Shown: positions 1-64,000 of the stretch, piece by piece | Position numbering within the stretch: the first letter of the stretch is position 1 | How the letters are laid out: each line of letters opens with the position of its first letter | Origin: Myxococcus stipitatus | GTDB taxonomy: Bacteria; Myxococcota; Myxococcia; Myxococcales; Myxococcaceae | DNA length: 64,000 nucleotides | Direction: 5' to 3' | NCBI RefSeq assembly: GCF_038561935.1 | Contig: NZ_CP102770.1 | Coordinates: 9,672,001 to 9,736,000, forward strand | Made by a program: the position numbers and the translations under genes | The notes under the pieces: generated by a model | Seen by the model: only the letters and a program-made list of their open reading frames with translations | What the model was told of the DNA's origin: nothing | Database searches by the model: none

Positions 1-611
1 TGGCCACCGGCAAGGGCGCGCTCATCGTGACGGCGCACTTCGGCAACTGGGAGCTGCTGGGGGACATGTTGATCCGCTGGGGCGTCACCATCGACGCGCT
101 GGTGCGTCCGCTGAAGGGCGCGCTCAACACGCGCATCGCGGAGAACCGGGTGCGCGTGGGCGCGGGGCTCATCTATCCGCGCGGCGCCATCATGGAAATC
201 TCCTCCGCCGTGGAGCGGGGAGAGTCACCCTACATGCTGCTGGACCAGGCGCTGCCGGCGAAGGCGGCGGTGTTCGTGCCGTTCTTCGGAAGGCTCGCGT
301 CCACCACGCCCGCGTGCGCGGTGGCGGCGCAGCGCACGGAGGCGCCCGTGTTCGTGGTGATGGGCGTGCGCAACGGGAAGCCGGGCGCGCGCTTCCGGCT
401 GGAGGTGGAGGGCCCCATCCTTCCGCCCGCGCCGGGCGAGTGCGAGGACCCCATCACCGAGCACACCGCGCGCATCACCGCCGCGCTGGAGCGCTGCATC
501 CGCAAGTACCCGGACCAGTGGATGTGGCTGCATCGCCGCTGGAAGGTGCAGCCGGAGAGCACCTCGCGCGTCGCGTCCGCGCTGCCCGAGGGGACGGACG
601 CGAAGCGCTGA
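1..611 (+). CDS. Lysophospholipid / lipid A-type acyltransferase, C-terminal part (5' end outside window)
   Basis: The reading frame is open from base 3, so the N-terminus lies before the window; about 203 residues are visible. The motif HFGNWE near residue 12 of the visible part is the H-x4-(D/E) catalytic box of the LpxL/HtrB acyltransferase family. Later segments (YPRGA, LLDQALP, VPFFGR, and the terminal QWMWLHRRWK) match the usual C-terminal landmarks of these inner-membrane enzymes, which add acyl chains to lipid A or related glycolipids. The stop lies 8 bases from the end of the convergent alanine racemase gene. The family is clear; the exact substrate cannot be read from the sequence. 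Confidence 0.88.
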   Translation, partial: ATGKGALIVTAHFGNWELLGDMLIRWGVTIDALVRPLKGALNTRIAENRVRVGAGLIYPRGAIMEISSAVERGESPYMLLDQALPAKAAVFVPFFGRLASTTPACAVAAQRTEAPVFVVMGVRNGKPGARFRLEVEGPILPPAPGECEDPITEHTARITAALERCIRKYPDQWMWLHRRWKVQPESTSRVASALPEGTDAKR

Positions 612-618
612 GCGTCCG

Positions 619-1824
619 CTACTCCACCACCTGGCGGCGCAGGTGCGCGCCCAGGCGCGTGACGAGCTCGTAGTGAATCGTCTGCGCCCAGCCCGCGAGC
701 GCGTCGGCGGTGACGGACTCCTCTCCGTCCCGCCCCAGCAGCGTGGCCGTCACGGGGTGCTCGTCCGACGTGGCCCGCGTCACGTCGATGATGAGGTGAT
801 TCATCATCACGCGGCCCAGCACCGGGCACCGCCGCCCGTTCACCAGCACATGGGCCTTGCCCGAGGCCAGCCGGGGGTAGCCGTCGTAGTAGCCCACGGG
901 AAGCACCGCGATGCGCGTGGGCTCCGACGTGCGGTACGTGCAGCCATAGCCGATGTAGCTGTTGGCGGGCAGCCACTTCACCACCTGGCTGCGGCACCGC
1001 CAGGACAGCACGGGCTTGAGCACGGGGACCTCGCCCAGCACCAGCCGCGCCGACAGCCGCGTCTCCGCGGACGGCCACAGCCCGTAGAGCGAGATGCCCA
1101 CTCGCAGCGCCTCGTAGCGGGCCCGAGGGAGCACCAGCGACGCGGCGCTCGCGGCGATGTGCCGCTGCAGCCCCGCCGCCGCGCCGAGCTGCTCCGCGAG
1201 CAACCCCAGCCCCGTCTCGAACGCGTCCACCTGAGCCAGCGCGTAGCCCTGCTCCGTCACGTCCTCCGTGTTGGCGAAGTGGCTGAGCCCGCCCACGACC
1301 TCCAGCACGTCGCGTGCGTCCAAGAGGAAGCGCGTCTCGTGGGGGAGCTGGGCCAGCGTGAAGCCCTCGCGGCCCAGGCCCGTGTCGATGTGGACGTGGA
1401 CCCGCAGGGGGCGCTCGAGCTTCGCCGCGCGCAGCACCGGCACCGCGTCTTCCCAGCCGCGGTCCGCCACCACGGCGTCCACGCCCTCGCGCGCGAGGAC
1501 CACGGCCTCCTGGGGCCCGACGGCGCCCAGCACCACCACCTGCTTGCGCGGCAGGCCGAGGGCCCGCTCATGCTCGCGCACCTTCAGCGCGTCCTGGGGG
1601 GCGATGAAGTAGAGGATGTCCACGCCCGCGTGGACCAGCGGCAGCACCTGCGCGAGCCCGTGTCCGTAGGCGTTGCCCTTGAGCACCACGCCCAGCGCGC
1701 GCGACGGGCCGCCGCGCCCGTCCACCGCCCGGAACACCTCCACGTTGTGCCGCAGGGCGGAGGCGCTGAGCTCCAGCCACGAGGAATGGGCCGCGTCTCC
1801 CGGCCCGCCAGTGATTGACTCCAC
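619..1824 (-). CDS. alr: Alanine racemase
   Basis: PLP-dependent interconversion of L- and D-alanine, supplying D-Ala for peptidoglycan. The PLP-lysine signature VVLKGNAYGHG is present with the Schiff-base lysine. The barrel segment VDTGLGREGF-like (IDTGLGREGF) and the second-subunit tyrosine region (GISLYGLWPS, NSYIGYGCTYRT, VLPVGYYDGYPR) are typical. The frame is open further upstream, but I place the start at GTG 1824 because a strong Shine-Dalgarno GGAGG lies 5 nt before it; this gives 401 residues, normal for the family. GTG 1830 and 1836 are alternatives. It diverges from the sigma-like gene at 2066. Confidence 0.92.
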   Translation of the reverse strand: MESITGGPGDAAHSSWLELSASALRHNVEVFRAVDGRGGPSRALGVVLKGNAYGHGLAQVLPLVHAGVDILYFIAPQDALKVREHERALGLPRKQVVVLGAVGPQEAVVLAREGVDAVVADRGWEDAVPVLRAAKLERPLRVHVHIDTGLGREGFTLAQLPHETRFLLDARDVLEVVGGLSHFANTEDVTEQGYALAQVDAFETGLGLLAEQLGAAAGLQRHIAASAASLVLPRARYEALRVGISLYGLWPSAETRLSARLVLGEVPVLKPVLSWRCRSQVVKWLPANSYIGYGCTYRTSEPTRIAVLPVGYYDGYPRLASGKAHVLVNGRRCPVLGRVMMNHLIIDVTRATSDEHPVTATLLGRDGEESVTADALAGWAQTIHYELVTRLGAHLRRQVVE

Positions 1825-1827
1825 GTT

Positions 1828-1834
1828 CACCTCC
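1828..1834 (-). promoter_or_regulatory. Ribosome binding site deciding the alr start
   Basis: GGAGGTG on the minus strand, with five bases between GGAGG and the GTG at 1824. It favours 1824 over several in-frame upstream GTG codons and over the open frame extending to 1947. Confidence 0.6.
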
Positions 1835-2065
1835 ACCACGTCGCTGGCGGTGCTTACCAGCAATGGACGGGCCACGGCGTGGCGTGGCTCTCCAGCCACG
1901 GGTGCCCGCATCCGGGCCAGGCGGCCGGGGGGACGCCCTGAGTCCACTCCCTGTCATACCCTGTGTCCCCGAGCCCTCCTCCCCGCGAGAAGCAAGGCAA
2001 ACAAGCGTCTCCTTCGGAAATGGTTGAAGCTGGATTACGCGACGAGGGTGCTATCGTCCCACGGC

Positions 2066-2962
2066 GTGTCCTCCCCGGACGTTTCCCTGGCTCAAGCCTT
2101 CATCGTGGCGCGTGGCATCTCCTGCGCGCCGGAGTTGTTGCCTCCGCTTCAGGAGCAGCTGACGCGCGCATTGGAGTTGGCGCGCTCGGCGTGGCCCGGC
2201 GTGGAGCTGGCGGGCACCCGCTTCGTCGGGCACCTGGCGCGGCTGCTCCCGGCCCAGGCGCCTTCCGAGGACGTGGAAAAACTTCATGTGCCGGATGTGT
2301 ATCTGGCCCGGGCCGCGGCGGACCGGCTCCCGTCCGCGCTGACGGCCTTCGAGGCGAGCTTCCTCCCCGAGGTGAACGCCGCGGTGGCGCGGCTGAAGCT
2401 GCCGCCCACGGGGCTCGACGAGGTCCGCCAGCTCTTGCGCCAGCGCATGCTGGTGGGCAGCCAGGATGCGCCCGCGCGGCTGGCGGCGTACCCGGGCACG
2501 GGGCCCTTGAGCGGGTGGGTGCGCGCGGCGGCGCTGTGGCTCGCGCTCGACTGGCAGCGGCAGCGAGGCGGGCAGCCGCAGGCGGACGACGGGGACTTGT
2601 CGTTGCTGGTGGCGCCTGGGGATGACCCGGAGCTCATCTATCTGAAGAACACGTACCGCGCGGAGTTCGGCGCGTCGTTCTCGGAGGCGCTGGGGCTGCT
2701 GGAGCCTCGGCAGCGCAACTTCCTGCGGCTGAAGTACCTGGATGCGCTGAGCATCGACCAGCTGGGGGCGCTCTATGGGGTGCACCGCTCCACGGCGGCG
2801 CGGTGGGTGGTGGCGGCGCAGGAGTCGCTGCTCCAGGAGACGCGCCGGCTGCTCACGGAGCGGCTGCGCCTGACGGGCTCGCAGCTCGACAGCGTGCTGC
2901 GGCTCATTTCCAGCCAACTCGACGTGAACTTGAGCCGGCTGTTGCGTTCAAAGGCCGACTGA
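2066..2962 (+). CDS. Sigma-70-like regulator with region 4 helix-turn-helix
   Basis: 298 residues from GTG 2066 (protein begins MSSPDVSLAQAF). The C-terminal third carries a sigma region 4-like unit: LEPRQRNFLRLKYLDALS followed by IDQLGALYGVHRSTAARW, a helix-turn-helix with the recognition helix around HRSTAARW. The middle contains an amphipathic stretch around residues 120-190, but a canonical region 2 is not obvious. Proteins of this layout are common in Myxococcaceae and are annotated as RNA polymerase sigma factor-like. An upstream extension of the open frame is probably non-coding because it runs antisense to alr. Targets are unknown. Confidence 0.72.
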   Translation: MSSPDVSLAQAFIVARGISCAPELLPPLQEQLTRALELARSAWPGVELAGTRFVGHLARLLPAQAPSEDVEKLHVPDVYLARAAADRLPSALTAFEASFLPEVNAAVARLKLPPTGLDEVRQLLRQRMLVGSQDAPARLAAYPGTGPLSGWVRAAALWLALDWQRQRGGQPQADDGDLSLLVAPGDDPELIYLKNTYRAEFGASFSEALGLLEPRQRNFLRLKYLDALSIDQLGALYGVHRSTAARWVVAAQESLLQETRRLLTERLRLTGSQLDSVLRLISSQLDVNLSRLLRSKAD

Positions 2963-3046
2963 GCCCGAGGCAGAGGGTAGGCGGCCTGCTGGCTGCCTCG
3001 CGGGAGGATTCCCCGCGGTGGCGAAGCGCACTAAAGGAAGGGTGGA

Positions 3047-3715
3047 ATGCGAACGCTCTTCATCGGAGATGTCCACGGGTGCGCGGCGGAGCTGGACGCG
3101 TTGTTGGAGGCGTGCGGCTGGAGGCCGGGGGACCGCGTGGTGCTGGTGGGGGACCTGGTGGCGAAGGGGCCGGACTCGGCGGGCGTGGTGCGCCGGGCGC
3201 GTGAGCAGGGGATGTTGGCGGTGAGGGGCAACCATGATGCGCACGTGCTGCGCTGGCATCACGGACAGGCGCCCGAGGGGAAGAAGCTGAGCAAGGAGCA
3301 CCGCCAGGTGCTGGAGACGCTGACGCCGGAGGACTGGGCGTACCTGGAGGCGCAGCCGTTGTTCCGCCGCTTCCCGGAGCTGAACGTGCTGGCGGTGCAC
3401 GGAGGCGTGGTGCCGGGGATTCCGCTGGCGGCCCAGCGACCGGAGGAGCTGCTCAACCTGCGCAGCATCGCGCCGGATGGGACGCCGTCGAAGCGCGTGG
3501 ATGGCGGCGTGCCGTGGGCGAGCTGCTGGGAGGGGCCGGAGTTCATCATCTTCGGGCACGACGCCGTGCGGGGGGTGCAACAGCATCCCCATGCGATGGG
3601 ATTGGATTCAGGGTGTGTGTATGGCGGAGACCTCACGGCGCTCGTGATGCCGGAGCGGCGGCTGGTCTCGGTGAGGGCGAAGCGCTGCTATGTGAATGTG
3701 AATGCCCCATCGTGA
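3047..3715 (+). CDS. Calcineurin-type metallophosphoesterase (ApaH/PrpA-like)
   Basis: 222 residues. The metallophosphoesterase motifs appear in order: GDVHGC (residues 7-12), GDLVAKGPDS (about 36-45), GNHDAHVLRW (about 65-74), VHGGVVPG and, near the end, FGHDAV. These are the metal and phosphate ligands of the PPP / bis(5'-nucleosyl)-tetraphosphatase family. The short length and lack of extra domains fit a stand-alone serine/threonine phosphatase or Ap4A hydrolase; the substrate is not decidable from sequence. It is co-directional with the sigma-like gene 84 bases upstream. Confidence 0.88.
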   Translation: MRTLFIGDVHGCAAELDALLEACGWRPGDRVVLVGDLVAKGPDSAGVVRRAREQGMLAVRGNHDAHVLRWHHGQAPEGKKLSKEHRQVLETLTPEDWAYLEAQPLFRRFPELNVLAVHGGVVPGIPLAAQRPEELLNLRSIAPDGTPSKRVDGGVPWASCWEGPEFIIFGHDAVRGVQQHPHAMGLDSGCVYGGDLTALVMPERRLVSVRAKRCYVNVNAPS

Positions 3716-3724
3716 GGGGTGACT

Positions 3725-3742
3725 GAGCCCGGGTGCGGGCTC
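3725..3742 (+). terminator. GC-rich hairpin after the phosphoesterase gene
   Basis: Perfect 7-bp stem GAGCCCG / CGGGCTC with a GGTG loop, 10 bases after the stop at 3715. There is no T-tract, so it is only a possible terminator. Confidence 0.35.
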
Positions 3743-3825
3743 GCCGCATGCGGTGGAATGTCAGGGCCTTCCGGTAGTGCTGGGTCGTGCTCGAGGTGCG
3801 TGGGCACGTGCCGGGGGGACATTCC

Positions 3826-5160
3826 ATGTTGCTTCGCTGGGTGGCGGTGCTGCTCTTCCTCGCGGTGTCCACGGGCTGCGCGACGAGTCGGGTCGTGCGA
3901 CTGGAGACGGGACGTGAGTCCTTCATCGTCACGCCCCGGGAGGAACCGGGCGCGGAGGTGGACGCAGCGGAGCTCGATGACGACGAGTTCACCGAGGCCG
4001 TCGCGGAGCTGGGCCGAGACGTGCGGCCGGTTCGCAATCCCATGCAGCGGGCGCGCGAGCTCTTCGGGGTGCCTTCTCGCAGCGGCGTGTTCGGCTTTGA
4101 GGGCCATCCGGGTCGGCTCATCCCGCAGCGCACGGACGAGGAGGGACTTCATCTCCTGGAGTCCTACGCGGACGACGGGCTGACGAAGGCCTATGGCCAG
4201 TGGTGTGAGCGGAAGGACCAGCCCGGGGACTGCTTGCGCCTGTTGGTGGAGGGACCGCTGCTCGCCAGTGATGGCAAGTACACGTGGGCCTTCGCCATCG
4301 CGATGGACTCCGTGTGGGACGAGACGGCCGAGGCGCTGGAGTACCTGGCGGGCCCGGGCGCGGTCATGGCGACCATCACCTCGGCCGCGACGATGTACCT
4401 CCTCTTGTGGGCGCTGCCCGAGCCCTTCTCGAAGGGAGTGGCGGCGACGCTGACGGCCCTGGCCATCGCCTACCTGGGCGTGGACACGGTGTGGCGGCTG
4501 TTGGACGGGTGGCTGACATTGGTGCGCGAGGTGGAGCGGGCCACGACGTATGCACAGCTCAGCGCGGCGGGCGAGGCGTATGGCGAAGTGCTCGGGGAGA
4601 ACGCGGCGCGCGTCTTCGTGATGCTGGCCACGGCGGCCGTCGGCAACACGGTGGGGCTGGCCGCGAAGGCCTCGAGGCTACCGGGCTCCGCGCAGGCGGC
4701 GCTGGCCGTGGAGTCGCAGGCGGGCTTCCAGTTCGCGGCGGTGGGCAGCGTGCGCTCCGTCGCGGTGGTGGCGGATGGCTTCACCCTCGCGCTCGCGCCC
4801 AACGCCCTGGCGATGGCGAGTCAGGGGATGAAGGGTGGGCACCGCCACCACATCGCCACGAACAAGAATGACATCTCGTCCGCGCGGGGAGGCCCTTGGA
4901 CACCGGAGTTTCGGAGGCTCTTCAGAAAGGCCGGGATGGACCTCAAGGACCCGGAGAACATCGTCAACGTCGTAGGCCACCAGGGCCCTCATCCACGGCG
5001 CTATCACGAGTTCATCAACGAGCGACTGAGGGCCGCGTTGGCGCGGTGCAGGACAGTCGTCGACTGCCGGAAGGACCTCACACAAGAGCTGCGCATTCTC
5101 GCAAACGAAGCCCAGACGCCCGGGACGGTGCTCAACAGGCTTTTGACTCGAGGCAAGTGA
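3826..5160 (+). CDS. SitA5-like lipoprotein toxin with C-terminal AHH nuclease domain
   Basis: 444 residues from ATG 3826; a longer upstream frame would bury the signal peptide. The N-terminus is a lipoprotein signal with lipobox VSTGC, followed by the RVVRLETG and DVRPVRNPMQRARELFGVP segments typical of myxobacterial SitA5-type proteins. Two hydrophobic stretches lie near residues 182-225. The C-terminal ~105 residues carry GGHRHHIATNKND and GHQGPHPRRYHEFI, the histidine pattern of AHH-type HNH nucleases. Sit toxins are moved between kin by TraA/TraB outer-membrane exchange and kill cells lacking the cognate immunity protein. The next gene is a matching Imm11-like immunity gene. The family name is from recognition of the sequence, not from a search. 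Confidence 0.82.
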   Translation: MLLRWVAVLLFLAVSTGCATSRVVRLETGRESFIVTPREEPGAEVDAAELDDDEFTEAVAELGRDVRPVRNPMQRARELFGVPSRSGVFGFEGHPGRLIPQRTDEEGLHLLESYADDGLTKAYGQWCERKDQPGDCLRLLVEGPLLASDGKYTWAFAIAMDSVWDETAEALEYLAGPGAVMATITSAATMYLLLWALPEPFSKGVAATLTALAIAYLGVDTVWRLLDGWLTLVREVERATTYAQLSAAGEAYGEVLGENAARVFVMLATAAVGNTVGLAAKASRLPGSAQAALAVESQAGFQFAAVGSVRSVAVVADGFTLALAPNALAMASQGMKGGHRHHIATNKNDISSARGGPWTPEFRRLFRKAGMDLKDPENIVNVVGHQGPHPRRYHEFINERLRAALARCRTVVDCRKDLTQELRILANEAQTPGTVLNRLLTRGK

Positions 5161-5179
5161 GCCCACTAGGAAGGCCCTC

Positions 5180-5755
5180 ATGTCGCGCCCCTCCCGCTAC
5201 TTCATGCTCAAAACGGACGTGCAGGCCGGGAACTGGTACCTGGGCGACCCGCTGAATGAGGCGGGTGCGGAGGTCGATGACATCTGGGAGTTCTCCGAGG
5301 GACACCCTGTCCATCCTGGTGGCCGGCTGACGCTCCCCATCAGCGAGCCAGGAAGACGGTTGGACTACACAACCGCGGGCGCCGGGTGGACGCCCATCGT
5401 CCACGTCAAGGTGGCCAACATCCTCGCCGAGATGGCTCCCGACGACGTGCAACTCATCCCCGTCGATGTCGAGGGCTGCCCCGAGCAGTACGTCATGCTC
5501 GTGGTCACGAAGCTCATCCGATGCATCGACGACCAGGCCACGGAAGAGGTCCTGTACTGGAAGCCGGAGGATGAGCGCCCCGACAAGCTCGGTAAGTACC
5601 GCAGCGTCTACGGCATGCGAATCGACCCCACGAAGGTGGGTGATACCCAGGTGTTCCGCACCTGGGGTTGGGACATCGCAATCATCGTCTCCGAGGACAT
5701 CAAGCAGGCCCTCGAGCGCGCCGGAATCACAGGCGCGCGATTCGAGGAGGTCTAG
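5180..5755 (+). CDS. Imm11-like immunity protein for the adjacent AHH toxin
   Basis: 191-residue soluble protein with no signal peptide, 19 bases after the toxin stop, with GGAAGG about 7 bases before the ATG. The start YFMLKTDVQAGNWYLGDP, the middle PDDVQLIPVDVEG and the end RIDPTKVGDTQVFRTWGW match the Imm11-like family often found next to AHH nucleases in myxobacteria. A cytoplasmic location fits neutralisation of a nuclease that acts after entry. Its TAG stop shares the four bases CTAG with the stop of the convergent gene at 5752. Confidence 0.8.
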   Translation: MSRPSRYFMLKTDVQAGNWYLGDPLNEAGAEVDDIWEFSEGHPVHPGGRLTLPISEPGRRLDYTTAGAGWTPIVHVKVANILAEMAPDDVQLIPVDVEGCPEQYVMLVVTKLIRCIDDQATEEVLYWKPEDERPDKLGKYRSVYGMRIDPTKVGDTQVFRTWGWDIAIIVSEDIKQALERAGITGARFEEV

Positions 5756-6594
5756 AACTCGCTCCCCTGCTCTTCCCGCAGCTCGGCCAGGAGCCGATTC
5801 AGCTCGTTGCGAATCGCTCGCGAGTACCGGTGGCTCTCGTAGTGGAGCGTCAGCAGCGCACCCCGCGGCGCCGAGTACCCCAGGAGCTGAATCGCCATCT
5901 CCCGCTCATCCCACGTGGCGACCTTCACATAGCCATGGGGAGAGAACGGAACCTCCGGCTCCGCCCCGCTCGAGCCCACCTCGGACTCCTCCGGCGCGCC
6001 TCCTTCCACCCCATCCCCCGGCCACGCCTGGAGCGTCCGCGCCATCTCCTCGGAGTCCTCGGGCCGCACCACCGGCATCAACGCCTCTCCCACCGGCGCC
6101 TCCGTCGGCGCGGGCGCGGGGGCTCCACCCGACGAGGTCCCCGCGACCTCGGGTGGAAGCGCCCTCCCCAGCAACGCCGCCAGGTCGATGGAGTCCCGAT
6201 ACCGGTTCACACTCCGGGAGATGCCATCCTTCGCCGGCCGGCCGTACTTGCTGGCCAGCAGCTTCACCACCGACCGGTGGTCCTTCTGCAAGTCCTCCGG
6301 CGTCGCGAAGCGCACGAACACCGAACCCAACCGCCCGTCCGCGAAGAGGAAGAACACCCGGACCGGGCGCTCGTCGATCTCCGTCTCGGCCACCAGGTCC
6401 CCTCGCGGCGTCTCTCGCACCGTGGGGAACAACCCCCGGACCTCCTCGCGCCCCATGCCCCAGCGCGTCACCTGAAAGCCTTCACCGCTCCGGTAGTCCC
6501 CCGACGAGTCCACCCCTCGCTCATGCACCCGCGCGCCATGGTGTTGAGAGCCACAACCCACGAGAAACAACACCAGCCACCCGAAACGGTTCAT
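5752..6594 (-). CDS. Lipoprotein of unknown function
   Basis: 280 residues starting MNRFGWLVLFLVGCGSQ, a lipoprotein signal with lipobox LVGC. An in-frame ATG 13 codons upstream would spoil the signal. The mature part has an N-terminal ~110-residue domain (RWGMGREEVRGLFP, RPVRVFFLFADGRLGSVFVRF, DLQKDHRSVVKLLASKYGRP) that looks like a periplasmic binding-type fold. A Pro/Ala/Glu-rich linker follows, then a C-terminal segment (VATWDEREMAIQLLGY) ending in a charged helix. No family recognised. It lies between two toxin-like loci, so a role in the same conflict module is possible but unproven. Confidence 0.7.
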   Translation of the reverse strand: MNRFGWLVLFLVGCGSQHHGARVHERGVDSSGDYRSGEGFQVTRWGMGREEVRGLFPTVRETPRGDLVAETEIDERPVRVFFLFADGRLGSVFVRFATPEDLQKDHRSVVKLLASKYGRPAKDGISRSVNRYRDSIDLAALLGRALPPEVAGTSSGGAPAPAPTEAPVGEALMPVVRPEDSEEMARTLQAWPGDGVEGGAPEESEVGSSGAEPEVPFSPHGYVKVATWDEREMAIQLLGYSAPRGALLTLHYESHRYSRAIRNELNRLLAELREEQGSEF

Positions 6595-6844
6595 CACGAC
6601 CCTCTCCACATTCCTCGCACCCAGCAACGCCACGAGCAGCGGCGCGCGGAAAGTCCCGGGAGGAATTCATGTTCAACCATCAGCACTTGCGCCCAGCGTA
6701 TGGCAGCAACAAACCCTCGAACACCCGCAAGTGCGCAACCCGGAATTCCCCGAAACGATAATTCCAGACACACACCGTCGCCCCAGCTCCGCCAGCCGGG
6801 TCCACCCCGCATGCGGACATGGCCGTCCGCCGAGGTCCTCGCGC

Positions 6845-7840
6845 ATGGGCACTCCCATCACCGGCAGCACCCCCAAGAAGGTCACCTACCGACCTCCCGA
6901 GGACACCTCCCAGACGCGAACCGCCGAGGAAAAGAAGCCCGCCGTGGCGACCGCGAGCGACGAGTTCGAGAAGTCGCGGGCGGAAGGGCGCTACCCACCG
7001 GTGGCCCTGAACGCGGCCACGCCGCTCCCGCCCGGCACGGGGACCCCGGTCCCCACCAACGGCACCACCTCCGCGCGGTACGAAGTGGGCCCGGCCCGCC
7101 GGCCCCCCATCCACCACGACAACGGCTTCCTCCAGAACCCGAACAACCCCAGGGACCCCAACCCCATCCCCACCCGTGAGCCGTCCTTCGCGGACCGTCT
7201 GGCCAAGGGGAAGTGGGCCGTCAAGCTCGAGGCCGCGCGGCAGTTCCGCCCCGACCTCAGGGACGCCACCGACGCCTACGCCCACTTCCTCTCCGGCAAC
7301 GGCAGGGACCGGACGTTCGACTACGAGCGCTTCGTCACCCAGGATGAGTCCGGCAAGAAGGTCCTGAAGAGCGCGACGCAGGACACCCAGAAGGCCGCGG
7401 AGGCGCAGTACGCGGCCATGATTGCCAGGGACCCGTCGCTCGCGGGCAGGCCCGTCACCTTCCAGATCACCGGCGGCGCCATCGGCGTGGGCGGCAACGA
7501 CGGCAGGTTCCCCTATCCGCAGACGGAGAACTGGCGGAAGGCCATCGGCGGCCACTCCATCTGGAACAGCGCCACCGTCACCGTCACGCCGCCCACCACG
7601 CCGGGCGGCAAGCCCTCGTTCTCCATGGACATGACGGTCCACGCGGAGGACCGCTATAACTTCAACCCCAACCAGAAGGACATCGACACCGGCATCCCTG
7701 ACTCGGAAAACGGGCGCTTCGAGCAGACGGGACTGGCCCACCAGTACACCCAGACGGGCTCCGTGCAGCGCAGGGTGAGCTGGTCCCAGGGCGACATCGA
7801 GAATGCCACGTCCACGCCCATCAACAACGGCCGCCGCTGA
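6845..7840 (+). CDS. Candidate polymorphic toxin-like protein (family not named)
   Basis: 331 residues from ATG 6845; no signal peptide or membrane segment. Residues 1-120 are low complexity, rich in Pro, Thr and Arg (many PPxx and GTGTPVP stretches), like the flexible trafficking part of polymorphic toxins. The C-terminal ~200 residues are globular and carry YPQTENWRKAIGGHSIW, VHAEDRYNFNPNQKDI, DSENGRFEQTGLAHQY and VQRRVSW; I recognise this as a recurrent secreted-protein pattern but cannot name the family. The next gene overlaps it by 38 bases and encodes a lipoprotein, a toxin-plus-periplasmic-immunity arrangement. The toxin role is inference. Confidence 0.6.
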   Translation: MGTPITGSTPKKVTYRPPEDTSQTRTAEEKKPAVATASDEFEKSRAEGRYPPVALNAATPLPPGTGTPVPTNGTTSARYEVGPARRPPIHHDNGFLQNPNNPRDPNPIPTREPSFADRLAKGKWAVKLEAARQFRPDLRDATDAYAHFLSGNGRDRTFDYERFVTQDESGKKVLKSATQDTQKAAEAQYAAMIARDPSLAGRPVTFQITGGAIGVGGNDGRFPYPQTENWRKAIGGHSIWNSATVTVTPPTTPGGKPSFSMDMTVHAEDRYNFNPNQKDIDTGIPDSENGRFEQTGLAHQYTQTGSVQRRVSWSQGDIENATSTPINNGRR

Positions 7841-8336
7841 CAGGACGCGCCTCTGGCGCCTCCGGGTTGGAGTCCTCGTCCTCGGATGTGCTTACCTGGG
7901 CTGCAAGGATTTGGATGTCTCCCCTTCGAGCCCTCCCATGAGCAAAGCCTCGGCCGCCACCACCCCCCCCGCCAGGACGGGCACCGACCTCGCTTCTCTC
8001 GAGCAGGCGGTGACCCTGCCTCGGCGTCCGGTGTCGGTCCAATGGCGCAAGGCCATCCGAGGCTCCGTGGGGCTCGGCCCCACCGACTGGGAGGTGCTCG
8101 CCGTTCTCGAGTACTCGGAAGCGGACACCCAGGCCCTGCTGAGCACGCTGACGCCCACCGAACTCGCCCCGCCCCTCCTCGAGGACGGAGGCTGGCTGCC
8201 CGAGGCCACCCGCAAGTCCCTGGAGCAGGCGCGAGCCTACGACGCCTCCGCCTTCTACCGGCCCCCGCTCCAGAACGGCACCGTGCTCCATGTGCCGGGA
8301 ACGAGGACCTTCGTGCTCTCCCTCTTCACGATGTAG
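7803..8336 (+). CDS. Small lipoprotein, candidate immunity partner of the preceding gene
   Basis: 177 residues. The ATG lies inside the previous gene (38-base overlap) and no later start codon keeps the signal sequence, so translation is probably coupled. The N-terminus has a 20-residue charged lead, a hydrophobic core (LRVGVLVLGC) and lipobox AYLGC. The mature protein contains a Ser/Pro-rich linker and a compact domain (VQWRKAIRGSVGLGPTDW, LAVLEYSEADTQALL, TVLHVPGTRTFVLSLFTM). No family recognised. An envelope-anchored immunity protein would imply that the partner toxin acts in the periplasm. Confidence 0.62.
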   Translation: MPRPRPSTTAAADRTRLWRLRVGVLVLGCAYLGCKDLDVSPSSPPMSKASAATTPPARTGTDLASLEQAVTLPRRPVSVQWRKAIRGSVGLGPTDWEVLAVLEYSEADTQALLSTLTPTELAPPLLEDGGWLPEATRKSLEQARAYDASAFYRPPLQNGTVLHVPGTRTFVLSLFTM

Positions 8337-8912
8337 TCAGGGCGTGGGAGCGGCGACGGGGGCGGGCGGCGCCTCGGTGAAGAAGTCCCGGCTGAGCTGC
8401 TCGTACAGGGACTCCACCGCGCTCACGGTGACTCCCGACACCTCCCGGCCGCTGGTCGCGGAGCGCTTGGAGGACACCGTCCCGGTGGAGCGCTTGAGGA
8501 CCTGCCCCCGCGCATCCATCAGCCGCGCCTTGTAGCGAATCTGGGCCTCGATGGCCGACACGACGCCATGGCGCCCGACGGCCGTCGGCGCGTACGTCAG
8601 CTCCGCCTCGGCCAGCTGGACCTTCAAGTCCGTCTCGGCCGCGCCCATGGGGAACGCCGAGGCAAAGCCCGCCCGGAACCCATCCTCGAGCGTGCCGCGC
8701 CACTCCTTCACGTGGACCGTCTCCGGCGCATTGATGACCACACTGAACTGGTCCTGCACCTCCGGCTCCAACACCAGCCCCAAGGACGACGCCTGCTGAG
8801 CGAGGTCGATGTTGGGACGGGAGGGCGTGCGCCCCACCGTCACGCTGCACCCACTCATGGACAGCAGCGCCACCAGGGCCACCACACCACGCACGACAGA
8901 GGACATGGGCAT
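8337..8912 (-). CDS. Lipoprotein of unknown function
   Basis: 191 residues with lipobox SMSGC at the end of a short signal peptide; ATG 8906 (MSSVVRG) is an alternative start. The mature part (FSVVINAPETVHVKEWRGTL, DLKVQLAEAELTYAPTAVG, EAQIRYKARLMDARGQVL) alternates short beta strands and ends in a helix and a Pro/Ala tail. The layout resembles small outer-membrane lipoproteins of the YajG kind, but that is only a shape impression. It starts one base after the stop of the preceding plus-strand lipoprotein gene. Confidence 0.68.
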   Translation of the reverse strand: MPMSSVVRGVVALVALLSMSGCSVTVGRTPSRPNIDLAQQASSLGLVLEPEVQDQFSVVINAPETVHVKEWRGTLEDGFRAGFASAFPMGAAETDLKVQLAEAELTYAPTAVGRHGVVSAIEAQIRYKARLMDARGQVLKRSTGTVSSKRSATSGREVSGVTVSAVESLYEQLSRDFFTEAPPAPVAAPTP

Positions 8913-9042
8913 GCGACAACTCCAGACAAGAATGACCCGGTCTGCCTAACAGCTCCCAAGAGTCCCTGGCAAATCATCCCAATATCGCAACTCAGTCACT
9001 ACAGCATTGAATCATCAACAACCCTGGATAGATTCCCCCGCC

Positions 9043-10338
9043 ATGGGACTCTTCAATTCGATGTTCGGGGGCGGTACGGGGCTGGAAATCTCGCTCGACA
9101 GCGACACCGTGGAGGCGGGCACGGAGCTGACCGGCACCCTCACCCTCCGAGGCGGGAAGAAGGCGGCGAGAGTCACGAAGGTGGTGGCCAAGGTCCTGGG
9201 CTCGCGCGTCGGCGGTGCGGGAGACTTCGAGCACCGCGTCCTCTTCGACGACACCCTCGCGCTGGACCTGGAGCTGCCGGCGGGTGAGTCCATCGAGGTG
9301 CCGCTGAGCATCTCCCTCCCCGACGACGCCGACCCGACGCACGACTACCAGCTCACCGCGACGGCGGACATCCCGGGCGTGGCGGACCCGTCCGCGAAGG
9401 TGTCCTTCACCGTCTTCGGAGCAGAGGACGCGGAGCACGACAGCGCGGCCACCTACACGGTGGACGAGGTGCTCGGTCAGTGGCCCGCGCTCTCCGGCCA
9501 TGACGTGGAGGCGTTCCGCGAGGCCGCGGTGGAGCTGTACGAGGCCAAGGAGAACTTCGACGTGTCCGCCGGCGCCGAGGTCCTCGCGGGCCGCTTCCAG
9601 GACGACGACCTGAAAATCCGGCAGACAGCCACCTGGTGGTACGCGCGGATTCTCGGCCCCACCCGTGACTCGGCGGCCGTCGAGCCCCTGCTCCCGCTCA
9701 CCTCGGTGGACGACGTCGACTTCCTCCGGGGGCTCGTCTCCGCGGCGGGCGCGCTGGGGCTCGCGGGAGAAGCCCTCCTCGCCGAGCTCGTGCGCCATCC
9801 CCTCCCCGAGGTCCGCCGCTCGGTGGGCTTCGAGCTGACCACCGTGGGAGGCCCCCGTCAGCGCGAGCTCGCCGACGTGCTCCTCCGCGACACCGAGGTG
9901 GACGTCGCGACGTCGGGCCTCAAGGCCCTGGGAGGCAAGCTCCTGCGCGAGCCCAAGGTCCTCGCGCACCTGGTCTCCGTGGCCACGCGCTCGGAGACGG
10001 TCGAGATGCGCGTTCACGCCCTCTACGCGCTCCAGGATGCCCCCGAGCACGACGTCCACGAGGCCGCGCTCCCCGCGTTCGAGGCCAACGTCCAGAGCGA
10101 GTACAGCTGGGCGCGCTCCACCGTCGCGGAGACACTCCCCGAGTGGCCGGAGAGTCCTCGCCTGATGCATCTGCTCGAGCAGCTCGCCACCGATGAGGAC
10201 TCCCATGTCCGCTGCAAGCTCGCGAACGCCTTCCACGCGAGCTGCCCCGAGCACCTGCGCCCCTTGTGGGAGCGCATGGCGGCGCAGGACCCGGACGAGG
10301 AGGTGCGGATGTACGCCCGTCAGGCGCTCGAGGACTGA
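9043..10338 (+). CDS. SpoOM-like arrestin-fold domain plus HEAT-type repeats
   Basis: 431 residues from ATG 9043 (MGLFNSMFGGGTG); an open frame extends 12 codons upstream without support. Residues 5-140 match the Spo0M arrestin-like beta sandwich: LEISLDSDTVEAGTELTGTL at the start and a strand with DHDYQLTATADIPG-like text (THDYQLTATADIPG). After a linker at about 140-165, the rest is alpha-helical with repeating units such as ADVLLRDTEVDVATSGLKAL and LEQLATDEDSHVRCKLANAF, typical of HEAT/PBS-lyase repeats. Probably a cytoplasmic scaffold; no catalytic residues seen. Confidence 0.8.
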   Translation: MGLFNSMFGGGTGLEISLDSDTVEAGTELTGTLTLRGGKKAARVTKVVAKVLGSRVGGAGDFEHRVLFDDTLALDLELPAGESIEVPLSISLPDDADPTHDYQLTATADIPGVADPSAKVSFTVFGAEDAEHDSAATYTVDEVLGQWPALSGHDVEAFREAAVELYEAKENFDVSAGAEVLAGRFQDDDLKIRQTATWWYARILGPTRDSAAVEPLLPLTSVDDVDFLRGLVSAAGALGLAGEALLAELVRHPLPEVRRSVGFELTTVGGPRQRELADVLLRDTEVDVATSGLKALGGKLLREPKVLAHLVSVATRSETVEMRVHALYALQDAPEHDVHEAALPAFEANVQSEYSWARSTVAETLPEWPESPRLMHLLEQLATDEDSHVRCKLANAFHASCPEHLRPLWERMAAQDPDEEVRMYARQALED

Positions 10339-10398
10339 CGGCGCCCTCCGGCGCGAGCCCTGATAACGTGACCGGCTCTCCTTCTCGGTCGAGGCTCC

Positions 10399-11454
10399 AT
10401 GAAGAAGCGTTGGTGGGTCGCGGGGGCAGTGCTCGGAGTGGCGGCGGGGCTCGTCGTCAAGACGCTCAACGACGCGGGGCAGTTCAAGCAGCTCACGCCC
10501 CACGCGTCCGGCGCCTGCAAGCCCGTCCCGGGGATGCCGGGCGCGGAGGACCTCACCTTCCATCCGACCCTGGGCTTCGCCTACGTCTCCTCGGACGACC
10601 GCCGGGCCACCGCGGCGGGGCGCCCCGTCCCAGGTGGCATCTTCCGCTACGAGCCCGGGAGCAACACGCCGCCGGTGCTGCTCACGCGGGGCTTCTCCCA
10701 GGACTTCCATCCGCACGGCATCAGCCTCTTCGTCGCGCCGGATGGCACGCAGACGCTGTTCGTGGTGAACCACCCCGACGGCGCGACGAACCAGGTGGAG
10801 CGCTTCGAGGTGGGCGCGGACGGGATGCTCGTCCACAAGGCCACGCTGAAGGACCCGCTGCTCCTCTCGCCCAACGACATCCTCGCGGTGGACGCCGAGC
10901 GCTTCTACGTCACGAACGACCACGGCCATCCGCCCGGGGCAATGCGCACGCTGGAGGACTACCTCCAGCTCGGCCTGGGCAGCGTCGTCTACTTCGATGG
11001 TCAGCGTTTCCAGACGGTCATCGAGGGGACGAAGTACGCCAACGGCATCAACGTCTCCCGGGATGGGAAGACGGTGTATCTGACGCAGACGGTGGGCAAG
11101 CTGCTGCAAAGCTATGCGCGAGACCCGGCGACAGGCGCGTTGACGCTGAGCCACGCGAAGGTGCTGGACACCGCGCCGGACAACATCGAGCTGGATGCGC
11201 AGGGCGACCTCTGGATTGCGGCGCATCCCAAGCTGTTCGACTTCGTGTCGCATGCGACGGACCCGAAGGGCCTCGCCCGAGCGCCCGCGCAGGTGCTGCG
11301 CTTCTCCGGCACGGGCGCGGACATGAAGGTCACCGAGGTCTACCTCGACGACGGGAAGCAGACCGCCGCCACGGCCACCGCGGCCGTCTTCGGCAAGCGG
11401 ATGCTGCTGGGTCCCGTGTTCGACGCGGACATCCTCGACTGCGAGCTGCCCTAG
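10399..11454 (+). CDS. Paraoxonase/arylesterase-like beta-propeller protein
   Basis: 351 residues with an N-terminal membrane anchor or signal (KKRWWVAGAVLGVAAGLVVK). The body follows the paraoxonase / SMP-30 six-bladed propeller: GAEDLTFHPTLGFAYVSSDD, FHPHGISLF, LFVVNHPDG, LSPNDILAVDAERFYVTNDH, GTKYANGINVSRDGKTVYL and DNIELDAQGDLWIAAHPKL. The Asn/Asp residues in LSPNDI, TNDH and YANGI correspond to calcium ligands of the family. It is likely a periplasmic lactonase or arylesterase. Its stop shares CTAG with the convergent ankyrin gene. Confidence 0.85.
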   Translation: MKKRWWVAGAVLGVAAGLVVKTLNDAGQFKQLTPHASGACKPVPGMPGAEDLTFHPTLGFAYVSSDDRRATAAGRPVPGGIFRYEPGSNTPPVLLTRGFSQDFHPHGISLFVAPDGTQTLFVVNHPDGATNQVERFEVGADGMLVHKATLKDPLLLSPNDILAVDAERFYVTNDHGHPPGAMRTLEDYLQLGLGSVVYFDGQRFQTVIEGTKYANGINVSRDGKTVYLTQTVGKLLQSYARDPATGALTLSHAKVLDTAPDNIELDAQGDLWIAAHPKLFDFVSHATDPKGLARAPAQVLRFSGTGADMKVTEVYLDDGKQTAATATAAVFGKRMLLGPVFDADILDCELP

Positions 11455-12872
11455 CGCGCGGCGCCAGGTGGAGGCTTGGGCGGCGCCCTCTCCCGACTCA
11501 GCCCCGCCGCATACAGCTGCGGGCCCAACATCTGGGACTCCCGCGCACGCACCCGCAGCCAATCCAGGTGCGTCTCATCCGGGTGCCGAAGCGGCACACC
11601 GCCCTCTCGCAGGGCCTGGATGACCTGCACGGTGACCCGCTCGGGGCAACGCACCTGGGGGACGACGGCCTCTTCGTAGAGCCCCGCCCCTCCATCCGGC
11701 GGCACGTCCCAGCGAGCCCCTCGCTGCAACAACAGGGCAACCACCTTCGGCACACACCCGCTCGCCGCCTCCATCAACGGCGTCCTGTGCGCGTCCCCCT
11801 TGTTGATGTCCGCCTGGGCCTCCACCAACCGCTGCACCTGTGACAGCTCCACGGGCGCGTATCCTCGCAGCGCCGCAAGCAGGGGTGTCACCCCCTTCTT
11901 CCCCGGGAGATTCACTTCCGCGCCCGCGGCGAGCAGCGCATCGACGAGCACCGGGTCCCGGCGCCGCACCGCATGGATGAGCAACGTGTCGCCATCCTCG
12001 TCCCGGCTGTCGGGAGAAGCGCCCTTCTCGAGCAGGTGCAGCACCACCGACTTCATCCCCTTGTCCATCAGCGACACGAGCCCAGGCGGTGGATGACCTG
12101 CCTTCACGAGGGCGAGTACGGCCTTCTCGTCATACTCCTCCATGGCCCTCTCCACGACAGTGGGCACCGTGATGACGATGCCCGAGCCGGGCCTCATCGA
12201 CACATTCATCCCGGGCGCCACGTGCAGCGACACGTGGACGGGCCTACGAGGGTTGAACCCCGCCTCGTCCACCGCTCGAATCATCGCGACGCTTTGTTGC
12301 TCGACCGCCTCATCCAGTGCCTTTCGGAGGACCTCATGCTGAATCCGCCCCTTCGCGCGGCGGCCCAGCAGCAAGGCACGCCTCGCGTCCTTCTTCCGCA
12401 CGGCCGCCAGGAAGTCCGCTTCCATCAGACACGCCTCGTCGCCGCTCGCGCCCGCCTGAACCAACAGCTTCTCCGGACCGGACTCCAGCGAGGCGCGTGC
12501 GAAGCACCGCGCGGACCAGCCCGTGGGCGGCCACAGCGAGCGATGCCGGGGCACTCTCAAGTGAAGGTCTGCCTTCGCCTTCAACAGCAGGCGGACAATG
12601 GGCGCATGGCCTCTCTCGCTCGCCACCATCAGCGGCGTCATGAGGGGGTAGTCCCCCTTGGGGTCGCCCGTCCTGTTGACGGCGGTGCCTCCGCCGAGCA
12701 GCGACCGCATCTGGTCGACGTCTCCATCGCGTGCCGCGTCGATGACGGGGACCTCCGGCTTGAACGTAACCTCACGCCGGTGAAGGAAGGTCGTCGCGGC
12801 GGACGAGCCGCTCGACAAGACGAGGCACACCAGCACCCACGAGGACAGCACTCGAAAGAACCCGGGCCTCAT
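11451..12872 (-). CDS. Exported ankyrin-repeat protein (cassette copy B)
   Basis: 473 residues from ATG 12872, with signal peptide (MRPGFFRVLSSWVLVCLVLSS). Ankyrin repeats appear at about residues 60-90 (LMTPLMVASERGHAPIVRLL), 275-345 (GDTLLIHAVRRRDPVLVDAL, GVTPLLAALRGYAPVELSQV) and 355-390 (HRTPLMEAASGCVPKVVALL). Between them lies a conserved middle (ARCFARASLESG, FLAAVRKKDARRALLLGRRAKG). It is the clear paralogue of 13856-15265. Its ATG overlaps the stop of the cysteine-rich gene (ATGA at 12869-12872), so the two are translationally coupled. Possibly an adaptor in the envelope; the partner is unknown. Confidence 0.82.
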   Translation of the reverse strand: MRPGFFRVLSSWVLVCLVLSSGSSAATTFLHRREVTFKPEVPVIDAARDGDVDQMRSLLGGGTAVNRTGDPKGDYPLMTPLMVASERGHAPIVRLLLKAKADLHLRVPRHRSLWPPTGWSARCFARASLESGPEKLLVQAGASGDEACLMEADFLAAVRKKDARRALLLGRRAKGRIQHEVLRKALDEAVEQQSVAMIRAVDEAGFNPRRPVHVSLHVAPGMNVSMRPGSGIVITVPTVVERAMEEYDEKAVLALVKAGHPPPGLVSLMDKGMKSVVLHLLEKGASPDSRDEDGDTLLIHAVRRRDPVLVDALLAAGAEVNLPGKKGVTPLLAALRGYAPVELSQVQRLVEAQADINKGDAHRTPLMEAASGCVPKVVALLLQRGARWDVPPDGGAGLYEEAVVPQVRCPERVTVQVIQALREGGVPLRHPDETHLDWLRVRARESQMLGPQLYAAGLSRERAPPKPPPGAAR

Positions 12873-13816
12873 GGCAAGCCCCTCGTCTGGGTGGAGAACC
12901 ACCGCAGCTTGTCGAGCCTCGCGTCCCGGGTGCGCCGATACAACGCCTCGATGCATCCCTCTTGCGAGGTCTCGCTCCGGCGTTCGGAGTAGGAGCCCCA
13001 GCGCTCCAGACAGCGCATCAGGTCGACGTCGAACGGGGTGAAGGGCGCGAGGTTCTCGACCCGTGGAAGCGCGTCCGCGTCGCTCAGCCCGAAGAGCGCC
13101 TCGCTCCACGACTGCAGGCAGGATTGGACCTTCGACGGGCCCGGCTCGGTGTCCAGACACTGCCCCGGCGTGGAGCGCCCCTTCGCGGCCCAGGAGGGCC
13201 CTTCGGGCATCAGCCCTCGATAGTAGACCTTGGGACGGGCCTCGCTCGTGGCGCAGTCCTCGGGGCAGTTGCAGGGTTGCTCGAACACGCTGCACACGCC
13301 GTCGCCACAGCGGAGGCAGACGGGCTCGACCGGCTCTCCCTCCGCCTCCGTGTCACACGTCTCGTCTTCAAATTCGACCCCACACCGAGGAGCGAGCCCG
13401 GGGCAACACGCCCCGCTGCCAACCGGGCTGCCTTCTCCCACGCAAGTCCCCTGCCCCCGGCCGGGCTCCTGACGCCGGCAGAACCGCACGCCATCGCAAT
13501 AGGAGGCGGCCTCGCAGTCCTGGGGGTACTCGCCACAGCGCTCCGCGGACAGTCCCTCGCACCACACGTCCGCGGCCGGGGACGCCTCTGGCACCTCCTC
13601 CGGGATGCTCGGCGCCTGGCGGGCTTCGACGGGACGCACCTCCACGCTCCGGGAAGGCACCTCGGGCGTGCCAGGAGGAACACCCGAATCCACGGGCCCC
13701 ATCGACGGCGCTTCCGGGGGACTCGGCTCCCGCAGGGCGAAGGCGACGGCTCCCCCCGTCAGCAGGCAGAGCGCGACGACCAGCAGGTTCTTCGTGACGG
13801 TGACACGCCGAGCCAT
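12869..13816 (-). CDS. Cysteine-rich membrane-anchored protein (cassette copy B)
   Basis: 315 residues from ATG 13816; a TTG start at 13828 is possible. A single N-terminal membrane segment (TKNLLVVALCLLTGGAVAFAL) is followed by a Pro/Glu-rich stalk. The cysteine-rich central region (WCEGLSAERCG, YCDGVRFCRR, GACCPGLAPRCG, LRCGDGVCSVFEQPCNCPED) includes the CGDGVC...CNCPEDC unit common in myxobacterial surface proteins. The C-terminal domain ends near APFTPFDVDLMRCLERWGSY. About 20 cysteines suggest an extracytoplasmic disulfide-bonded protein. Paralogue of 15262-16290. Confidence 0.8.
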   Translation of the reverse strand: MARRVTVTKNLLVVALCLLTGGAVAFALREPSPPEAPSMGPVDSGVPPGTPEVPSRSVEVRPVEARQAPSIPEEVPEASPAADVWCEGLSAERCGEYPQDCEAASYCDGVRFCRRQEPGRGQGTCVGEGSPVGSGACCPGLAPRCGVEFEDETCDTEAEGEPVEPVCLRCGDGVCSVFEQPCNCPEDCATSEARPKVYYRGLMPEGPSWAAKGRSTPGQCLDTEPGPSKVQSCLQSWSEALFGLSDADALPRVENLAPFTPFDVDLMRCLERWGSYSERRSETSQEGCIEALYRRTRDARLDKLRWFSTQTRGLP

Positions 13817-13817
13817 G

Positions 13818-13848
13818 CCGTCATTCAACCCAATGACAGTGGCAATTG
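13818..13848. repeat. 31-bp repeat element upstream of cassette copy B
   Basis: Identical over all 31 bases to 16292-16322. It ends just before the ATG of the cysteine-rich gene and contains a perfect inverted repeat, GTCATT (13820-13825) and AATGAC (13832-13837), with a 6-base spacer. Since the flanking coding paralogues have clearly diverged, the identity suggests a conserved promoter/operator or leader element. Confidence 0.7.
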
Positions 13849-13855
13849 AAATGCC

Positions 13856-15265
13856 CTATCGAGACGGTGACCCCTGCTCCGGCCGCAGTCCCGCCGCGTA
13901 CAGCTCCGGGCCCAGCATCTGGGACTCCCGCGCGCGCGCGCGCATCCAGTCCAGGTCCGGCGTCCCCGGAGGGTGGAACGGAACGCCCCCCTCTCGGAGC
14001 GCGCGGAGGACCTGCACGGCGACCTTCTCGGGGCAGGACACCTGGGGGACGACGGCCTCCTCGTAGAGTCCTGGGCCTCCGCCCGGGGGCACATCCCAGC
14101 GAGCCCCCTTCTGCAACAACAAGGAGACCGCCCTCGGCAGACACCGGCTCGCCGCCTCCATCAACGGCGTCCTGTAGCGGCCCGCCTTGTTCACGTCCGC
14201 CTTGGCCTCCAAGAGCCGCTCCACCAGCGACAGCTCCACGGGCTTGTCCCCCTGCAGCGCCGCCATCAACGGCGTCACCTCCACCTCGCCCGGAAGATTC
14301 ACGTCCGCGCCCGCGGCGAGCAGCGCATCCACGAGCACCCGGTTCCGGTCCAGCGCCGCCTCGATGAGCGGCGTGTTGCCCCCCCTCTCCCCGATGTCCG
14401 GGTTGGCGCCCGACTTGAGCTGATGCAGCACCACCGAGTTCATTCCCCAGCGCACCAGCATCATGAGCATGGGCGGCGTCTCCCCCGCCCTCACGAGGGC
14501 GAGCACGGTCGCCTCGTCGCGCTCCTGCATCGCCTTCCGCGTGGGAGTGAGCGCGGAGATGGAGATGTGCGAGTCGGGCCGCATCGACACGTCCGCGCCG
14601 GAGGCCACCGGCAGGTTGACGTGGAACCCTCCGCCATTTCCCGGCTGGAAGCCCGCCGCGTCCACGGCGCGAATCATCGCCATGCTCTGCTGCTCGATGG
14701 CCAGCATCAGGGCCTTCTGGAGGACCCGCTGCTGAATCCTGCCCTTCGAGCGTCGCGCCAGCTGCAAGGCCCGCTTCTCGTCCTTCTTCCGCACGGCGGC
14801 CAGGAAGTCCGCGTCATCCAGACACTCCGCATCGCCGCTCGCGCCAGCCGCCACCAGGACCTTCTCCGCGGCGGCCTTCTGCTCGGACCGGGCGAAGCAC
14901 CTCGCGGACCAGCCATAGGGCGGCCACATCCCCGAATGCCGAGGCACACGCAGGAGCGGGTCCGCCTTCGCCTTCAGCAACATGCGGATGATGGGCGCAT
15001 GACCGTTCTCGGCCGCCACCATCAGCGGCGACATGCCGTGGATGTCACCCGCGCCCTCGCCCGGTCCGTTGACCGCGACGGTGCTCGCGAGCGCCTCCTT
15101 CATCTTCGCCGCGTCGCCATGGATGGCCGCATCGAAGAGGGGGGAGTAGTTCCCTCCCTTGATGATCTGGATGACCTCCCGCCGCGTCCGCGCGGCGGCG
15201 GGGCCGCTCGAGACGAGACAGGCCAACACACACGACGACAGCACTCGAACGAGAAAGGGCTTCAT
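13856..15265 (-). CDS. Exported ankyrin-repeat protein (cassette copy A)
   Basis: 469 residues from ATG 15265 with signal peptide (MKPFLVRVLSSCVLACLVSS, cleavage likely near PAAA). Ankyrin units: GMSPLMVAAENGHAPIIRML (about 70-95), GNTPLIEAALDRNRVLVDAL, EVTPLMAALQGDKPVELSLV and RYRTPLMEAASRCLPRAVSL. The middle region (WPPYGWSARCFAR, FLAAVRKKDEKRALQLARRS, AIEQQSMAMIRAVDAAGF) matches copy B nearly line for line. It overlaps the upstream cysteine-rich gene by ATGA at 15262-15265 and ends 40 bases before the start of copy B. Confidence 0.82.
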   Translation of the reverse strand: MKPFLVRVLSSCVLACLVSSGPAAARTRREVIQIIKGGNYSPLFDAAIHGDAAKMKEALASTVAVNGPGEGAGDIHGMSPLMVAAENGHAPIIRMLLKAKADPLLRVPRHSGMWPPYGWSARCFARSEQKAAAEKVLVAAGASGDAECLDDADFLAAVRKKDEKRALQLARRSKGRIQQRVLQKALMLAIEQQSMAMIRAVDAAGFQPGNGGGFHVNLPVASGADVSMRPDSHISISALTPTRKAMQERDEATVLALVRAGETPPMLMMLVRWGMNSVVLHQLKSGANPDIGERGGNTPLIEAALDRNRVLVDALLAAGADVNLPGEVEVTPLMAALQGDKPVELSLVERLLEAKADVNKAGRYRTPLMEAASRCLPRAVSLLLQKGARWDVPPGGGPGLYEEAVVPQVSCPEKVAVQVLRALREGGVPFHPPGTPDLDWMRARARESQMLGPELYAAGLRPEQGSPSR

Positions 15266-16290
15266 CGCGAGCGTCCATACGAAGAGGAGAACCACCGCAA
15301 CTTGTCGAGCCGTGAGTCGCGGGTGCGCAGGTACAGCGCCTCGATGCACCCCTCGCGCGAAATCTCACTCCGGCGGGCGGCATAGGAAGACCCGCGCTCC
15401 AGACAGCGCAGCAGGTCGACGTCGAACGGCGTGAAGGGCTTGAGGTCCTCGACGTGCTGGAGCGCCTCGGAGTCTCGCAGTCCGAAGAGGCCCTCGCTCC
15501 ACGACTCCAGGCAGCGCTGGATGCCCTCTGGGGAAGCCTGGGTGTCCAGACACTGCCCAGGGGTGGTGGTCCCTTTCGGAGCAACGTCCTCGGGCGGGAC
15601 GTCCCTGGGCCACGGCCCTTGGAAGCGCCGCTTCGGCCGCGCCTCGCTCGTGGCGCAGTCCTCGGGACAGTTGCAGGCCTGCTCGAACGGGCCACACACG
15701 CCGTCGCCACAGCGAAGACAGACAGGCTCCGACGCATCGCCCTTCTGGGGGTCGCACGCCTCGTGTCCTCTCGTCGGAACCCCACACCGGGCCACGAGGC
15801 CGGAGCAACACGCCACGTTGGCCCCCAGGATGCCTTCCGCCGCGCAGCTCTCCTCGCTGGGGAACTCCGGCCGGCTCCTGCAGAACCGCACGCCGTCGCA
15901 GTAGACGCCGACCTCGCAGTCCTCGCGGTGGCTGCCGCAGCGCTCCACGGACAGGCCCTCACACCACACAGCCGGGTTCTTCGGACGAAACGTCGGCCCC
16001 GGCGGCATCCGGCGTGGCATGCGCGGGTCGACGAAAGCCCCATCGAGGCGCGCCGTCCTCACTTCCCGGATGGGAACCTTCGGCCCCTCCTTGGGAACCT
16101 TCGGCGCCTGCGTGGGAACCGCGGGTCCTCCCGTGGGAACACCCGCGTCCACGGGCTCCATCGGCGGCGGCTCCGGAGCGCTCGGCTCACGCAAGGCGAA
16201 CGCCGCGGCTCCGCCCACGAGCAGGCAGAGCACGACGACGAGCAGGTTCTTCGTGACCCGCCGGTGCGGCGAGGGAGCGGCCTGTGCCAT
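15262..16290 (-). CDS. Cysteine-rich membrane-anchored protein (cassette copy A)
   Basis: 342 residues from ATG 16290 (alternative TTG 16302). One N-terminal membrane segment (TKNLLVVVLCLLVGGAAAF) leads into a Pro-rich stalk with a short tandem pattern (PAVPTQAPKVPKEGPKVP), longer than in copy B. The cysteine-rich core (WCEGLSVERCG, YCDGVRFCRS, VACCSGLVARCG, LRCGDGVCGPFEQACNCPED) and the end (FTPFDVDLLRCLERGSSYAARR) match copy B. It lies 55 bases after the sodB stop on the same strand. Probably periplasmic or surface-exposed; function unknown. Confidence 0.8.
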   Translation of the reverse strand: MAQAAPSPHRRVTKNLLVVVLCLLVGGAAAFALREPSAPEPPPMEPVDAGVPTGGPAVPTQAPKVPKEGPKVPIREVRTARLDGAFVDPRMPRRMPPGPTFRPKNPAVWCEGLSVERCGSHREDCEVGVYCDGVRFCRSRPEFPSEESCAAEGILGANVACCSGLVARCGVPTRGHEACDPQKGDASEPVCLRCGDGVCGPFEQACNCPEDCATSEARPKRRFQGPWPRDVPPEDVAPKGTTTPGQCLDTQASPEGIQRCLESWSEGLFGLRDSEALQHVEDLKPFTPFDVDLLRCLERGSSYAARRSEISREGCIEALYLRTRDSRLDKLRWFSSSYGRSR

Positions 16291-16291
16291 C

Positions 16292-16322
16292 CCGTCATTC
16301 AACCCAATGACAGTGGCAATTG
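16292..16322. repeat. 31-bp repeat element upstream of cassette copy A
   Basis: Second exact copy of the element at 13818-13848, in the same position relative to its cysteine-rich gene, with GTCATT (16294-16299) and AATGAC (16306-16311) as an inverted repeat. It sits between the sodB stop (16346) and the ATG at 16290. Confidence 0.7.
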
Positions 16323-16345
16323 GAAAGCCGCCCCCCGGCGCGAGG

Positions 16346-16933
16346 CTAGCGGGCCTTCAGGTTCTGGGCGACGAAGTCCCAGTTGACCAGGTGGTTCAGG
16401 AACGTCTCGATGAACTTCGGCCGCAGGTTGCGGTAGTCGATGTAGTAGGCGTGCTCCCACACGTCGATGGTCAGCAGCGCCTTCTGGCCGTGCTTCATCG
16501 GCAGGTCCGCGTTGCTCGTCTTGGTGACGGCCAGCTTGCCGTCCTTGCCCGCGACCAGCCACGCCCAGCCGGAGCCGAACTGCGTCGCGGCGGCGTTGGA
16601 GAACTCCTCCTTGAACTTGGCGAAGGAGCCAAAGTCCCGGTTGATGGCCTCCAGCAGCTCGCCCGTCGGCTCACCGCCGCCCTTGGGCTTCATGCAGTTC
16701 CAGAAGAAGGTGTGGTTCCAGACCTGCGCCGCGTTGTTGAACACGCCACCGTCGCTGCTCAGGATGATCTCCTCCAGCGACTTGCTCGCCTCGGGCTTGC
16801 CATCCAGCAGCTTGTTCAGGTTGTTGACGTAGGCGGCGTGGTGCTTGTCGTAGTGGTACGAGAAAGTCTCCTCGCTCATGTGAGGAGCCAGCGCGTCCTT
16901 CTTGTACGGGAGTTCGGGCAGAGCGAAGGGCAT
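16346..16933 (-). CDS. sodB: Iron superoxide dismutase
   Basis: 195 residues, normal length. It converts superoxide to H2O2 and O2 in the cytoplasm. Metal ligands are H27 (SYHYDKHH), H74 (VWNHTFFW), D157 and H161 (DVWEHAYY). Q70 in NNAAQVWNH is the active-site glutamine position typical of the Fe form. The signature GSGWAWL is present and no signal peptide is seen. A perfect 15-bp palindrome lies 79 bases upstream of the start. Confidence 0.96.
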   Translation of the reverse strand: MPFALPELPYKKDALAPHMSEETFSYHYDKHHAAYVNNLNKLLDGKPEASKSLEEIILSSDGGVFNNAAQVWNHTFFWNCMKPKGGGEPTGELLEAINRDFGSFAKFKEEFSNAAATQFGSGWAWLVAGKDGKLAVTKTSNADLPMKHGQKALLTIDVWEHAYYIDYRNLRPKFIETFLNHLVNWDFVAQNLKAR

Positions 16934-17011
16934 GGTCGTGACCTTTCCAGGGTAAAGGGAAGCCGAGGACTATCACCCTCCCGGCTCCTACACGGGCTTG
17001 ACTCCAATCCA

Positions 17012-17026
17012 TTGGCGGTCCGCCAA
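17012..17026. promoter_or_regulatory. Perfect palindrome upstream of sodB, operator candidate
   Basis: TTGGCGG-T-CCGCCAA, a 7-bp inverted repeat around one base, between the universal stress protein stop (17080) and the sodB start (16933). The 1-base centre suits dimer binding better than a terminator hairpin. The cognate regulator is unknown. Confidence 0.45.
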
Positions 17027-17079
17027 CCTACTGACCAACTCCGGACATCTTCAGGTCAACATTCGAGCCCGCCCCTGTG

Positions 17080-18369
17080 TCACGGCGAGGGAGGCCGCAC
17101 CAGCAGCACGGGCCGCTCGGTCCGCCCGAGCACCGCCTGCGTCACGGAGCCCAGCACCACGCGCTTGAGCCCCGAGCGCCCGTGGGTCCCCAGCACCAGG
17201 GCATCCACCGCCAGCCGCTCCGCGGTCTGCACCAGCGCCGTCACCACGTCCTTGGCGCCGGTGACAATCTCCACCTTCACGTGACGCCCCGTGAGCTCCG
17301 CCTCGCGCGGAACGAGCGCCAGCAGCCGCCGCTGGTCGCTCTCCACCCCCTGCGCGCCCTCCGTGACGTGGACCAGGTGCACCACGCCCCCCGGAGGCAC
17401 CAGGCCGAAGGCATGGGCCACCGCGCGGTCGCCCGTCTCGGAGAAGTCCGTCGCCACCATCACCTCGCGGAAGGTGGGCAGCGGCGCGTCCACGCCCACC
17501 GTCGCCGCGTGCGAGGCCACACACGCCACGGACATGCGCGCCAGCCGCAGCGAGTGGTACGACACGCTCCACATGCGCCCCAGCGCCTTGCGGTGGTGCG
17601 TCCCCACCACCAGCAGGTCCGCGCGCTCCCGGTCCGCCACCTGCACCAGGTGGTCCGCGATGCGGCCCAGCGAGGACTCCAGCACCGTGCGAGGCACCGA
17701 GCCCCCCACGGCCAGCGGCGCCATCAGCGCGTCCGTCTCCTTGTCCAGCACCGAGAACAGCTCCGGCGTCACCTCCGCCAGCTCCATGGGGCGCGCCAGC
17801 CCCAGGCGCTTGTACTCCTCATCCGGCCAGATGACGCGTGCGCCCACCACCTCGACGAGGCCCCACTCGCGCAGCCCCTTCACCCAGTCGCGCGCGGCGA
17901 CGAACGGCGCGGAGCGGTCCACGCCCAAGAGCACCCTCAAGGGCCGCTTGCCCTCCGCCCAGGCCTCCAGCGTCTCCGCGTCGCGCACCGCCAGCAGCGG
18001 CACCTCCAGCGACTGCGCCAGCCGGTCCACCGTCCCACCCACGCTCAGGAAGGGCGCCTCCTTGCTCGGCGAGGCCGTCACCACCAGCGTCGCCGCGCGG
18101 CGCCGCGCCAGCTCCGCCACCTCCACCGCGGCCTCGCCCGTGCGCAGCTCCTGCTCCACCTGGATGCCGCGCTTCGCCAGCCGCCGCGCCTCGTCCCCCA
18201 GGGCCGCCTCCGCCGCCTGGAGCAAGGCCGCGCCAAAGGCCCGGGCGGAGTCGGGATTCAGGACATGCACCAGGCACAGCGGCACGTTGGACTTGTGAGC
18301 CAACGCCGCCGCGACATCACAAGCGCGGCGCGCGGCATCGGAGAAGTTGGTGGCACAGACGATGGTCAT
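17080..18369 (-). CDS. Triple universal stress protein (three UspA domains)
   Basis: 429 residues from ATG 18369 (MTIVCATNFSD). Three UspA units lie in series: residues 1-137 (start TIVCATNFSDAARRACD), about 138-290 (RVLLGVDRSAPFVAARDW) and about 291-429 (EVMVATDFSETGDRAVAHAF). Only the third keeps the ATP-binding pattern G-x2-G-x9-G-S, seen as GTHGRSGLKRVVLGS. The second has GTHHRKALGRMWS and the first TASPSKEAPFLSVGG, both degraded. Most Usp proteins carry one or two domains. It lies 32 bases downstream of the D-lactate dehydrogenase gene and is probably co-transcribed with it. Confidence 0.88.
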   Translation of the reverse strand: MTIVCATNFSDAARRACDVAAALAHKSNVPLCLVHVLNPDSARAFGAALLQAAEAALGDEARRLAKRGIQVEQELRTGEAAVEVAELARRRAATLVVTASPSKEAPFLSVGGTVDRLAQSLEVPLLAVRDAETLEAWAEGKRPLRVLLGVDRSAPFVAARDWVKGLREWGLVEVVGARVIWPDEEYKRLGLARPMELAEVTPELFSVLDKETDALMAPLAVGGSVPRTVLESSLGRIADHLVQVADRERADLLVVGTHHRKALGRMWSVSYHSLRLARMSVACVASHAATVGVDAPLPTFREVMVATDFSETGDRAVAHAFGLVPPGGVVHLVHVTEGAQGVESDQRRLLALVPREAELTGRHVKVEIVTGAKDVVTALVQTAERLAVDALVLGTHGRSGLKRVVLGSVTQAVLGRTERPVLLVRPPSP

Positions 18370-18401
18370 GGGGGGTCTCCTGGTTGCTCTGGCGCACGCG
18401 C

Positions 18402-19415
18402 TCACGCGGGCCGCACTTGTTCGACACGGACTTCATTCTCCAACGGCTCACCCCGCTCGAAGGCCCGGACGCTGGCCAGCGTGGTGCGCGCGATGCCCAC
18501 CAGGGCCTCGCGCGTGAGGAAGGCCTGGTGGGAGGTCACCAGCACATTGGGAAAGGTCAACAGCCGCGCCAGCACATCGTCCTGGAGCACCTGGCCAGAC
18601 AGGTCCTGGAAGAAGATGCCCTCCTCCTCCTCGTAGACGTCCAGGCCCGCGGCACCGACGTGGCCCGACTTGAGTGCGTCGATGAGGGCCCGGCTGTCGA
18701 TGAGCGCGCCTCGCCCGGTGTTGATGAGCATCACCCCGCGCTTCATCCGCGCCAGCGACCTCGCGTCCACCATGTGCCGGGTCCCCGGCGTCAGCGGGAC
18801 GTGAAGCGAGATGACCTCCGCCGAGGAGAACAACTCCTCCAACGGCACATAGCGAGCACCCACCTCCCGCGCGAAGGCCGCGTCCGGCGCCATGTCGAAG
18901 CAAACGACGTCACAGCCAAAGCCTCGGAAGATTCGCACGGCCGCGCGACCGATGCGTCCAGTCCCCACCACGCCCACCGTCTTCCCCGAAAGGTCGAAGC
19001 CCACCAACCCGTCCAGCGAGAAGTTCCAGTCGCGCACCCGCGCGAAGGCGCGGGGGATGTGCCGGTTGAGGGACAACACCAGCGTCACCGCGTGCTCCGC
19101 CACCGCGTGCGGCGAGTATTCCGGCACCCGCGTCACGCGCACGTCCAGCCGCCGCGCGGCCTCCAGGTCGATGTGGTTGTAGCCCGCGGAGCGCGTGGCA
19201 ATCAGGCGCACGCCCACCTCGCGCAGCACCTTCAGCGTGGGCGCGTCCAGCCGGTCGTTGACGAACGAGCACACCGCATGGAAGCCCTCCGCCAGCCGTG
19301 CGGTCTGCAGCGTCAGCCGGGGCTCCAGGAAGCTCAGCGCATGGCCGAACTCCGCGTTGGCCTCCTCCAATGCGCCACGGTCATACCGATAGGTGTCGAA
19401 GACAGCCAGCCGCAT
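18402..19415 (-). CDS. ldhA: D-lactate dehydrogenase / D-2-hydroxyacid dehydrogenase
   Basis: 337 residues, typical for LdhA. It reduces pyruvate to D-lactate with NADH. NAD site VGVVGTGRIGRAAVRIF (around 146-162), the acidic cofactor residue in VVCFDMAPD, the second signature MLINTGRGALIDSRAL and the catalytic histidine region VLVTSHQAFLT are present. The start is ATG 19415, preceded by GGAGGGAGAG. Pairing with the Usp gene suggests a low-oxygen or stress role. It diverges from the thioredoxin gene across about 260 bases. Confidence 0.9.
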   Translation of the reverse strand: MRLAVFDTYRYDRGALEEANAEFGHALSFLEPRLTLQTARLAEGFHAVCSFVNDRLDAPTLKVLREVGVRLIATRSAGYNHIDLEAARRLDVRVTRVPEYSPHAVAEHAVTLVLSLNRHIPRAFARVRDWNFSLDGLVGFDLSGKTVGVVGTGRIGRAAVRIFRGFGCDVVCFDMAPDAAFAREVGARYVPLEELFSSAEVISLHVPLTPGTRHMVDARSLARMKRGVMLINTGRGALIDSRALIDALKSGHVGAAGLDVYEEEEGIFFQDLSGQVLQDDVLARLLTFPNVLVTSHQAFLTREALVGIARTTLASVRAFERGEPLENEVRVEQVRPA

Positions 19416-19675
19416 GCCTGCTCTCCCTCCCTTGGGCCGCTCTTGCGCCGTGTCCGGCCGACTGCCAGTGCAACGAGCGCACCACGCCTGCTCCACTCGA
19501 AGCGCCACGGAGGACCGCGCAAAAGCTGCACATGGGCGCCAGACGACGCAAAACCCAGACACGAAATGCCCAGGGCTGGCGAGCAGGCATCACCGCCGTT
19601 ACAGGTGCCCGTCAGGGCCGCGCCGGGAGCCGACACGGCCTACCTTCTGGGCACAGGCTCCGAAAGGGAGGCGTC

Positions 19676-20128
19676 ATGTTCCGCTGTGCGGCCTGCGGTG
19701 CGTTCAATCGTGTGCGAGAGCCCCGCCCCTCGGGAAACCCCGAGTGTGGCCGGTGCCACCGGGTGCTGGACCTGTCGGGCGCGCCACAAGAGGTGGATGG
19801 CGAGGCGCTGGACCGGGCCGTGGTGTCCTCGCCGGTGCCCATCCTCCTGGACCTGTGGGCGCCCTGGTGTGCCCCTTGCCGCGCGGCGGCGCCCATCCTG
19901 GACGCGGTGGGCAAGGCGCAGGCGGGACGCCTGCTGGTGCTCAAACTCAATACGGACCAGAACCCACGCACCGCGAGCGCGCTGCGCGTGCAAGGCATTC
20001 CCACCTTCGTGGTGTTCTCCGGTGGGCGCGAGGTGGCGCGCCGGAGCGGCGTGCTGCCCAGGCCCGACCTCGAGCGGTGGGTGTCCGGCGCCATCGCCGC
20101 ACAAGGCGGCGCGGGCGCCACGGCCTGA
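19676..20128 (+). CDS. trxC: Thioredoxin 2 type (zinc-ribbon thioredoxin)
   Basis: 150 residues. The N-terminal zinc ribbon has CxxC pairs C4/C7 and C24/C27, and the thioredoxin fold follows from about residue 45. The active site is WCAPC (C65, C68), with Ala in place of the usual Gly of WCGPC. The cis-proline loop RVQGIPTFVVF is intact. The start ATG 19676 has GGGAGG 7-12 bases upstream. The gene is 44 bases before the nicotinate phosphoribosyltransferase gene and probably in one operon with it. It reduces disulfides in the cytoplasm. Confidence 0.9.
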   Translation: MFRCAACGAFNRVREPRPSGNPECGRCHRVLDLSGAPQEVDGEALDRAVVSSPVPILLDLWAPWCAPCRAAAPILDAVGKAQAGRLLVLKLNTDQNPRTASALRVQGIPTFVVFSGGREVARRSGVLPRPDLERWVSGAIAAQGGAGATA

Positions 20129-20172
20129 GTCCTGCAACACGGGCGGCGACCCGCGTGAAGGAGGAAGACCCC

Positions 20173-21513
20173 ATGGAGCCCGAGGCCGCGCTGCTCACGG
20201 ACCTCTATCAGCTCACGATGACGGAGGCGTACCTGGCCGAGGGCCAGTGGGACGAGGCGGTGTTCAGCCTCTTCGTCCGCCGCCTTCCGCCCAGGCGCAA
20301 CTACCTGGTGGCCGCGGGACTGGAGGACGTGCTCGACACGCTGGAGCACCTGCGCTTCCACGCCGAGGACCTGGAGTGGCTCGCCTCCCTGGGGCGCTTC
20401 TCGGACCGGCTGCTCGGGTGGCTGGAGCGCTTCCGCTTCAGCGGCGACGTGGACGCGATGGCGGAGGGCACGCCCGTCTTCGCCCAGGAGCCGCTCCTGG
20501 AGGTGCGGGCCCCGCTGCCGGAGGCGCAGCTGGTGGAGACGTACCTGCTCAACGTGATGCACCTCCAGACGCTCGCGGCCTCCAAGGCGTCGCGCGTGGT
20601 GGAGGCGGCGCAGGGGCGGCCGGTGATGGAGTTCGGGCTGCGGCGCATCCACGGCGCGGACTCGGGCGTGAAGGTCGCGCGCGCGGCGTACCTGGCGGGC
20701 GTGGACTCCACCTCCAACGTGCTCGCGGGGAAGCGGTATGGGATTCCGCTCGCGGGCACCATGGCGCACAGCTACGTGCAGTCGCACGACGATGAGCTGG
20801 AGGCGTTCCGCGCCTTCACCCGCGTCTATCCCGACGCGACGCTGCTGGTGGACACCTACGACACGCTGCGCGGCGTGCAGGACGCCATCCGGCTGGCGCG
20901 CGAGCAGGGAGAGGACTTCCGCGTGCGCGCGCTGCGGCTGGACTCAGGAGACCTGCTGGCGCTGTCGCTGGCGGCGCGCGAGCTCCTGGACGAAGCGGGC
21001 CTGGAGCGCGTGCGGCTGGTGGCGAGCGGCGGACTGGATGAGGACGAGGTCGCGCGGCTGCTCGCGCGAGGCGCACCGCTCGACGGGTTCGGCGTGGGCA
21101 CGGCCATGGGGGTGTCCGCGGACGCGCCCTCGCTGGACATGGCCTACAAGCTGGTGGAGTACGCGGGGCGCCCCCGGGTGAAGCTGTCCGCGGGCAAGGT
21201 GCTGCTGCCCGGGTCGAAGCAGGTCTACCGCCAGGAGGAGGACGGCGTCGCGCGCAGGGATTTGCTCGTGCGGCGAGGAGATGTCGCGCGCGGCAGGCCC
21301 CTCCTGCGGCCCGTGATGCGCTCCGGCCAGCGGCTGCCGGGGGCACTGCCCTCCCTGGATGACGCTCGGGTGTACGCGCGGCGGGAGCTGGCACGGCTTC
21401 CGCTGGAGGTCCGCGCGCTGGAGCCCGCCCGGCCACCGTACTCGGTGGTCGTGGGGGACGGGCTCGCCCGGGCACGTGCTCACGAAGCGGAGGTCTGGGC
21501 CACGGGGCCCTGA
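20173..21513 (+). CDS. pncB: Nicotinate phosphoribosyltransferase
   Basis: 446 residues, normal for the family. It converts nicotinate and PRPP to nicotinate mononucleotide, the first step of the NAD salvage (Preiss-Handler) pathway. Landmarks: LLTDLYQLTMTEAYL at the N-terminus, MEFGLRRIHGADSGVKVARA, TSNVLAGKRYGIPLAGTMAH, LLVDTYDTLRGV, RLDSGDLLALS and VGTAMGVSADAPSLDMAYK. The thioredoxin 2 gene is directly upstream. I saw no copy of the 54-60 kb NrtR-type box in front of this operon. Its 3' end overlaps the convergent DoxX gene by 34 bases. Confidence 0.94.
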   Translation: MEPEAALLTDLYQLTMTEAYLAEGQWDEAVFSLFVRRLPPRRNYLVAAGLEDVLDTLEHLRFHAEDLEWLASLGRFSDRLLGWLERFRFSGDVDAMAEGTPVFAQEPLLEVRAPLPEAQLVETYLLNVMHLQTLAASKASRVVEAAQGRPVMEFGLRRIHGADSGVKVARAAYLAGVDSTSNVLAGKRYGIPLAGTMAHSYVQSHDDELEAFRAFTRVYPDATLLVDTYDTLRGVQDAIRLAREQGEDFRVRALRLDSGDLLALSLAARELLDEAGLERVRLVASGGLDEDEVARLLARGAPLDGFGVGTAMGVSADAPSLDMAYKLVEYAGRPRVKLSAGKVLLPGSKQVYRQEEDGVARRDLLVRRGDVARGRPLLRPVMRSGQRLPGALPSLDDARVYARRELARLPLEVRALEPARPPYSVVVGDGLARARAHEAEVWATGP

Positions 21514-21932
21514 GCGCGCACCCGCAGGTTGTCCACCGCGTACGCGCCGCTCCCGAGCAGCGCCTGCGTGAGGAGGGTGGCCAGCAGGAACGCGACGTAC
21601 TCCCAGCCGCCGCCCGCGTTGGTGAACATCCACCCCATGGCGAGGTGCGACTGGAGCGCGCCCACCATCACCGGGAACAGCGCCAGGGCCACCCAGCGGA
21701 CCTTGAAGCCCGCCAGGAGCGCGAGCCCGCCGAAGAGCTCCGCCAGGAACACCGGCGTCGCCATCCAGCCCGGGAAGCCATGGGCCACGAAGAAGCGCGC
21801 GGTGCCGTCCAGGGTGAAGATGAAGTACTTCGCCCCGGCGTGGGCCAGGAACACGATGCCCAGGGCGACGCGAAGCAGGGTGGCGGCCAGGGCGGGGGAA
21901 TTCGAGGACAGGGAAGCGAGGATGCGGTTCAT
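21480..21932 (-). CDS. DoxX family membrane protein
   Basis: 150 residues from ATG 21932. Four membrane segments: LLRVALGIVFLAHAGAKYF, TPVFLAELFGGLALLAGF, WVALALFPVMVGALQSHLA and VAFLLATLLTQALLG. The HAGAKYF start and FLAELFGGLALL are typical of DoxX/YphA-like proteins, small inner-membrane proteins often linked to redox or thiol stress. It is 118 bases downstream of a LysR regulator on the same strand, which may control it. Confidence 0.86.
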   Translation of the reverse strand: MNRILASLSSNSPALAATLLRVALGIVFLAHAGAKYFIFTLDGTARFFVAHGFPGWMATPVFLAELFGGLALLAGFKVRWVALALFPVMVGALQSHLAMGWMFTNAGGGWEYVAFLLATLLTQALLGSGAYAVDNLRVRAQGPVAQTSAS

Positions 21933-22050
21933 GACGTGGACTCCCGAAGTCGTTGTGAAGACGCGGCATGAAATGCGCCTTTTCCGCTCCGGGGGGTAGT
22001 CGAACGTCTCGAACGAATCGTTCTGCCAGGAGAACAATCCCCAAGGGGGC

Positions 22051-22956
22051 TCAGGTCCACTCGACGGAGCGGAACTCGGAGGCCAGCACGTCCAGCAGGG
22101 CGCGGACGAGCGGCGGCGTGGAGCGCCCCGCCGCGTGGACGGCGTAGATGCCGATGGGCTTGGGGGCGAAGGCATCCAGCACGGTGACGAGCCGGCCCGA
22201 GCGCAGGTCCGCGTCCACCATGAAGCGCGGCAGCACGGCCAGCCCCACGCCCTCCGCCGCGGCCTCGCGCAGCAGCGTCCCGTTGCCCACCGCCAGGGGC
22301 GCCTCCCGCACGGGCACGGAGATGCGGCCCTTGGGGCCGTGGAAGCGCCACTCGTCCTCCGCGCGCAGGTGCAGGTAGCGCAGGCAGTCGTGGCGGGACA
22401 GCTCGTCCGGGTGCTTGGGTGTCCCCCGGCGCTTGAGGTACGCGGGCGCGGCGCACACGCACAGCGAGGTGGAGGTGAGCTTCCGGGCCACGAAGGTGGA
22501 GTCGCGCAGCCGGGAGATTCTCAGCGCGACGTCCACGCGCTCCTCCACCAGGTCAACCAGCGTGTCGCTCAGCCGCACCTCCACGGAGGCGCCCGGGTGG
22601 GTGGCCAGGAAGCGCGCCAGGGGACCCGCCAGATACATCTGCGCGAAGCTGATGGGGGCATTGACGCGCAGCGCGCCCCGCCCCGCGTCGGAGGCGCCTC
22701 TCGTCGCGGCGCTGGCCTCCTCCAGCAGGCGCTCGCAGTGGGCGTACACCGCCATCCCCGCGTTGGTGACGGAGAGCTTGCGGGTGGTGCGGATGAGCAG
22801 CCGCTCCCCGACGCGGGACTCCAGGCGGGACACCCGCGCGCTCACCACCGACTTGGACACCCCCAGGGCCGTGGCGGCCTGGGTGAACGAACGCAACTCC
22901 ACCACGCGCGCGAAGCACGCGAGGCCCAGCAGGTCATCGAACAAGGGCTCCGGCAC
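22051..22956 (-). CDS. LysR family transcriptional regulator
   Basis: 301 residues from GTG 22956; earlier in-frame starts up to 23121 would add a non-conserved lead. The N-terminal winged helix-turn-helix reads FARVVELRSFTQAATALGVS then KSVVSARVSRLESRVGERLL, followed by the substrate-binding domain (LRVNAPISFAQMYLAGPLAR, VEVRLSDTLVDLVEERVDVA). The pattern is of the subgroup whose regulators often sit next to quinone or DoxX genes. It is co-directional with doxX downstream and divergent from the kelch gene. Confidence 0.9.
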   Translation of the reverse strand: MPEPLFDDLLGLACFARVVELRSFTQAATALGVSKSVVSARVSRLESRVGERLLIRTTRKLSVTNAGMAVYAHCERLLEEASAATRGASDAGRGALRVNAPISFAQMYLAGPLARFLATHPGASVEVRLSDTLVDLVEERVDVALRISRLRDSTFVARKLTSTSLCVCAAPAYLKRRGTPKHPDELSRHDCLRYLHLRAEDEWRFHGPKGRISVPVREAPLAVGNGTLLREAAAEGVGLAVLPRFMVDADLRSGRLVTVLDAFAPKPIGIYAVHAAGRSTPPLVRALLDVLASEFRSVEWT

Positions 22957-23140
22957 CGGCGCAGGCTGCCATGGACGCGCAGGTAGGACCAGCGACACGC
23001 ACTTGATACACCATGTTTCCAATGCAACCAAGTGACTGATATTCCCCGACGTCACGCACTGTTGACGAGGAAGACGCGGCCGGACGTCGGACCCTCCCCT
23101 CACAATGCGGGCCTCACCCACACATCATGACGAGGAACGA

Positions 23141-24253
23141 ATGACCCAAGGGATTTTCGTGAAGAAGTGGCTCGGCCTGGGGCTGTGCGGAGCGCTGATG
23201 ACGGCGGTGGGTGCGCCCTCCGCGCTCGCCGGAGCGCCCGTCACCGGCACCAGCCGGACGACGCTGTCGCCCTGGTCCTCCGCGCCGAGCATGAGCCGGA
23301 TTCGCGCGTACCACACGGCGACGCGGCTCCTGTCCGGCGCGGTGCTCGTCACGGGCGGCAGGGACTGGAGCTCGGTGACGGCGACGACGGAGACGTACAA
23401 CGCGGCCCTGAACACCTGGAGCACGTCCGCGACGATGGGCCAGGCGCGCTCGCGCCACACGGCGACGCTGCTGGCCAACGGCAAGGTGCTCGTCGCGGGC
23501 GGCGCGGGCCCCGGCACGCTGTCGAGCGCGGAGCTCTACGACCCGGCCACCAACACCTGGAGCGCCACGGGCAGCCTGGGCACCGCGCGCCAGGACCACC
23601 AGGCGGTGCTCCTGGCCAATGGCAAGGTGCTGGTGTTCGGCGGCTACTCCCCGGGGGCGCTGAAGACGGCGGAGCTGTATGACCCGGCGACGGGCCTGTG
23701 GACGGCCACCGGCTCCACGTCCGTCGTCGCGGGCAAGCCCAGCGCCACGCGGCTGCCCGACGACAACGTGCTGGTCGTCAGCGACAACGGCGTCGACACC
23801 GCCGCGGAGGTCTACGACGCGGGCACGGGCACCTGGAGCCGCGTGGCGGACCCGCCGGCCTTCTATGGACACGCGGCCGTGCTGCTCAACCAGGGCGCGG
23901 TGCTCGTCACGGGCCAGGAGACGGGACAGTACGCCAGCGGCGCGTGGCTGTTCTGGCCGGAGGACAATGAGTGGGAGTACGTCTCGTATGCGAACGAGGA
24001 GCGGCGCCGGAGCCACTCCATGACGCTCCTGCCGTCGGGCAAGGTGCTGGTCGCGCGCGGCACCCGCAACCAGATGGGGGGCTCCGCGGAAGTCTTCGAC
24101 CCGGCCAACTGGACGCTGCACCTGGGCGGCTATGACTCGCCCACGCAGGGCCACACGGCGACGCTGCTGACCAACGGCAAGGTGCTCATCGTGGGCGGCA
24201 CCAGCCAGGAGGAGCCCGAGCTGTACTCCTCCGCGGAGCTGTACTCGGAATAG
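23141..24253 (+). CDS. Secreted kelch-repeat beta-propeller protein
   Basis: 370 residues from ATG 23141. The N-terminal signal peptide (KKWLGLGLCGALMTAVGAPSALA) is followed by at least six kelch-like units of about 48 residues. Each carries the pattern HTATLLANGKVLVAGG followed by SAELYDPATNTWSATG. Such propellers are abundant in myxobacteria as exported adhesive or sensor modules; no enzymatic residues are seen. It is followed by a strong hairpin at 24272-24308. Confidence 0.86.
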   Translation: MTQGIFVKKWLGLGLCGALMTAVGAPSALAGAPVTGTSRTTLSPWSSAPSMSRIRAYHTATRLLSGAVLVTGGRDWSSVTATTETYNAALNTWSTSATMGQARSRHTATLLANGKVLVAGGAGPGTLSSAELYDPATNTWSATGSLGTARQDHQAVLLANGKVLVFGGYSPGALKTAELYDPATGLWTATGSTSVVAGKPSATRLPDDNVLVVSDNGVDTAAEVYDAGTGTWSRVADPPAFYGHAAVLLNQGAVLVTGQETGQYASGAWLFWPEDNEWEYVSYANEERRRSHSMTLLPSGKVLVARGTRNQMGGSAEVFDPANWTLHLGGYDSPTQGHTATLLTNGKVLIVGGTSQEEPELYSSAELYSE

Positions 24254-24271
24254 GCGCGGCGCACCGTGCCC

Positions 24272-24308
24272 CACCCCCGCTCGTGTGCACGACGACACGG
24301 GCGGGGTG
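24272..24308 (+). terminator. Long GC hairpin after the kelch gene
   Basis: Left arm 24272-24286 pairs with right arm 24295-24308 (CACCCC...CGTGT against ACACG...GGGGTG) with one bulged C, one G-T pair and an 8-base loop. It starts 18 bases after the stop; no clear T-tract. Confidence 0.5.
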
Positions 24309-24354
24309 ACGGGTCGGCTTGACTCACCCGGACGCGTGGTCATGTTACGCCGGC

Positions 24355-24657
24355 ATGCCCGGGCATCCTCCTCGCCTCCTGCGCTGGCTCAGACTGGTCC
24401 TCGCCTGTCTGACGCTCGTGGGCGGAGGAGCCGCCGCGCACACGCCGCCGCCTCCCGTCTCCGTCGCGGCCCAGGCGGGCGGACCCACGGCCGTCCCCCA
24501 GGCTCCGGAGCTGGTGCGCTATGCGCGGCTCGCGCCTCGGGAGGTCTCCCGGCTCACGGCGCCGGCGGCGCCCCCGGCGTCGTGGCGCCATGTCCCGCTC
24601 GAGCCGCCGGGGCCCCCCCGCCGCCTCTTCCTGCTGCATCGGTCGCTCCTGCACTGA
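24355..24657 (+). CDS. Small exported protein, unknown
   Basis: 100 residues from ATG 24355. A signal peptide-like start (LLRWLRLVLACLTLVGGGAAA) is followed by a Pro/Ala-rich, apparently unstructured region and a basic tail. No family recognised. Codon positions show the strong third-position G/C of real genes here, and the next small gene follows 51 bases later, so a two-gene unit is likely. Confidence 0.5.
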   Translation: MPGHPPRLLRWLRLVLACLTLVGGGAAAHTPPPPVSVAAQAGGPTAVPQAPELVRYARLAPREVSRLTAPAAPPASWRHVPLEPPGPPRRLFLLHRSLLH

Positions 24658-24708
24658 GCGCTTCCGGAGTCGCGTCCTCCGGAAGTCCACCCAGTCACTG
24701 GAGCAACC

Positions 24709-24900
24709 ATGTCTCGCTTTCTCTCGCGGGCGCGCCAGGTCGCATGCGCCCTGGCGCGACACGTTCGTCGCGCGTTCCGTCTCCTCTTCATCCTCATCCT
24801 CGTGGCGCTGCCCATCCCCGTCGCCCCGGTGGTGGCGGCGCTCCTGCGCCCCTTCCGGCGCAACCTCCCCGCGGAGGTGCTGCGCAAGAAACAGCCCTGA
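24709..24900 (+). CDS. Small single-span membrane protein, unknown
   Basis: 63 residues. ATG 24709 has GGAG 6-9 bases upstream. A basic N-terminus (SRFLSRARQVACALARHVRR) leads into one hydrophobic span (LLFILILVALPIPVAPVVAAL) and a basic C-terminus. No family recognised; the charge pattern suggests a peripheral inner-membrane peptide. Confidence 0.55.
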   Translation: MSRFLSRARQVACALARHVRRAFRLLFILILVALPIPVAPVVAALLRPFRRNLPAEVLRKKQP

Positions 24901-24908
24901 CCCCGCGC

Positions 24909-25628
24909 TCAGCGCCTGGAGCGGGTCTCGCGCTCGCTGCGCCCGCCGAAGTCATCCTCCTCGATGGGGGGCGCACGCGTGCGCTTGATGGGCAGCCGCC
25001 AGCCGCGCCTCACGGATATCAACCGCACCGCCGCGCCCACCGCCATTCCGGCCACCAGCGCCAGGCGGCGGTGCCCCGTCAGGGAGAAGGCCAGACAGAC
25101 GAGGCTCGCGGCCAGCGCGGCCAGCGCGTAGTACCCGGGCTCGGGTCTCATCACCGTGGGCGTGCGTCGGATGAGGACGTCGCGGATGACGCCTCCTCCC
25201 GCGGCGGCGATGATTCCGATGAGCACCGCGGTCCCGGGACTCAGGCCCACTTCCAGCGTGCGCTGCGTGCCCGCCACCGCGAACGAGCCCAGCGTCAGCG
25301 CGTCCAGCGTGGACAGCAGCTTCACCGTGGGCCCGTGCTTCAGCTCGAAGATGAACGCGGCGAACGCCCCGGTGAAGGCCGCCACCAGATAGGACGGCTT
25401 CACCAGCGCCAGCGGCGGGCCCACCTGCAACAGCGTGTCGCGCAGGATGCCGCCGCCCACGCCGGACACCAGCCCCAGCACCAGGAAGCCCATCAGGTCC
25501 ATCTTCCGGCGCTCGGCCAGCAGCGCGCCCAGCACGGAGCCGGAGAACACGCCCGCCAGGTCCGCCACCATCGTCCCCGCGGCGATGACCTCTTCCTGGA
25601 AATGGGGCTCCGACAGGTCGAGGGGCAT
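24909..25628 (-). CDS. TRIC/UPF0126 family cation channel
   Basis: 239 residues from ATG 25628 (MPLDLSEPHFQ). It shows the internal duplication of the prokaryotic TRIC (YicG/UPF0126) family: GVGGGILRDTLLQ in the first half and AAGGGVIRDVLIRR in the second, each a GGGxxRD loop between membrane helices; about seven helices in total. Family members form trimeric monovalent cation channels. The C-terminal tail is charged and extends about 30 residues past the last helix. Confidence 0.88.
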   Translation of the reverse strand: MPLDLSEPHFQEEVIAAGTMVADLAGVFSGSVLGALLAERRKMDLMGFLVLGLVSGVGGGILRDTLLQVGPPLALVKPSYLVAAFTGAFAAFIFELKHGPTVKLLSTLDALTLGSFAVAGTQRTLEVGLSPGTAVLIGIIAAAGGGVIRDVLIRRTPTVMRPEPGYYALAALAASLVCLAFSLTGHRRLALVAGMAVGAAVRLISVRRGWRLPIKRTRAPPIEEDDFGGRSERETRSRR

Positions 25629-25830
25629 GCGCTCAACACCTCCTGGACACCGTGGGGACGCCCACCGCCGAGGGCAACCCGCGCCAGCGGCGGGCCCAGG
25701 CTCCGTCCGCACGGCGCTCCCTCCCTGGCGCGCGGGCACTCAGGCGACGATGCGACACGTCCCTGCCCCGTGGACGCACTCCGCCACCGACAACAACTTG
25801 CCTGGGTCACCCCCTCTCCCGAGCAAGAAC

Positions 25831-26286
25831 ATGGACCCCACCCAACCCGCCGACCGCATCTTCGAGGGGGGCACCCTCCTCACCATGAACGAACGCCAGC
25901 CCTCCGCCCAGGCCGTGGCGCTCCAGGGCGGCCGCATCCTCGCCGTGGGCACGCGCCATGAAGTCTTCGCGTTCCAGGGCCCCGACACCGAGGTCGTCTC
26001 GATGCGGGGCGGGACGATGATTCCCGCCGTCGTCGACGACGACACCGCGCCGGAGAATGTCGAACAGGAACCACAAGGAACGCTCGAGCCCGGCCAGCGC
26101 GCCAACTTCGTCGTGCTCAACGGCAACCCGCTCACCGTGACACCGCGCGCTCGCGAGGAGCTGCGCGTGATGCACGTGGTCAAGGATGGCCAGAGTCTCT
26201 ACATGGCGGACACCGAGGCCGCGCACGAGGACGCGCCCGTCTTCAGCGAGGACCTCTTCCTCGATGAGAGTGGCTGGCTCGTCTGA
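25831..26286 (+). pseudogene. Amidohydrolase reduced to its composite domain (catalytic barrel missing)
   Basis: 151 residues. Residues 5-66 match the N-terminal composite sandwich of YtcJ-type amidohydrolases (ADRIFEGGTLLTMN, AVALQGGRILAVGTRHEVF, EVVSMRGGTMIPAVVD). Residues 80-125 match the C-terminal composite strands (GTLEPGQRANFVVLNGNPLT, LRVMHVVKDGQSLY). The 350-400 residue metal-binding barrel between them is absent. Where PGFVDAHTHP is expected the sequence reads MIPAVVDDDTAP, so the first metal histidines are gone. The frame is intact, suggesting either an in-frame deletion relic or a re-used binding domain. Confidence 0.7.
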
Positions 26287-26430
26287 GAAGAACCGCTCGA
26301 CGGCACCGGGGCATTTGACACCCGCCGCGCGTGGGCTTTCTGAAACTTCTTCACGCTGTACTCCGCAGGTGACTTCCTCCCACGCCCGGCGTTCTGCGAT
26401 GGTGGGAGGAAACCCGCATCGGAGAGCCTC

Positions 26431-27525
26431 ATGCTCCGCCGCCTTGGCCCCGCGTTCTTCCTTGGCTCCGTGCTTCTCTGCGGTGCCTGCAAGAAATCAG
26501 AGGACCCCGCGCCGACGACTCCACCGGCGCCTCGTCCCACCGCGGAGCCCACCGCCACCTTCACCCTCTCCCTCCTCCAGGACGCGCCCGCGTCGGGCTG
26601 CACCTGGATTCGTCAGGACACCACGGGCACGCGCAAGGCCGTGGCCACGGTGGATGCGCCGTGCGAGCAGGTGGACCTGGCCTGGAGCGCGGACGGCAAG
26701 CAAGGCGTGCTGGTGGACCGGGGCCATGGCGCCACGCCACCGCGCGCCTGGAAGGTGGACTTCGAGTCCGACCAGGGCCCCCTGCCCTTCTCGCTCCCGA
26801 CGGAAGGTCACACCGACTCGGTGGGCTTTGACGCGCAGGGCCACACCGTGGCGCTCGTGTCGCAGTTGGAGGGACTGACGCGCAAGGCGGAGCGAGGCGA
26901 GGAGTTCTTCGTGGTGGACGGCCGCCGCCTCCCGGTGCCGGAGACGGAAGGCAGCGCGGGCCTGGCGCACGCGTTCCGTCGCGAGGGCGAGCAGTGGCGG
27001 CGCGTCGAGTCGGTGGCCACGGTGTACGAGACGGAGGACGCGCCAGGCACGACGGCGCTCGCCACGGCGACCCAGCTGGTGTCCTCGACGTCGGGCCAGG
27101 ACCCGGAGGTGCCCACGGCCACGGAGCTCCCCGAGGGCAGTGAGGACGCGGTGCGGCTGGACGCGGTGGTGAAGGACAAGGGCCACACGGAGTTCGGCAC
27201 GTGGGTGTCGCTGGAGACGCATGGCGGGCCGCTGTACGCGTGGCGCGCGGCGCGGGAGCTGCCGGTGCTGATGCCGCCGCTGCGCTGGGAGCTGAGTGAT
27301 CGCCTCGCCGAGCCGGAGTCCCTGTCGCTGTCGCCCACGTCGGTGGTGGAGCTGCGCGTGCGGGGCTCGCTGCTGTTGGTGACGTCGGACCACGGCGCGC
27401 GCATCTACGACACGCGGACCAAGAAGCGCATCGCGCACCTGGATGACGTGCACGACGCGCGCTTCTGGCCCAAGCCGCGCACCGTCACCGCGGCGATTCC
27501 GTCCGGGACGTCCGCGGCGCAGTAG
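26431..27525 (+). CDS. Lipoprotein with beta-propeller-like repeats
   Basis: 364 residues with lipobox LCGAC after a short signal peptide, then a Pro/Thr/Ala linker. The mature part has repeating strand patterns typical of WD/PQQ-like propellers (QVDLAWSADGKQGVLVDRG, DSVGFDAQGHTVALVSQLEG, LLLVTSDHGARIYDTRTKKR). No named family recognised. Probably an envelope protein. It ends three bases from the convergent Yip1-like gene. Confidence 0.75.
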   Translation: MLRRLGPAFFLGSVLLCGACKKSEDPAPTTPPAPRPTAEPTATFTLSLLQDAPASGCTWIRQDTTGTRKAVATVDAPCEQVDLAWSADGKQGVLVDRGHGATPPRAWKVDFESDQGPLPFSLPTEGHTDSVGFDAQGHTVALVSQLEGLTRKAERGEEFFVVDGRRLPVPETEGSAGLAHAFRREGEQWRRVESVATVYETEDAPGTTALATATQLVSSTSGQDPEVPTATELPEGSEDAVRLDAVVKDKGHTEFGTWVSLETHGGPLYAWRAARELPVLMPPLRWELSDRLAEPESLSLSPTSVVELRVRGSLLLVTSDHGARIYDTRTKKRIAHLDDVHDARFWPKPRTVTAAIPSGTSAAQ

Positions 27526-27528
27526 GGG

Positions 27529-28218
27529 CTACTGGAGACCATTCTCGCGCATCGCCGAATCGAACAGCCAGAACACGGCGGTCGCGCAGCCCAGGAGGCC
27601 CAGGACCACCCAGGGCAGCACCATGACCGCCACGGGCGTGACCCATCCCAGGCGATACAGCTTCCTGTACGCCATGACCCGCAGCCCCAGACACCAGAGC
27701 AGCATCACGGGCAGCGAGAAGACAGGCACCACGCCTATCAGGGAGACGCCCTGGGACAAGGCATGAGCCCGCAGCGTCGAGCGGAACGAGCTGGGCACTC
27801 CGAACATCCACAACATCAGGTGGTCCATCACCGAGCCCAGGAGGGTCGCGATGGGCGCCAGCACGAGCACCGCGCCCATGAAGCGAAGGGGGATGATGAC
27901 CTCCGTCCAGAGCAGATAGGGGTCCACCCGCCCTGTCGGAGCGTCGAGGACCTTCCCAAGGGCGATGAGGAGGAGGAGCGCCGTCGTGGCCAGCGCGCCG
28001 GCACAGAAGGCCAGCCACGCGAAGAGGAGCGACCCGCCGATGGTGCCCTCCCGCCCCATCCGCTCGAACGCTGCTCGCGGGCGGAGAATCACCTCCTTGC
28101 ATGTCAGCCGGAAGGCCTCCCCCAGGCCCAGCTCCGCCCGCCGCGCCCAAGGGAGCGGCTCGGGGCCGGTCGCGACCTCACTCCGTTCGAGAACCGCGAC
28201 AGCGGGCGCATCAACCAT
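27529..28218 (-). CDS. Yip1-domain membrane protein
   Basis: 229 residues from ATG 28218; an earlier start at 28242 is possible. A soluble N-terminus ends at RPRAAFERMGREG, followed by five hydrophobic spans (SLLFAWLAFCAGALATTALL, FMGAVLVLAPIATLLGSVMD, GVSLIGVVPVFSLPVMLLWC and two more near the C-terminus). The order and the FRSTLRAHALSQG loop fit bacterial Yip1 (PF04893) proteins. Function in bacteria is unknown. Confidence 0.8.
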   Translation of the reverse strand: MVDAPAVAVLERSEVATGPEPLPWARRAELGLGEAFRLTCKEVILRPRAAFERMGREGTIGGSLLFAWLAFCAGALATTALLLLIALGKVLDAPTGRVDPYLLWTEVIIPLRFMGAVLVLAPIATLLGSVMDHLMLWMFGVPSSFRSTLRAHALSQGVSLIGVVPVFSLPVMLLWCLGLRVMAYRKLYRLGWVTPVAVMVLPWVVLGLLGCATAVFWLFDSAMRENGLQ

Positions 28219-28367
28219 CCTCGGACCACCCCTCGGGAGCACGCTGTTCGAGCAGCGCGAACCCAGCGGAGTGTCACAAAGACGAGAGCCCGCGAGACGC
28301 CACCGTGGCTCAACGGTCGAGGACGGGCCGTGAGCGGAAGCCGGGCCCGCGTTGACCGGTCGGAGCG

Positions 28368-30572
28368 TCAGAGCGCCTGACGCGGACGCACCAGCCCGTG
28401 GTCATCCGGCACGGGCCCCGCGCCACGGACGACGGAATCCGAGGCCGGCTCCGGCCGAGCCTCTCGCGCCCGCCGCGCCTGCCGCAGCGCCGCGCGAGCC
28501 TCCGCCTTGTGTCCCTGGGCCTTCTCTCGCTTCGCCAGCGCCTCCCACAGCTCGGGCGACTCCGGATGCAGCGCGACGCCCGCGCGCAACAGGCCCAGGC
28601 CCACGCGCGGCGACTCCGGCTCCACCACCCGCTTGAGCAGCATCATCGGCGCCAGCGCCAGCGCGCCCTGGGGCGTCTCCATCGCCTCGCGCAGCAGCGG
28701 CAGCACCTCCTCGTCCCGCTTCGCCACCAGCAACCCCTGGGACAACGCCAGCCGGGCCTCCACGCTCCGAGGCGACACCTCCACCGCGCGCTCCAGCCAG
28801 CGCAGCCGCGCGGGCAACTGCTTGCGCCACCCGAACCCCTCCGCGACGCGCACCAGCTCGTCCGTGTAGTCCGGGCGAAGCTCGGGCCACTGCACCACCG
28901 CCTTCTTGAGCGCGGGCCAGTGCACCTCCGGGTCCTTCACTTCATCCAGCCGCAGGCGCCGCAGCTCCACCGGCACCTCCGCGCGCTTCCACCCCGCGAC
29001 GAAGCGCAGCAGGTCCCCGCGCAGCGGCTCTCCCAGGCGCGGCGCCTCGGCCGAGCCCTCCGCCTCACACGCGGCCAGATAGTCCGCGAAGAACGACAGC
29101 GGCCCCTCCGCCGGATACGCGAGGAGCCGCTCGGGGCCGTGCGCCTTCTCCAACACGCGAGCCATGTGCGCGCCCACGCGGATGAACACCGAGCCCAGCT
29201 TCGGGTCATGCCCGCCGCGGATGCGCTCCAGCGCCGCCTTCGCGTCCTTCGCGATGAGCTTGCGGTCCAGCATCTCCGACACGCGAGCGAATGCCCCGGG
29301 CACGTCCTCGTCCGGCGCCAGCGTGCCCGGCCCTCGCGTGGCCCACAGGTGATAGGCCAGGCCGTAGCTGACGATGCGCGACAGGCCCTCGTACACCACG
29401 CCATCCACCGGGTCCGCGAAGTGCGCGTCGCGGCGCGTGGCGCCCGCCTCCAGCACGCCCTCCATCAACCGGATGGACAGCCGGCGCAGGCGCCTGGCCT
29501 CGCCCTCGATGTTGGTGGCGAGCGCAATCACCGTGTCCTCGGCGGGGAACATCACCAGCAGCGTCGTGGTCTCCGGCTGCCCGCCCGCGTGCGCCACCAG
29601 GTAGTGGCCGCGCAGCGGATAGGTGGCGAAGCCCATGCCGTAGTCCGTGAGCCGTCCATCCTTCGTCGCCATGGACGCCTGCATCATCCCCATGGTGTCG
29701 CGAGACACCAGCTTGTGGGTCAGCACCGCGCGGCCGAAGCCCAGCATGTCGCCCACCGTGCCGCGCGTACCTCCACCCCCGAAGCGGCTGGACACATCCA
29801 GGAAGCGCGACGTCTTCACCACGCCATCCTTCAGCCGGTAGCCCACCGTCTGGTGCTCGTCGCGCGTCGCGGTGACATCCAGGTCCGCGTGCGCCATGCC
29901 CGCGGGCTGGAACACGTGCTCGCGCAGGTAGTCGCGGTAGGACTTCCCCGACGCGCTCTCCACCGCCGCGCCCAGCAGGTTGTAGCCCCACGTGCTGTAC
30001 AGGTAGCGCGTGCGCGGCTCGAAGGAGAGCGGCTTCTCGGAGAAGACGGAGACGGCCTCGGCCGTGCTCAAGGGCTTCACGTTGACGGTGGAGGCGAGCC
30101 CGTCATACGTCGGCACCCCGCTGAGATGCCCCAGCAGGTCCCTCACGGTGACGGTCCACTGCTTCGCCGGGTAGCCCGGCACCAGCGAGTGGATGTCCGC
30201 GTCCAGGCTCAGCTTCCCCTGCTCCACCAGCTGCATCACCGCGACGGCGGTGAACGACTTGGTGATGGAGGCCAGCCGGTACGTCGTGCGCGGCGTCACG
30301 GGCAGCTTGCGCGCCACATCCCGCAACCCATAGCCACACACCCAGCGCCGATTCCCCCGGGAGATGCCCACGGACAGGCCCACCGTGGGCCCCTGCGCCA
30401 GCTCCGCGCGCACCATCGCATCCAGCACCCGAGTCACTTCTTCGGGAAACTCGCTCGAGCCGTCGGCGGCCTCGGCACTCGCGGGTTCGCACTCCGACGG
30501 GATGCGCGGCGCCGCCAGCGCGGGCGACGCGAGCAACCACAAGACGGCGAACACCCCCGGGGACTTCATCAT
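28368..30572 (-). CDS. Serine beta-lactamase-fold hydrolase with C-terminal TPR region
   Basis: 734 residues from ATG 30572, signal peptide (MMKSPGVFAVLWLLASPALA). The beta-lactamase/D-Ala-D-Ala peptidase fold covers about residues 45-390. It has the nucleophile motif SITK (S102, K105), the tyrosine motif YST in YLYSTWGYNLLG (where YSN is usual) and HAGG as the third motif. The second half is helical, with TPR-like units in the last 200 residues (ARLRWLERAVEVSPRSVEAR, LLREAMETPQGALAL, AGVALHPESPELWEALAKRE). It overlaps the SGNH hydrolase stop by ATGA. Likely a periplasmic peptidoglycan- or peptide-directed esterase/peptidase rather than a resistance enzyme. Confidence 0.86.
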   Translation of the reverse strand: MMKSPGVFAVLWLLASPALAAPRIPSECEPASAEAADGSSEFPEEVTRVLDAMVRAELAQGPTVGLSVGISRGNRRWVCGYGLRDVARKLPVTPRTTYRLASITKSFTAVAVMQLVEQGKLSLDADIHSLVPGYPAKQWTVTVRDLLGHLSGVPTYDGLASTVNVKPLSTAEAVSVFSEKPLSFEPRTRYLYSTWGYNLLGAAVESASGKSYRDYLREHVFQPAGMAHADLDVTATRDEHQTVGYRLKDGVVKTSRFLDVSSRFGGGGTRGTVGDMLGFGRAVLTHKLVSRDTMGMMQASMATKDGRLTDYGMGFATYPLRGHYLVAHAGGQPETTTLLVMFPAEDTVIALATNIEGEARRLRRLSIRLMEGVLEAGATRRDAHFADPVDGVVYEGLSRIVSYGLAYHLWATRGPGTLAPDEDVPGAFARVSEMLDRKLIAKDAKAALERIRGGHDPKLGSVFIRVGAHMARVLEKAHGPERLLAYPAEGPLSFFADYLAACEAEGSAEAPRLGEPLRGDLLRFVAGWKRAEVPVELRRLRLDEVKDPEVHWPALKKAVVQWPELRPDYTDELVRVAEGFGWRKQLPARLRWLERAVEVSPRSVEARLALSQGLLVAKRDEEVLPLLREAMETPQGALALAPMMLLKRVVEPESPRVGLGLLRAGVALHPESPELWEALAKREKAQGHKAEARAALRQARRAREARPEPASDSVVRGAGPVPDDHGLVRPRQAL

Positions 30573-32026
30573 GGCGGAGTCTCCGCGGTGACAGGCACCC
30601 GCGTCGCCACGGAGCCAGCGGACGGCGGCGTCTCCGCCCACGCCCGCAGCAGCGCATCCGTGACCAGGTGCCCCAGCACATCCAGCCCGCGTCCACGCGG
30701 ATGCACCAGGTCATCGTGCATGTAACCGGACCGGTGGAAGCGCTCCAGCGAGCCCTTGCCGCCCATGGCCTCGTAGAGGTTGAAGAAGGCACAGCCCTCC
30801 GCCAGCGTCACCTCCCGCTCCGCGCTGACGACGGCCTCCAGGAAGGGGCGCTGGGTGAAGGCCTTGCCTCGGTCCTTCGCGTCGCGCACCGCGTCCATCG
30901 GCCCCACCACCAGGCACGCACTGGACGGCGCCGCGGCACGGGCCCGGCGCAGCAGCGTGCCCAGGTCCTCGCGCAGGGTCTTCAAGTCCGTGCGCTTCCA
31001 CTCCAGGCGCTTGGACTCGTTGCCGCCCAGGAAGAACACCAGCAGCCGAGGCTCCCGCTCCGCGAGCTGCGAGCGCAGCGCGCCGTCCTCCAGCCGCGCA
31101 TAGAGGCTCGCGTCCGCCGACGGCACCCCGAGCATGTCCAGGACGATGCCGGGCCGCGCCTGCTGGAGCACCACGCCCTGCACCACCGCGCCCTTGCCCT
31201 CGGCCACCACGTCCACCGCCGTGGCGCCCGCGGGCAGCACGAAGCGCGTGGACTTCGACAGGCCACTGCCCGAGGGCTCCGTCCGCGCGAGCACCGTGTC
31301 GCCGCTCATCACCGTGAGCGCGCCGGCGTCGGGGACATCCAGCCACCACAGCGTGCCGTGCGGCTCGCCCTCCAGCTTGAAGCGGCTGCGCGCCTTGGCC
31401 GCGGTGGCCACGTGGTACACGCCGGTGATGCCGAACAGATGCGGCGGCTTGCGCAGCTCGCCCAGCGTGCGCGGCTGCCACCCGCCCTTGCTGTAGCCCG
31501 TGCGGCCGCGTCCACCGTACGGCGCCATGCGGTCCACCAGCAGCACGCCCCGGCCCGCCGCGCCGAAGCCCGCGCCCAGGTCCTCGCGGAGGATGTCCAC
31601 GATGCGGTCGCCCGCGATGAGCGAGTTGCCGAAGGCCTCGATGACGGTGGGCGTGGACGCCGTGCCCGCGGACAGCGCGTCCAGCGACTCGAAGAAGGGC
31701 GCCAGCGCGGTGCGGCCACAGCCCGCCGCGGACGGCGCGACACATGGGTCATCCACCCGGGCCCCCACGGCGCCCAGCTTCAACGCCAGCGCCTGGTTGG
31801 CGAGCGTACGCGCCTGGGGCTCGGGCACCACCCGGCGGGTCGCCACCGGCGGCGCGGGGACGGGAACCTGTCGAGGGGGTGACACCCCCACCGCCGGAGG
31901 AGGAGGCAATGGAGGAGAGAGGGGGCGAGCCTCGGACCCCACTTCACAGGCGGCCAGCAGGCCACCGCAGGCCAGAACGTGGAGCACGGCCCGCCAGCCA
32001 CCCCACCCGACTTCCAGATGCGTCAT
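30569..32026 (-). CDS. SGNH/GDSL hydrolase, lipoprotein
   Basis: 485 residues. The signal ends in lipobox LLAAC, followed by a Pro-rich linker (about 30-65). The SGNH core begins near residue 125: block I EAFGNSLIAGDRI with the serine nucleophile, block III FFLGGNES with the oxyanion Asn, and block V DDLVHP with the Asp/His pair. An insertion of beta strands (about 190-290) resembles the carbohydrate-binding insert of peptidoglycan or polysaccharide O-acetyl esterases. It is translationally coupled to the beta-lactamase-fold gene downstream; together they suggest cell-wall processing. Divergent from the OhrR-type gene. Confidence 0.82.
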   Translation of the reverse strand: MTHLEVGWGGWRAVLHVLACGGLLAACEVGSEARPLSPPLPPPPAVGVSPPRQVPVPAPPVATRRVVPEPQARTLANQALALKLGAVGARVDDPCVAPSAAGCGRTALAPFFESLDALSAGTASTPTVIEAFGNSLIAGDRIVDILREDLGAGFGAAGRGVLLVDRMAPYGGRGRTGYSKGGWQPRTLGELRKPPHLFGITGVYHVATAAKARSRFKLEGEPHGTLWWLDVPDAGALTVMSGDTVLARTEPSGSGLSKSTRFVLPAGATAVDVVAEGKGAVVQGVVLQQARPGIVLDMLGVPSADASLYARLEDGALRSQLAEREPRLLVFFLGGNESKRLEWKRTDLKTLREDLGTLLRRARAAAPSSACLVVGPMDAVRDAKDRGKAFTQRPFLEAVVSAEREVTLAEGCAFFNLYEAMGGKGSLERFHRSGYMHDDLVHPRGRGLDVLGHLVTDALLRAWAETPPSAGSVATRVPVTAETPP

Positions 32027-32106
32027 GCGGCGGACAGCGTAGACGAAAGCCCCCTACCGCGCATGTTCCCGGCCAACCTGCCCGGCCGCCGGGCGGCCAT
32101 CATTCC

Positions 32107-32118
32107 ATTGCGCGCAAT
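32107..32118. promoter_or_regulatory. Palindrome in the SGNH/ohrR intergenic region, OhrR operator candidate
   Basis: ATTGCGCGCAAT, a perfect 12-bp palindrome 35 bases before the ATG of the OhrR-type regulator and 80 bases from the divergent SGNH gene. Position and symmetry fit autoregulation by a MarR/OhrR dimer. Confidence 0.5.
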
Positions 32119-32152
32119 CGACCTGGAGAGCATGGTGCAGGGAGGAATCACC

Positions 32153-32653
32153 ATGCCCCACTCCAAGAAGCGCGTGGATCCGCTGCACCTGAACGAGCAG
32201 CTCTGTTTCACTCTCTACTCGACGGTGCACCTGCTCAACCGCACGTACCGGCCGCTCCTGGAGAAGCTGGGCCTCACCTACCCCCAGTACCTGGCCATGC
32301 TCGTGCTCTGGGAGGAGGACGACATCACGGTGAAGGCGCTGGGGGAGCGGCTGCTGCTGGACTCGGGGACGCTGACGCCGCTGCTCAAGCGCCTGGAGAC
32401 CGCGGGGTTCGTCAAGCGGGAGCGGGACGTCCTGGACGAGCGGCAGGTGCGCATCCGCCTGACCGCGACGGGCCGCGCCCTGCGCACCAAGGCGGAGTCC
32501 GTGCCCATGGCCATCCTGGAGTCCTCCGGCTGCGCGCTGGAGGAGCTGCAGGACCTCAAGGCGCGCGTGCTCTCCATCCGCGAGTCCTTGAGCTCGCGGC
32601 TGGAGCGTGAACCCGCGCCGACGAGCGCGGGCCGGCGCAAGAAGCAGGAGTAA
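32153..32653 (+). CDS. ohrR: OhrR-type MarR family regulator of organic peroxide response
   Basis: 166 residues from ATG 32153, with GGAGGAAT 5-12 bases upstream; a longer open frame upstream is not supported. The N-terminus NEQLCFTLYSTVHLL contains the conserved redox-sensing cysteine of OhrR (C18). GLTYPQYLAMLVLWEEDDI and the winged helix region (SGTLTPLLKRLETAGFVKRE, LDERQVRIRLTATGR) are characteristic. Oxidation of the cysteine by organic hydroperoxides is known to release OhrR from DNA. No ohr gene is present nearby, so the target may be distant or the divergent SGNH operon. Confidence 0.85.
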   Translation: MPHSKKRVDPLHLNEQLCFTLYSTVHLLNRTYRPLLEKLGLTYPQYLAMLVLWEEDDITVKALGERLLLDSGTLTPLLKRLETAGFVKRERDVLDERQVRIRLTATGRALRTKAESVPMAILESSGCALEELQDLKARVLSIRESLSSRLEREPAPTSAGRRKKQE

Positions 32654-32658
32654 CCTCG

Positions 32659-33084
32659 CTACACCTGCGTCTTGAGGACGTCCTTCAAGCCGCTGGAGCC
32701 CTTCTCGACGACGCGGCTCACCAGGTCCAACGCCTGGGCATAGCGATACATGGAGGCCTGGAGCGACAGCAGCTCCGTGTTGGAGAAGCGCGCGCCGGAC
32801 GACGCGGACTGGATGATGCCATCCAACACGCCCTGACCGACCTCCAGCTCCCGGACGAACCGGGAGATGCCATTGAAGACACTCTTCGCGGTGCCCGCGA
32901 CGGGAGGAACCACGCCCACCGAGGAGACATCCCTCGGCGTGCCCATGCTTGTCATTCCTTGAGCCTTGTCCGTCAGGACGCCATCGAATCGAGAGGCCTC
33001 GAGCTTTTCGGCTGGAGCGCCGCCCTGGGACTGGGTCGCCAGGGGCGGCAACATCGAGGGGGCAGCCGTCAGCGGGCTGGTCAT
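32659..33084 (-). CDS. Type III secretion inner-rod-like protein (YscI/HrpB family), orphan
   Basis: 141 residues with AAGGAGA 9-15 bases before ATG 33084. The N-terminal 60 residues are low complexity. The C-terminal half is helical and has the inner-rod pattern: ARFSNTELLSLQASMYRYAQ, then LDLVSRVVEKGSSGLKDVLK and the terminal TQV. YscI/EscI/HrpB proteins build the rod at the base of the injectisome needle. No other type III gene is visible within the window. The assignment rests on motif resemblance only. Confidence 0.6.
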   Translation of the reverse strand: MTSPLTAAPSMLPPLATQSQGGAPAEKLEASRFDGVLTDKAQGMTSMGTPRDVSSVGVVPPVAGTAKSVFNGISRFVRELEVGQGVLDGIIQSASSGARFSNTELLSLQASMYRYAQALDLVSRVVEKGSSGLKDVLKTQV

Positions 33085-33195
33085 CAGTGTGTCTCCTTCG
33101 TGCGGGGGGATTGGAAGGCAGCCACTGCGAGTGTCGCATTCAGCACTGACAGCTTCCGGGGCCGACGCAAGGAAACACCCTGGTAGGTTTTGTAA

Positions 33196-34224
33196 TTACC
33201 CTCGTTCGACAACTGTTCCCCAGTGGCGCAAGCGCTCAACCACATAAGCCGGGTCGAGGATGCCCTCGGGCGAGTACAATCCTGGCGCAACAGGCGCGCC
33301 TCCCTTGAGGCCCAGCAACCGCTCCACCGCGAGCGCCACGCCGCGTCCGCTCAAGCCGGAGTGCACGTCGCCATCCACGAGCGAGTGGCGCACGCGGGCC
33401 GTCGTCCCATCCGGCAGCTCGCCCTCGATTTCGATGATGAGCTCATGGCCAGGGCCCTTGCCGGGCGCGCGCTGGGACACGGAGCGCACCGCCATGTCCA
33501 GCCGCACGGTGCTCGCGCCCGTCGACGCGGCGAGCGTGGCCACGTCGAGGAGGGGATAGGCGTGCCCCTTCCACGAAGTTCCATCCACGCCCTGGAAGGT
33601 TCGGTTGGCGTCCTCTTCGTTCGAGGCCCAAATGAACTTCCCGTCCTTGAGGATGAGCGGACTGGGCACCGACTTCTGGAGCCGCACCATGTCGCCGGAG
33701 GCCGCGGGGCCGCCCACGTCCTCCTCGTCGAAGATGCCGGAGAGGTAGATGGCGTGGACCTTCTTGAACTCGCGCGCGAAGTGAAGCGCGGCGAGCGCGG
33801 CGGTGCCGCCCAGGAAGTTGCCGAGCAGGAGGACCGCGGAGTCCTGGGGCCGCTGGATGTAGCGTCCGACGGCCGGGCCGATATCGAACGCGAAGTCGGA
33901 GAAGGACACGTAGGGCAGCCGGTGGTCCTGCGCGTACTTCATGGAGCGCAGCGAGTCGTCCTTGAGCAGCACCACCACGGCGCTGAAGGCCGCGTCGGGA
34001 GCCAGGCCCAGGTCATCGCGTTCCAGGTCGACGCGCACGGCCTCCGCGTGGCCGATGTCCTTCGCCAGCGCCGCGGCCTTGGTCATGTCGCGGGCGCCAA
34101 TCCGCACGGGCAGCTCCGGGTGGAGGTCGCGCAGCGCCTTCAGGGCCCGGCGTCCGACGACGCCAGAGCCACCGATGATGAGGACAGGTTTCACGTTCGA
34201 GGCGGTCACGTTCGAGGCAGTCAT
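33196..34224 (-). CDS. Saccharopine dehydrogenase-like NAD(P)-binding protein, paralogue 2
   Basis: 342 residues from ATG 34224. Rossmann motif VLIIGGSGVVGRRALKAL at the N-terminus, then PVRIGARDMTKAAALAKDIG and FSAVVVLLKDDSLRSMKYAQ, as in saccharopine dehydrogenase-like or trans-enoyl reductase proteins. It ends in VVERLRHWGTVVERG. About half of its residues match the paralogue at 34256-35266, which lies 31 bases upstream, so the two are a tandem duplication in one operon. The reaction is unknown. Confidence 0.8.
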   Translation of the reverse strand: MTASNVTASNVKPVLIIGGSGVVGRRALKALRDLHPELPVRIGARDMTKAAALAKDIGHAEAVRVDLERDDLGLAPDAAFSAVVVLLKDDSLRSMKYAQDHRLPYVSFSDFAFDIGPAVGRYIQRPQDSAVLLLGNFLGGTAALAALHFAREFKKVHAIYLSGIFDEEDVGGPAASGDMVRLQKSVPSPLILKDGKFIWASNEEDANRTFQGVDGTSWKGHAYPLLDVATLAASTGASTVRLDMAVRSVSQRAPGKGPGHELIIEIEGELPDGTTARVRHSLVDGDVHSGLSGRGVALAVERLLGLKGGAPVAPGLYSPEGILDPAYVVERLRHWGTVVERG

Positions 34225-34255
34225 GGGGAAGTTCCTGTGCTGAGAAGTGGAGGGA

Positions 34256-35266
34256 TTACGCGCCGCGGACCTGGAGGCCGGACTCCTGGAGGCGGCGCAG
34301 GTGGTACTCGGGCTCGATGAGGACGGTGGGCAGGTAGAGCCCCGGTGCGACGGGGGCTCCGCCCACAAGGCCCAGCAGGCGCTCGACCCCCACGGCGACT
34401 CCCACCGCGGTCATGGGGGCTTGTCCCGCCGGGTGGATGAGCTCGTGGCGCGTGCGGGCGTGCGTGCCGTCAGGGCGGGTGCCCTCGAGCTCGATGATGA
34501 TTTCGGTGGAGTACGGCTCCCCCCGGCGACGCGAGGCGGAGGTTCCGATGAAGACGTCGGAGCGGACGGACTTCGCGCCCGTCGCCGCCGCGAGGGCGGT
34601 GGGGTCCAGCAGGGAGTACGCCTGCCCTTGCACCTCCAGCCCCGTGGAGTCGCGGAACATGCGCACGCCCTCGGTGCTGTCCACCCAGCGCCACTGGCCC
34701 TTCTCCAGGAGGAGCGCGTTGGCCGCGGACTTCGTCATGCGGTCCAGGTCCGCGTACGCGGCGGGGCCGCCCACGTCCTGCTCGTCGAGCACGCCGCCGA
34801 TGGCGATGGAGTCCAGCGTCTTGAACTCGCGAGCGAAGTGGAGCACCGCGGCGATGGCCGAGCCCACCAGCCACGTGCCATTCATGAGGATGGCGGAGCG
34901 CCCAGGCCGCGCCATGTGGAGGGCGACCTCGGGAGCGACCTCGAACAGCGCGGTGGAGATGCCCTGATAGGGCACGCCTTGCGCCTGGGCGTAGCGCAGC
35001 GAGTTGAGGGAGTCGTCCTTCAGGAACATGACGACGGCGCTGTAGGCGCGCTCCGGGGGCTGGCCCAGGTCCGCGCGGGTCAGGTCCACGCGCGTCGCAT
35101 CGGCGTGGCCCAGCTCGCGCGCCACGGCTTCGGCGCGGGCCAGGTCCCGTCCTCCAATGGTGATGGGCAGCGTGGGCTGGAGGCGGCGCAGCTCCTTGGC
35201 CGCCAGGGAACCGACGACGCCGGAGCCTCCAACGATGAGGACGGGGTGCTGTTTGTGCGTGGACAT
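34256..35266 (-). CDS. Saccharopine dehydrogenase-like NAD(P)-binding protein, paralogue 1
   Basis: 336 residues. VLIVGGSGVVGSLAAKELRR is the dinucleotide-binding loop, followed by PITIGGRDLARAEAVARELG and YSAVVMFLKDDSLNSLRYAQ. Conserved later blocks shared with the paralogue: LHFAREFKTLDSIAIGGVLD, EQDVGGPAA and RLLGLVGGAPVAPGLYLP. It is the first gene of the operon and diverges from a TetR gene; a double palindrome lies between them. Confidence 0.8.
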   Translation of the reverse strand: MSTHKQHPVLIVGGSGVVGSLAAKELRRLQPTLPITIGGRDLARAEAVARELGHADATRVDLTRADLGQPPERAYSAVVMFLKDDSLNSLRYAQAQGVPYQGISTALFEVAPEVALHMARPGRSAILMNGTWLVGSAIAAVLHFAREFKTLDSIAIGGVLDEQDVGGPAAYADLDRMTKSAANALLLEKGQWRWVDSTEGVRMFRDSTGLEVQGQAYSLLDPTALAAATGAKSVRSDVFIGTSASRRRGEPYSTEIIIELEGTRPDGTHARTRHELIHPAGQAPMTAVGVAVGVERLLGLVGGAPVAPGLYLPTVLIEPEYHLRRLQESGLQVRGA

Positions 35267-35347
35267 GACGAGGTCGCTCCTCTGCCGCGAAGGCAGTGGT
35301 GGGGGTTGCCGGTGGTCCGGCGGAAGACAGTGACGCGATGTCTCTAC

Positions 35348-35369
35348 ACTTAGTAAGTTACGAGTCGTA
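35348..35369. promoter_or_regulatory. Two abutting palindromes, TetR operator candidate
   Basis: ACTTA-G-TAAGT (35348-35358) directly followed by TACGA-G-TCGTA (35359-35369), both perfect 5-bp inverted repeats around a central G. They sit in an A/T-rich spot between the divergent reductase operon (start 35266) and the TetR gene (start 35455), the usual place for a TetR operator covering both promoters. Confidence 0.6.
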
Positions 35370-35454
35370 GGTTCGCAACCGCTTTTGAGGGAGTGCTCCG
35401 GCGGTTGCGCGTGCGGGACGAGGCGGCTAAGCCCGGAGAGGAGTCACGACGTCC

Positions 35455-36045
35455 ATGGGCGAGACCTCATCCAAGAAGATGCCGAAGGCGCAGCGTCGGG
35501 AGCAGTTGCTCGACGTGGCGTTCACCCTGGTGCGGGAGGAAGGCACGGACGCGCTGACGCTCGCGCGCCTGGCCGAGCGGGCGGGGGTCAGCAAGCCCAT
35601 CTCCTATGAGCACTTCGAGACGCGCTCGGGCCTGCTGATGGCGATGTACGAGCGCATCGACGCGCGGCAGGTCACCCTGCTGCGCGAGGCGCTCCAGAAG
35701 ACGAAGCGGAAGCTGGAGGACGTGGCCAAGGTGATGAGCGCCGCGTACATGAGCTGCTATCGGACGAGCGGCCCGGAGCAGCACGCCATCACCGCGGCGC
35801 TCAAGGGCGACGAGCGGATGGAGGCCTTCTATCAAGGGGTGCTCGACCGCTACGTGGCCTTCTATGCGGAGACGCTCGAGCCGTTCTGCGAGCTGCCGAA
35901 GGAGACGCTGCGACAGCGCTGCGTGGGCATCATCGGCGCGGCGGAGGCCATCTCGAGGGACATGCTGCGGGAGGCGGTCTCGGAGAACGTGGCCTCGGCG
36001 ACGTTGGCTTCGCTCATCATCGCGTGGCTGTCGGCGCGCAAGTAG
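35455..36045 (+). CDS. TetR family transcriptional regulator
   Basis: 196 residues from ATG 35455 (MGETSSKKMPKAQRREQLLD). N-terminal helix-turn-helix: LARLAERAGVSKPISYEHFE, a close match to the TetR recognition helix pattern. The ligand-binding part (residues 60-196) is all helical. Divergent from the two reductase genes, which it probably represses through the double palindrome at 35348-35369. Confidence 0.9.
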   Translation: MGETSSKKMPKAQRREQLLDVAFTLVREEGTDALTLARLAERAGVSKPISYEHFETRSGLLMAMYERIDARQVTLLREALQKTKRKLEDVAKVMSAAYMSCYRTSGPEQHAITAALKGDERMEAFYQGVLDRYVAFYAETLEPFCELPKETLRQRCVGIIGAAEAISRDMLREAVSENVASATLASLIIAWLSARK

Positions 36046-36087
36046 GGTGCGCGTGCATCGGCGGGGTCGATGTGATGCAGTCGCGCG

Positions 36088-37008
36088 GTGCTCGAAAGTG
36101 TCACCATCGACCAGTTGAGGACGCTCCAGGCGGTGGCGGAGGAAGGCAGCTTCTCCGCGGCGGCCCGGAGCCTGGGCCAGGGACAGCCCGCGGTCAGCCA
36201 GGCGATGCAGCGGCTGGAGAAGCAGCTCGGGATGCGGTTGTTCGACCGCAGCAGCCGGGTGCCTCGGCTGACGGCGAAGGGAGAGGCTGTCGTCGCGGCG
36301 ACGCGGCGGCTGCATGACGACCTGGCCACGTTCCAGGCGGTGGTGGGCCGCATCAAGAGCGGCGAGGAGACGAAGCTCGCGCTGGTGGTCGACGCGATGT
36401 TCCCCACGGAGGCGCTGGTCTCCTTCGTGAAGGAGCTGGCGAAGGCGCACCCGGGCGTGGAGCTCTCGCTGGAGGTGGAGCTGCTGGCGGCGGTGACGGA
36501 GCGCCTGCGGGAGCGCAAGGCGACGCTGGGCATCGCGGGCTCGGATGCGGACCTCTCCGGACTGGAGCAGCGGCCCATCGCGCTCATGAAGATGCTGCCC
36601 GTCGTGGCGCCTTCACATCCGTTGGCGGCGGTGAAGGGCGTCATCACGGAGGAGCAGCTCGCCACCGCGACGCAGCTCGTGCTGAGCGAGCGGCTGCCCG
36701 AGGGGAAGGCGGGCACGGCGGACCGGGGTGTGTTCTCGCCGAGGAGCTGGCGGGTCGCGGACCTGATGACGAAACATGCGCTCATCCTGGGAGGGCTCGG
36801 CTGGGGTCATGAGCCCGAGCACCTGGTGCGCGAGGACCTGGCGGCGGGGAGGCTCGTGCAGCTTCGGCTCGCGGCCTGGGAGGGAGGACCTCCGCCGCAG
36901 CGCACGCTCGCGCTCGTGCGGAGGAAGGGGACCCCGCTGGGGCCCGTGGCGACGTGGGCCGCGAATCGACTCACGGCGCTGTGTCAGCTCGCGCTCGACG
37001 AGGGTTGA
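36088..37008 (+). CDS. LysR family transcriptional regulator
   Basis: 306 residues from GTG 36088. N-terminal helix-turn-helix: LRTLQAVAEEGSFSAAARSL and GQGQPAVSQAMQRLEKQLGM. The effector domain (LALVVDAMFPTEALVSFVKE, VELSLEVELLAAVTERLRER) follows. It is 42 bases after the TetR gene on the same strand and may be co-transcribed with it. Ligand unknown. Confidence 0.9.
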   Translation: MLESVTIDQLRTLQAVAEEGSFSAAARSLGQGQPAVSQAMQRLEKQLGMRLFDRSSRVPRLTAKGEAVVAATRRLHDDLATFQAVVGRIKSGEETKLALVVDAMFPTEALVSFVKELAKAHPGVELSLEVELLAAVTERLRERKATLGIAGSDADLSGLEQRPIALMKMLPVVAPSHPLAAVKGVITEEQLATATQLVLSERLPEGKAGTADRGVFSPRSWRVADLMTKHALILGGLGWGHEPEHLVREDLAAGRLVQLRLAAWEGGPPPQRTLALVRRKGTPLGPVATWAANRLTALCQLALDEG

Positions 37009-37059
37009 GCCTTCCGAGATATCCCTGGCGGGTATCGGCCAGGGATGCAGTGACCGACC

Positions 37060-37404
37060 CTATCGGAATGCGGCGGACAGCTTCGGCAGGGCCCAGGCCA
37101 TGAGATAGACCGCGCCCGATTCGTGTGGCACCACGACGCGATAACCACCTTCAGGGAGCGTGGCAACATCCCCGGCAGCGAGCTGGACGACCTGCGCCCC
37201 GAACGCGATCCGGAAGCTCCCTGAGAGGACGAAGCACTCACCGGCCCGCATCGAGCCATCGAATGTGGTACCTGCCTCATACTTCTTCAGCCCCGCCATG
37301 TATCTCCATTTACGCGGGCGCAGAGCACGCACACTCTCCTCCGAGAGCGGCTCACTGGAGATTTCGGACCAACGCCGCACCGTGATCTTCGTGGGCTCCA
37401 TCAT
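37060..37404 (-). CDS. Small cupin-like protein, paralogue 1 of 3
   Basis: 114 residues from ATG 37404 (an adjacent ATG at 37401 is equivalent). Starts MEPTKITVRRWSEISSEPLS and continues with RAGECFVLSGSFRIAFGAQ and [20 protein letters not shown], the strand-turn-strand pattern of a single-domain cupin. The usual metal histidines are not obvious. Two close relatives lie at 38303-38650 and 40224-40571. Function unknown. Confidence 0.68.
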   Translation of the reverse strand: MMEPTKITVRRWSEISSEPLSEESVRALRPRKWRYMAGLKKYEAGTTFDGSMRAGECFVLSGSFRIAFGAQVVQLAAGDVATLPEGGYRVVVPHESGAVYLMAWALPKLSAAFR

Positions 37405-37890
37405 TCACCTCGCTCGAAGTTGAGACACACAGGGGATGAGCCGTTTCGAGGGACCGCAGAATGCGGTCTGCTGTCACTGCTTCGCCATGGCGCGGGTGAA
37501 TTTTCTCGCCCGCCCCCGCACGAGCTGAAGCCCATCTCGCCTTCTGGATTTGCTGAAGGGCGTTGAGCAAGTCCGCATCAACATCCGATGGCTCTATCCA
37601 CTCGATGGCTCGGCCGCCCAGAAATCCATCTGACTTCTGAGGGCTGTTTCCAGCAGCCGCGCGACGGGAAACGCACGAATCGAGCGCCCTGCAACACCGC
37701 TGGACTCTGTCTTGCGACGAACCTCGTCCATCGCGGCGCCTCGCTCCATCTGCAGCAGAGGCAGGGCTGGGACGTATTTCGACTCGCGCAGCTCGAAGAG
37801 CGCGCCCCGTTTCCCAACGACCCACTCACCATCATCGCGAACACCCAACTGGGCATCGTTCGCGAAGCGAAGAACCGGAAGCCATTCCAT
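37352..37890 (-). pseudogene. Possible frameshifted gene, unknown family
   Basis: A plausible coding frame runs from ATG 37890 (MEWLPVLRFANDAQLGVRDD) for 98 codons to a TAG at 37594. Just upstream of that stop, a second frame opens with coding-like text (IEWIEPSDVDADLLNALQQI, then RWASARAGAGEKIHPRHGEA) and runs to 37352, overlapping the cupin start. A single-base shift near 37600-37620 would join them into a protein of about 175 residues. The first part alone could instead be a 98-residue gene. No family recognised. Confidence 0.4.
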
Positions 37891-38051
37891 TCGTCACCAG
37901 CCACCCCGCCTCAGTTCTTGGTGCTGTTGCCGATGGTCTTGAGCACGTTCCACAAACCCACGAATGGGGGCCCAGGCTCGAGCAAGAACTCTACGCGCTC
38001 ACCCTCACGACAACCAGGGTCAGTCGACTGAGGGCCCGTTTCCCTCGCAGG

Positions 38052-38282
38052 TCAGATGCAAGGCCCGCGGACACGTGGCCAGAGTCGAGTCCATGGGTCT
38101 TCGTTTTCGAAGCAAGCCAGGACAGGAGTCTCGGTCGAGGCGACCTTGCCCTGTTCAAGGAGCAGCGAACGCACAGCTTCCGGGAAGCTCCCAACGGGAT
38201 GAGTCCATCGGCCCTCGCCTCCAGTCCGCTGGAAGATGCGCATCAATCGCTGAGCCTTCCCATTCGCACTGAGTTTCTTCAT
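38052..38282 (-). CDS. Small hypothetical protein
   Basis: 76 residues from ATG 38282 (MKKLSANGKAQRLMRIFQRT), 20 bases after the stop of cupin paralogue 2 on the same strand. Contains TGGEGRWTHPVGSFPEAVRS and a Cys/Glu/Asp-rich segment (LACFENEDPW). No signal peptide or membrane span, no family recognised. The 160 bases downstream to 37890 show no clear gene. Confidence 0.45.
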   Translation of the reverse strand: MKKLSANGKAQRLMRIFQRTGGEGRWTHPVGSFPEAVRSLLLEQGKVASTETPVLACFENEDPWTRLWPRVRGPCI

Positions 38283-38302
38283 GGCATCGGGCCCTTCATG
38301 GG

Positions 38303-38650
38303 TCACCCGAATCCGGCAACCTCCTCCGGAAGCATCCAGGCAAAAAGTACAACCAACTCAGCTTCGCGACTCACCACCACGCGAAAGCGACCGCTTGGGA
38401 ACGCAGCGACGTCTCCCGCAGAGAGATGAGCGCCCTGCACGCCAAACTCGAACTGGCCACGTCCGGCCAATACGAAGCACTCACCAGGCCGTGTTGCTCC
38501 AGCGAGCTCTGAGCCTGCCGCATACTTCAACAACCTGCTCACCCGGTACTTCCACGCAGGTGAGCGCAGAGCACGCACACTCTCTTCCACGAGCGGTTCA
38601 CTGGAGAGTTCAGTCCATCGCCGGACCGATAACTTGTTGGGTTCCATCAT
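38303..38650 (-). CDS. Small cupin-like protein, paralogue 2 of 3
   Basis: 115 residues. Starts MMEPNKLSVRRWTELSSEPL and has RPGECFVLAGRGQFEFGVQG and AHLSAGDVAAFPSGRFRVVV; it ends LVVLFAWMLPEEVAGFG. Same architecture and length as paralogues 1 and 3. It lies 14 bases downstream of the macro-domain gene, in the same operon-like series. Confidence 0.68.
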   Translation of the reverse strand: MMEPNKLSVRRWTELSSEPLVEESVRALRSPAWKYRVSRLLKYAAGSELAGATRPGECFVLAGRGQFEFGVQGAHLSAGDVAAFPSGRFRVVVSREAELVVLFAWMLPEEVAGFG

Positions 38651-38664
38651 CGCATGGAGATCGC

Positions 38665-39135
38665 CTACGGAAGCTCTACCGTCACGCCAGGAACGAAATC
38701 CTCGAAGACGACCAGACTCACGCGGGTGCTCTCCCCGATGCGAAGCAAGAGCGCTCGCACGGACTCCCAGGGAAGTCCGCCAAGCCCTGCGCCAATGCGC
38801 GGGAGACCGACTCGCTTCAGCCCTTTGGCTTCCGCCTCTTGGACCATCTTGACGACAGCACTCTCGAGCGACCCCAGCTCCGCCTTCGTCCGCCAGGTCT
38901 TCTGAGTCCCAAGGTTGAAGACCGTCATTCCCCCCTCGGTCCAGGTGAACACGTCTCCCAGTCGGAAGCGGCCGTCCGCACAGCGCTGCTTGTACTCGGC
39001 GTACATCTTCGGAAAGCGCGCGCGAAACTCGACGGCAATGCCCTTGCCCATGGCGCCAGCGCAGTTGCACCCATGCGCAAGAGCATCCAACCCTTCCTGC
39101 CGCAGCAGGTCCCCACTCACGAAAAAACTGGGCAT
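38665..39135 (-). CDS. Macro-domain protein (ADP-ribose binding)
   Basis: 156 residues from ATG 39135; the protein is a stand-alone macro domain. SGDLLRQEGLDALAHGCNCA, then GAMGKGIAVEFRARFPKMYA, GDVFTWTEGGMTVFNLGTQK and the phosphate loop LPRIGAGLGGLPWESVRALL are the ADP-ribose-binding segments of the YmdB/Poa1p/DarG-type group. These proteins hydrolyse or read ADP-ribosyl marks. The upstream 65-residue gene overlaps its start by 19 bases, as in many toxin-antitoxin pairs. Confidence 0.88.
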   Translation of the reverse strand: MPSFFVSGDLLRQEGLDALAHGCNCAGAMGKGIAVEFRARFPKMYAEYKQRCADGRFRLGDVFTWTEGGMTVFNLGTQKTWRTKAELGSLESAVVKMVQEAEAKGLKRVGLPRIGAGLGGLPWESVRALLLRIGESTRVSLVVFEDFVPGVTVELP

Positions 39136-39314
39136 CGCGCCAGCGCCTCCCACCAGCCCTGCTCGAACTCGGCCTCTCGCTTGAAGAAGCTCACCATGGC
39201 ACCGTCGATCAGGACTGCACGATACCACGCACGAGAGCTTCGCCCTCCCATCCGTTGGAGCGCGTGCGTGTTCCACCACCTCCGAGTCGAGGTCGACTCG
39301 AAGGCGGTGCTCAC
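39117..39314 (-). CDS. Small protein overlapping the macro-domain gene
   Basis: 65 residues from GTG 39314 (MSTAFESTSTRRWWNTHALQ), ending EFEQGWWEALARCPVFS and overlapping the macro-domain ATG. It starts 12 bases after the collagen-like lipoprotein gene. Rich in Trp and Arg. No family recognised; I do not see a DarT/DUF4433-type ADP-ribosyltransferase core, so a toxin role is only suggested by the layout. It could be the C-terminal remnant of a longer gene. Confidence 0.42.
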   Translation of the reverse strand: MSTAFESTSTRRWWNTHALQRMGGRSSRAWYRAVLIDGAMVSFFKREAEFEQGWWEALARCPVFS

Positions 39315-39325
39315 TTCGCGAAAGC

Positions 39326-40033
39326 TCAGCGACGCCGCTCCATGTGGAGCGGGCCCTGGAATGCAGCGGGGGGCGTGACGGTGACCTCGGGCCCCATGGC
39401 GAAGGCCTCCGTCTCCTCCGTGGGCGGCCTGCCCGCGAAGTCGTCGCACGAGCCGTCATCTCTCCACTTCGACCGGAAGGTCCGCTTCGCCCAGCCATCC
39501 GCATCCCCACGCACGCGGTACTTACCCTTCACGAGAAAGGGCATCCGCGGCATGACGGCAAACGACATGTACGGCGTGCCCGTGCAGTCGTTCGTCTCGA
39601 AGTACACGAGAGAAGCCAGGTCATCGACGCGCAGGAGGTGACTCGGGTCTGTCCCCTCGAAGGTGGGCTTGCCCGTCTCCTTGTGCACGGCCCAGGTATG
39701 TCCTTGCGCATCGACGAGGTACGGCGCGCAGACGGGCGCGACCACGGCCCCCTTCGCATCCACGTAGACCCATCCGTCGCAGGGCACGTTGCTCTGGGAT
39801 TCACCCGCGGGGCCCGGCTCTCCTTGTGGGCCTCGTTCGCCAGCAAGTCCGCGCTCTCCAGTGAGCCCTCGTTCGCCAGCGACTCCGCGCTCGCCTTGTG
39901 GTCCCCGCTCACCGGTGAGCCCGCGCTCCCCCTGGGGGCCCGGATCCCCCTTCGTTCCTGAGTCACAGCCCGCGAGCAGCAGCATTCCGACACAGACACT
40001 TCCGACCAGCCTGGGACGCTGAATCCGATGCAT
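39326..40033 (-). CDS. Collagen-like lipoprotein
   Basis: 235 residues from ATG 40033, with lipobox LLAGC. About 18 uninterrupted Gly-X-Y triplets follow (residues 28-80), dominated by GER, GLT, GPQ and GLA, so a short triple helix is likely. The C-terminal domain ([60 protein letters not shown]) is a trimerising or binding head with four cysteines. Similar collagen-like lipoproteins are frequent in myxobacteria. Probably a trimeric outer-membrane surface protein. Confidence 0.82.
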
Positions 40034-40223
40034 GTCTTCCCAACTTCCGTTGACTGTCTTCCTGGTTGAGTTCACAAGGTCCCCCTTCTTGGAGCGCGCA
40101 CCAATCGCGCATCCCTCGCCAGATGCTCCCTGCGAGAACTCCAGCGTGCATCGCGTGCACAACCAGTTCAACGTGGATGTGGACTGCTTGAGTACTGAAT
40201 CGGCAAGATTTGGCGAGGCGGAG

Positions 40224-40571
40224 TCAAGCCTTTCCCTCTCCAGCAAACTCCTTCGGAAGCTCCCAAGCAAAAACAGCAACACACTCAGCTTCGGGGCTTA
40301 CCACCAGGCCATAGCTACCGCTAGGGAACTCGGCAACATCCCCAGCGGCGAGCTGGGCAACCTGCGCACCGAACTCGAGACGGCAGTGCCCAGCCAACAC
40401 GTAGCACGTACCGGCCCGCATTCCGCCAGCGACCTCCTCCCCTGGCGAATATCGATCAACGCTCACCCGATACTTCCTCGCGGGCACATGCAGAATACGC
40501 ACACTCTCTTCCGAGAGCGGTTCACTCGAAACTTCGGACCAGCGCCGCACCGTGAGCTTCTTGGGTTCCAT
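40224..40571 (-). CDS. Small cupin-like protein, paralogue 3 of 3
   Basis: 115 residues from ATG 40571. Starts [20 protein letters not shown], with [20 protein letters not shown] and [20 protein letters not shown]; it ends [16 protein letters not shown]. Closest in sequence to paralogue 1 in the first 25 codons and the AQLAAGDVA block. It is the first gene of the A/T-richer island. The 190 bases to the collagen-like gene hold nothing recognisable. Confidence 0.68.
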
Positions 40572-40791
40572 CACGCTCCACTGGGACCTGGGCATCGACG
40601 CGCAGAAGAGGCTATTCCTAACGGCCTCCCCTCGAGTCCGCCACAAAACCTTGAGCCCATCTTCTCCGCACACCTCGCGCGAGGAGCCCCCCACCTCCGA
40701 AACGGGCCCCAAGGGCCCATCACACGACGTGATGCTACGCATCACGCCCAGGTGCGATTTACACACCGGCCATGACCCTTACCTTGGGTCC

Positions 40792-41733
40792 ATGAGCACG
40801 ACGACCCAGACCCTCTCTTCCTCCACCGTTCACACCGCGCTGCCTCGCGCCCGGACGCTCGAGAGCGTCCATGGCGGCGGGCCCCTCCACTGGGTCGGCG
40901 ATGGCTTCCGCGTGAAGACCGTCGTCCCCAGCGGCGGCATCTCCCAGGAGCGTGTCAGCCCCTTCCTGCTTCTCGACCACCATCCGCCCTATGACTACGC
41001 CCCCCTGGCCCAGGGCCAGCGCGGCGTGGGCTGGCACCCTCACCGGGGCTTCGAGACCGTGACGCTCGCCTTCCAGGGCCACGTCGCCCACCGCGACAAC
41101 GCGGGCCACTCGGGCGTCATCGGCCCGGGCGACGTGCAGTGGATGACGGCCGCGTCCGGCATCCTCCACGAGGAGTACCACGAGCAGGCCTTCTCCCGAC
41201 GCGGAGGCCCCTTCGAGATGCTCCAGCTCTGGGTCAACCTGCCTCGCACCCACAAGAAGGACGCGCCGGGCTACCAGCCCATCACCGCGGCCCAGATTCC
41301 CACCGTCTCCATCGACGGCGGCACCGTGCGAGTCATCGCGGGTCAGTTCGGCGACACCCGAGGCCCCGCCAGGACTTTCACCCCCATCACCCTGCTCGAC
41401 GTCCATCTGCGGGCAGGCTCGGACCTCCATGTCGCGCTGCCGAAGCACCACAACACGCTCGTCCTCGTCGCCTCCGGCCGCATCTCGTCCGGCGGTGAGC
41501 AGGCCTCCCAGGGAGACGTCGCCCTCTTCGCCAATGACGGCGACTTCCTGACCCTGCGCGCGGACGAGGACACCCACCTGCTCGTCCTCTCCGGCGAGCC
41601 CATCCGCGAGCCCATCGTCCACTACGGCCCGTTCGTCATGAACAGCCAACGCGAAGTCATCGAAGCCATCCATGACTTCGAGGCCGGACGCTTCGGCTCC
41701 GTCCCCGAGGACGCCCCCGGCGCCACCTCGTAG
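40792..41733 (+). CDS. Pirin family protein
   Basis: 313 residues from ATG 40792. Bicupin fold with the pirin signature: SPFLLLDHHPPYDYAP, GVGWHPHRGFETVTLAFQGH (metal His pair) and WMTAASGILHEEYHEQ (His and Glu ligands), ending in the second cupin (ALPKHHNTLVLVASGRISSG). Bacterial pirins act as quercetinases or redox-sensing binding proteins. A LysR gene lies convergent 52 bases downstream. Confidence 0.92.
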   Translation: MSTTTQTLSSSTVHTALPRARTLESVHGGGPLHWVGDGFRVKTVVPSGGISQERVSPFLLLDHHPPYDYAPLAQGQRGVGWHPHRGFETVTLAFQGHVAHRDNAGHSGVIGPGDVQWMTAASGILHEEYHEQAFSRRGGPFEMLQLWVNLPRTHKKDAPGYQPITAAQIPTVSIDGGTVRVIAGQFGDTRGPARTFTPITLLDVHLRAGSDLHVALPKHHNTLVLVASGRISSGGEQASQGDVALFANDGDFLTLRADEDTHLLVLSGEPIREPIVHYGPFVMNSQREVIEAIHDFEAGRFGSVPEDAPGATS

Positions 41734-41785
41734 CGCAATCCCAGACGCCCGCCCGAGCCCCGTGCCCGGCGCGGGCGCTCGGGCG

Positions 41786-42778
41786 TCAGCGGCCTCGCGC
41801 CCGTCGCGAAGTGCCCGCCCCCTTGGGCTCCTTCGCACGCGCCGGCATCCGCCCCACGCTGCCATCCCGCAGCACCTCGAGAATCAACTGCCGGAGGAAC
41901 CGCGCCCCCGGGTCCAGGTGCGTGCGCGCATGCCACATCAGCGACATGGTCATGGGCGGAGGACTCGGCACCAGCTTCAACTTCCGCAGCGGCAGCATGG
42001 CGCACAGCGCCTCCGCCATCCGATTCGGCATCCCCGCGACATAATCCGTCCGCGTCGCGGCCATGCCCGCGGCCATGAAGTGAGACACCGACAGCGCCGA
42101 GTTGAGCACCAGGCCATGCTCCCTGCCGAACTGCTCGAAGAGGCGATGCCCGATTCCCGGCCGCCCCTGCGTCAACACCAGGTCGATGAGGCTGGAGGCA
42201 TTGAACTCCTCCACCGTCATCAGCGGCCCCCGCAACCTCGGGTGGTCCTCGCGGACGACGAAGGACACCTCCTCCTCGTAGAGGTCCTCCGCGAAGTACC
42301 CCTGCTGCGACGCCACCTGCCACGGCGCCAGCACCACATCCACCTCCCCCGTCTCCAGGCCGCTCGCCCCGATGAGGAAGTCGAGGCTCACCACCCGGAG
42401 CCGCGCCCGCGGCAAGCGCCGGGCGAACGCCTCCACCACCCGCGGCACGTCATACAGGTCCTGGTTGTCCGCGTTGGCCATCGTGAAGCGGCGCGTGCTC
42501 TCCGTGGGATTGAAGCGCTGCCCGTCCACAACGACCTGCAGCTGCGCCACCGCGTTCGTCAGGAACGGCCGCAGCTCCTCACACCGAGGCGTCGGCGTCA
42601 GCCCGCGCCCGCTGCGCACCAGCAGCGGGTCCCCCAACAGCTCCCGCAGCCGCGCCAGCGCGTTGCTCACCGCGGACTGCGTGACGTGGAGCTGACGGGC
42701 TGCCTCGGTCGCGCTGCCTGTCTCCAGCACGGCATGCAGGACGAGGAACAGATTGAGGTCGATGGCGGACAGGTTCAT
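41786..42778 (-). CDS. LysR family transcriptional regulator
   Basis: 330 residues from ATG 42778. Helix-turn-helix: LNLFLVLHAVLETGSATEAA and RQLHVTQSAVSNALARLREL. The effector part contains the PTESTRRFTMANADNQDLYD segment of the NodD/NahR-like subgroup. A Lys/Arg/Pro-rich tail of about 20 residues (RMPARAKEPKGAGTSRRARG) extends the C-terminus beyond the usual length. Confidence 0.9.
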   Translation of the reverse strand: MNLSAIDLNLFLVLHAVLETGSATEAARQLHVTQSAVSNALARLRELLGDPLLVRSGRGLTPTPRCEELRPFLTNAVAQLQVVVDGQRFNPTESTRRFTMANADNQDLYDVPRVVEAFARRLPRARLRVVSLDFLIGASGLETGEVDVVLAPWQVASQQGYFAEDLYEEEVSFVVREDHPRLRGPLMTVEEFNASSLIDLVLTQGRPGIGHRLFEQFGREHGLVLNSALSVSHFMAAGMAATRTDYVAGMPNRMAEALCAMLPLRKLKLVPSPPPMTMSLMWHARTHLDPGARFLRQLILEVLRDGSVGRMPARAKEPKGAGTSRRARGR

Positions 42779-42819
42779 CGCCCGTCCTGCATAGCGCACC
42801 CCCGCCCCGCCAGCACGGC

Positions 42820-43419
42820 TCAGGAGCGGCGCGCCCCCGAGAGCATCGCCGCCACCTGCGGGTCCAGGCGGAACGACTCGAAGAACCCCTCCGCGTCCTG
42901 GGGCGGCTTGCCCTCGGGATGCAGCAGGAGCTGCTGATAGAGCCGAGGCCCCACCAGGTAGAAGCGGCCCTTCAGCCGGCGCGCTCCGGCAATCCCCTCC
43001 ACCTCCCAGCCCGGAAACCCCTCCAGCGTCAGCGGTCGCGACGAGAGCCCCGTCGCGCCCAGCGACTCCAGCGCACCCATGCTCGCGCGGGAGACGACAT
43101 CCCCCGGCTTCGCCTGCGCCATGACCGCCGGAGGAAAGTCCGTGTACGAGATGTAATAGGCCGTGTCCGACTCCGGACGAACGGCGACGAAGGTGTGCAG
43201 TGTCACCTCGCCCACATCCGTGACCTGCGCGCGGCTCTCCTTGCTCACGGGCTCCGGCAGCGCGACGGAGAAGCCCCCTTCCGTGGACTGCATGACAGCC
43301 GAGGGGGAGGCGGACTGCACGGCGCGCGGCTCGGGAGCTGTCTGACGGGAGGCGCACGCCCCCAGCCCTCCCATGGACCACAGGAGGGCGAGCGACGCGA
43401 CTCGACGCGAGGTCTTCAT
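42820..43419 (-). CDS. Lipoprotein of unknown function
   Basis: 199 residues from ATG 43419 with lipobox GLGAC. The mature domain (GGFSVALPEPVSKESRAQVT, TDVGEVTLHTFVAVRPESDT, YYISYTDFPPAVM, FPGWEVEGIAGARRLKGRFY) is a single alpha/beta unit ending in EGFFESFRL. This resembles periplasmic PsbP-like or DUF-type lipoproteins, but no family is certain. It lies 41 bases after the LysR start on the same strand. Confidence 0.72.
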   Translation of the reverse strand: MKTSRRVASLALLWSMGGLGACASRQTAPEPRAVQSASPSAVMQSTEGGFSVALPEPVSKESRAQVTDVGEVTLHTFVAVRPESDTAYYISYTDFPPAVMAQAKPGDVVSRASMGALESLGATGLSSRPLTLEGFPGWEVEGIAGARRLKGRFYLVGPRLYQQLLLHPEGKPPQDAEGFFESFRLDPQVAAMLSGARRS

Positions 43420-43531
43420 GTTCCGTACAGCTCCTGGCATGTGACGAGGAAGGTACTGCCTGCCCCCTCCGGGCGCACGCAGACTCCTCGACCCAGGGCA
43501 CTGCACGCAACGCTTCCGTCGACCCCCAGCG

Positions 43532-45004
43532 CTAATGCAGCGAGTCCGGAAGCACGGAAGGCCCCTCCACCTCCATCGTCGCCGCCAGCGCCAGACGCAC
43601 GCTGAAGGTGGAGCCCACGCCCGGCGTGCTCTCCACCTCGATGTCCCCGCCATGCGCCTCCACGATGCGGCGAGCGACGCTCAACCCCAGCCCCACGCCC
43701 GGCGCGCGCTTGCTGCTCGCCGTGCCCAGTCGTTGGAAGGGCGCATAGAGCAGGCGCTTCTCGTCCTCGCTGAGGCCGATGCCCTGGTCCCTCACCGACA
43801 GGAAGACGCGGGACTCCTCGCGGCGCACGATGACGTCCACGCGGCTGCCGGACGGCGAGTACTTCAGCGCGTTGCTGACCAGGTTCGTCAGCACCTGCTC
43901 CAGCCGGTCCGGGTCCACGCGCACGGGCACGGGCACGTCGGGGACGTCGAGCTGGAGCGTGTGCCCGCTGTCGCTGGAGCGGTACAGCTCCACCACGTCC
44001 CGCGCCAGCACCCGCGCGTCACACACCTGGGGACGAAGCTCCAGCTTGCCCGCCTCGATGCGGGTGGCGTCGAGCAGGTCCCCCACCATCCGGTCCAGCC
44101 GCTCCACCTGCCGCCTCACCAGCGCGAGCGTGCGCTCCATCCGCTCCGGCGTGAGCGGCGCGCGGCTCCGCTCGGACAGCGCCGTGGACAGCTTCAGCGC
44201 GGACAGCGGATTGCGCAGCTCATGGGCCACGCCCGCGAGGAACGCGAGCTGCTGTTCCTGCTGATGCGTCAGCCCGTTGGCCATCTCGTTGAACGTGCGC
44301 GCCATGTCCCGCAGCTCCGTGGGCCCGGCCACCGGAGCCCGCGTGCGCTTGCGGCCCGCGCCGAAGCGGCGCATGGCCTGGCTGATGTCCTTCAGCGGCT
44401 GCAAGGCGATCTTCCGCAGCAGCAGCGTGCTCGCCGCCAGCGACACCAGCAGGAGCCCGCAGAGCACGAGGCCCACGACGTTGCCCATGCGGTTGAGGTC
44501 CGCGGACGCCTCGCGCGCCTCACGTGCCTCGTCCACGTTGAACTGGACCAGCTGCTCCAGCGAATCCAGCGCCGAGTCGAGCGAGGGAATGGACCGCGAC
44601 ATCCGCTGCGACAGGGGCAGCCGGGCGGCCGCGCGCTGCGCCGCCAGGTAGCGATTGAAGGCCGCGTCCACCTCCCGGATGAGCGACCGCTCCGCCTCGC
44701 TGGTGGCATTCTGCCGCAGCCCGTTCAGCAGCTGGGGGAACGAGGCCTCGACGCCCTGGAGCGTCCGCCCGCGCACGAACTGCGAGGAGGACGTGTCCAC
44801 GCTCCCACCGACGCCACTCAAGCGGAAGTGGATGAGCAGGTCGATCTCCAGCTCCTCCGCCAGATGGAGCCCCTCCACCGAGTTGCCCAGCGTGTTCGCC
44901 GAACGGTTCTGCGCGTTCGTCACGACGATGAGCGCGGTGGCGGCGATGAACGTCAACAGGGCCAGGCCACCCAAGGTGGCGGCAAGCCAGGCACGCAGGC
45001 TCAT
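43532..45004 (-). CDS. Sensor histidine kinase, orphan
   Basis: 490 residues. Membrane span at about 10-30, an all-helical periplasmic sensor (about 35-175), second span (VVGLVLCGLLLVSLAASTLL), HAMP domain (PLKDISQAMRRFGAGRKR onward). HisKA has the phospho-His in VAHELRNPLSALKLS. The HATPase has the N box NLVSNALKYSPSG, G1 VRDQGIGLSEDE and G2 GVGLGLSVARRIVEAHGG. No response regulator gene is adjacent, which is common in myxobacteria. The sensor looks like a four-helix bundle. Confidence 0.92.
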   Translation of the reverse strand: MSLRAWLAATLGGLALLTFIAATALIVVTNAQNRSANTLGNSVEGLHLAEELEIDLLIHFRLSGVGGSVDTSSSQFVRGRTLQGVEASFPQLLNGLRQNATSEAERSLIREVDAAFNRYLAAQRAAARLPLSQRMSRSIPSLDSALDSLEQLVQFNVDEAREAREASADLNRMGNVVGLVLCGLLLVSLAASTLLLRKIALQPLKDISQAMRRFGAGRKRTRAPVAGPTELRDMARTFNEMANGLTHQQEQQLAFLAGVAHELRNPLSALKLSTALSERSRAPLTPERMERTLALVRRQVERLDRMVGDLLDATRIEAGKLELRPQVCDARVLARDVVELYRSSDSGHTLQLDVPDVPVPVRVDPDRLEQVLTNLVSNALKYSPSGSRVDVIVRREESRVFLSVRDQGIGLSEDEKRLLYAPFQRLGTASSKRAPGVGLGLSVARRIVEAHGGDIEVESTPGVGSTFSVRLALAATMEVEGPSVLPDSLH

Positions 45005-45254
45005 GTCACCTCCGAGCAGAGGACCGGGGCGCTCACGACGAGGCCTCCCTGACGCCCGCGGATGGGGTGGGCGTCACCTCCTCCCTGACTGGAGCAACAA
45101 GGCCAGGACCTGGGGGATTCACTTCAGTGGACAGCGGCCGGGCAAGGCGGAAAGTTCTCCGCACGGCATCAGCGCCGGAGGCAGCCAATCGTGCTAGGGA
45201 GGTCCGACGTGGCGGGCGAGCATGTGCCCCCCTGGCCGCGCGCGAGAGGTCACC

Positions 45255-45635
45255 ATGGACATACTCCCCCAGCCGGTACGCACCCTGAAGTTCGACGGTT
45301 TCTGGCGCTGGCTCCAGGAACACACCCAATGCATCCTCCGCTGTGGCTCCGTCGACGCGATGCTGTACGACCACGACGACTTCCACTGGCTGCTGATGGA
45401 GGAGGAGCGCCAGCACATCATCCAGGTGCTCAAGGGCAAGGCGCTCGTGGGTGAGATGGTGATGGCGGGCCGCGAGGTCACCGAAGTCACGGTGGCGCAG
45501 GACCCGGACTCAGGCGCGCAGGGCCACTTCCTCGTGGAGCTGATGGGCGGGCCGAAGGAAGACCCGCAGGTGCTCTACCACTTCATCATGGCGCACGGCA
45601 TCGACCCCGCGCCGCACAAAGACCTCAAGCACTGA
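45255..45635 (+). CDS. Conserved hypothetical protein
   Basis: 126 residues from ATG 45255 (MDILPQPVRTLKFDGFWRWL). Soluble, with GSVDAMLYDHDDFHWLLMEE, GEMVMAGREVTEVTVAQDPD and GHFLVELMGGPKEDPQVLYH. No motif of known catalytic type is seen; His and Asp in YDHDDFHW could bind metal. Its stop lies inside the 3' end of the convergent glycosyltransferase gene (11-base overlap). Confidence 0.7.
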   Translation: MDILPQPVRTLKFDGFWRWLQEHTQCILRCGSVDAMLYDHDDFHWLLMEEERQHIIQVLKGKALVGEMVMAGREVTEVTVAQDPDSGAQGHFLVELMGGPKEDPQVLYHFIMAHGIDPAPHKDLKH

Positions 45636-46665
45636 GCAGGGCGCGCTCGATGAGCGCGACCGCGTCCCGGGCTCCGGAGGTGTAGCCCGAAGCCGTCTGC
45701 GCCGGGCGAGGCCCCACCCGCGCGACGGCCCGCTCCACCAGCTCCGCGTCGGTGCGGGCCAGCTCCTCCGGGCGAAGCCGCACCGCCTGCCTGTCGTACC
45801 GCCGGGCTCGCGCGAGGGCCACCAGCGGAGTGCCCGTCACCCGGGCCTCCTGCACGGTGTTGTAGCCCCCCGCCCCCACCAGCACATCCACCCCCGGCAT
45901 CACCGCCAACGCGGGCCACACGCACAGCGGCCCAGGCGCCCCGCGCACCGTGTTCCGCGCGGCCTTCCCCTTCGCGTCGAACCAAGGCCCCGGAGGCGCC
46001 AGCCACCGCACCGGGGCACGCTCGCCCAGCTCGGCCTGGAGCCGCGCGGCGATGTCGCCCGCCTCGCGCACCTCCAGCTCGTTGCCGCTGCCCATGACGG
46101 CCACCAGCGGCCGAGGGTCCTCCGCGGCGACGCCCAGCCGCTCACGCGCCCGCGCGCGGCTCAGCCACTCCTCCTGCTCCAGCAAGAGCCACGGCGCCGT
46201 GCGCAGCGCGCGCGGGTGCCGCGCGAACGGGGCGTCCTCGCCCGGGACGAGCAGCAGGTCGAAGTCCTCCACCGCCTCGGCGATGTTGAACTTCGCGACG
46301 TAGGCGGGGTTCAGGTCCCGGTGCACCAGCACCTTGGCCATGCGCAGCCCGGGCAGCATCGGCGCGAGCTCGCCCACCAGTCCCCGAGGGAAGGTGTCCA
46401 CCACGAGGACCTCCGGGCGGACACCGTCGAGCACACACTCCACTGTCTCGCGCACGGCGGACTTGGACAGCTCCGGGTTGATGCGGTGGACGAAGGCGCC
46501 CGGCCCCAGCACCTCCTCCAGCGGCACGTCGGGAGCGAAGGCGCTGTTGGTCATCACCGTGACGCGATGCCCGCGCCGCGCCGCCATGCGCGCCAGGCCG
46601 CAGGCGCGGGTGAAGTGTCCCATGCCTCCGCCCAGCGCGTAGATGAGCCACCGCGTGCCGCGCAT
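45625..46665 (-). CDS. Glycosyltransferase, GT28/MurG-like
   Basis: 346 residues from ATG 46665. The N-terminal domain begins WLIYALGGGMGHFTRACGLA, the glycine-rich loop of the MurG/GT-B group, and continues RRGHRVTVMTNSAFA. The C-terminal domain has VGAGGYNTVQEARVTGTPLV, the nucleotide-sugar-binding signature. It is the last gene of a four-gene operon with ATGA/TGATG overlaps. Acceptor and sugar unknown. Confidence 0.85.
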   Translation of the reverse strand: MRGTRWLIYALGGGMGHFTRACGLARMAARRGHRVTVMTNSAFAPDVPLEEVLGPGAFVHRINPELSKSAVRETVECVLDGVRPEVLVVDTFPRGLVGELAPMLPGLRMAKVLVHRDLNPAYVAKFNIAEAVEDFDLLLVPGEDAPFARHPRALRTAPWLLLEQEEWLSRARARERLGVAAEDPRPLVAVMGSGNELEVREAGDIAARLQAELGERAPVRWLAPPGPWFDAKGKAARNTVRGAPGPLCVWPALAVMPGVDVLVGAGGYNTVQEARVTGTPLVALARARRYDRQAVRLRPEELARTDAELVERAVARVGPRPAQTASGYTSGARDAVALIERALLSA

Positions 46666-47021
46666 CAGCTTCCGCCCAGGTCCTCCTCGAAGGCCGCGTC
46701 TTCCTCGCGCCGCAAGCTCTCGCCGTCGGCCTCGGTGAAGTCGTGCGGGTCCCTCGAGGTGCCCTGTCCCCACGAGGAGCCCGAGCCGTAGTAGCCGTAG
46801 TCCTGGTAGTAGGTGCTCGCGTCCTCGTCACCCTCCTCCGAGTCGCCGGCCCCCAGGCCGCCGCACGTCGAGCACACCTCCGCGCCATCCAGGGTCGTCA
46901 TGTGCACGGCACACGCGCGCCGGCCACAGCGCGGGCACAGCGAGCTCACGGGCAGCCCACACGGGTGGGCGAAGAGGAAGCCCGAGCTGACTTCACAGCC
47001 ATCGACGGAGGAGGGGCTCAT
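46665..47021 (-). CDS. Zinc-ribbon protein, unknown
   Basis: 118 residues. The first 55 residues form a zinc-ribbon pattern: SSLCPRCGRRACAVHM and then VCSTCGG (CxxC...CxxC with an extra Cys/His between). The rest is acidic and Gly/Ser/Tyr-rich (STYYQDYGYYGSGSSWGQGT), then a charged end. It overlaps the glycosyltransferase start as TGATG and the preceding lipoprotein stop as ATGA. Possibly a regulatory or scaffold subunit. Confidence 0.7.
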   Translation of the reverse strand: MSPSSVDGCEVSSGFLFAHPCGLPVSSLCPRCGRRACAVHMTTLDGAEVCSTCGGLGAGDSEEGDEDASTYYQDYGYYGSGSSWGQGTSRDPHDFTEADGESLRREEDAAFEEDLGGS

Positions 47022-47674
47022 GGAGAGGACCCAGAGGGAGGCGTCTGGAGCTGATGCAGCAGCGCGACGCGGAAGGGGAGGTCCAGCTTCTCGAAAGCCA
47101 GACACGCGGCGGCGTCCGCGTTCACCAGGGACTTGGTGGCGAGCAACGTCTTGCCGCTGGGGTCCTTGAGGGACACCTTGCCCTCGCGCACCTTCACGCG
47201 GGCCACCTCCGCGCCGGAGGCATCCTGGATGCGCGCGCCGTCGTCGTCCGCGGACACGGTGTAGAGCACCTCGCCCTTCGCGCCGGTGAGCATCCACCCC
47301 GCCCCCTGCCGCGCGAGGGTGTAGAGCACCTGCTTCTGCGCCCCGTCGCGCACGATGAAGGCGCCGCCCGAGGAGCCCAGGACATAGCCGAGCGGGACAT
47401 CCTCCGGGCTGGAGACCTTGAGGGTGGCGCCCTTCCACTTGAGGCGCGCCAGCTCCCGGTCCTCGCCATCCACCAGCTTGGAGCCGTCGTCCTTCGGCTT
47501 GAGGGAGAAGCGCTCGCGATCATCCGCGTCCTTGAACTTGAGCTTGCCCGGCAGGGGGACCGGGTCCTCCGCCGACGTGGCGGACCGGGCCTGCGTCGAG
47601 GGAGGCTCGGAGCCAGAGGGGCGCGAGCACCCCCACGCGAGCAACACGGACAGCGCCAACACGAAACGCATCAT
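47018..47674 (-). CDS. Lipoprotein of unknown function
   Basis: 218 residues from ATG 47674 (MMRFVLALSVLLAWGCSRPS; lipobox AWGC). The mature part is beta-rich with repeated short strands that read as variations of one another: GKLKFKDADDRERFSLKPKD, VDGEDRELARLKWKGATLKV, GAKGEVLYTVSADDDGARIQ, GAEVARVKVREGKVSLKDPS. The pattern suggests a beta-helix or beta-sandwich of about 20-residue repeats. Coupled to its neighbours by ATGA overlaps on both sides. Confidence 0.75.
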   Translation of the reverse strand: MMRFVLALSVLLAWGCSRPSGSEPPSTQARSATSAEDPVPLPGKLKFKDADDRERFSLKPKDDGSKLVDGEDRELARLKWKGATLKVSSPEDVPLGYVLGSSGGAFIVRDGAQKQVLYTLARQGAGWMLTGAKGEVLYTVSADDDGARIQDASGAEVARVKVREGKVSLKDPSGKTLLATKSLVNADAAACLAFEKLDLPFRVALLHQLQTPPSGSSP

Positions 47675-48603
47675 GAGGAGGCCCTCGCGGAGAGCTTCTT
47701 GCCTTGCCGGGCGTGGGAGTGATTGAGCACCTGGTAGAGGCTCAAGAGCATCATGAGGCACGTCCGCGTCGCATCCGGGGCGGACGCCGAGTCGACCGGA
47801 ACCGCCACCCAGTCTGACTCCATCCGAGCGCGGAGGCTGAGCCGGTCCTCGGCGACCTCCAGCTTCGAGAGCAGCACCTTCGGCGGCAGCCGCACCGACT
47901 GGCGCGCCGTGTCCTGGAGCGAGGCCAGGCCCGGGTGCCGCTCCGGCTTCACGCGCAGCTGCGCCTGGAGGAACGTCGCGCTCTTCTGCTTCTGCTTGGT
48001 CTTGTGCTTGCCCCGGGCGTTGACCTTCGTGCGCGTGCGCTTCTGGAGCCACTCCTCCATGGACAGCCGCAGGTGGGTGCCGTCGCGCAGGCGCGCGTGG
48101 AGCGACATCCACGGGTCCTCGAACTCATTCGTGGTCCACCGGCCCGCCCGGCCCTTCTCCGTCCACTTGTCGGGGTGGTCCACGGCGCGGAAGTCCAGCT
48201 CCAGCGTCACCGGCTCCTCCGGCTCGATGTCCCGGCGCAGCCGGAGCAGGAGCTGGGAGAGCAGGCCGTAGCGGCGGTTCTCCAGGTCCTGCCGGGAGTA
48301 CTTGTTGGCGCGCAGGTGCAGGCCCACCGCCAGGACCAGCGTGACACCCCACCCGGCCCAATACGGCCCCTGTCCACCTGACTCCTCGCCGTCGGAGCCC
48401 GCGAAGCCGATGGCCAGCAGCGCGACGAACAACAGGCCACAGACCCAGCTCGCGGCGGAGGCCCGGCCGCGCCACTTGTTGCGCAGCGCCTCTATCTCCG
48501 TGTCGAAGCGGGCGAGGTAGCCCAGGTCTCCCATCAACTCGGCCACGGGCGCGGTGTTTCGATAGCGCTTCTCCGCGCGAAAGCGGTTGATGTCGAAGGG
48601 CAT
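47671..48603 (-). CDS. Membrane protein of unknown function
   Basis: 310 residues from ATG 48603 (MPFDINRFRAEKRYRNTAPV). Two adjacent membrane spans at about 58-75 and 85-102 (SWVCGLLFVALLAIGF, WAGWGVTLVLAVGLHL) precede a cytoplasmic domain of about 200 residues with a Lys-rich stretch (KVNARGKHKTKQKQKSATFL). No family recognised. First gene of the operon that ends in the GT28-like glycosyltransferase; divergent from the GT4 gene at 48718. Confidence 0.75.
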   Translation of the reverse strand: MPFDINRFRAEKRYRNTAPVAELMGDLGYLARFDTEIEALRNKWRGRASAASWVCGLLFVALLAIGFAGSDGEESGGQGPYWAGWGVTLVLAVGLHLRANKYSRQDLENRRYGLLSQLLLRLRRDIEPEEPVTLELDFRAVDHPDKWTEKGRAGRWTTNEFEDPWMSLHARLRDGTHLRLSMEEWLQKRTRTKVNARGKHKTKQKQKSATFLQAQLRVKPERHPGLASLQDTARQSVRLPPKVLLSKLEVAEDRLSLRARMESDWVAVPVDSASAPDATRTCLMMLLSLYQVLNHSHARQGKKLSARASS

Positions 48604-48717
48604 GGTGGAGTGCTCCCCCTCGGAGCCACGAGAAGAGGCACCGAGTGTATGAGCCAGCGTGGTGAGGGGCAAACCTCGTTGTTTGCACCGGACGAGGGGC
48701 CGCGATAGCACGGCGGC

Positions 48718-49959
48718 GTGGCTTCCGCGTCCGGCATCATCTACGCCTCGTTCGACCGCTTCCCGTCACCCAAGGGAGCAGCCGTGCACATCCGGGCCTT
48801 CGTCGAAGCCCTGGGCACGGCCTTCGGAGGCGTGGACCTGCTCGCCCTGCGCGACGGAGCCACCGCGAGCACGGCCCCGTATCCACTGGTGGAGGGAGTG
48901 ACGTACCACCCGATGGAGGCCCGGGGCCGGGACCTGGTGGCCCAGGCGCTGTCCTTCCGGACGAACCTGGCGGCCTGGTGGAGGAACAAGCCCCGGGCCT
49001 CCGTGGTCCACGTGCGCTCCATCTTCGAGGGCTACCCGGTGGCGCGCCGCAAGGAAGCCCTGACGGACAAGCTCGTGTTCGAGGTGAACGGGCTGCCGTC
49101 CATCGAGCTGAAGTATCACCACCCGGATGTCGCGGACGACGCGGAGCTGATGCTCAAGCTGGTGGCGCAGGAGGACGCCTGCATCGCCCGCGCGGACCTC
49201 CTCGTCACGCCCAGCGAGGTGACGGCGGAGTACCTGGTGAAGCGCGGCGCGGAGCCCTCGCGCGTGCGAGTGATTCCCAATGGCGTGGAGCTGGAGGTGT
49301 TCCGCCACGCTCCTCCGCGCGCCTGGACACCGGACCGTCCGGTGCGGCTGCTCTACAGCGGGACGATGACGTCGTGGCAGGGCGTCCACCACGCCATCGA
49401 GGCGCTGCGGCTGCTGCGCGCGGAGCTGCCTGCGGTGCTGACGTTGGTGGGCCCGCTGCGCAAGCACCAGCGCAAGGTGCTGCTGGACCGCTGCGGAGAC
49501 CTGCTGCTGGAGGGCGCGGTGGAGCTGCGCGAGCCTTTGCCGCAGGACGCGCTGGCGGCGCTGCATCACGACTGCGACGCGGTGCTGGTGCCGCTGCCGG
49601 CGAACGACCGGAACTGCGTGCAGGGCTGCTGCCCGCTGAAGCTGCTGGAGGCGATGGCCTCGGGCACTCCGGTCATCGCGTCGAACCTGCCCGTGGTGCG
49701 CACGCTGGCGTCACCCGACGAGGTGCTCCTCGTGCGGCCCGGCTCACCGAAGGCCATCGCGGAGGCGGTGAAGACGCTGCGCGCGAACCCCGACCTGGGC
49801 CCGTCCCTCGGCACACGGGCCCGCGCGCGCGTGGAGCGGGACTTCTCGTGGCGGCGGGCTCGCGAGGCGCTGGTGCGCGCCTACGAGGAGCTGGGGATGA
49901 CGCGCAAGCCGTTCCTGACGGAGCCGCTCAGCCTGGAGGAGACGGAATCGCGCGGGTGA
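48718..49959 (+). CDS. Glycosyltransferase family 4
   Basis: 413 residues from GTG 48718. GT-B fold. The N-terminal part (IIYASFDRFPSPKGAAVHIR) carries the acceptor site, and the C-terminal part has VRVIPNGVELEVFRHAPP, the catalytic EX7E region (CCPLKLLEAMASGTPVIASN) and sugar-nucleotide contacts (RLLYSGTMTSWQGVHHAIEA). Its last 32 bases overlap the convergent GT4 gene. Probably capsule, LPS or exopolysaccharide synthesis. Confidence 0.9.
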   Translation: MASASGIIYASFDRFPSPKGAAVHIRAFVEALGTAFGGVDLLALRDGATASTAPYPLVEGVTYHPMEARGRDLVAQALSFRTNLAAWWRNKPRASVVHVRSIFEGYPVARRKEALTDKLVFEVNGLPSIELKYHHPDVADDAELMLKLVAQEDACIARADLLVTPSEVTAEYLVKRGAEPSRVRVIPNGVELEVFRHAPPRAWTPDRPVRLLYSGTMTSWQGVHHAIEALRLLRAELPAVLTLVGPLRKHQRKVLLDRCGDLLLEGAVELREPLPQDALAALHHDCDAVLVPLPANDRNCVQGCCPLKLLEAMASGTPVIASNLPVVRTLASPDEVLLVRPGSPKAIAEAVKTLRANPDLGPSLGTRARARVERDFSWRRAREALVRAYEELGMTRKPFLTEPLSLEETESRG

Positions 49960-51100
49960 GCACGCGGCGCAGCGCCTCCGCTTCATTGTCCGCCACGAAG
50001 CGCTCCAGGATGCGCTCCCGGGCGGCCGCCCCCATCGCGGCGCGCTGAGCGTCGGACATCGACAGCACATCCAGGCACGCCTGCCCCAGGTGGTTCAGCA
50101 GGGCCTTGGGCACGAGGAAGCCGTTGTGCTTCGAGTCCACCGCCTCGGGAATGCCGCCCGCGTCGCTGGCGATGACGGGACGGGCACACGCCATCGCCTC
50201 CAGCAGCGCGTTCGGCATGCCCTCCCACAGCGACGGCTGGAGATACACGTCGCACAGCCGCAGGTGCGCGGCGATGTCCTCCGTCGTCGCGAGCGCGCCG
50301 GAGACGACGATGCGAGCACCATCCTCGGGGTGCTCGGCGCGAAAGGCGACCAGGTGCTCCGCGTCCCGAGGACGCACTTCTCCGATGACGAGCAGACACG
50401 CGGGCCTCACCCGCCGCACCTCGGAGAGCGCGGACAGCAGGAACGGCAGGCCCTTCTTGTGGCGCAGCTCACCGGAGAACCCCAGCACCACCTCGTCCGG
50501 AGCAATGCCCAGTCGCTCGCGCAGCGCCGGGTCCGCGGGCCCGGGAGAGAACACCTGGGCGTCGACGGCGTTGGGGATGACCTCGACGCGTGCGTCCCTG
50601 CCGAGCAACAGGCTCATCTTGCGCCCCAGGTCCGCGGAGGCCGCGGTGAGCACGTCCGCGCGCTGGAGCGTCCACAGCAGCCGCGCGAAGTCGCCAGGCG
50701 GGAACATCTGCTGGTCCACGTCATTTCCTCGGGCGCTCACCGTGGACGCAATCCCCACCGAGGCCGCGAACACGACGGCGAGGAAGCCCGGTGGTGACAG
50801 GTAGTGCCCCCACACCAGCTCGTAGCGCCGCTTGGAGTGCAGGTGTCCCAGCACGTCCAACGTGTGCTGCATGGACAGGTCCGTGCTTCCGAACAACCCC
50901 AGCCGGTGCAGCGTCACCCCGCTCGCGTCCTCCGACGTGCTCAAGGCGCCGGGTGCCGCCGAGCGCGTCCACGCGAGCACCTCCACGCGCGCGCCCATCC
51001 TCGCGAGCGCCCCGGCGGTCCGCGCCCCGCTGCGGGCGAGTCCTCCGATATCGGGCGGGAAGCGTTCAGCGAGGAGGAGCACGCGGGGGGAGCCAGCCAT
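49928..51100 (-). CDS. Glycosyltransferase family 4
   Basis: 390 residues from ATG 51100 (MAGSPRVLLLAERFPPDIGG); ATG 51109 is also possible. The GT4 landmarks are GGLARSGARTAGALARMGAR, VEVIPNAVDAQVFSPGP, GFSGELRHKKGLPFLLSALS and the EX7E segment PSLWEGMPNALLEAMACARP. It acts on an activated sugar of unknown kind. Convergent with the GT4 gene at 48718. Confidence 0.9.
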   Translation of the reverse strand: MAGSPRVLLLAERFPPDIGGLARSGARTAGALARMGARVEVLAWTRSAAPGALSTSEDASGVTLHRLGLFGSTDLSMQHTLDVLGHLHSKRRYELVWGHYLSPPGFLAVVFAASVGIASTVSARGNDVDQQMFPPGDFARLLWTLQRADVLTAASADLGRKMSLLLGRDARVEVIPNAVDAQVFSPGPADPALRERLGIAPDEVVLGFSGELRHKKGLPFLLSALSEVRRVRPACLLVIGEVRPRDAEHLVAFRAEHPEDGARIVVSGALATTEDIAAHLRLCDVYLQPSLWEGMPNALLEAMACARPVIASDAGGIPEAVDSKHNGFLVPKALLNHLGQACLDVLSMSDAQRAAMGAAARERILERFVADNEAEALRRVLTRAIPSPPG

Positions 51101-51248
51101 GGGGCCCAATCTACCCGTCCCACGGCGTCACGCCTTCTCATCATCTCTCCGTGAATAAAGACCCGGGCCCTCCGTCCAGGGGCACGGTGGTGGAGCCACC
51201 CTCGCAGTACGGCCGGACCCCCTGGCTCCCCCTGGAGGCACGTCACAC

Positions 51249-53999
51249 ATGCACGCGCGGCGGTGGTGGGCAATCGCGCTCGCGGGAACTCTCGCGGGCT
51301 GCATCGTGGAGCGCGGTCCTGGAGATGACCCTGACTGGGATGATGATGGCACCGGTCAACCCCCTCGGCCCCGACCCACGGAACCCGAGCCTCAATCAGG
51401 CCCCCCGGACTTCCGGGTGGAGTTCCTGTCGGGCCCTTCGGTCCTCGGCGCCGGTGAGCAGCAAGTCCGGGCGCGCCTCTGCAATGACGGCGTCGCCTCC
51501 GGCACCACCGAGGCCGCCTTCTTCCTCACCTCGTCTTCCTCCAGCGCGAGCCAGCTCCTCCTGGCCACCAGCACCCGACTGTCGCTGCGCTCCCGGGAGT
51601 GCCGAGAGGTCACCGCGTTCATCAGCGCGCAGGCCACGCCCGAGGGCCGCTACACCTTGAACGCACGCGTGGACCCGGATGGCCTGGTCAACGAGAGCGA
51701 CGAGGGCAACAACACGCGCCAGGGCGACACGCTCATGGTGGACCGCACGCCTCCGGAGACGCCGCAGCCCACCTGGGGCCAGGCGGGCTCGGGGACGACG
51801 CGCGACCTCACGATGCACATGGAGGCGGGTGCCACGGTGCGCGTGTACCAGGGCCCGGGCTGCACCGGCCGCGAGGTGGCCAACACCGTGGTGGGCCAGA
51901 GCGCCTACTGCGAGGTCCCCATCCGCGTCCCCACCACGCCCGGCGCGACGTACTCGGCGCGAGCCTATGACTCCGTCGGCAATGCCTCTCATTGCAGCCC
52001 CACGGTGGACTACCCGTATGGCGGGGGCGGAGGCACGCCGCGCATGGCGCCCGTGCTGCTCGGCACGTCACCCAGCTCCCCGGGTGGCAGCCTCCAGCCT
52101 GTCTTCAGCGGACGCGCGGAGCCGCTGGTCTCGGTCGAAATCTTCAAGAACGCCACCTGCCAGGGCACGGCGGAGCAGGTGCTCACGACGGATGACCGGG
52201 GCATGTTCCATGTCACGATGACCGTGGTGAAGGGCGGCAAGGTGACGGTGTCCGCGCGCGCCCGCGATGGCGGCGACTACTCCACGCCGTCCAGCTGCTC
52301 CAACCCGCTCGAGTACCAGAACGACGGCACGCCTCCGGAGCCGCCGCGAATCATCGACGTGAAGTGGCAGTACCTGAACACGGGGCGCGAGCTGTGGGTG
52401 ACGGGCACCGCGGAGCCCTTCGCGACGGTGGGCCTCTTCATCGACGTGCCCTGCACGGGGAACCCGGAGCGCACGGTGCAGGCGGATGCGCAGGGCCGCT
52501 TCACCGCGTCGGCGCCGTTCGGCGCGGGTGGGAGCCACCGCGTGTTCCTGGCGGCGAAGGACGCCGCGGGCAACATCTCCACCTGCGCGGAAGGCCCCGC
52601 GTATGAGCTGCGCTGCCCGCCGGGCACGGCCGACTGTGATGGCCTCTCCTCCAACGGGTGCGAGGTGGACCTGACGGTCAACCCGAACCACTGTGGCGCG
52701 TGCGGCAACGTGTGCCAGGACGGCCCCTACGCGGAGGGCGTCTGCGTGGCGGCGACGTGTGGCAACACCTGCGCGCCGGGCTACTACGACTGCGACGGCA
52801 AGGCGTCCAACGGCTGCGAGTCCAGGACGGTGTGCCAGCCCTCCACCTGCACCATCGACAAGCCGAGCGAGCTGATGGTGACGCACCTCTCCGTGGTGGA
52901 GGACCCGGTGCGCACCGCGCCCGGTGGCGCGTGGCACTTCGGCACGGTGATGCGGGAGCTGACGGGGGGACAGGACCCGTCCGCGCTGGTGCGCGCCTGG
53001 CTGAAGACGTGGCTGACGAAGCAGATGGTGAACGGGCTGGAGCTGCCGCCGCGTCCGGAGATGCAGACGAAGGTGCTGGGGCCGTGGGAGGCGCGCAGCG
53101 GTGGGCCCTCCGCGCCGCTGGACTTCAACACGGCGCCGTTCCGCCTGCTGGCCATCGTCAACCGCATCGACCTGCGTCAGCCGGGACTCCAGGCCGGAGA
53201 GGGCCGCCTCATCTACGGCGTGGTGGGACCGAACGGCGCGCCGCTCGAGTTCACCCTCATCCTGGAGTACGCCCTGCCTGGCGGCACGCCGGAAGCCATC
53301 CAGCGCTGGGGCGCGGACTGGCATGAGCTGGGCAAGGTGAAGGTGGGCAACGCGGGCTACAACGCGAAGCTCCAGGCGCTCACGGACCGCTTCACGAAGG
53401 CGGGGGTGATGTCGGGCCGCCACCTGGGCAGCGCGCTGAACCAGATTCGCACCAACGAAATCGAGTTCGAGGAGCCGTGGGAGATGCGCGAGTTCGTCCT
53501 CTCTCCGCTCGGCCTGATGCCCACGACGGTGAAGCTCACGCCGGCGATGCACTTCGAGAACACGCCGATGCTGGCCAGCTTCCTGACGCAGAACTCGGCG
53601 GACGTGCTCGCCGAGCGCCACGTGGTGCCCGACAGCATGGGCGGCATTCCGTTCCTCGGCGCGCACTCGCTCGTCCCGCTGGACTTCTTCTGGCGCGCGC
53701 CGAATGTGTCGAACGAGGTGCGCCACAAGTTCTCCCTCAACACGTGCAGCGGCTGCCACTCGGGAGAGACCCAGACGGAGTTCGTCCACGTCGCGCCTCG
53801 CGCGAAGGGCGCCGCCTCCGTGCTGTCTGCCTACCTCCGAGGCACCACGGTGACGGACCCGGTGACGAAGTCCGTGCGCCCGTTCGATGACCTCACGCGG
53901 CGCGCGCAGGACCTCAAGGCGCTGGTGTGCACGCCGACGACCGGGCTCCGCGCCGCCGAGTGGATTCCCTCCAACCTGCCCGCGGCCCGCGTGCACTGA
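51249..53999 (+). CDS. Large lipoprotein with CARDB, Ig-like and EGF-like modules and a CxxCH site
   Basis: 916 residues with lipobox LAGC (Cys18) and a Pro/acidic linker. A CARDB-type adhesion domain spans about 54-155 (PDFRVEFLSGPSVLGAGEQQ start). Repeated Ig-like modules follow at about 170-450 (TPPETPQPTWGQAGSG, APVLLGTSPSSPGGSLQPVF, TPPEPPRIIDVKWQYLNTGR). Two myxobacterial cysteine units lie near 455-530 (NHCGACGNVCQDG). The C-terminal ~370-residue domain carries CSGCH (C833, C836, H837), a c-type heme or metal site. Likely outer-membrane and surface-exposed. Confidence 0.85.
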   Translation: MHARRWWAIALAGTLAGCIVERGPGDDPDWDDDGTGQPPRPRPTEPEPQSGPPDFRVEFLSGPSVLGAGEQQVRARLCNDGVASGTTEAAFFLTSSSSSASQLLLATSTRLSLRSRECREVTAFISAQATPEGRYTLNARVDPDGLVNESDEGNNTRQGDTLMVDRTPPETPQPTWGQAGSGTTRDLTMHMEAGATVRVYQGPGCTGREVANTVVGQSAYCEVPIRVPTTPGATYSARAYDSVGNASHCSPTVDYPYGGGGGTPRMAPVLLGTSPSSPGGSLQPVFSGRAEPLVSVEIFKNATCQGTAEQVLTTDDRGMFHVTMTVVKGGKVTVSARARDGGDYSTPSSCSNPLEYQNDGTPPEPPRIIDVKWQYLNTGRELWVTGTAEPFATVGLFIDVPCTGNPERTVQADAQGRFTASAPFGAGGSHRVFLAAKDAAGNISTCAEGPAYELRCPPGTADCDGLSSNGCEVDLTVNPNHCGACGNVCQDGPYAEGVCVAATCGNTCAPGYYDCDGKASNGCESRTVCQPSTCTIDKPSELMVTHLSVVEDPVRTAPGGAWHFGTVMRELTGGQDPSALVRAWLKTWLTKQMVNGLELPPRPEMQTKVLGPWEARSGGPSAPLDFNTAPFRLLAIVNRIDLRQPGLQAGEGRLIYGVVGPNGAPLEFTLILEYALPGGTPEAIQRWGADWHELGKVKVGNAGYNAKLQALTDRFTKAGVMSGRHLGSALNQIRTNEIEFEEPWEMREFVLSPLGLMPTTVKLTPAMHFENTPMLASFLTQNSADVLAERHVVPDSMGGIPFLGAHSLVPLDFFWRAPNVSNEVRHKFSLNTCSGCHSGETQTEFVHVAPRAKGAASVLSAYLRGTTVTDPVTKSVRPFDDLTRRAQDLKALVCTPTTGLRAAEWIPSNLPAARVH

Positions 54000-54023
54000 G
54001 CACACAGGCGGATGGCTGGACTT

Positions 54024-54057
54024 CGGGGCCCGGGGAGCCAGTGCTCTCCGGGCCTCG
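54024..54057 (+). terminator. Strong GC hairpin after the 916-residue lipoprotein gene
   Basis: Arms 54024-54037 and 54044-54057 pair over 14 bp with two G-T pairs, around a 6-base loop CCAGTG, 25 bases after the stop. No long T-tract. Confidence 0.5.
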
Positions 54058-54096
54058 TCCGTTCGGGGTGATGAGGATTCAGGTCAGGCTTTGGCC

Positions 54097-54449
54097 ATGG
54101 CCCTGCCCGCCCATCACCACGCCCGCGCCGCGCTGAAAGCGGAGCTGCACGTCCAGGTCGAGGTGTTGGAGGTCGTGCTGCCCGCCGTCACGCCCGGAAA
54201 CGCCTGGGTGACAGGCCGCATCGCTCGCGTGTTCAAGGGCCCCCCGGGTTCCTCTCCTCCCGCGTCACCTTCGAGGTCCCCTGCCTTCGCGATGGAGACC
54301 CTCCTCCCCCCAGCGGCATCCGCTGGAAGGGCGCCAAGGCGCTGGAGCAGGCGGCGGTGGTGGTGGCCTACCTCACCCCGCCTGATTGCGTTCCTCCTCT
54401 TCGTGTGAGCCCCCTCACCGCCCGAAGCCGCCCATCGCCGTGCGGCTGA
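54097..54449 (+). pseudogene. Short gene broken by a one-base change in a C run
   Basis: From ATG 54097 the frame reads MALPAHHHARAALKAELHVQ, VEVLEVVLPAVTPGNAWVTG and RIARVFKGPPG, then loses sense. In the adjacent frame sensible text continues: FLSSRVTFEVPCLRDGD, IRWKGAKALEQAAVVVAYLT, PPDCVPPLRV, up to 54449. Adding one C to the six-C run at 54240-54245 restores one frame. This is either a real frameshift or a sequencing error. The restored protein is about 117 residues, no signal peptide in view, family unknown. It overlaps the end of the convergent vWA gene. Confidence 0.5.
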
Positions 54450-55206
54450 AGCTCGCGGCGCCCTGGCTCACCTGCACCGCGGACTGGCTGAACACCTGGA
54501 AGGCGGAGCGAATCTCCTGCTCCGACTGGCCCGGCGTGAGAATCCACTTGTCGTCGATGCCCATCTCCCGGAACACGCGCCGGAAGTCGGTGCTCCCGTC
54601 GTGGATGCCCATCGCCGCGACGATGTGGTTCTCCGCCCGCCGCATGTCATTCACCAGCGCCGCCACGTCCTTCGCCTTCGCGTGGCTGGAGGTGCAGTCC
54701 CCGCCGTCCGTAATCAGCAGCGTCACCGTGCGCACGGGCACGCCGTTGCCGCTGAACTCCTGGGCCTTCGCCAGCACCGTCCCCAGCAGCACCACGGCCT
54801 GGTCATACAGCGGCGTCCCCTTGTCCGCGCTGTAGTTCCCCTTGTGCATCCGCACCACGTCCTCCAGGGGGCGGTAGGGATTGAGCGCGTGGCCGTTCAG
54901 GTAGCGCGTGTGGAAGAGGACGCCGTCCTTCTGCTTGCTCGCCATCAGCGCGTCGAGCACCAGGTTGTGCCCGTCGCACACCGTCTTCGTCTGGCCCGCG
55001 CAGTCGATGCTCGAGGAGTCATCCGGCATCACCGTCACCAGCACCACCTCGCTGGCCTGCACGTCCTCCACGCACACGCCGAGCCCCGCCTGGATTTGCG
55101 CCCCCAGGTCCACCACCGTCAGCGCCTGCAAGCTGCCCGGGCTCAGCAGCCCTTCCGCGTGTGCATCCTCGAAGAGCTGACTCACTCCATTGTGGGTGCC
55201 GTTCAT
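54415..55206 (-). CDS. vWA-domain protein (YegL/TerY-like)
   Basis: 263 residues. MIDAS metal site: DxSxS as DDSSS (residues 62-66) in VMPDDSSSIDCAG, the threonine site in DKGTPLYDQA and ITDGGDC as the third element. No signal peptide or membrane span, so cytoplasmic. It is the last gene of the PP2C-kinase-nicotinamidase-vWA operon. In YegI/YegK/YegL and TerY systems the vWA protein is thought to be a scaffold or target of the phosphorylation pair. Stop overlaps the broken gene at 54097-54449. Confidence 0.82.
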   Translation of the reverse strand: MNGTHNGVSQLFEDAHAEGLLSPGSLQALTVVDLGAQIQAGLGVCVEDVQASEVVLVTVMPDDSSSIDCAGQTKTVCDGHNLVLDALMASKQKDGVLFHTRYLNGHALNPYRPLEDVVRMHKGNYSADKGTPLYDQAVVLLGTVLAKAQEFSGNGVPVRTVTLLITDGGDCTSSHAKAKDVAALVNDMRRAENHIVAAMGIHDGSTDFRRVFREMGIDDKWILTPGQSEQEIRSAFQVFSQSAVQVSQGAASFSRTAMGGFGR

Positions 55207-55304
55207 GTCATCGATCCTTCTCCCTCGTGAGAGGGCATGGCTCCGCCCGCCTCGCTCCCCTCGGAGCGAGGTCGGTCCTTGGGTTTCAAGTCGTCGTCAG
55301 CGGC

Positions 55305-56369
55305 TCAGCCGATGCGCAGGTCCGGCCAGGTCGTCAGCGGGTCGGTGGACTTCACCAGGTGCATGCCCGCGTCCGCGAAGCGCTTGAGCGCCGCGTCCGC
55401 CTGGGGCGTGAAGTCCGCCGCGAAGCCGCCCTTGCCGTCCGGCACCGTCACCGCCGACATGCAGTCCGTCAGCAGATACACCTTGCGAGCCAGCGCCGCG
55501 TCCTGCGCGACGATTTCGCCCAGCAGGTCGTCGATGGAGCTCTTCACGCAGTGGCTGGCGGCCTGGCCTCCAATCACCACCGCGTCCGCCGTCAGCAGCG
55601 TCTTGAGGAACTGGGTGTTGCGCTGGGCCAGGGGCTGTCCGTCGTGCCGGCTGAGCACCTCCGGCCGCAGCACGGAGTAGTTCTCCGTCAGCGGGTTGCC
55701 GCCCTTCACCTCCGCCCACGACTGCATGCCGCGCACGTAGGAGTGGAACAGCCGCGCCTCCTGCACGACGCCCGCCAGCGCGTGGCCGTCTCCGCCCAGC
55801 AGGCAGTGCGGCGGCCACAGGTACAGCGTGTACTTGCCCGCGCGCTCCAGTTCCTCGCAGTAGTACTTCACCTGCTTGAGCAGCCAGGGGTAGTTGCCGC
55901 CGCACAGCCACTTCGCCATCGCGGGGTGGGGCCGGGCCTGGCCGCGCTCGATCTGCTCACGCGTCACCTCCCGGTACGGCGTGAGCGGCTGGTCGTCCTG
56001 GTCCACCCAGAAGGACGGGAAGAAGATCTGGTAGGCGAAGTGGGTGTCCAGCGTGGCCGTCACGTTCGTGAGCGCGCCGAGGTTGCGGTAGATGAACTCC
56101 GCGATGCGCTGGCTGTCCTCCACGGCGCCCCGGCCACTGCGGCCGGCGACGTAGAGCGAGCCCTCCGGGAAGCAGAAGTCCTTCTGCACGTCGATGAGCA
56201 GCAGGTGCAGGTTGAACACGTCCGACGTGGCCGCCATGAGCCCATGCGCGCCCTTCCACGCCCCCGCCTCGCGCTGGAGCTTCCCCGCGTCCGCGCCATA
56301 GCCATACATCCCCGCGTGCTGCGCCCGGTAGAAGCCGGGCATCGGCAGTTCCTTCAGGTGCTTCTTCAT
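55305..56369 (-). CDS. Nicotinamidase/isochorismatase-like hydrolase
   Basis: 354 residues, longer than the usual ~200, with an N-terminal extension of about 50 and an insert at 120-180. Catalytic residues are visible: D60 in LLLIDVQKDFCFPEG, K222 in EVKGGNPLTENYS and C274 in GGQAASHCVKSSI. Metal-site residues D108 and H110 (LDTHFAY) and H188 (LWPPHCLLGG) fit PncA, though one ligand His is not obvious. The predicted reaction is nicotinamide to nicotinate and ammonia, feeding NAD salvage. It sits between the kinase and the vWA gene. Confidence 0.8.
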   Translation of the reverse strand: MKKHLKELPMPGFYRAQHAGMYGYGADAGKLQREAGAWKGAHGLMAATSDVFNLHLLLIDVQKDFCFPEGSLYVAGRSGRGAVEDSQRIAEFIYRNLGALTNVTATLDTHFAYQIFFPSFWVDQDDQPLTPYREVTREQIERGQARPHPAMAKWLCGGNYPWLLKQVKYYCEELERAGKYTLYLWPPHCLLGGDGHALAGVVQEARLFHSYVRGMQSWAEVKGGNPLTENYSVLRPEVLSRHDGQPLAQRNTQFLKTLLTADAVVIGGQAASHCVKSSIDDLLGEIVAQDAALARKVYLLTDCMSAVTVPDGKGGFAADFTPQADAALKRFADAGMHLVKSTDPLTTWPDLRIG

Positions 56370-56414
56370 CGCGCTACCCCCTCTATCGTCTGTCCCAGAA
56401 AGCCCAACGTCCGT

Positions 56415-58301
56415 TCACGCCATCCGCAGCGTGGTGAGGTCCTGTCGGCCCACCACCAACAACCCCTGTCGCGTCAGCAGGAGCTGACAGCCCGAGTCCA
56501 CGAAGGGCTCGGTGTCGGGAAACTCCCGCGCCGTCTCCAGTCGCCCGTTGCGCGGCTCCACGCGCACCAGCCCCGCGTCCGTGGCGACGAAGAGCGACTC
56601 CCCCATCGCGCACCGTCCCCCTTGGAACGCGCCCCCCAGCCACGAGCCATCCCCCGCGACGGCCACCCCCTGCGCACGCACCTGCCCGTCGGAGCCCAGC
56701 ACCACGCAGTGGTGCACCGTGCGCCCACCCGTCTCCTCCGCGAGGAACAGCCACGCGAGCGGCCCATCGAAGACACAGTCCGCGTCCACCCACTGCCCCG
56801 ACGGCCACGGCAGCTTCAGCCCGTCCTTCAACCCCACGCGCTCCGCATCGAAGACGAACGCGTCCCGCAGTCCGCCCGCGCGGTGGAACCCCACCCCGAA
56901 GCGAGGCCCCACGAACAGCCGCGTCTGTCCCTCGAGCACATCGCCGATGCGCTCCGGGCCATGCACTCCGCTCCTCCACAGCCCGCCGCCCACCGCCCAG
57001 TAACGGTGCCGCGCGTTCGCCGCGAAGCACGGCCGCCCGTCCAGCACGTCCACGCTCAACCGCTCCGGCGAAGGTGGAGCGGAGGGTCCGTCGGTCAGCA
57101 CCGCCACCGTGCCGCCTCGCCCCACCAGCGTCACCTCCCCCTGCAGCTCCCAGCGCAGCGACGGGTCCAGCGCGCCGCGCAGCACGACTCGGCCGTCCTC
57201 GCGCCGGTACGCGCCCTGCTCGTGATACAGCCAGCGCGGCACACCGTTCTCCACGCCCACCCGGAGCAGGACACCTCGCGTGGAGAACAGCCGCGTCGCC
57301 GTCACCTCGCCTCGCACCGAGGACACCGGCGTCGCCGCCGCCACCGCGTTCGGCTGGCAGGTGGGGCAGGCGGCTCGCGCGTGCTCCACGCCGCACGACG
57401 CGCACGCGGTGAAGCGAAGCCCCTCCAGGAGCGGCAACGGAAACTCGCCGCGCAGGTCCTCCACGAAGACGCGGTGGAGGTGGTGGAGCAGGTCGTCCGG
57501 CAGCGTGCGCAGCGGCAGCGCGGGCTTCGGGTACTGCACCTCCGGATGGAAGACGGTGATGCGCTGGAGCAGGCGTCCTGTCGGTGTCGTCCGCGCCGTC
57601 GGCGACTTCGGCCGATGCACCCCTCCGTGTGGCCCCACGCACAGCAGCGACTGCATGGCCGCCACGGTGAAGCCATACCAATCACTCACCTCGGACGCGG
57701 CACACGCGGGGACCAGCCCCTTCGCGGTGCCCAGCCGCACCGGGTCCAGGAAGCGCTCGGTGAAGAGCAGGCACACGAAGCTTCCGAACTGGAAGCTGTC
57801 CGCGTCGATGAGGTGCGCGTCCGACGTCCCCGTCACCAGCACGTTCAAGTCGTTGAAGTCACCGACGACGACGCCCGCCGCATGCACTCCCGCGAGCGTC
57901 CGGTGCAGGCCGCGCAGCACCTCCACCACCCGGGCCGACGTCGCCCCCGCGCGCCGGAAGGACGGCTCCGCGAAGCGCCGCAGCGTCTCCACGTTCTCCA
58001 GCTTGCGCATCGCATAGCCGAGCACCGTCCGCCCCGACTTGTCCGTCGCGAGCGTCTGCGGTGTCACCACCCTCCCCGGCAGCCCCGTGGGAAAGACCCG
58101 CAGCTTGTGCTGGTGCTCCGCCAGCCGGGCCCGCGCCGCGTCCTGCTCCGCGTCCAGGCCGGTGAAGTCCGGGTGTCCTGGCGGCTTGAACACCTTGAGC
58201 GCTCGGCCATCCCCCAGGTCGAACACATCCGCCTCGCCGCCCTTGCCCAGCGCCTTCGCGGGATTCAGCCGGACACGCTTTCCCTCGAGCCAGACGTCCA
58301 T
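56415..58301 (-). CDS. YegI/Ter-associated protein kinase with zinc ribbon
   Basis: 628 residues from ATG 58301. Kinase-like domain 15-290: glycine loop LGKGGEADVFDLGDGRALKV with K36, catalytic D148 and N153 in VVGDFNDLNVLV, and DAD (166-168) in HLIDADSFQFGSF replacing DFG, all as in YegI-type kinases. A zinc ribbon follows (C300, C303, C312, C315; ACASCGVEHARAACPTC). The last ~300 residues are beta-rich repeats (propeller-like). It begins 4 bases after the PP2C stop, so co-translated. The expected partner is the PP2C phosphatase, with the vWA protein as third member. Confidence 0.82.
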   Translation of the reverse strand: MDVWLEGKRVRLNPAKALGKGGEADVFDLGDGRALKVFKPPGHPDFTGLDAEQDAARARLAEHQHKLRVFPTGLPGRVVTPQTLATDKSGRTVLGYAMRKLENVETLRRFAEPSFRRAGATSARVVEVLRGLHRTLAGVHAAGVVVGDFNDLNVLVTGTSDAHLIDADSFQFGSFVCLLFTERFLDPVRLGTAKGLVPACAASEVSDWYGFTVAAMQSLLCVGPHGGVHRPKSPTARTTPTGRLLQRITVFHPEVQYPKPALPLRTLPDDLLHHLHRVFVEDLRGEFPLPLLEGLRFTACASCGVEHARAACPTCQPNAVAAATPVSSVRGEVTATRLFSTRGVLLRVGVENGVPRWLYHEQGAYRREDGRVVLRGALDPSLRWELQGEVTLVGRGGTVAVLTDGPSAPPSPERLSVDVLDGRPCFAANARHRYWAVGGGLWRSGVHGPERIGDVLEGQTRLFVGPRFGVGFHRAGGLRDAFVFDAERVGLKDGLKLPWPSGQWVDADCVFDGPLAWLFLAEETGGRTVHHCVVLGSDGQVRAQGVAVAGDGSWLGGAFQGGRCAMGESLFVATDAGLVRVEPRNGRLETAREFPDTEPFVDSGCQLLLTRQGLLVVGRQDLTTLRMA

Positions 58302-58305
58302 GGCC

Positions 58306-59118
58306 TCACGCCCTCCCCGCCCGCCGACGCAGCACCACCATCGTCGTGTCGTCCGGGAGCAGCCCCGGCGTGCGCACCAGCCGCCGCGCATCGAAGTCCG
58401 CGCGGACCGACTCGCGGTTGAGCATCGCGAGCCTGCGCCTCAGCGCATCCGGGTTCTCGAAGTAGCGGTCCTCCGTCCAGAACCGCGACAGCGGACCCAC
58501 CGTCTCCTCGCTGGAGGGAAGCGACGCGGCCGACAGCTTCGCCAGGTCCGCGACCCCATCCGTCCCCAGCATCAGCGCGTGTACGTCCTGCGTGGGCACC
58601 AAGGCCCGCGTGATGAACGACGTGTCGTCTCCGCGCAGCAGCGCATACGCGAGATACGGCGGCGCGTTGTTGGGGAACGGCCCCAGCGTGTGCACCTCCC
58701 CGTTGAGGGACCAGACCCCATCTCCCGCGGAGAAGACGAGCGTGTGAGAGGGCGTCACCACCGCGCCCACCACCGTGAAGAGGAAGTCCCCCAGTGTGTC
58801 GCGGCCGAGCTCCCCCCGAAGCTCGCTCAGCAGACACAGCACGTCCTCTCTCAGCCCGGGAAGAAACCCGGCTTCATCCACACGCCCGTCTTCCGCCAGC
58901 CGCGTCAGCGCCGCCTTCGCCACCCCGCGCACCCCCAACTGCGCCCCCAGCTCGCTGCACGCCTGGCTCCCACAGCCATCCGCCACCACCAGCGCCACCC
59001 CGTGCTCGCTCCCCCGCACGCACCACGCATCCTGGTTGTTGCGCCCCGCCCGGGCGTGCTCCCGCCCGACCACCGAACCCGCGGCAACCTCGAATGGGAG
59101 TCGAGTTCGTGTATCCAT
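58306..59118 (-). CDS. PP2C-type protein phosphatase (YegK/Ter-associated)
   Basis: 270 residues from ATG 59118 (MDTRTRLPFEVAAGSVVGRE). PP2C motifs: GRNNQDAW with D30, VVADGCGSQ (D47, G48), the GTDGVADL metal segment and the final DDTTMVVLRRR. It removes phosphate from Ser/Thr targets of the adjacent kinase. It is the first gene of the operon; an ACATAGTGT-N7-ACACTATGT box lies 8 to 32 bases upstream of its start. Confidence 0.86.
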   Translation of the reverse strand: MDTRTRLPFEVAAGSVVGREHARAGRNNQDAWCVRGSEHGVALVVADGCGSQACSELGAQLGVRGVAKAALTRLAEDGRVDEAGFLPGLREDVLCLLSELRGELGRDTLGDFLFTVVGAVVTPSHTLVFSAGDGVWSLNGEVHTLGPFPNNAPPYLAYALLRGDDTSFITRALVPTQDVHALMLGTDGVADLAKLSAASLPSSEETVGPLSRFWTEDRYFENPDALRRRLAMLNRESVRADFDARRLVRTPGLLPDDTTMVVLRRRAGRA

Positions 59119-59125
59119 GACACCA

Positions 59126-59150
59126 ACATAGTGTCGAACAAACACTATGT
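59126..59150. promoter_or_regulatory. NrtR-type operator candidate in front of the PP2C-kinase operon
   Basis: Perfect 9-bp inverted repeat: ACATAGTGT (59126-59134), 7-base spacer, ACACTATGT (59142-59150). It lies between the nrtR stop (59218) and the PP2C start (59118), the likely promoter of the operon. The half-site is repeated in the nrtR leader with the same spacer. Confidence 0.65.
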
Positions 59151-59217
59151 CAACGCCATCGCCCGCGTCCTCCGGTGGAGGGGACACGGGGCGCGTGCGG
59201 GGAAGCGGGACGGCAGC

Positions 59218-59907
59218 TCAGAGCTCGAAGTTGAAGCCGGCCTTCTCGAGCTGCCGGTACTTCTTGTGGTCGAACCGGTACAGGCGGGCGGCGCGGTGGG
59301 CGACGTCCTGCTCCACCTCGTCCAGCTCCTCCAGCAGGTCCATGGCGAGAATCTTCTTGCGGAAGTTGCGCTTGTCGAGCTCGCGCTCCAGCACGATTTC
59401 GTACAGGCGCTGCAGCTGGGTGAGCGTGAACTTGGGCGGCAGCAGCTCGAAGCCGATGGGCTGGTAGCGCACCTTGCCCTTGAGGCGCAGCAGCGCGGTG
59501 TTGAGGATGTCCGCGTGGTCGAACGCCAGCTTGGGCGTGTCCCAGACGGAGAACCACGCCGCCTCGCGCGCATCCGTGGCCGCGCGCAGCACGTGCGCGC
59601 TCAGCTTCACCAGCGCGAAGTACGCCACCGTGACGACACGGCCCCGAGGGTCCCGCTCCGGCGAGCCGAACGTGAAGAGCTGCTCCAGGTGCCCGGGGCG
59701 GATGCCGGATTCCTCCTCCAGCTCACGCCGCGCGGCCTCGTCCAGAGACTCGTCCATCCGCACGAAGCCACCGGGCAGGGCCCAGCGTCCCGCGAAGGGC
59801 TCCACGCCGCGCTGGATGAGCAACACCTTCAGGTCCTCTTCGTCCAAGCCGAAGACGACACAGTCCACCGTCAACGCGGGTCTCGGGTACTCGTAGGTGT
59901 GGCTCAC
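59218..59907 (-). CDS. nrtR: NrtR-type Nudix-winged helix regulator of NAD metabolism
   Basis: 229 residues from GTG 59907 ([20 protein letters not shown]), the usual NrtR N-terminus; an upstream ATG at 59934 would put the operator inside the gene. The Nudix box (residues 47-69, with G47, E53, R61-E62, E64-E65, G68) is intact, so it could bind or cleave ADP-ribose. The C-terminal winged helix ([20 protein letters not shown]) is typical. NrtR repressors bind NAD-salvage promoters and respond to ADP-ribose. Here it precedes a nicotinamidase-containing operon. Confidence 0.86.
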
Positions 59908-59917
59908 GGGGTGCCGG

Positions 59918-59940
59918 CATAGTGTCCACGGCACACCCGA
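59918..59940. promoter_or_regulatory. Weaker copy of the NrtR-type box in the nrtR leader
   Basis: CATAGTGT (59918-59925), 7-base spacer, ACAC (59933-59936): one half-site matches the box at 59126-59150 and the other matches only its first four bases. It ends about 10 bases before the GTG start, suggesting autoregulation. Confidence 0.5.
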
Positions 59941-59962
59941 GTCAACGAGCGCCGGGGTGACG

Positions 59963-60970
59963 CTACGCGTTCACCATGCGCGACAGCTTGTGCCAGTCGA
60001 CCAGCTGCACGCTCTCCCCCGCCAGGTCGAACTCCACCGAGCGCCGCAGGCCAATCACGTCGCCGCCCATCTGGAAGGGCACGTCGCGGTCGAAGTCCAT
60101 GCGCAGGCGCTGGACGAACCAGTCGTGCATGTGCGGCATGGGGTGCGCACCGCGCCACAGGCGGAACATGTTGCGCGTGGCCTCCAGCACGCTGGCGCCA
60201 TAGACGCGCACGGACAGCCGGCCAGGCACGGCCTCCGCGAAGGGGAAGGCCTTGAAGCCAAAGCCCCACTCGGGCGTGGTGGCCGCGCCCGCGACTCCCG
60301 CGGGGCCCTCATACAACAGCGCGCCCTTCTGCCCTCCTGGCACGGGAATCACGTTGCCCCGCGCGTCCACCGTGAGCGCGTCGTCGCCCATGTTGTAGAC
60401 GGACACCCGGGGGTTGCCGGAGCCGAACATGTGCCGAGGCACCGTCCGCGTGAACATCGCGGACAGGTACCCGCGGAGCCCCGCCTGCTGGCTGCGCAGC
60501 GGACCCGAGGCGGCGAGCTGGTCCTTGAAGTCTTGAATCATCTCCGCGTCCCAGCCCGTGCCCGCGAACGGCGCGACCTTGCCGTCCACGCGCACCAGGG
60601 AGAATGGACGCAGCGGAGGCAGGCGCTCGCCCACCGCGGCGATCTGCTTGAGCGCCACCGCGGGACGGGGGGCACCGGTGACTCGGGCCCACGCGTTGCC
60701 CGTGCCCATGGGCAGCACGCCGATGGCCGGCAGGGCCACGCCCGCCGCACGCAGCTCGTTGAGCAGCCCCGTAATCGTGCCGTCGCCCCCTCCCGCCAGC
60801 AGGAGCGACGGGGGGTTGGGCCGCAGCTGGTCGGAAATCCAGTGACGGGCCTCCTCCAGCGAGCGGGTGAGCGCGACGCGGGCTCGGGGAAGGAAGCGCT
60901 GCACCAGCCCCCCGACTCCCTCGGAGCCGCGGCGTGCGCGCAAATTGACGAGAACCGCGATGTCGGTCAT
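59963..60970 (-). CDS. Diacylglycerol kinase-family lipid kinase
   Basis: 335 residues from ATG 60970 ([18 protein letters not shown]). The DAGK catalytic domain shows GGGDGT (60-65) in [18 protein letters not shown] and [18 protein letters not shown]. The C-terminal domain is the beta-rich half of the YegS/DgkB family ([34 protein letters not shown]). Substrate may be diacylglycerol, sphingosine or a related lipid. It begins upstream of nrtR on the same strand. Confidence 0.88.
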
Positions 60971-61053
60971 GGCGGGCGGACTTTCCTCGGGCCGTGTCAT
61001 AGCCCGGTCACGGCCCGCGTTGGCGGCACCGGGACGACAATGGGAACTTCACA

Positions 61054-61983
61054 CTACGAGTGCGTGAACAACCCGCTCGGAGAGGCGCTCCGAGCTCGCT
61101 TGCCCCCCAAGAAGGCGGCCGTGGCCAGCACCCCTCCCGCCACGAGCAGCCGGCGCAGGGACCTCTTCCGCCGGGAGGAGACATCCCCATACAGGGCGGC
61201 GGTCGGGGCCTGGCGTTCCCTATTGGCGTGTCGAGTCCCGGCGAGGCGGGCCAGGCGTCCCCAGGGCCGGACAGGGGGTCCCACCTGGACCTCGGCCTGG
61301 GGTTCGCGGAGGACGCGGAGGATGGCGCGTGCCACCCGCTCCGGCGCGTGGACCGGCTCCTCCGGGCCCAGGCGCCAGTCGGTGTAGTTGGCGGTGTGGT
61401 GCCAGAGGGGGGCATCGATGGCGGCGGGCAGCACGGTGCAGACATGGATGCCCGTGCCGAGGAGCTCCTGGCGGACGGAGGCAGTGAAGCCTCGCACCGC
61501 ATGCCTCGAGGCGGCGTAGGCGCTGACGAAGGGCGCCGGAACCCCGGACTGGGACGACGAGACATTGACGAGGGTGCCGTACCCCTGATGCCGGAACCAG
61601 GCCACGGCGGCACGGGTACCCTGGACCGTCCCCAGGAAGTGGGTCTCCAGGAGCTGGCGGAAGGCGTCGTCCGGCGTCTCCTCCAGGCTGCCCGTGAGGT
61701 AGTCCCCCGCGTTGTTGATCCACGCATCGAAGTGGCCAAAGGCTCGCACGGCCTCCCAGGCCAGCATTTGCGCGGCGTCGGCGCCATCTCCCTCCAGGTG
61801 GACGGGGAGGGCCCGCACCCCCAGCGCTTCACACCCACGGACCAGGTCTCCCAGCGGGGCCGCTCGCCGGGAAGCGAGCACCAGCTGGACGCCCTTTCTC
61901 GCCAGGGCCCGCGCGGTGGCGCGGCCCGTGTCATTGGACGCTCCGGTGATGACGACGACGCGGTTCTTCCATCCACGACTCAT
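61054..61983 (-). CDS. Divergent short-chain dehydrogenase/reductase
   Basis: 309 residues. Rossmann SDR with INNAG (89-93) and NVSSSQSG (S142-S144). The cofactor loop reads TGASNDTG (13-20) where TGASSGIG is usual, so the middle glycine is Asp. The active-site tetrad reads YAASR (Y156-R160): the catalytic Lys of YxxxK is Arg. The C-terminus extends about 60 residues with a Lys/Arg-rich stretch and a hydrophobic segment (RRLLVAGGVLATAAFLGG), possibly a membrane tail. A functional enzyme is uncertain. Confidence 0.8.
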   Translation of the reverse strand: MSRGWKNRVVVITGASNDTGRATARALARKGVQLVLASRRAAPLGDLVRGCEALGVRALPVHLEGDGADAAQMLAWEAVRAFGHFDAWINNAGDYLTGSLEETPDDAFRQLLETHFLGTVQGTRAAVAWFRHQGYGTLVNVSSSQSGVPAPFVSAYAASRHAVRGFTASVRQELLGTGIHVCTVLPAAIDAPLWHHTANYTDWRLGPEEPVHAPERVARAILRVLREPQAEVQVGPPVRPWGRLARLAGTRHANRERQAPTAALYGDVSSRRKRSLRRLLVAGGVLATAAFLGGKRARSASPSGLFTHS

Positions 61984-62268
61984 GTCCGCGGCCCTCCCCC
62001 CTGGGTGAGACGGTGCCTGGTGCCAGTGGCCTCAGGGCGAAGATGGGGATTCCGGCCGGGAGCGCTTTGGAGCCAGGGGGGCTCCCCCGGAGGGCGAGCG
62101 GCGCGGCGGTTCCAGCGCTCGGACGGGTGTCCACCCTCGGGATGGCGCGAGAGGGTTTGAAGGAAGACGGAGGGGGCTGGTATGTGAATGCGGCTGGTGG
62201 GCGGGCGACGGAACGCGGCCTGCATTGGGCGCCACGCGAATCCCTTCCAAGCCCACGAGAGGCGCGGC

Positions 62269-63786
62269 ATGCGAGCCATCCTGTTCATCCTGAGCTGCAT
62301 CCTCCCCCTGACGGCCTTCGCGGCCCCCCGCCGCATGGTCGTCGCCAGCGGTGACTGCAAGGACGCGGAGCTGGGCAGCCAGGCCAATGCCTTCCTGGGT
62401 GCCCTCGTGTCCCGCCCGGAGCAGGACATCTTGAGCGCCACGGGGTTCAGCGAGCGGCTCTTCCCCCAGCCCCACCGGAGCTACGAGGACCTCCAGCGGC
62501 AGCTCGACGCCGCCCAGGACCACTTCTACGAGAGCCGCTACGGCAAGGCCGCCCAGGCCCTCGACGAGGCGCTCCAGCAAATCGTCCGGCTCCCCGTGGG
62601 CGAGGCGCGCTGGAAGCTCTTCGAGAAGGCGCAGCTCCTCCACGGGCTGAACTACCGCGCCATGGGCCGCGTCAAGGAGAGCGACGCCGCGTTCCGGAAC
62701 GTGCTGCGGCTCGACCCCACCCACAAGCTCGACCCGGACTTCTTCGCGCCCTCGGTGCGCCAGGCCTTCGACAAGCTTCGCAAGGAGCAGAACACCGCGC
62801 GCAAGGTGAAGCTCTCGGTGCGCACCATCGTCCCGGACGCGGAGGTCTACCTCGACGGGAAGAAGGTGGGTCAGACGCCGCTGACCCTCGACGTGCCCGC
62901 GGGCACCTATGACCTGACCCTGGTGAAGGACGGCGCGGTCAGCTTCCCCCGGCAGCATCAGGTGCAAGGCGTGGACACCCCGCTGCTCGTGGACCTGGCC
63001 TATGAGGGCTCCGTTACCGCCACGCCGTTCCCCTGTCTGGCCGCGCCGGACCGCAGCGATGAGAAGGTGTTGAGCCACGCCGTCCGGCTGGGCGGAACGG
63101 TGGGCGTCGAGGAGGTCATCGTCGTGCGCCTGGAGCGCCCCAGCAGCGGGCCCAAGTGGTTCGCGGCCACGGTGCTCAACGTCGAGGGGGGCCAGAAGCT
63201 GCGCGAGGGAGGCTTCAAGACCCAGGGGATGGATGCCCCGGCCGAGGCTCTCTCCGCCCTGGTGGACTTCGTCACCACGGGCCGCTCCCACTCCAACCTC
63301 CTGGTGATGAACGCCAACGGCCGTCCGCCCTGGGAGCAGCCCGCGAAGGGCGGCAAGTCCGCCGTTCCGGGGGGCGCCGCGGACCTGGACGCGTCGGCCC
63401 CCCACACGGAAGGCGTCGCGGGCTCCGCGTCCTCCTCCACGCCGGGACTGCGCGTCGCCTCGTATGTCCTCATGGGCGCGGGTGTCGCCGCGCTGGGGGG
63501 CGCGGGTGCGGTGCGCTTGCTGGCGCAGAAGGACGTGAATGACCTGGAGAAGCGGATGCAGAACGGACGCATCCTCTCCACGGACCAGGACTCGCTGCGG
63601 CTGCGCGACTCGCTGATTCAGAAGAACAACCTCCTCACCGGCCTGCTCGTGGGCGGTGGCGCCGCCGCGGTGACAGGGGCGGTGCTGTTCTTCGTGTCCC
63701 CGTCCCAGGCCGCGCCGCCGCCGGTGTCGGTGGGTGTCGCGGCGGATGGCGAGGCCGTCTCCGCCGGTCTGTCCGGTTCCTTCTAG
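62269..63786 (+). CDS. TPR and PEGA domain exported protein
   Basis: 505 residues from ATG 62269 with signal peptide (MRAILFILSCILPLTAFAAP). The N-terminal helical part (about 75-175; DHFYESRYGKAAQALDEALQ, NYRAMGRVKESDAAFRNVLR) is TPR-like. A PEGA domain follows (PDAEVYLDGKKVGQTPLTLD, VPAGTYDLTLVKDG). The end holds two hydrophobic spans (VLMGAGVAALGGAGAVRLLA, LLVGGGAAAVTGAVLFFVSP). This myxobacterial layout is common in envelope proteins; function unknown. Confidence 0.8.
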   Translation: MRAILFILSCILPLTAFAAPRRMVVASGDCKDAELGSQANAFLGALVSRPEQDILSATGFSERLFPQPHRSYEDLQRQLDAAQDHFYESRYGKAAQALDEALQQIVRLPVGEARWKLFEKAQLLHGLNYRAMGRVKESDAAFRNVLRLDPTHKLDPDFFAPSVRQAFDKLRKEQNTARKVKLSVRTIVPDAEVYLDGKKVGQTPLTLDVPAGTYDLTLVKDGAVSFPRQHQVQGVDTPLLVDLAYEGSVTATPFPCLAAPDRSDEKVLSHAVRLGGTVGVEEVIVVRLERPSSGPKWFAATVLNVEGGQKLREGGFKTQGMDAPAEALSALVDFVTTGRSHSNLLVMNANGRPPWEQPAKGGKSAVPGGAADLDASAPHTEGVAGSASSSTPGLRVASYVLMGAGVAALGGAGAVRLLAQKDVNDLEKRMQNGRILSTDQDSLRLRDSLIQKNNLLTGLLVGGGAAAVTGAVLFFVSPSQAAPPPVSVGVAADGEAVSAGLSGSF

Positions 63787-63853
63787 CCTTCCTGTCTTCG
63801 GGGCTGGCCGCTCGCTCACGCCACCCCCACGGACCCGGCATAGAGTGCCGCGC

Positions 63854-64000
63854 ATGACGCGAGCCCTTCTTGCCTTGCTCCTGGCCACGAGCGCCTCCGC
63901 CGCGGCCCCTCGCACCCTTCGGGTGGACTACTTCCACACCGGCAACGCCACCGAGGAGCGCTTCAGCCTCGACCGCGTGGTGGTGGAGCCGCTGCCCTGG
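63854..64000 (+). CDS. Start of a peptidase M64-type (IgA peptidase-like) protein, 3' end outside window
   Basis: 49 residues visible from ATG 63854. A signal peptide (TRALLALLLATSASAAAP) is followed by RTLRVDYFHTGNATEERFSL and DRVVVEPLPW, which open the N-terminal domain of myxobacterial M64 secreted metallopeptidases. The catalytic HExxH would lie beyond the window. Short visible length limits confidence. Confidence 0.7.
   Translation, partial: MTRALLALLLATSASAAAPRTLRVDYFHTGNATEERFSLDRVVVEPLPW

Follow-up and report, generated by a model that had tools for sequence, protein, structure and literature searches.

A conserved, putatively promoter-like leader precedes the tandem cysteine-rich/ankyrin cassettes beside sodB in Myxococcus stipitatus

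Gene content and organization of the locus

The window that we analyzed is a stretch of 64,000 nucleotides of Myxococcus stipitatus (assembly GCF_038561935.1, contig NZ_CP102770.1, positions 9,672,001 to 9,736,000), and its coordinates are used throughout. It contains two cassettes, unit B and unit A, which lie head to tail on the minus strand and consist of a gene for a cysteine-rich (Cys-rich) protein and a gene for an ankyrin-repeat protein: in unit B the Cys-rich protein (15262..16290, 342 aa) and the ankyrin-repeat protein (13856..15265, 469 aa; Pfam Ank_2, 6.5e-22), and in unit A their counterparts (12869..13816, 315 aa, and 11451..12872, 473 aa; Pfam Ank, 3.7e-21). The two genes overlap by four bases (ATGA) in both units, and the same overlap is found in all 14 two-gene copies compared. 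Gene coordinates and overlaps thus agree with the head-to-tail, ATGA-coupled cassettes described in the first-pass annotation, as do the identities of 58% (Cys-rich) and 62% (ankyrin) with its description of the proteins of the two units as diverged.

The genes adjoining the array encode Usp, an Fe/Mn superoxide dismutase and an arylesterase-like protein. In all four array genomes the upstream neighbour is sodB, encoding the superoxide dismutase (16346..16933, minus strand), and the downstream neighbour is the convergent arylesterase/SMP-30-like gene (10399..11454, plus strand). Between these two genes the four genomes carry 2, 4, 3 and 3 units, and the copy number thus varies. Across species the cassette copies group with their orthologues and not with the other copies of the same genome; the duplication is therefore not recent but old. 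A recent gene conversion had been named as a possible source of the identity of the leaders, and for whole cassettes it is not supported by this grouping.

Properties of the encoded proteins

Ankyrin repeats are recognized by Pfam above the gathering score in both ankyrin copies, in a fused protein of related genomes (see below) and in two homologues; for neither Cys-rich protein did any family of Pfam or NCBIfam exceed its cut-off. The Cys-rich protein of unit B is laid out as an N-terminal hydrophobic anchor, a Pro-rich linker, a Cys-rich domain with CGDGVC and a helical C-terminal domain that was confidently modelled. We call the Cys-rich proteins membrane-anchored on the basis of their N-termini, judged by eye, and of an N-terminal helix that was modelled with modest confidence for one Cys-rich protein and for the fused protein; the alignment from which the latter was modelled included four Cys-rich rows falsely aligned to the ankyrin part. 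The ankyrin proteins probably carry a signal peptide, likewise judged by eye, and would hence be exported.

Structure prediction did not resolve the Cys-rich domain with confidence, the model of the Cys-rich protein being poor outside the C-terminal helices. Comparison of this model with other structures yielded Z-scores of only 2.5 and 2.0, taken as no match, and a sequence search of the PDB with the Cys-rich family returned two weak matches only (E-values of 0.017 and 0.028). PADLOC matches (PDC-M72A and others) fall within the ankyrin part and were rejected, and the effector names suggested by NCBIfam were set aside because they score far under the cut-offs and also reflect the ankyrin repeats. 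The domain layout would fit a membrane-tethered, disulfide-rich protein that works with the exported ankyrin partner, and the existence of a natural one-ORF fusion supports the notion that the two work as a pair.

The leader of the two units and its conservation

Both units are preceded by the identical 31-bp leader that had been reported for them: the run CAATTGCCACTGTCATTGGGTTGAATGACGG is found at 16292..16322 (unit B) and 13818..13848 (unit A), both on the minus strand, and ends one base 5' of each Cys-rich ATG. In unit B it is associated with the core TTTCCA-N15-GGGTTGAATG (16296-16326, 0 mismatches to the pattern TTYCCA-N15-GGGTTGAATG), which can be divided into a putative -35 element (TTTCCA), an 18-bp spacer and a putative -10 element (TTGAAT); in unit A the core (13822-13852) deviates from the pattern at 2 positions, both within the putative -35 element (ATTTCA). 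The length of the identical run is by itself unexceptional, exact runs of 29, 26 and 26 bp being present also within the coding parts; it is notable in that identity between the units drops to 30% in the 40 bp that precede the aligned 40-bp leader. The inner TTG was considered as a conserved start codon and rejected, because 7 of the 22 related leaders that we collected have the ATG in a different reading frame.

Among 12 array copies the 34-bp core has a mean pairwise identity of 0.931, as against 0.693 at 129 fourfold columns and 0.359 just upstream of the leader in these same copies. When the fourfold columns were resampled, none of 100,000 draws reached the identity of the core, and the earlier proposal that the leader is under selection is strengthened by these values.

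Occurrence of the core motif in the genus

We searched 27 genomes of the genus for TTYCCA-N15-GGGTTGAATG. All 15 places without mismatch are at cassette or sodB-linked loci, as are five of the six with one mismatch; the sixth (L144, in G064) lacks an ATG at the appropriate distance. When up to two mismatches were allowed, 80 places were recovered, 22 of them linked, compared to 10 for the reversed control. The 58 unlinked places thus comprise the one with a single mismatch and 57 with two, and as the latter exceed the control (10 in all) they may include a looser regulon. Some of the unlinked two-mismatch places repeat an identical string across several genomes, in one case across eight, and such repeated strings may be conserved coding sequence. 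The shorter pattern GGGTTGAATG-N3-8-ATG gave 30 matches in the 27 genomes (reversed control 0), 20 of them linked; among the 10 unlinked ones at least four precede real-looking genes, namely three orthologues of a 193-aa gene and one kinase-like gene. In the M. stipitatus genome itself GTTGAAT-N5-8-ATG occurs at seven places (control 0): two are the cassettes, four precede short or doubtful frames, and one precedes what we take to be a gene for a RecO-like protein, where the 18-bp spacing is absent.

The sequence GTTGAATG is invariant in the 22 leaders, an invariance that is partly built in, because these leaders were gathered in part with patterns containing the core. The fair figure is that the leader is present, with at most 2 mismatches in 16, at 20 of the 21 genus loci among the matches listed in the search with the Cys-rich protein, the exception being in G077; that search scored up to 22 candidates per genome, and locus counts are therefore lower bounds. 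The spacing from TTYCC to TTGAAT is constant in the 22 leaders, and the gap between TTGAAT and the ATG is 6 nt in 15 and 7 nt in 7 of them. The leader is also found 5' of operons that start with the ankyrin gene (G060, G065 and G067) and of the one-ORF fusion (G058 and G059), which implies that it tracks the 5' end of the operon and not one particular gene.

In G018 and G077 no motif was detectable at the homologous pairs, the best candidates showing 6 and 7 mismatches in 16, which is no better than in shuffled sequences. Loss of the element in relatives with both genes active had been named as an observation that would speak against the proposal, and it is borne out in part, in that the element is absent from these two pairs.

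A putative leaderless promoter

The first gene of the operon is thus preceded by two conserved blocks whose spacing is constant, which is the arrangement expected of a bipartite promoter. Sigma-70-family bipartite promoters can give rise to leaderless mRNA. The leader resembles such promoters in its two short blocks at a fixed spacing of 18 bp, in the position of the -10-like block, 6-7 nt 5' of the ATG, and in the lack, as judged by eye, of a well-spaced Shine-Dalgarno sequence. It differs from them in that TTYCCA and TTGAAT are, as we take it, poor matches to the sigma-70 consensus, and in that its exact matches are restricted to a single gene family.

We favour, with a probability of about 0.6, the reading that the two units are the remnant of an old array of two-gene operons, each of which carries a separate copy of a conserved promoter that is private to the gene family. 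This promoter would consist of a TTYCCA resembling a -35 element, a spacer of constant length (18 bp) that ends in GGG, and a -10-like TTGAATG located 6-7 nt before the first ATG. Transcription would most likely start at or beside the A of this ATG, yielding a leaderless mRNA, and the ATGA overlap would couple translation of the second gene to that of the first. The Cys-rich product is predicted to be anchored in the inner membrane, with its disulfide-rich domain in the periplasm, and would act as a pair with an ankyrin protein that is likewise periplasmic. Such a private leaderless promoter would provide a handle on leaderless translation start in myxobacteria and on a regulator that serves a single gene family.

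As a tentative extension, the genus could possess a promoter class, with its own sigma factor or activator, that is dedicated to the Cys-rich/ankyrin module alone, yields leaderless mRNAs and drives an undescribed periplasmic adaptor system. If so, the promoter stayed in place while the module was duplicated, had its gene order swapped, became fused or lost its ankyrin gene, and would define a one-family regulon. On either view the system is a compact experiment of nature: a single regulatory sequence was retained while the proteins that it would drive were duplicated, reordered, fused or lost.

Alternative explanations

The repeat GTCATT-N6-AATGAC within the leader had been singled out in the first-pass annotation, by which a functional role for it was implied. 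With up to one mismatch allowed it has two matches in the window, both perfect, where 0.01 is expected, and these are also the only perfect matches in the 10.17-Mb genome, which has four further places with one mismatch. One might thus consider the dyad the operator of a dimeric regulator and the remaining leader incidental promoter sequence, the more so as all six base pairs are kept in 13 of the 22 leaders and five in 2 more, and as two of the seven degraded leaders (G060 and G065) have the outermost pair changed from G-C to T-A on both sides, still complementary. We nevertheless consider this unlikely: in those seven leaders only 1-4 of the six pairs are left while TTYCCA...GGGTTGAATG persists and GTTGAATG is unchanged, and the other lost pairs were not changed together on both sides. 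The complete dyad is confined to sodB-linked leaders (13 of 16), and it could be an operator added within that lineage.

It seems improbable to us that the cassettes represent diversifying modules of effector-immunity or kin recognition, in which the ankyrin proteins would confer immunity. The changing number of tandem copies would suit such modules, and so would the dN/dS of the unit A genes (0.46-0.62, versus 0.06-0.42 for sod, arylesterase and usp), but the unit B genes (0.26-0.37) are inside the range of these neighbours and dN/dS is below 1 throughout. Moreover, no toxin domain was found in the four cassette proteins, the pairwise identities of the partners correlate (0.83, which shared descent alone could also produce) and the two partners also occur fused into a single protein.

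The leaders might also have been kept identical by short gene conversion events, or by unequal recombination, recurring between copies, in which case the leader would be a recombination seam without a function of its own. The 40 bp upstream of unit B (G000) equal those of the first unit of G061 while the unit B proteins are closest to the second unit of G061 and its orthologues, which points to a deletion whose seam lies at the leader or close to it. As a general explanation, however, we give it little credit, given the clustering of the copies by orthologue type and the retention of the core at unlinked loci, in operons starting with the ankyrin gene and at fusions with other flanks.

Finally, an RNA hairpin in the 5' UTR, acting as attenuator or occluding the start codon, is very improbable: GUCAUU-N6-AAUGAC could form a 6-bp stem immediately 5' of the ATG and, with G-U allowed, one of the seven degraded leaders (the sodB-linked one of G062) keeps 6/6 pairs, but the other six keep 3-5/6, with inner pairs lost, and the stem would be untranscribed if TTGAAT is the -10 element.

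Relation to known systems

Ankyrin proteins that serve catalases are presented in PMC7567364: the periplasmic AnkB, with KatB, of Pseudomonas aeruginosa, the ankyrin helper of KatA in Campylobacter jejuni and an ank-katE operon in Leptospira. The cassette is similar to the systems as outlined there in that an apparently exported ankyrin-repeat protein is encoded beside an oxidant-defence gene. It differs in that this gene is sodB, without an adjacent catalase gene, in that the ankyrin gene shares its operon with a gene for a Cys-rich membrane protein and in that several cassette loci have no linkage to sodB. A role in envelope or oxidative-stress protection beside sodB can at most be guessed. 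The literature searched yielded no description of the cassette, and the excerpt of PMC8195603 contains nothing on it.

A first contig search for the Cys-rich segments returned no matches; the later, alignment-based one recovered CGDGVC/CNCPEDC-type segments at 22 loci, in other bacteria and archaea. The ankyrin partner had no match at E ≤ 0.01 in 16 fetched stretches with such segments, some of which are short. The segments have a common Cys pattern; most align with only a portion of the domain, and identities are 29-67% across the part of the query that is covered. In a Myxococcales MAG (L170), by contrast, the alignment extends through the entire Cys-rich stretch (residues 110-217), with 37% identity.

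Conservation of the leader

The two cassettes of Myxococcus stipitatus lie in tandem, as the first-pass annotation had described; they are on the minus strand, and each consists of a Cys-rich gene and an ankyrin gene that overlap by 4 bases. Unit B (Cys-rich B, 16290-15262; ankyrin B, 15265-13856) directly follows sodB (16933-16346, minus), and unit A (Cys-rich A, 13816-12869; ankyrin A, 12872-11451) abuts with its ankyrin gene a convergent arylesterase-like gene (10399-11454). The 31-bp leader that ends one base before the ATG of each first gene is indeed identical in both units (16322-16292 and 13848-13818, minus). This identity per se is little proof, because the coding parts of the two units also hold comparable exact runs (29, 26 and 26 bp); it is telling because the flanks of the two leaders are unrelated.

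The leader is real, selected and private to the cassette family. In 12 array copies the mean identity of its 34-bp core was 0.931 (24/34 columns invariant). The corresponding value was 0.693 for 129 fourfold columns, of which 33 were invariant, and 0.359 for the 40 bp directly before the core; none of 100,000 resamplings of the fourfold columns reached the value of the core, which supports the selection that had been proposed. Over 22 leaders, among them that of a broken operon and those before two anchor genes next to sodB, the spacing between TTYCC and TTGAAT was constant and the gap from TTGAAT to the ATG was 6 nt (15 leaders) or 7 nt (7 leaders); since part of this set was gathered with patterns containing the core, the fair figure is the presence of the leader at 20 of the 21 genus loci among the protein-search matches listed (exception: genome G077).

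The exact motif TTYCCA-N15-GGGTTGAATG occurred in 27 genomes at 15 places, all of them cassette-related loci; with one mismatch 5 of 6 places were linked and with two mismatches 2 of 59. The reversed control gave 10 places in total at up to two mismatches and is thus outnumbered by the unlinked two-mismatch places, an excess that may derive from conserved coding sequence. The shorter pattern GGGTTGAATG-N3-8-ATG recovered 30 places, 20 of them linked, and its reversed control none. A weak version of the motif (4/16 mismatches, ATG 5 nt after TTGAAT) was found in Corallococcus genomes G021 (one contig) and G024, where 3/200 and 6/200 shuffles, respectively, were as good; the second G021 contig begins inside the gene, so that the leader region falls outside it, and in Corallococcus G018, G026 and G016 the best motif match was no better than chance. 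Two related elements were seen elsewhere: GTTGAATGACGCCATG at position 4393407 of the M. stipitatus genome (L187), with an upstream block spaced unlike that of the cassette leaders, precedes a 244-aa gene, presumably recO; and in three genomes of the genus (L109, L119, L129) GGGTTGAATGCCCGCCATG is conserved in front of orthologues of one 193-aa gene, the TTYCCA block being absent at the cassette spacing.

The palindrome GTCATT-N6-AATGAC, to which the first-pass annotation had drawn attention, is not the best-conserved core of the leader: its six pairs were complete in 13 of the 22 leaders, 5/6 in two and 1-4/6 in seven. Complete dyads were confined to sodB-linked leaders (13 of 16); the two sodB-linked leaders preceding short anchor genes had 4/6 and 1/6 pairs. 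Two of the seven degraded leaders carry a change on both sides of the outermost pair, from G-C to T-A, and the seven keep 3-6 pairs when G-U is counted. Because spacing and distance to the ATG are fixed and the dyad is decayed, the leader is most likely a promoter for RNA polymerase with some sigma factor, and transcription would most likely start at or beside the ATG of the first gene. No well-spaced Shine-Dalgarno sequence was recognized by eye before the first gene.

Age and distribution of the array

The array is old and not a fresh duplication. In protein trees of 14 copies, several forks of which are weak, A-, B- and C-type copies group across genomes and not within one genome; judged from these sequences, the duplication predates the split of the species, and the two M. 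stipitatus units are survivors or a subset of an older array. The 40 bp upstream of unit B match the first unit of G061, whereas its proteins are nearest to the second unit of G061 and its G070 orthologue, a disagreement suggestive of a deletion whose junction lies at the leader. By an in-house counting script (cassettes from three genomes, neighbours from four), dN/dS was 0.46-0.62 for the unit A genes, 0.26-0.37 for those of unit B and 0.06-0.42 for the neighbours; unit B thus falls inside the neighbour range and the unit A genes evolve faster.

Protein searches recovered Cys-rich homologues in at least 16 of 96 family genomes (at least 2 of 26 genera) and ankyrin matches, at E up to 1e-20, in at least 13 of 96. 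sodB was found in 25 of the 27 genus genomes, with a cassette directly downstream in six: four arrays between sodB and the arylesterase gene (M. stipitatus, 2 units; G061, 4; G070 and G072, 3 each) and two fusions (G058 and G059), in which a single ORF of 560 and 559 aa, respectively, joins the anchor, the first half of the Cys-rich domain and the ankyrins. The latter two genomes additionally carry an unlinked two-gene copy. In two more (G062 and G065) sodB is followed by a short anchor-only gene with the same leader core in front (L094, 109 aa, and L100, 89 aa, both without Cys-rich or ankyrin part). For the remaining 17 loci, the cassette proteins had no match in the 1.5 kb of downstream sequence examined. 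Operons with the ankyrin gene first occur away from sodB in G060, G065 and G067; that of G062 (contig 282; L076, L108) is broken, with the ankyrin gene mostly gone and the Cys-rich frame shifted, and still has an intact leader. CGDGVC/CPEDC-type segments were encountered in several MAGs (L170-L185), one from Myxococcales and the others from archaea, Patescibacteria and further groups, the stretches retrieved around them giving no match to the ankyrin partner. A record titled Comamonas sp. KCTC 72670 (L168) carries a Myxococcus-type operon, and its title looks wrong.

Possible role of the encoded proteins

Sixteen cysteines of the Cys-rich protein were invariant in 8 sequences (over 22 sequences, 13 invariant and 3 nearly so) and four cysteines were common to 13 ankyrin-containing alignment rows, a conservation that would fit an oxidising compartment. 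In the model of the fused protein, a helix at the N-terminus is followed by the Cys-rich stretch, predicted with low confidence, and by an ankyrin solenoid predicted with confidence, and the natural fusion supports the view that the two proteins would be working partners. Ankyrin helpers of catalases are known in other bacteria (PMC7567364) and, together with the sodB neighbour, suggest by analogy a possible role in oxidant or envelope stress. The linkage to sodB is dispensable for the cassette, since unlinked cassette loci exist.
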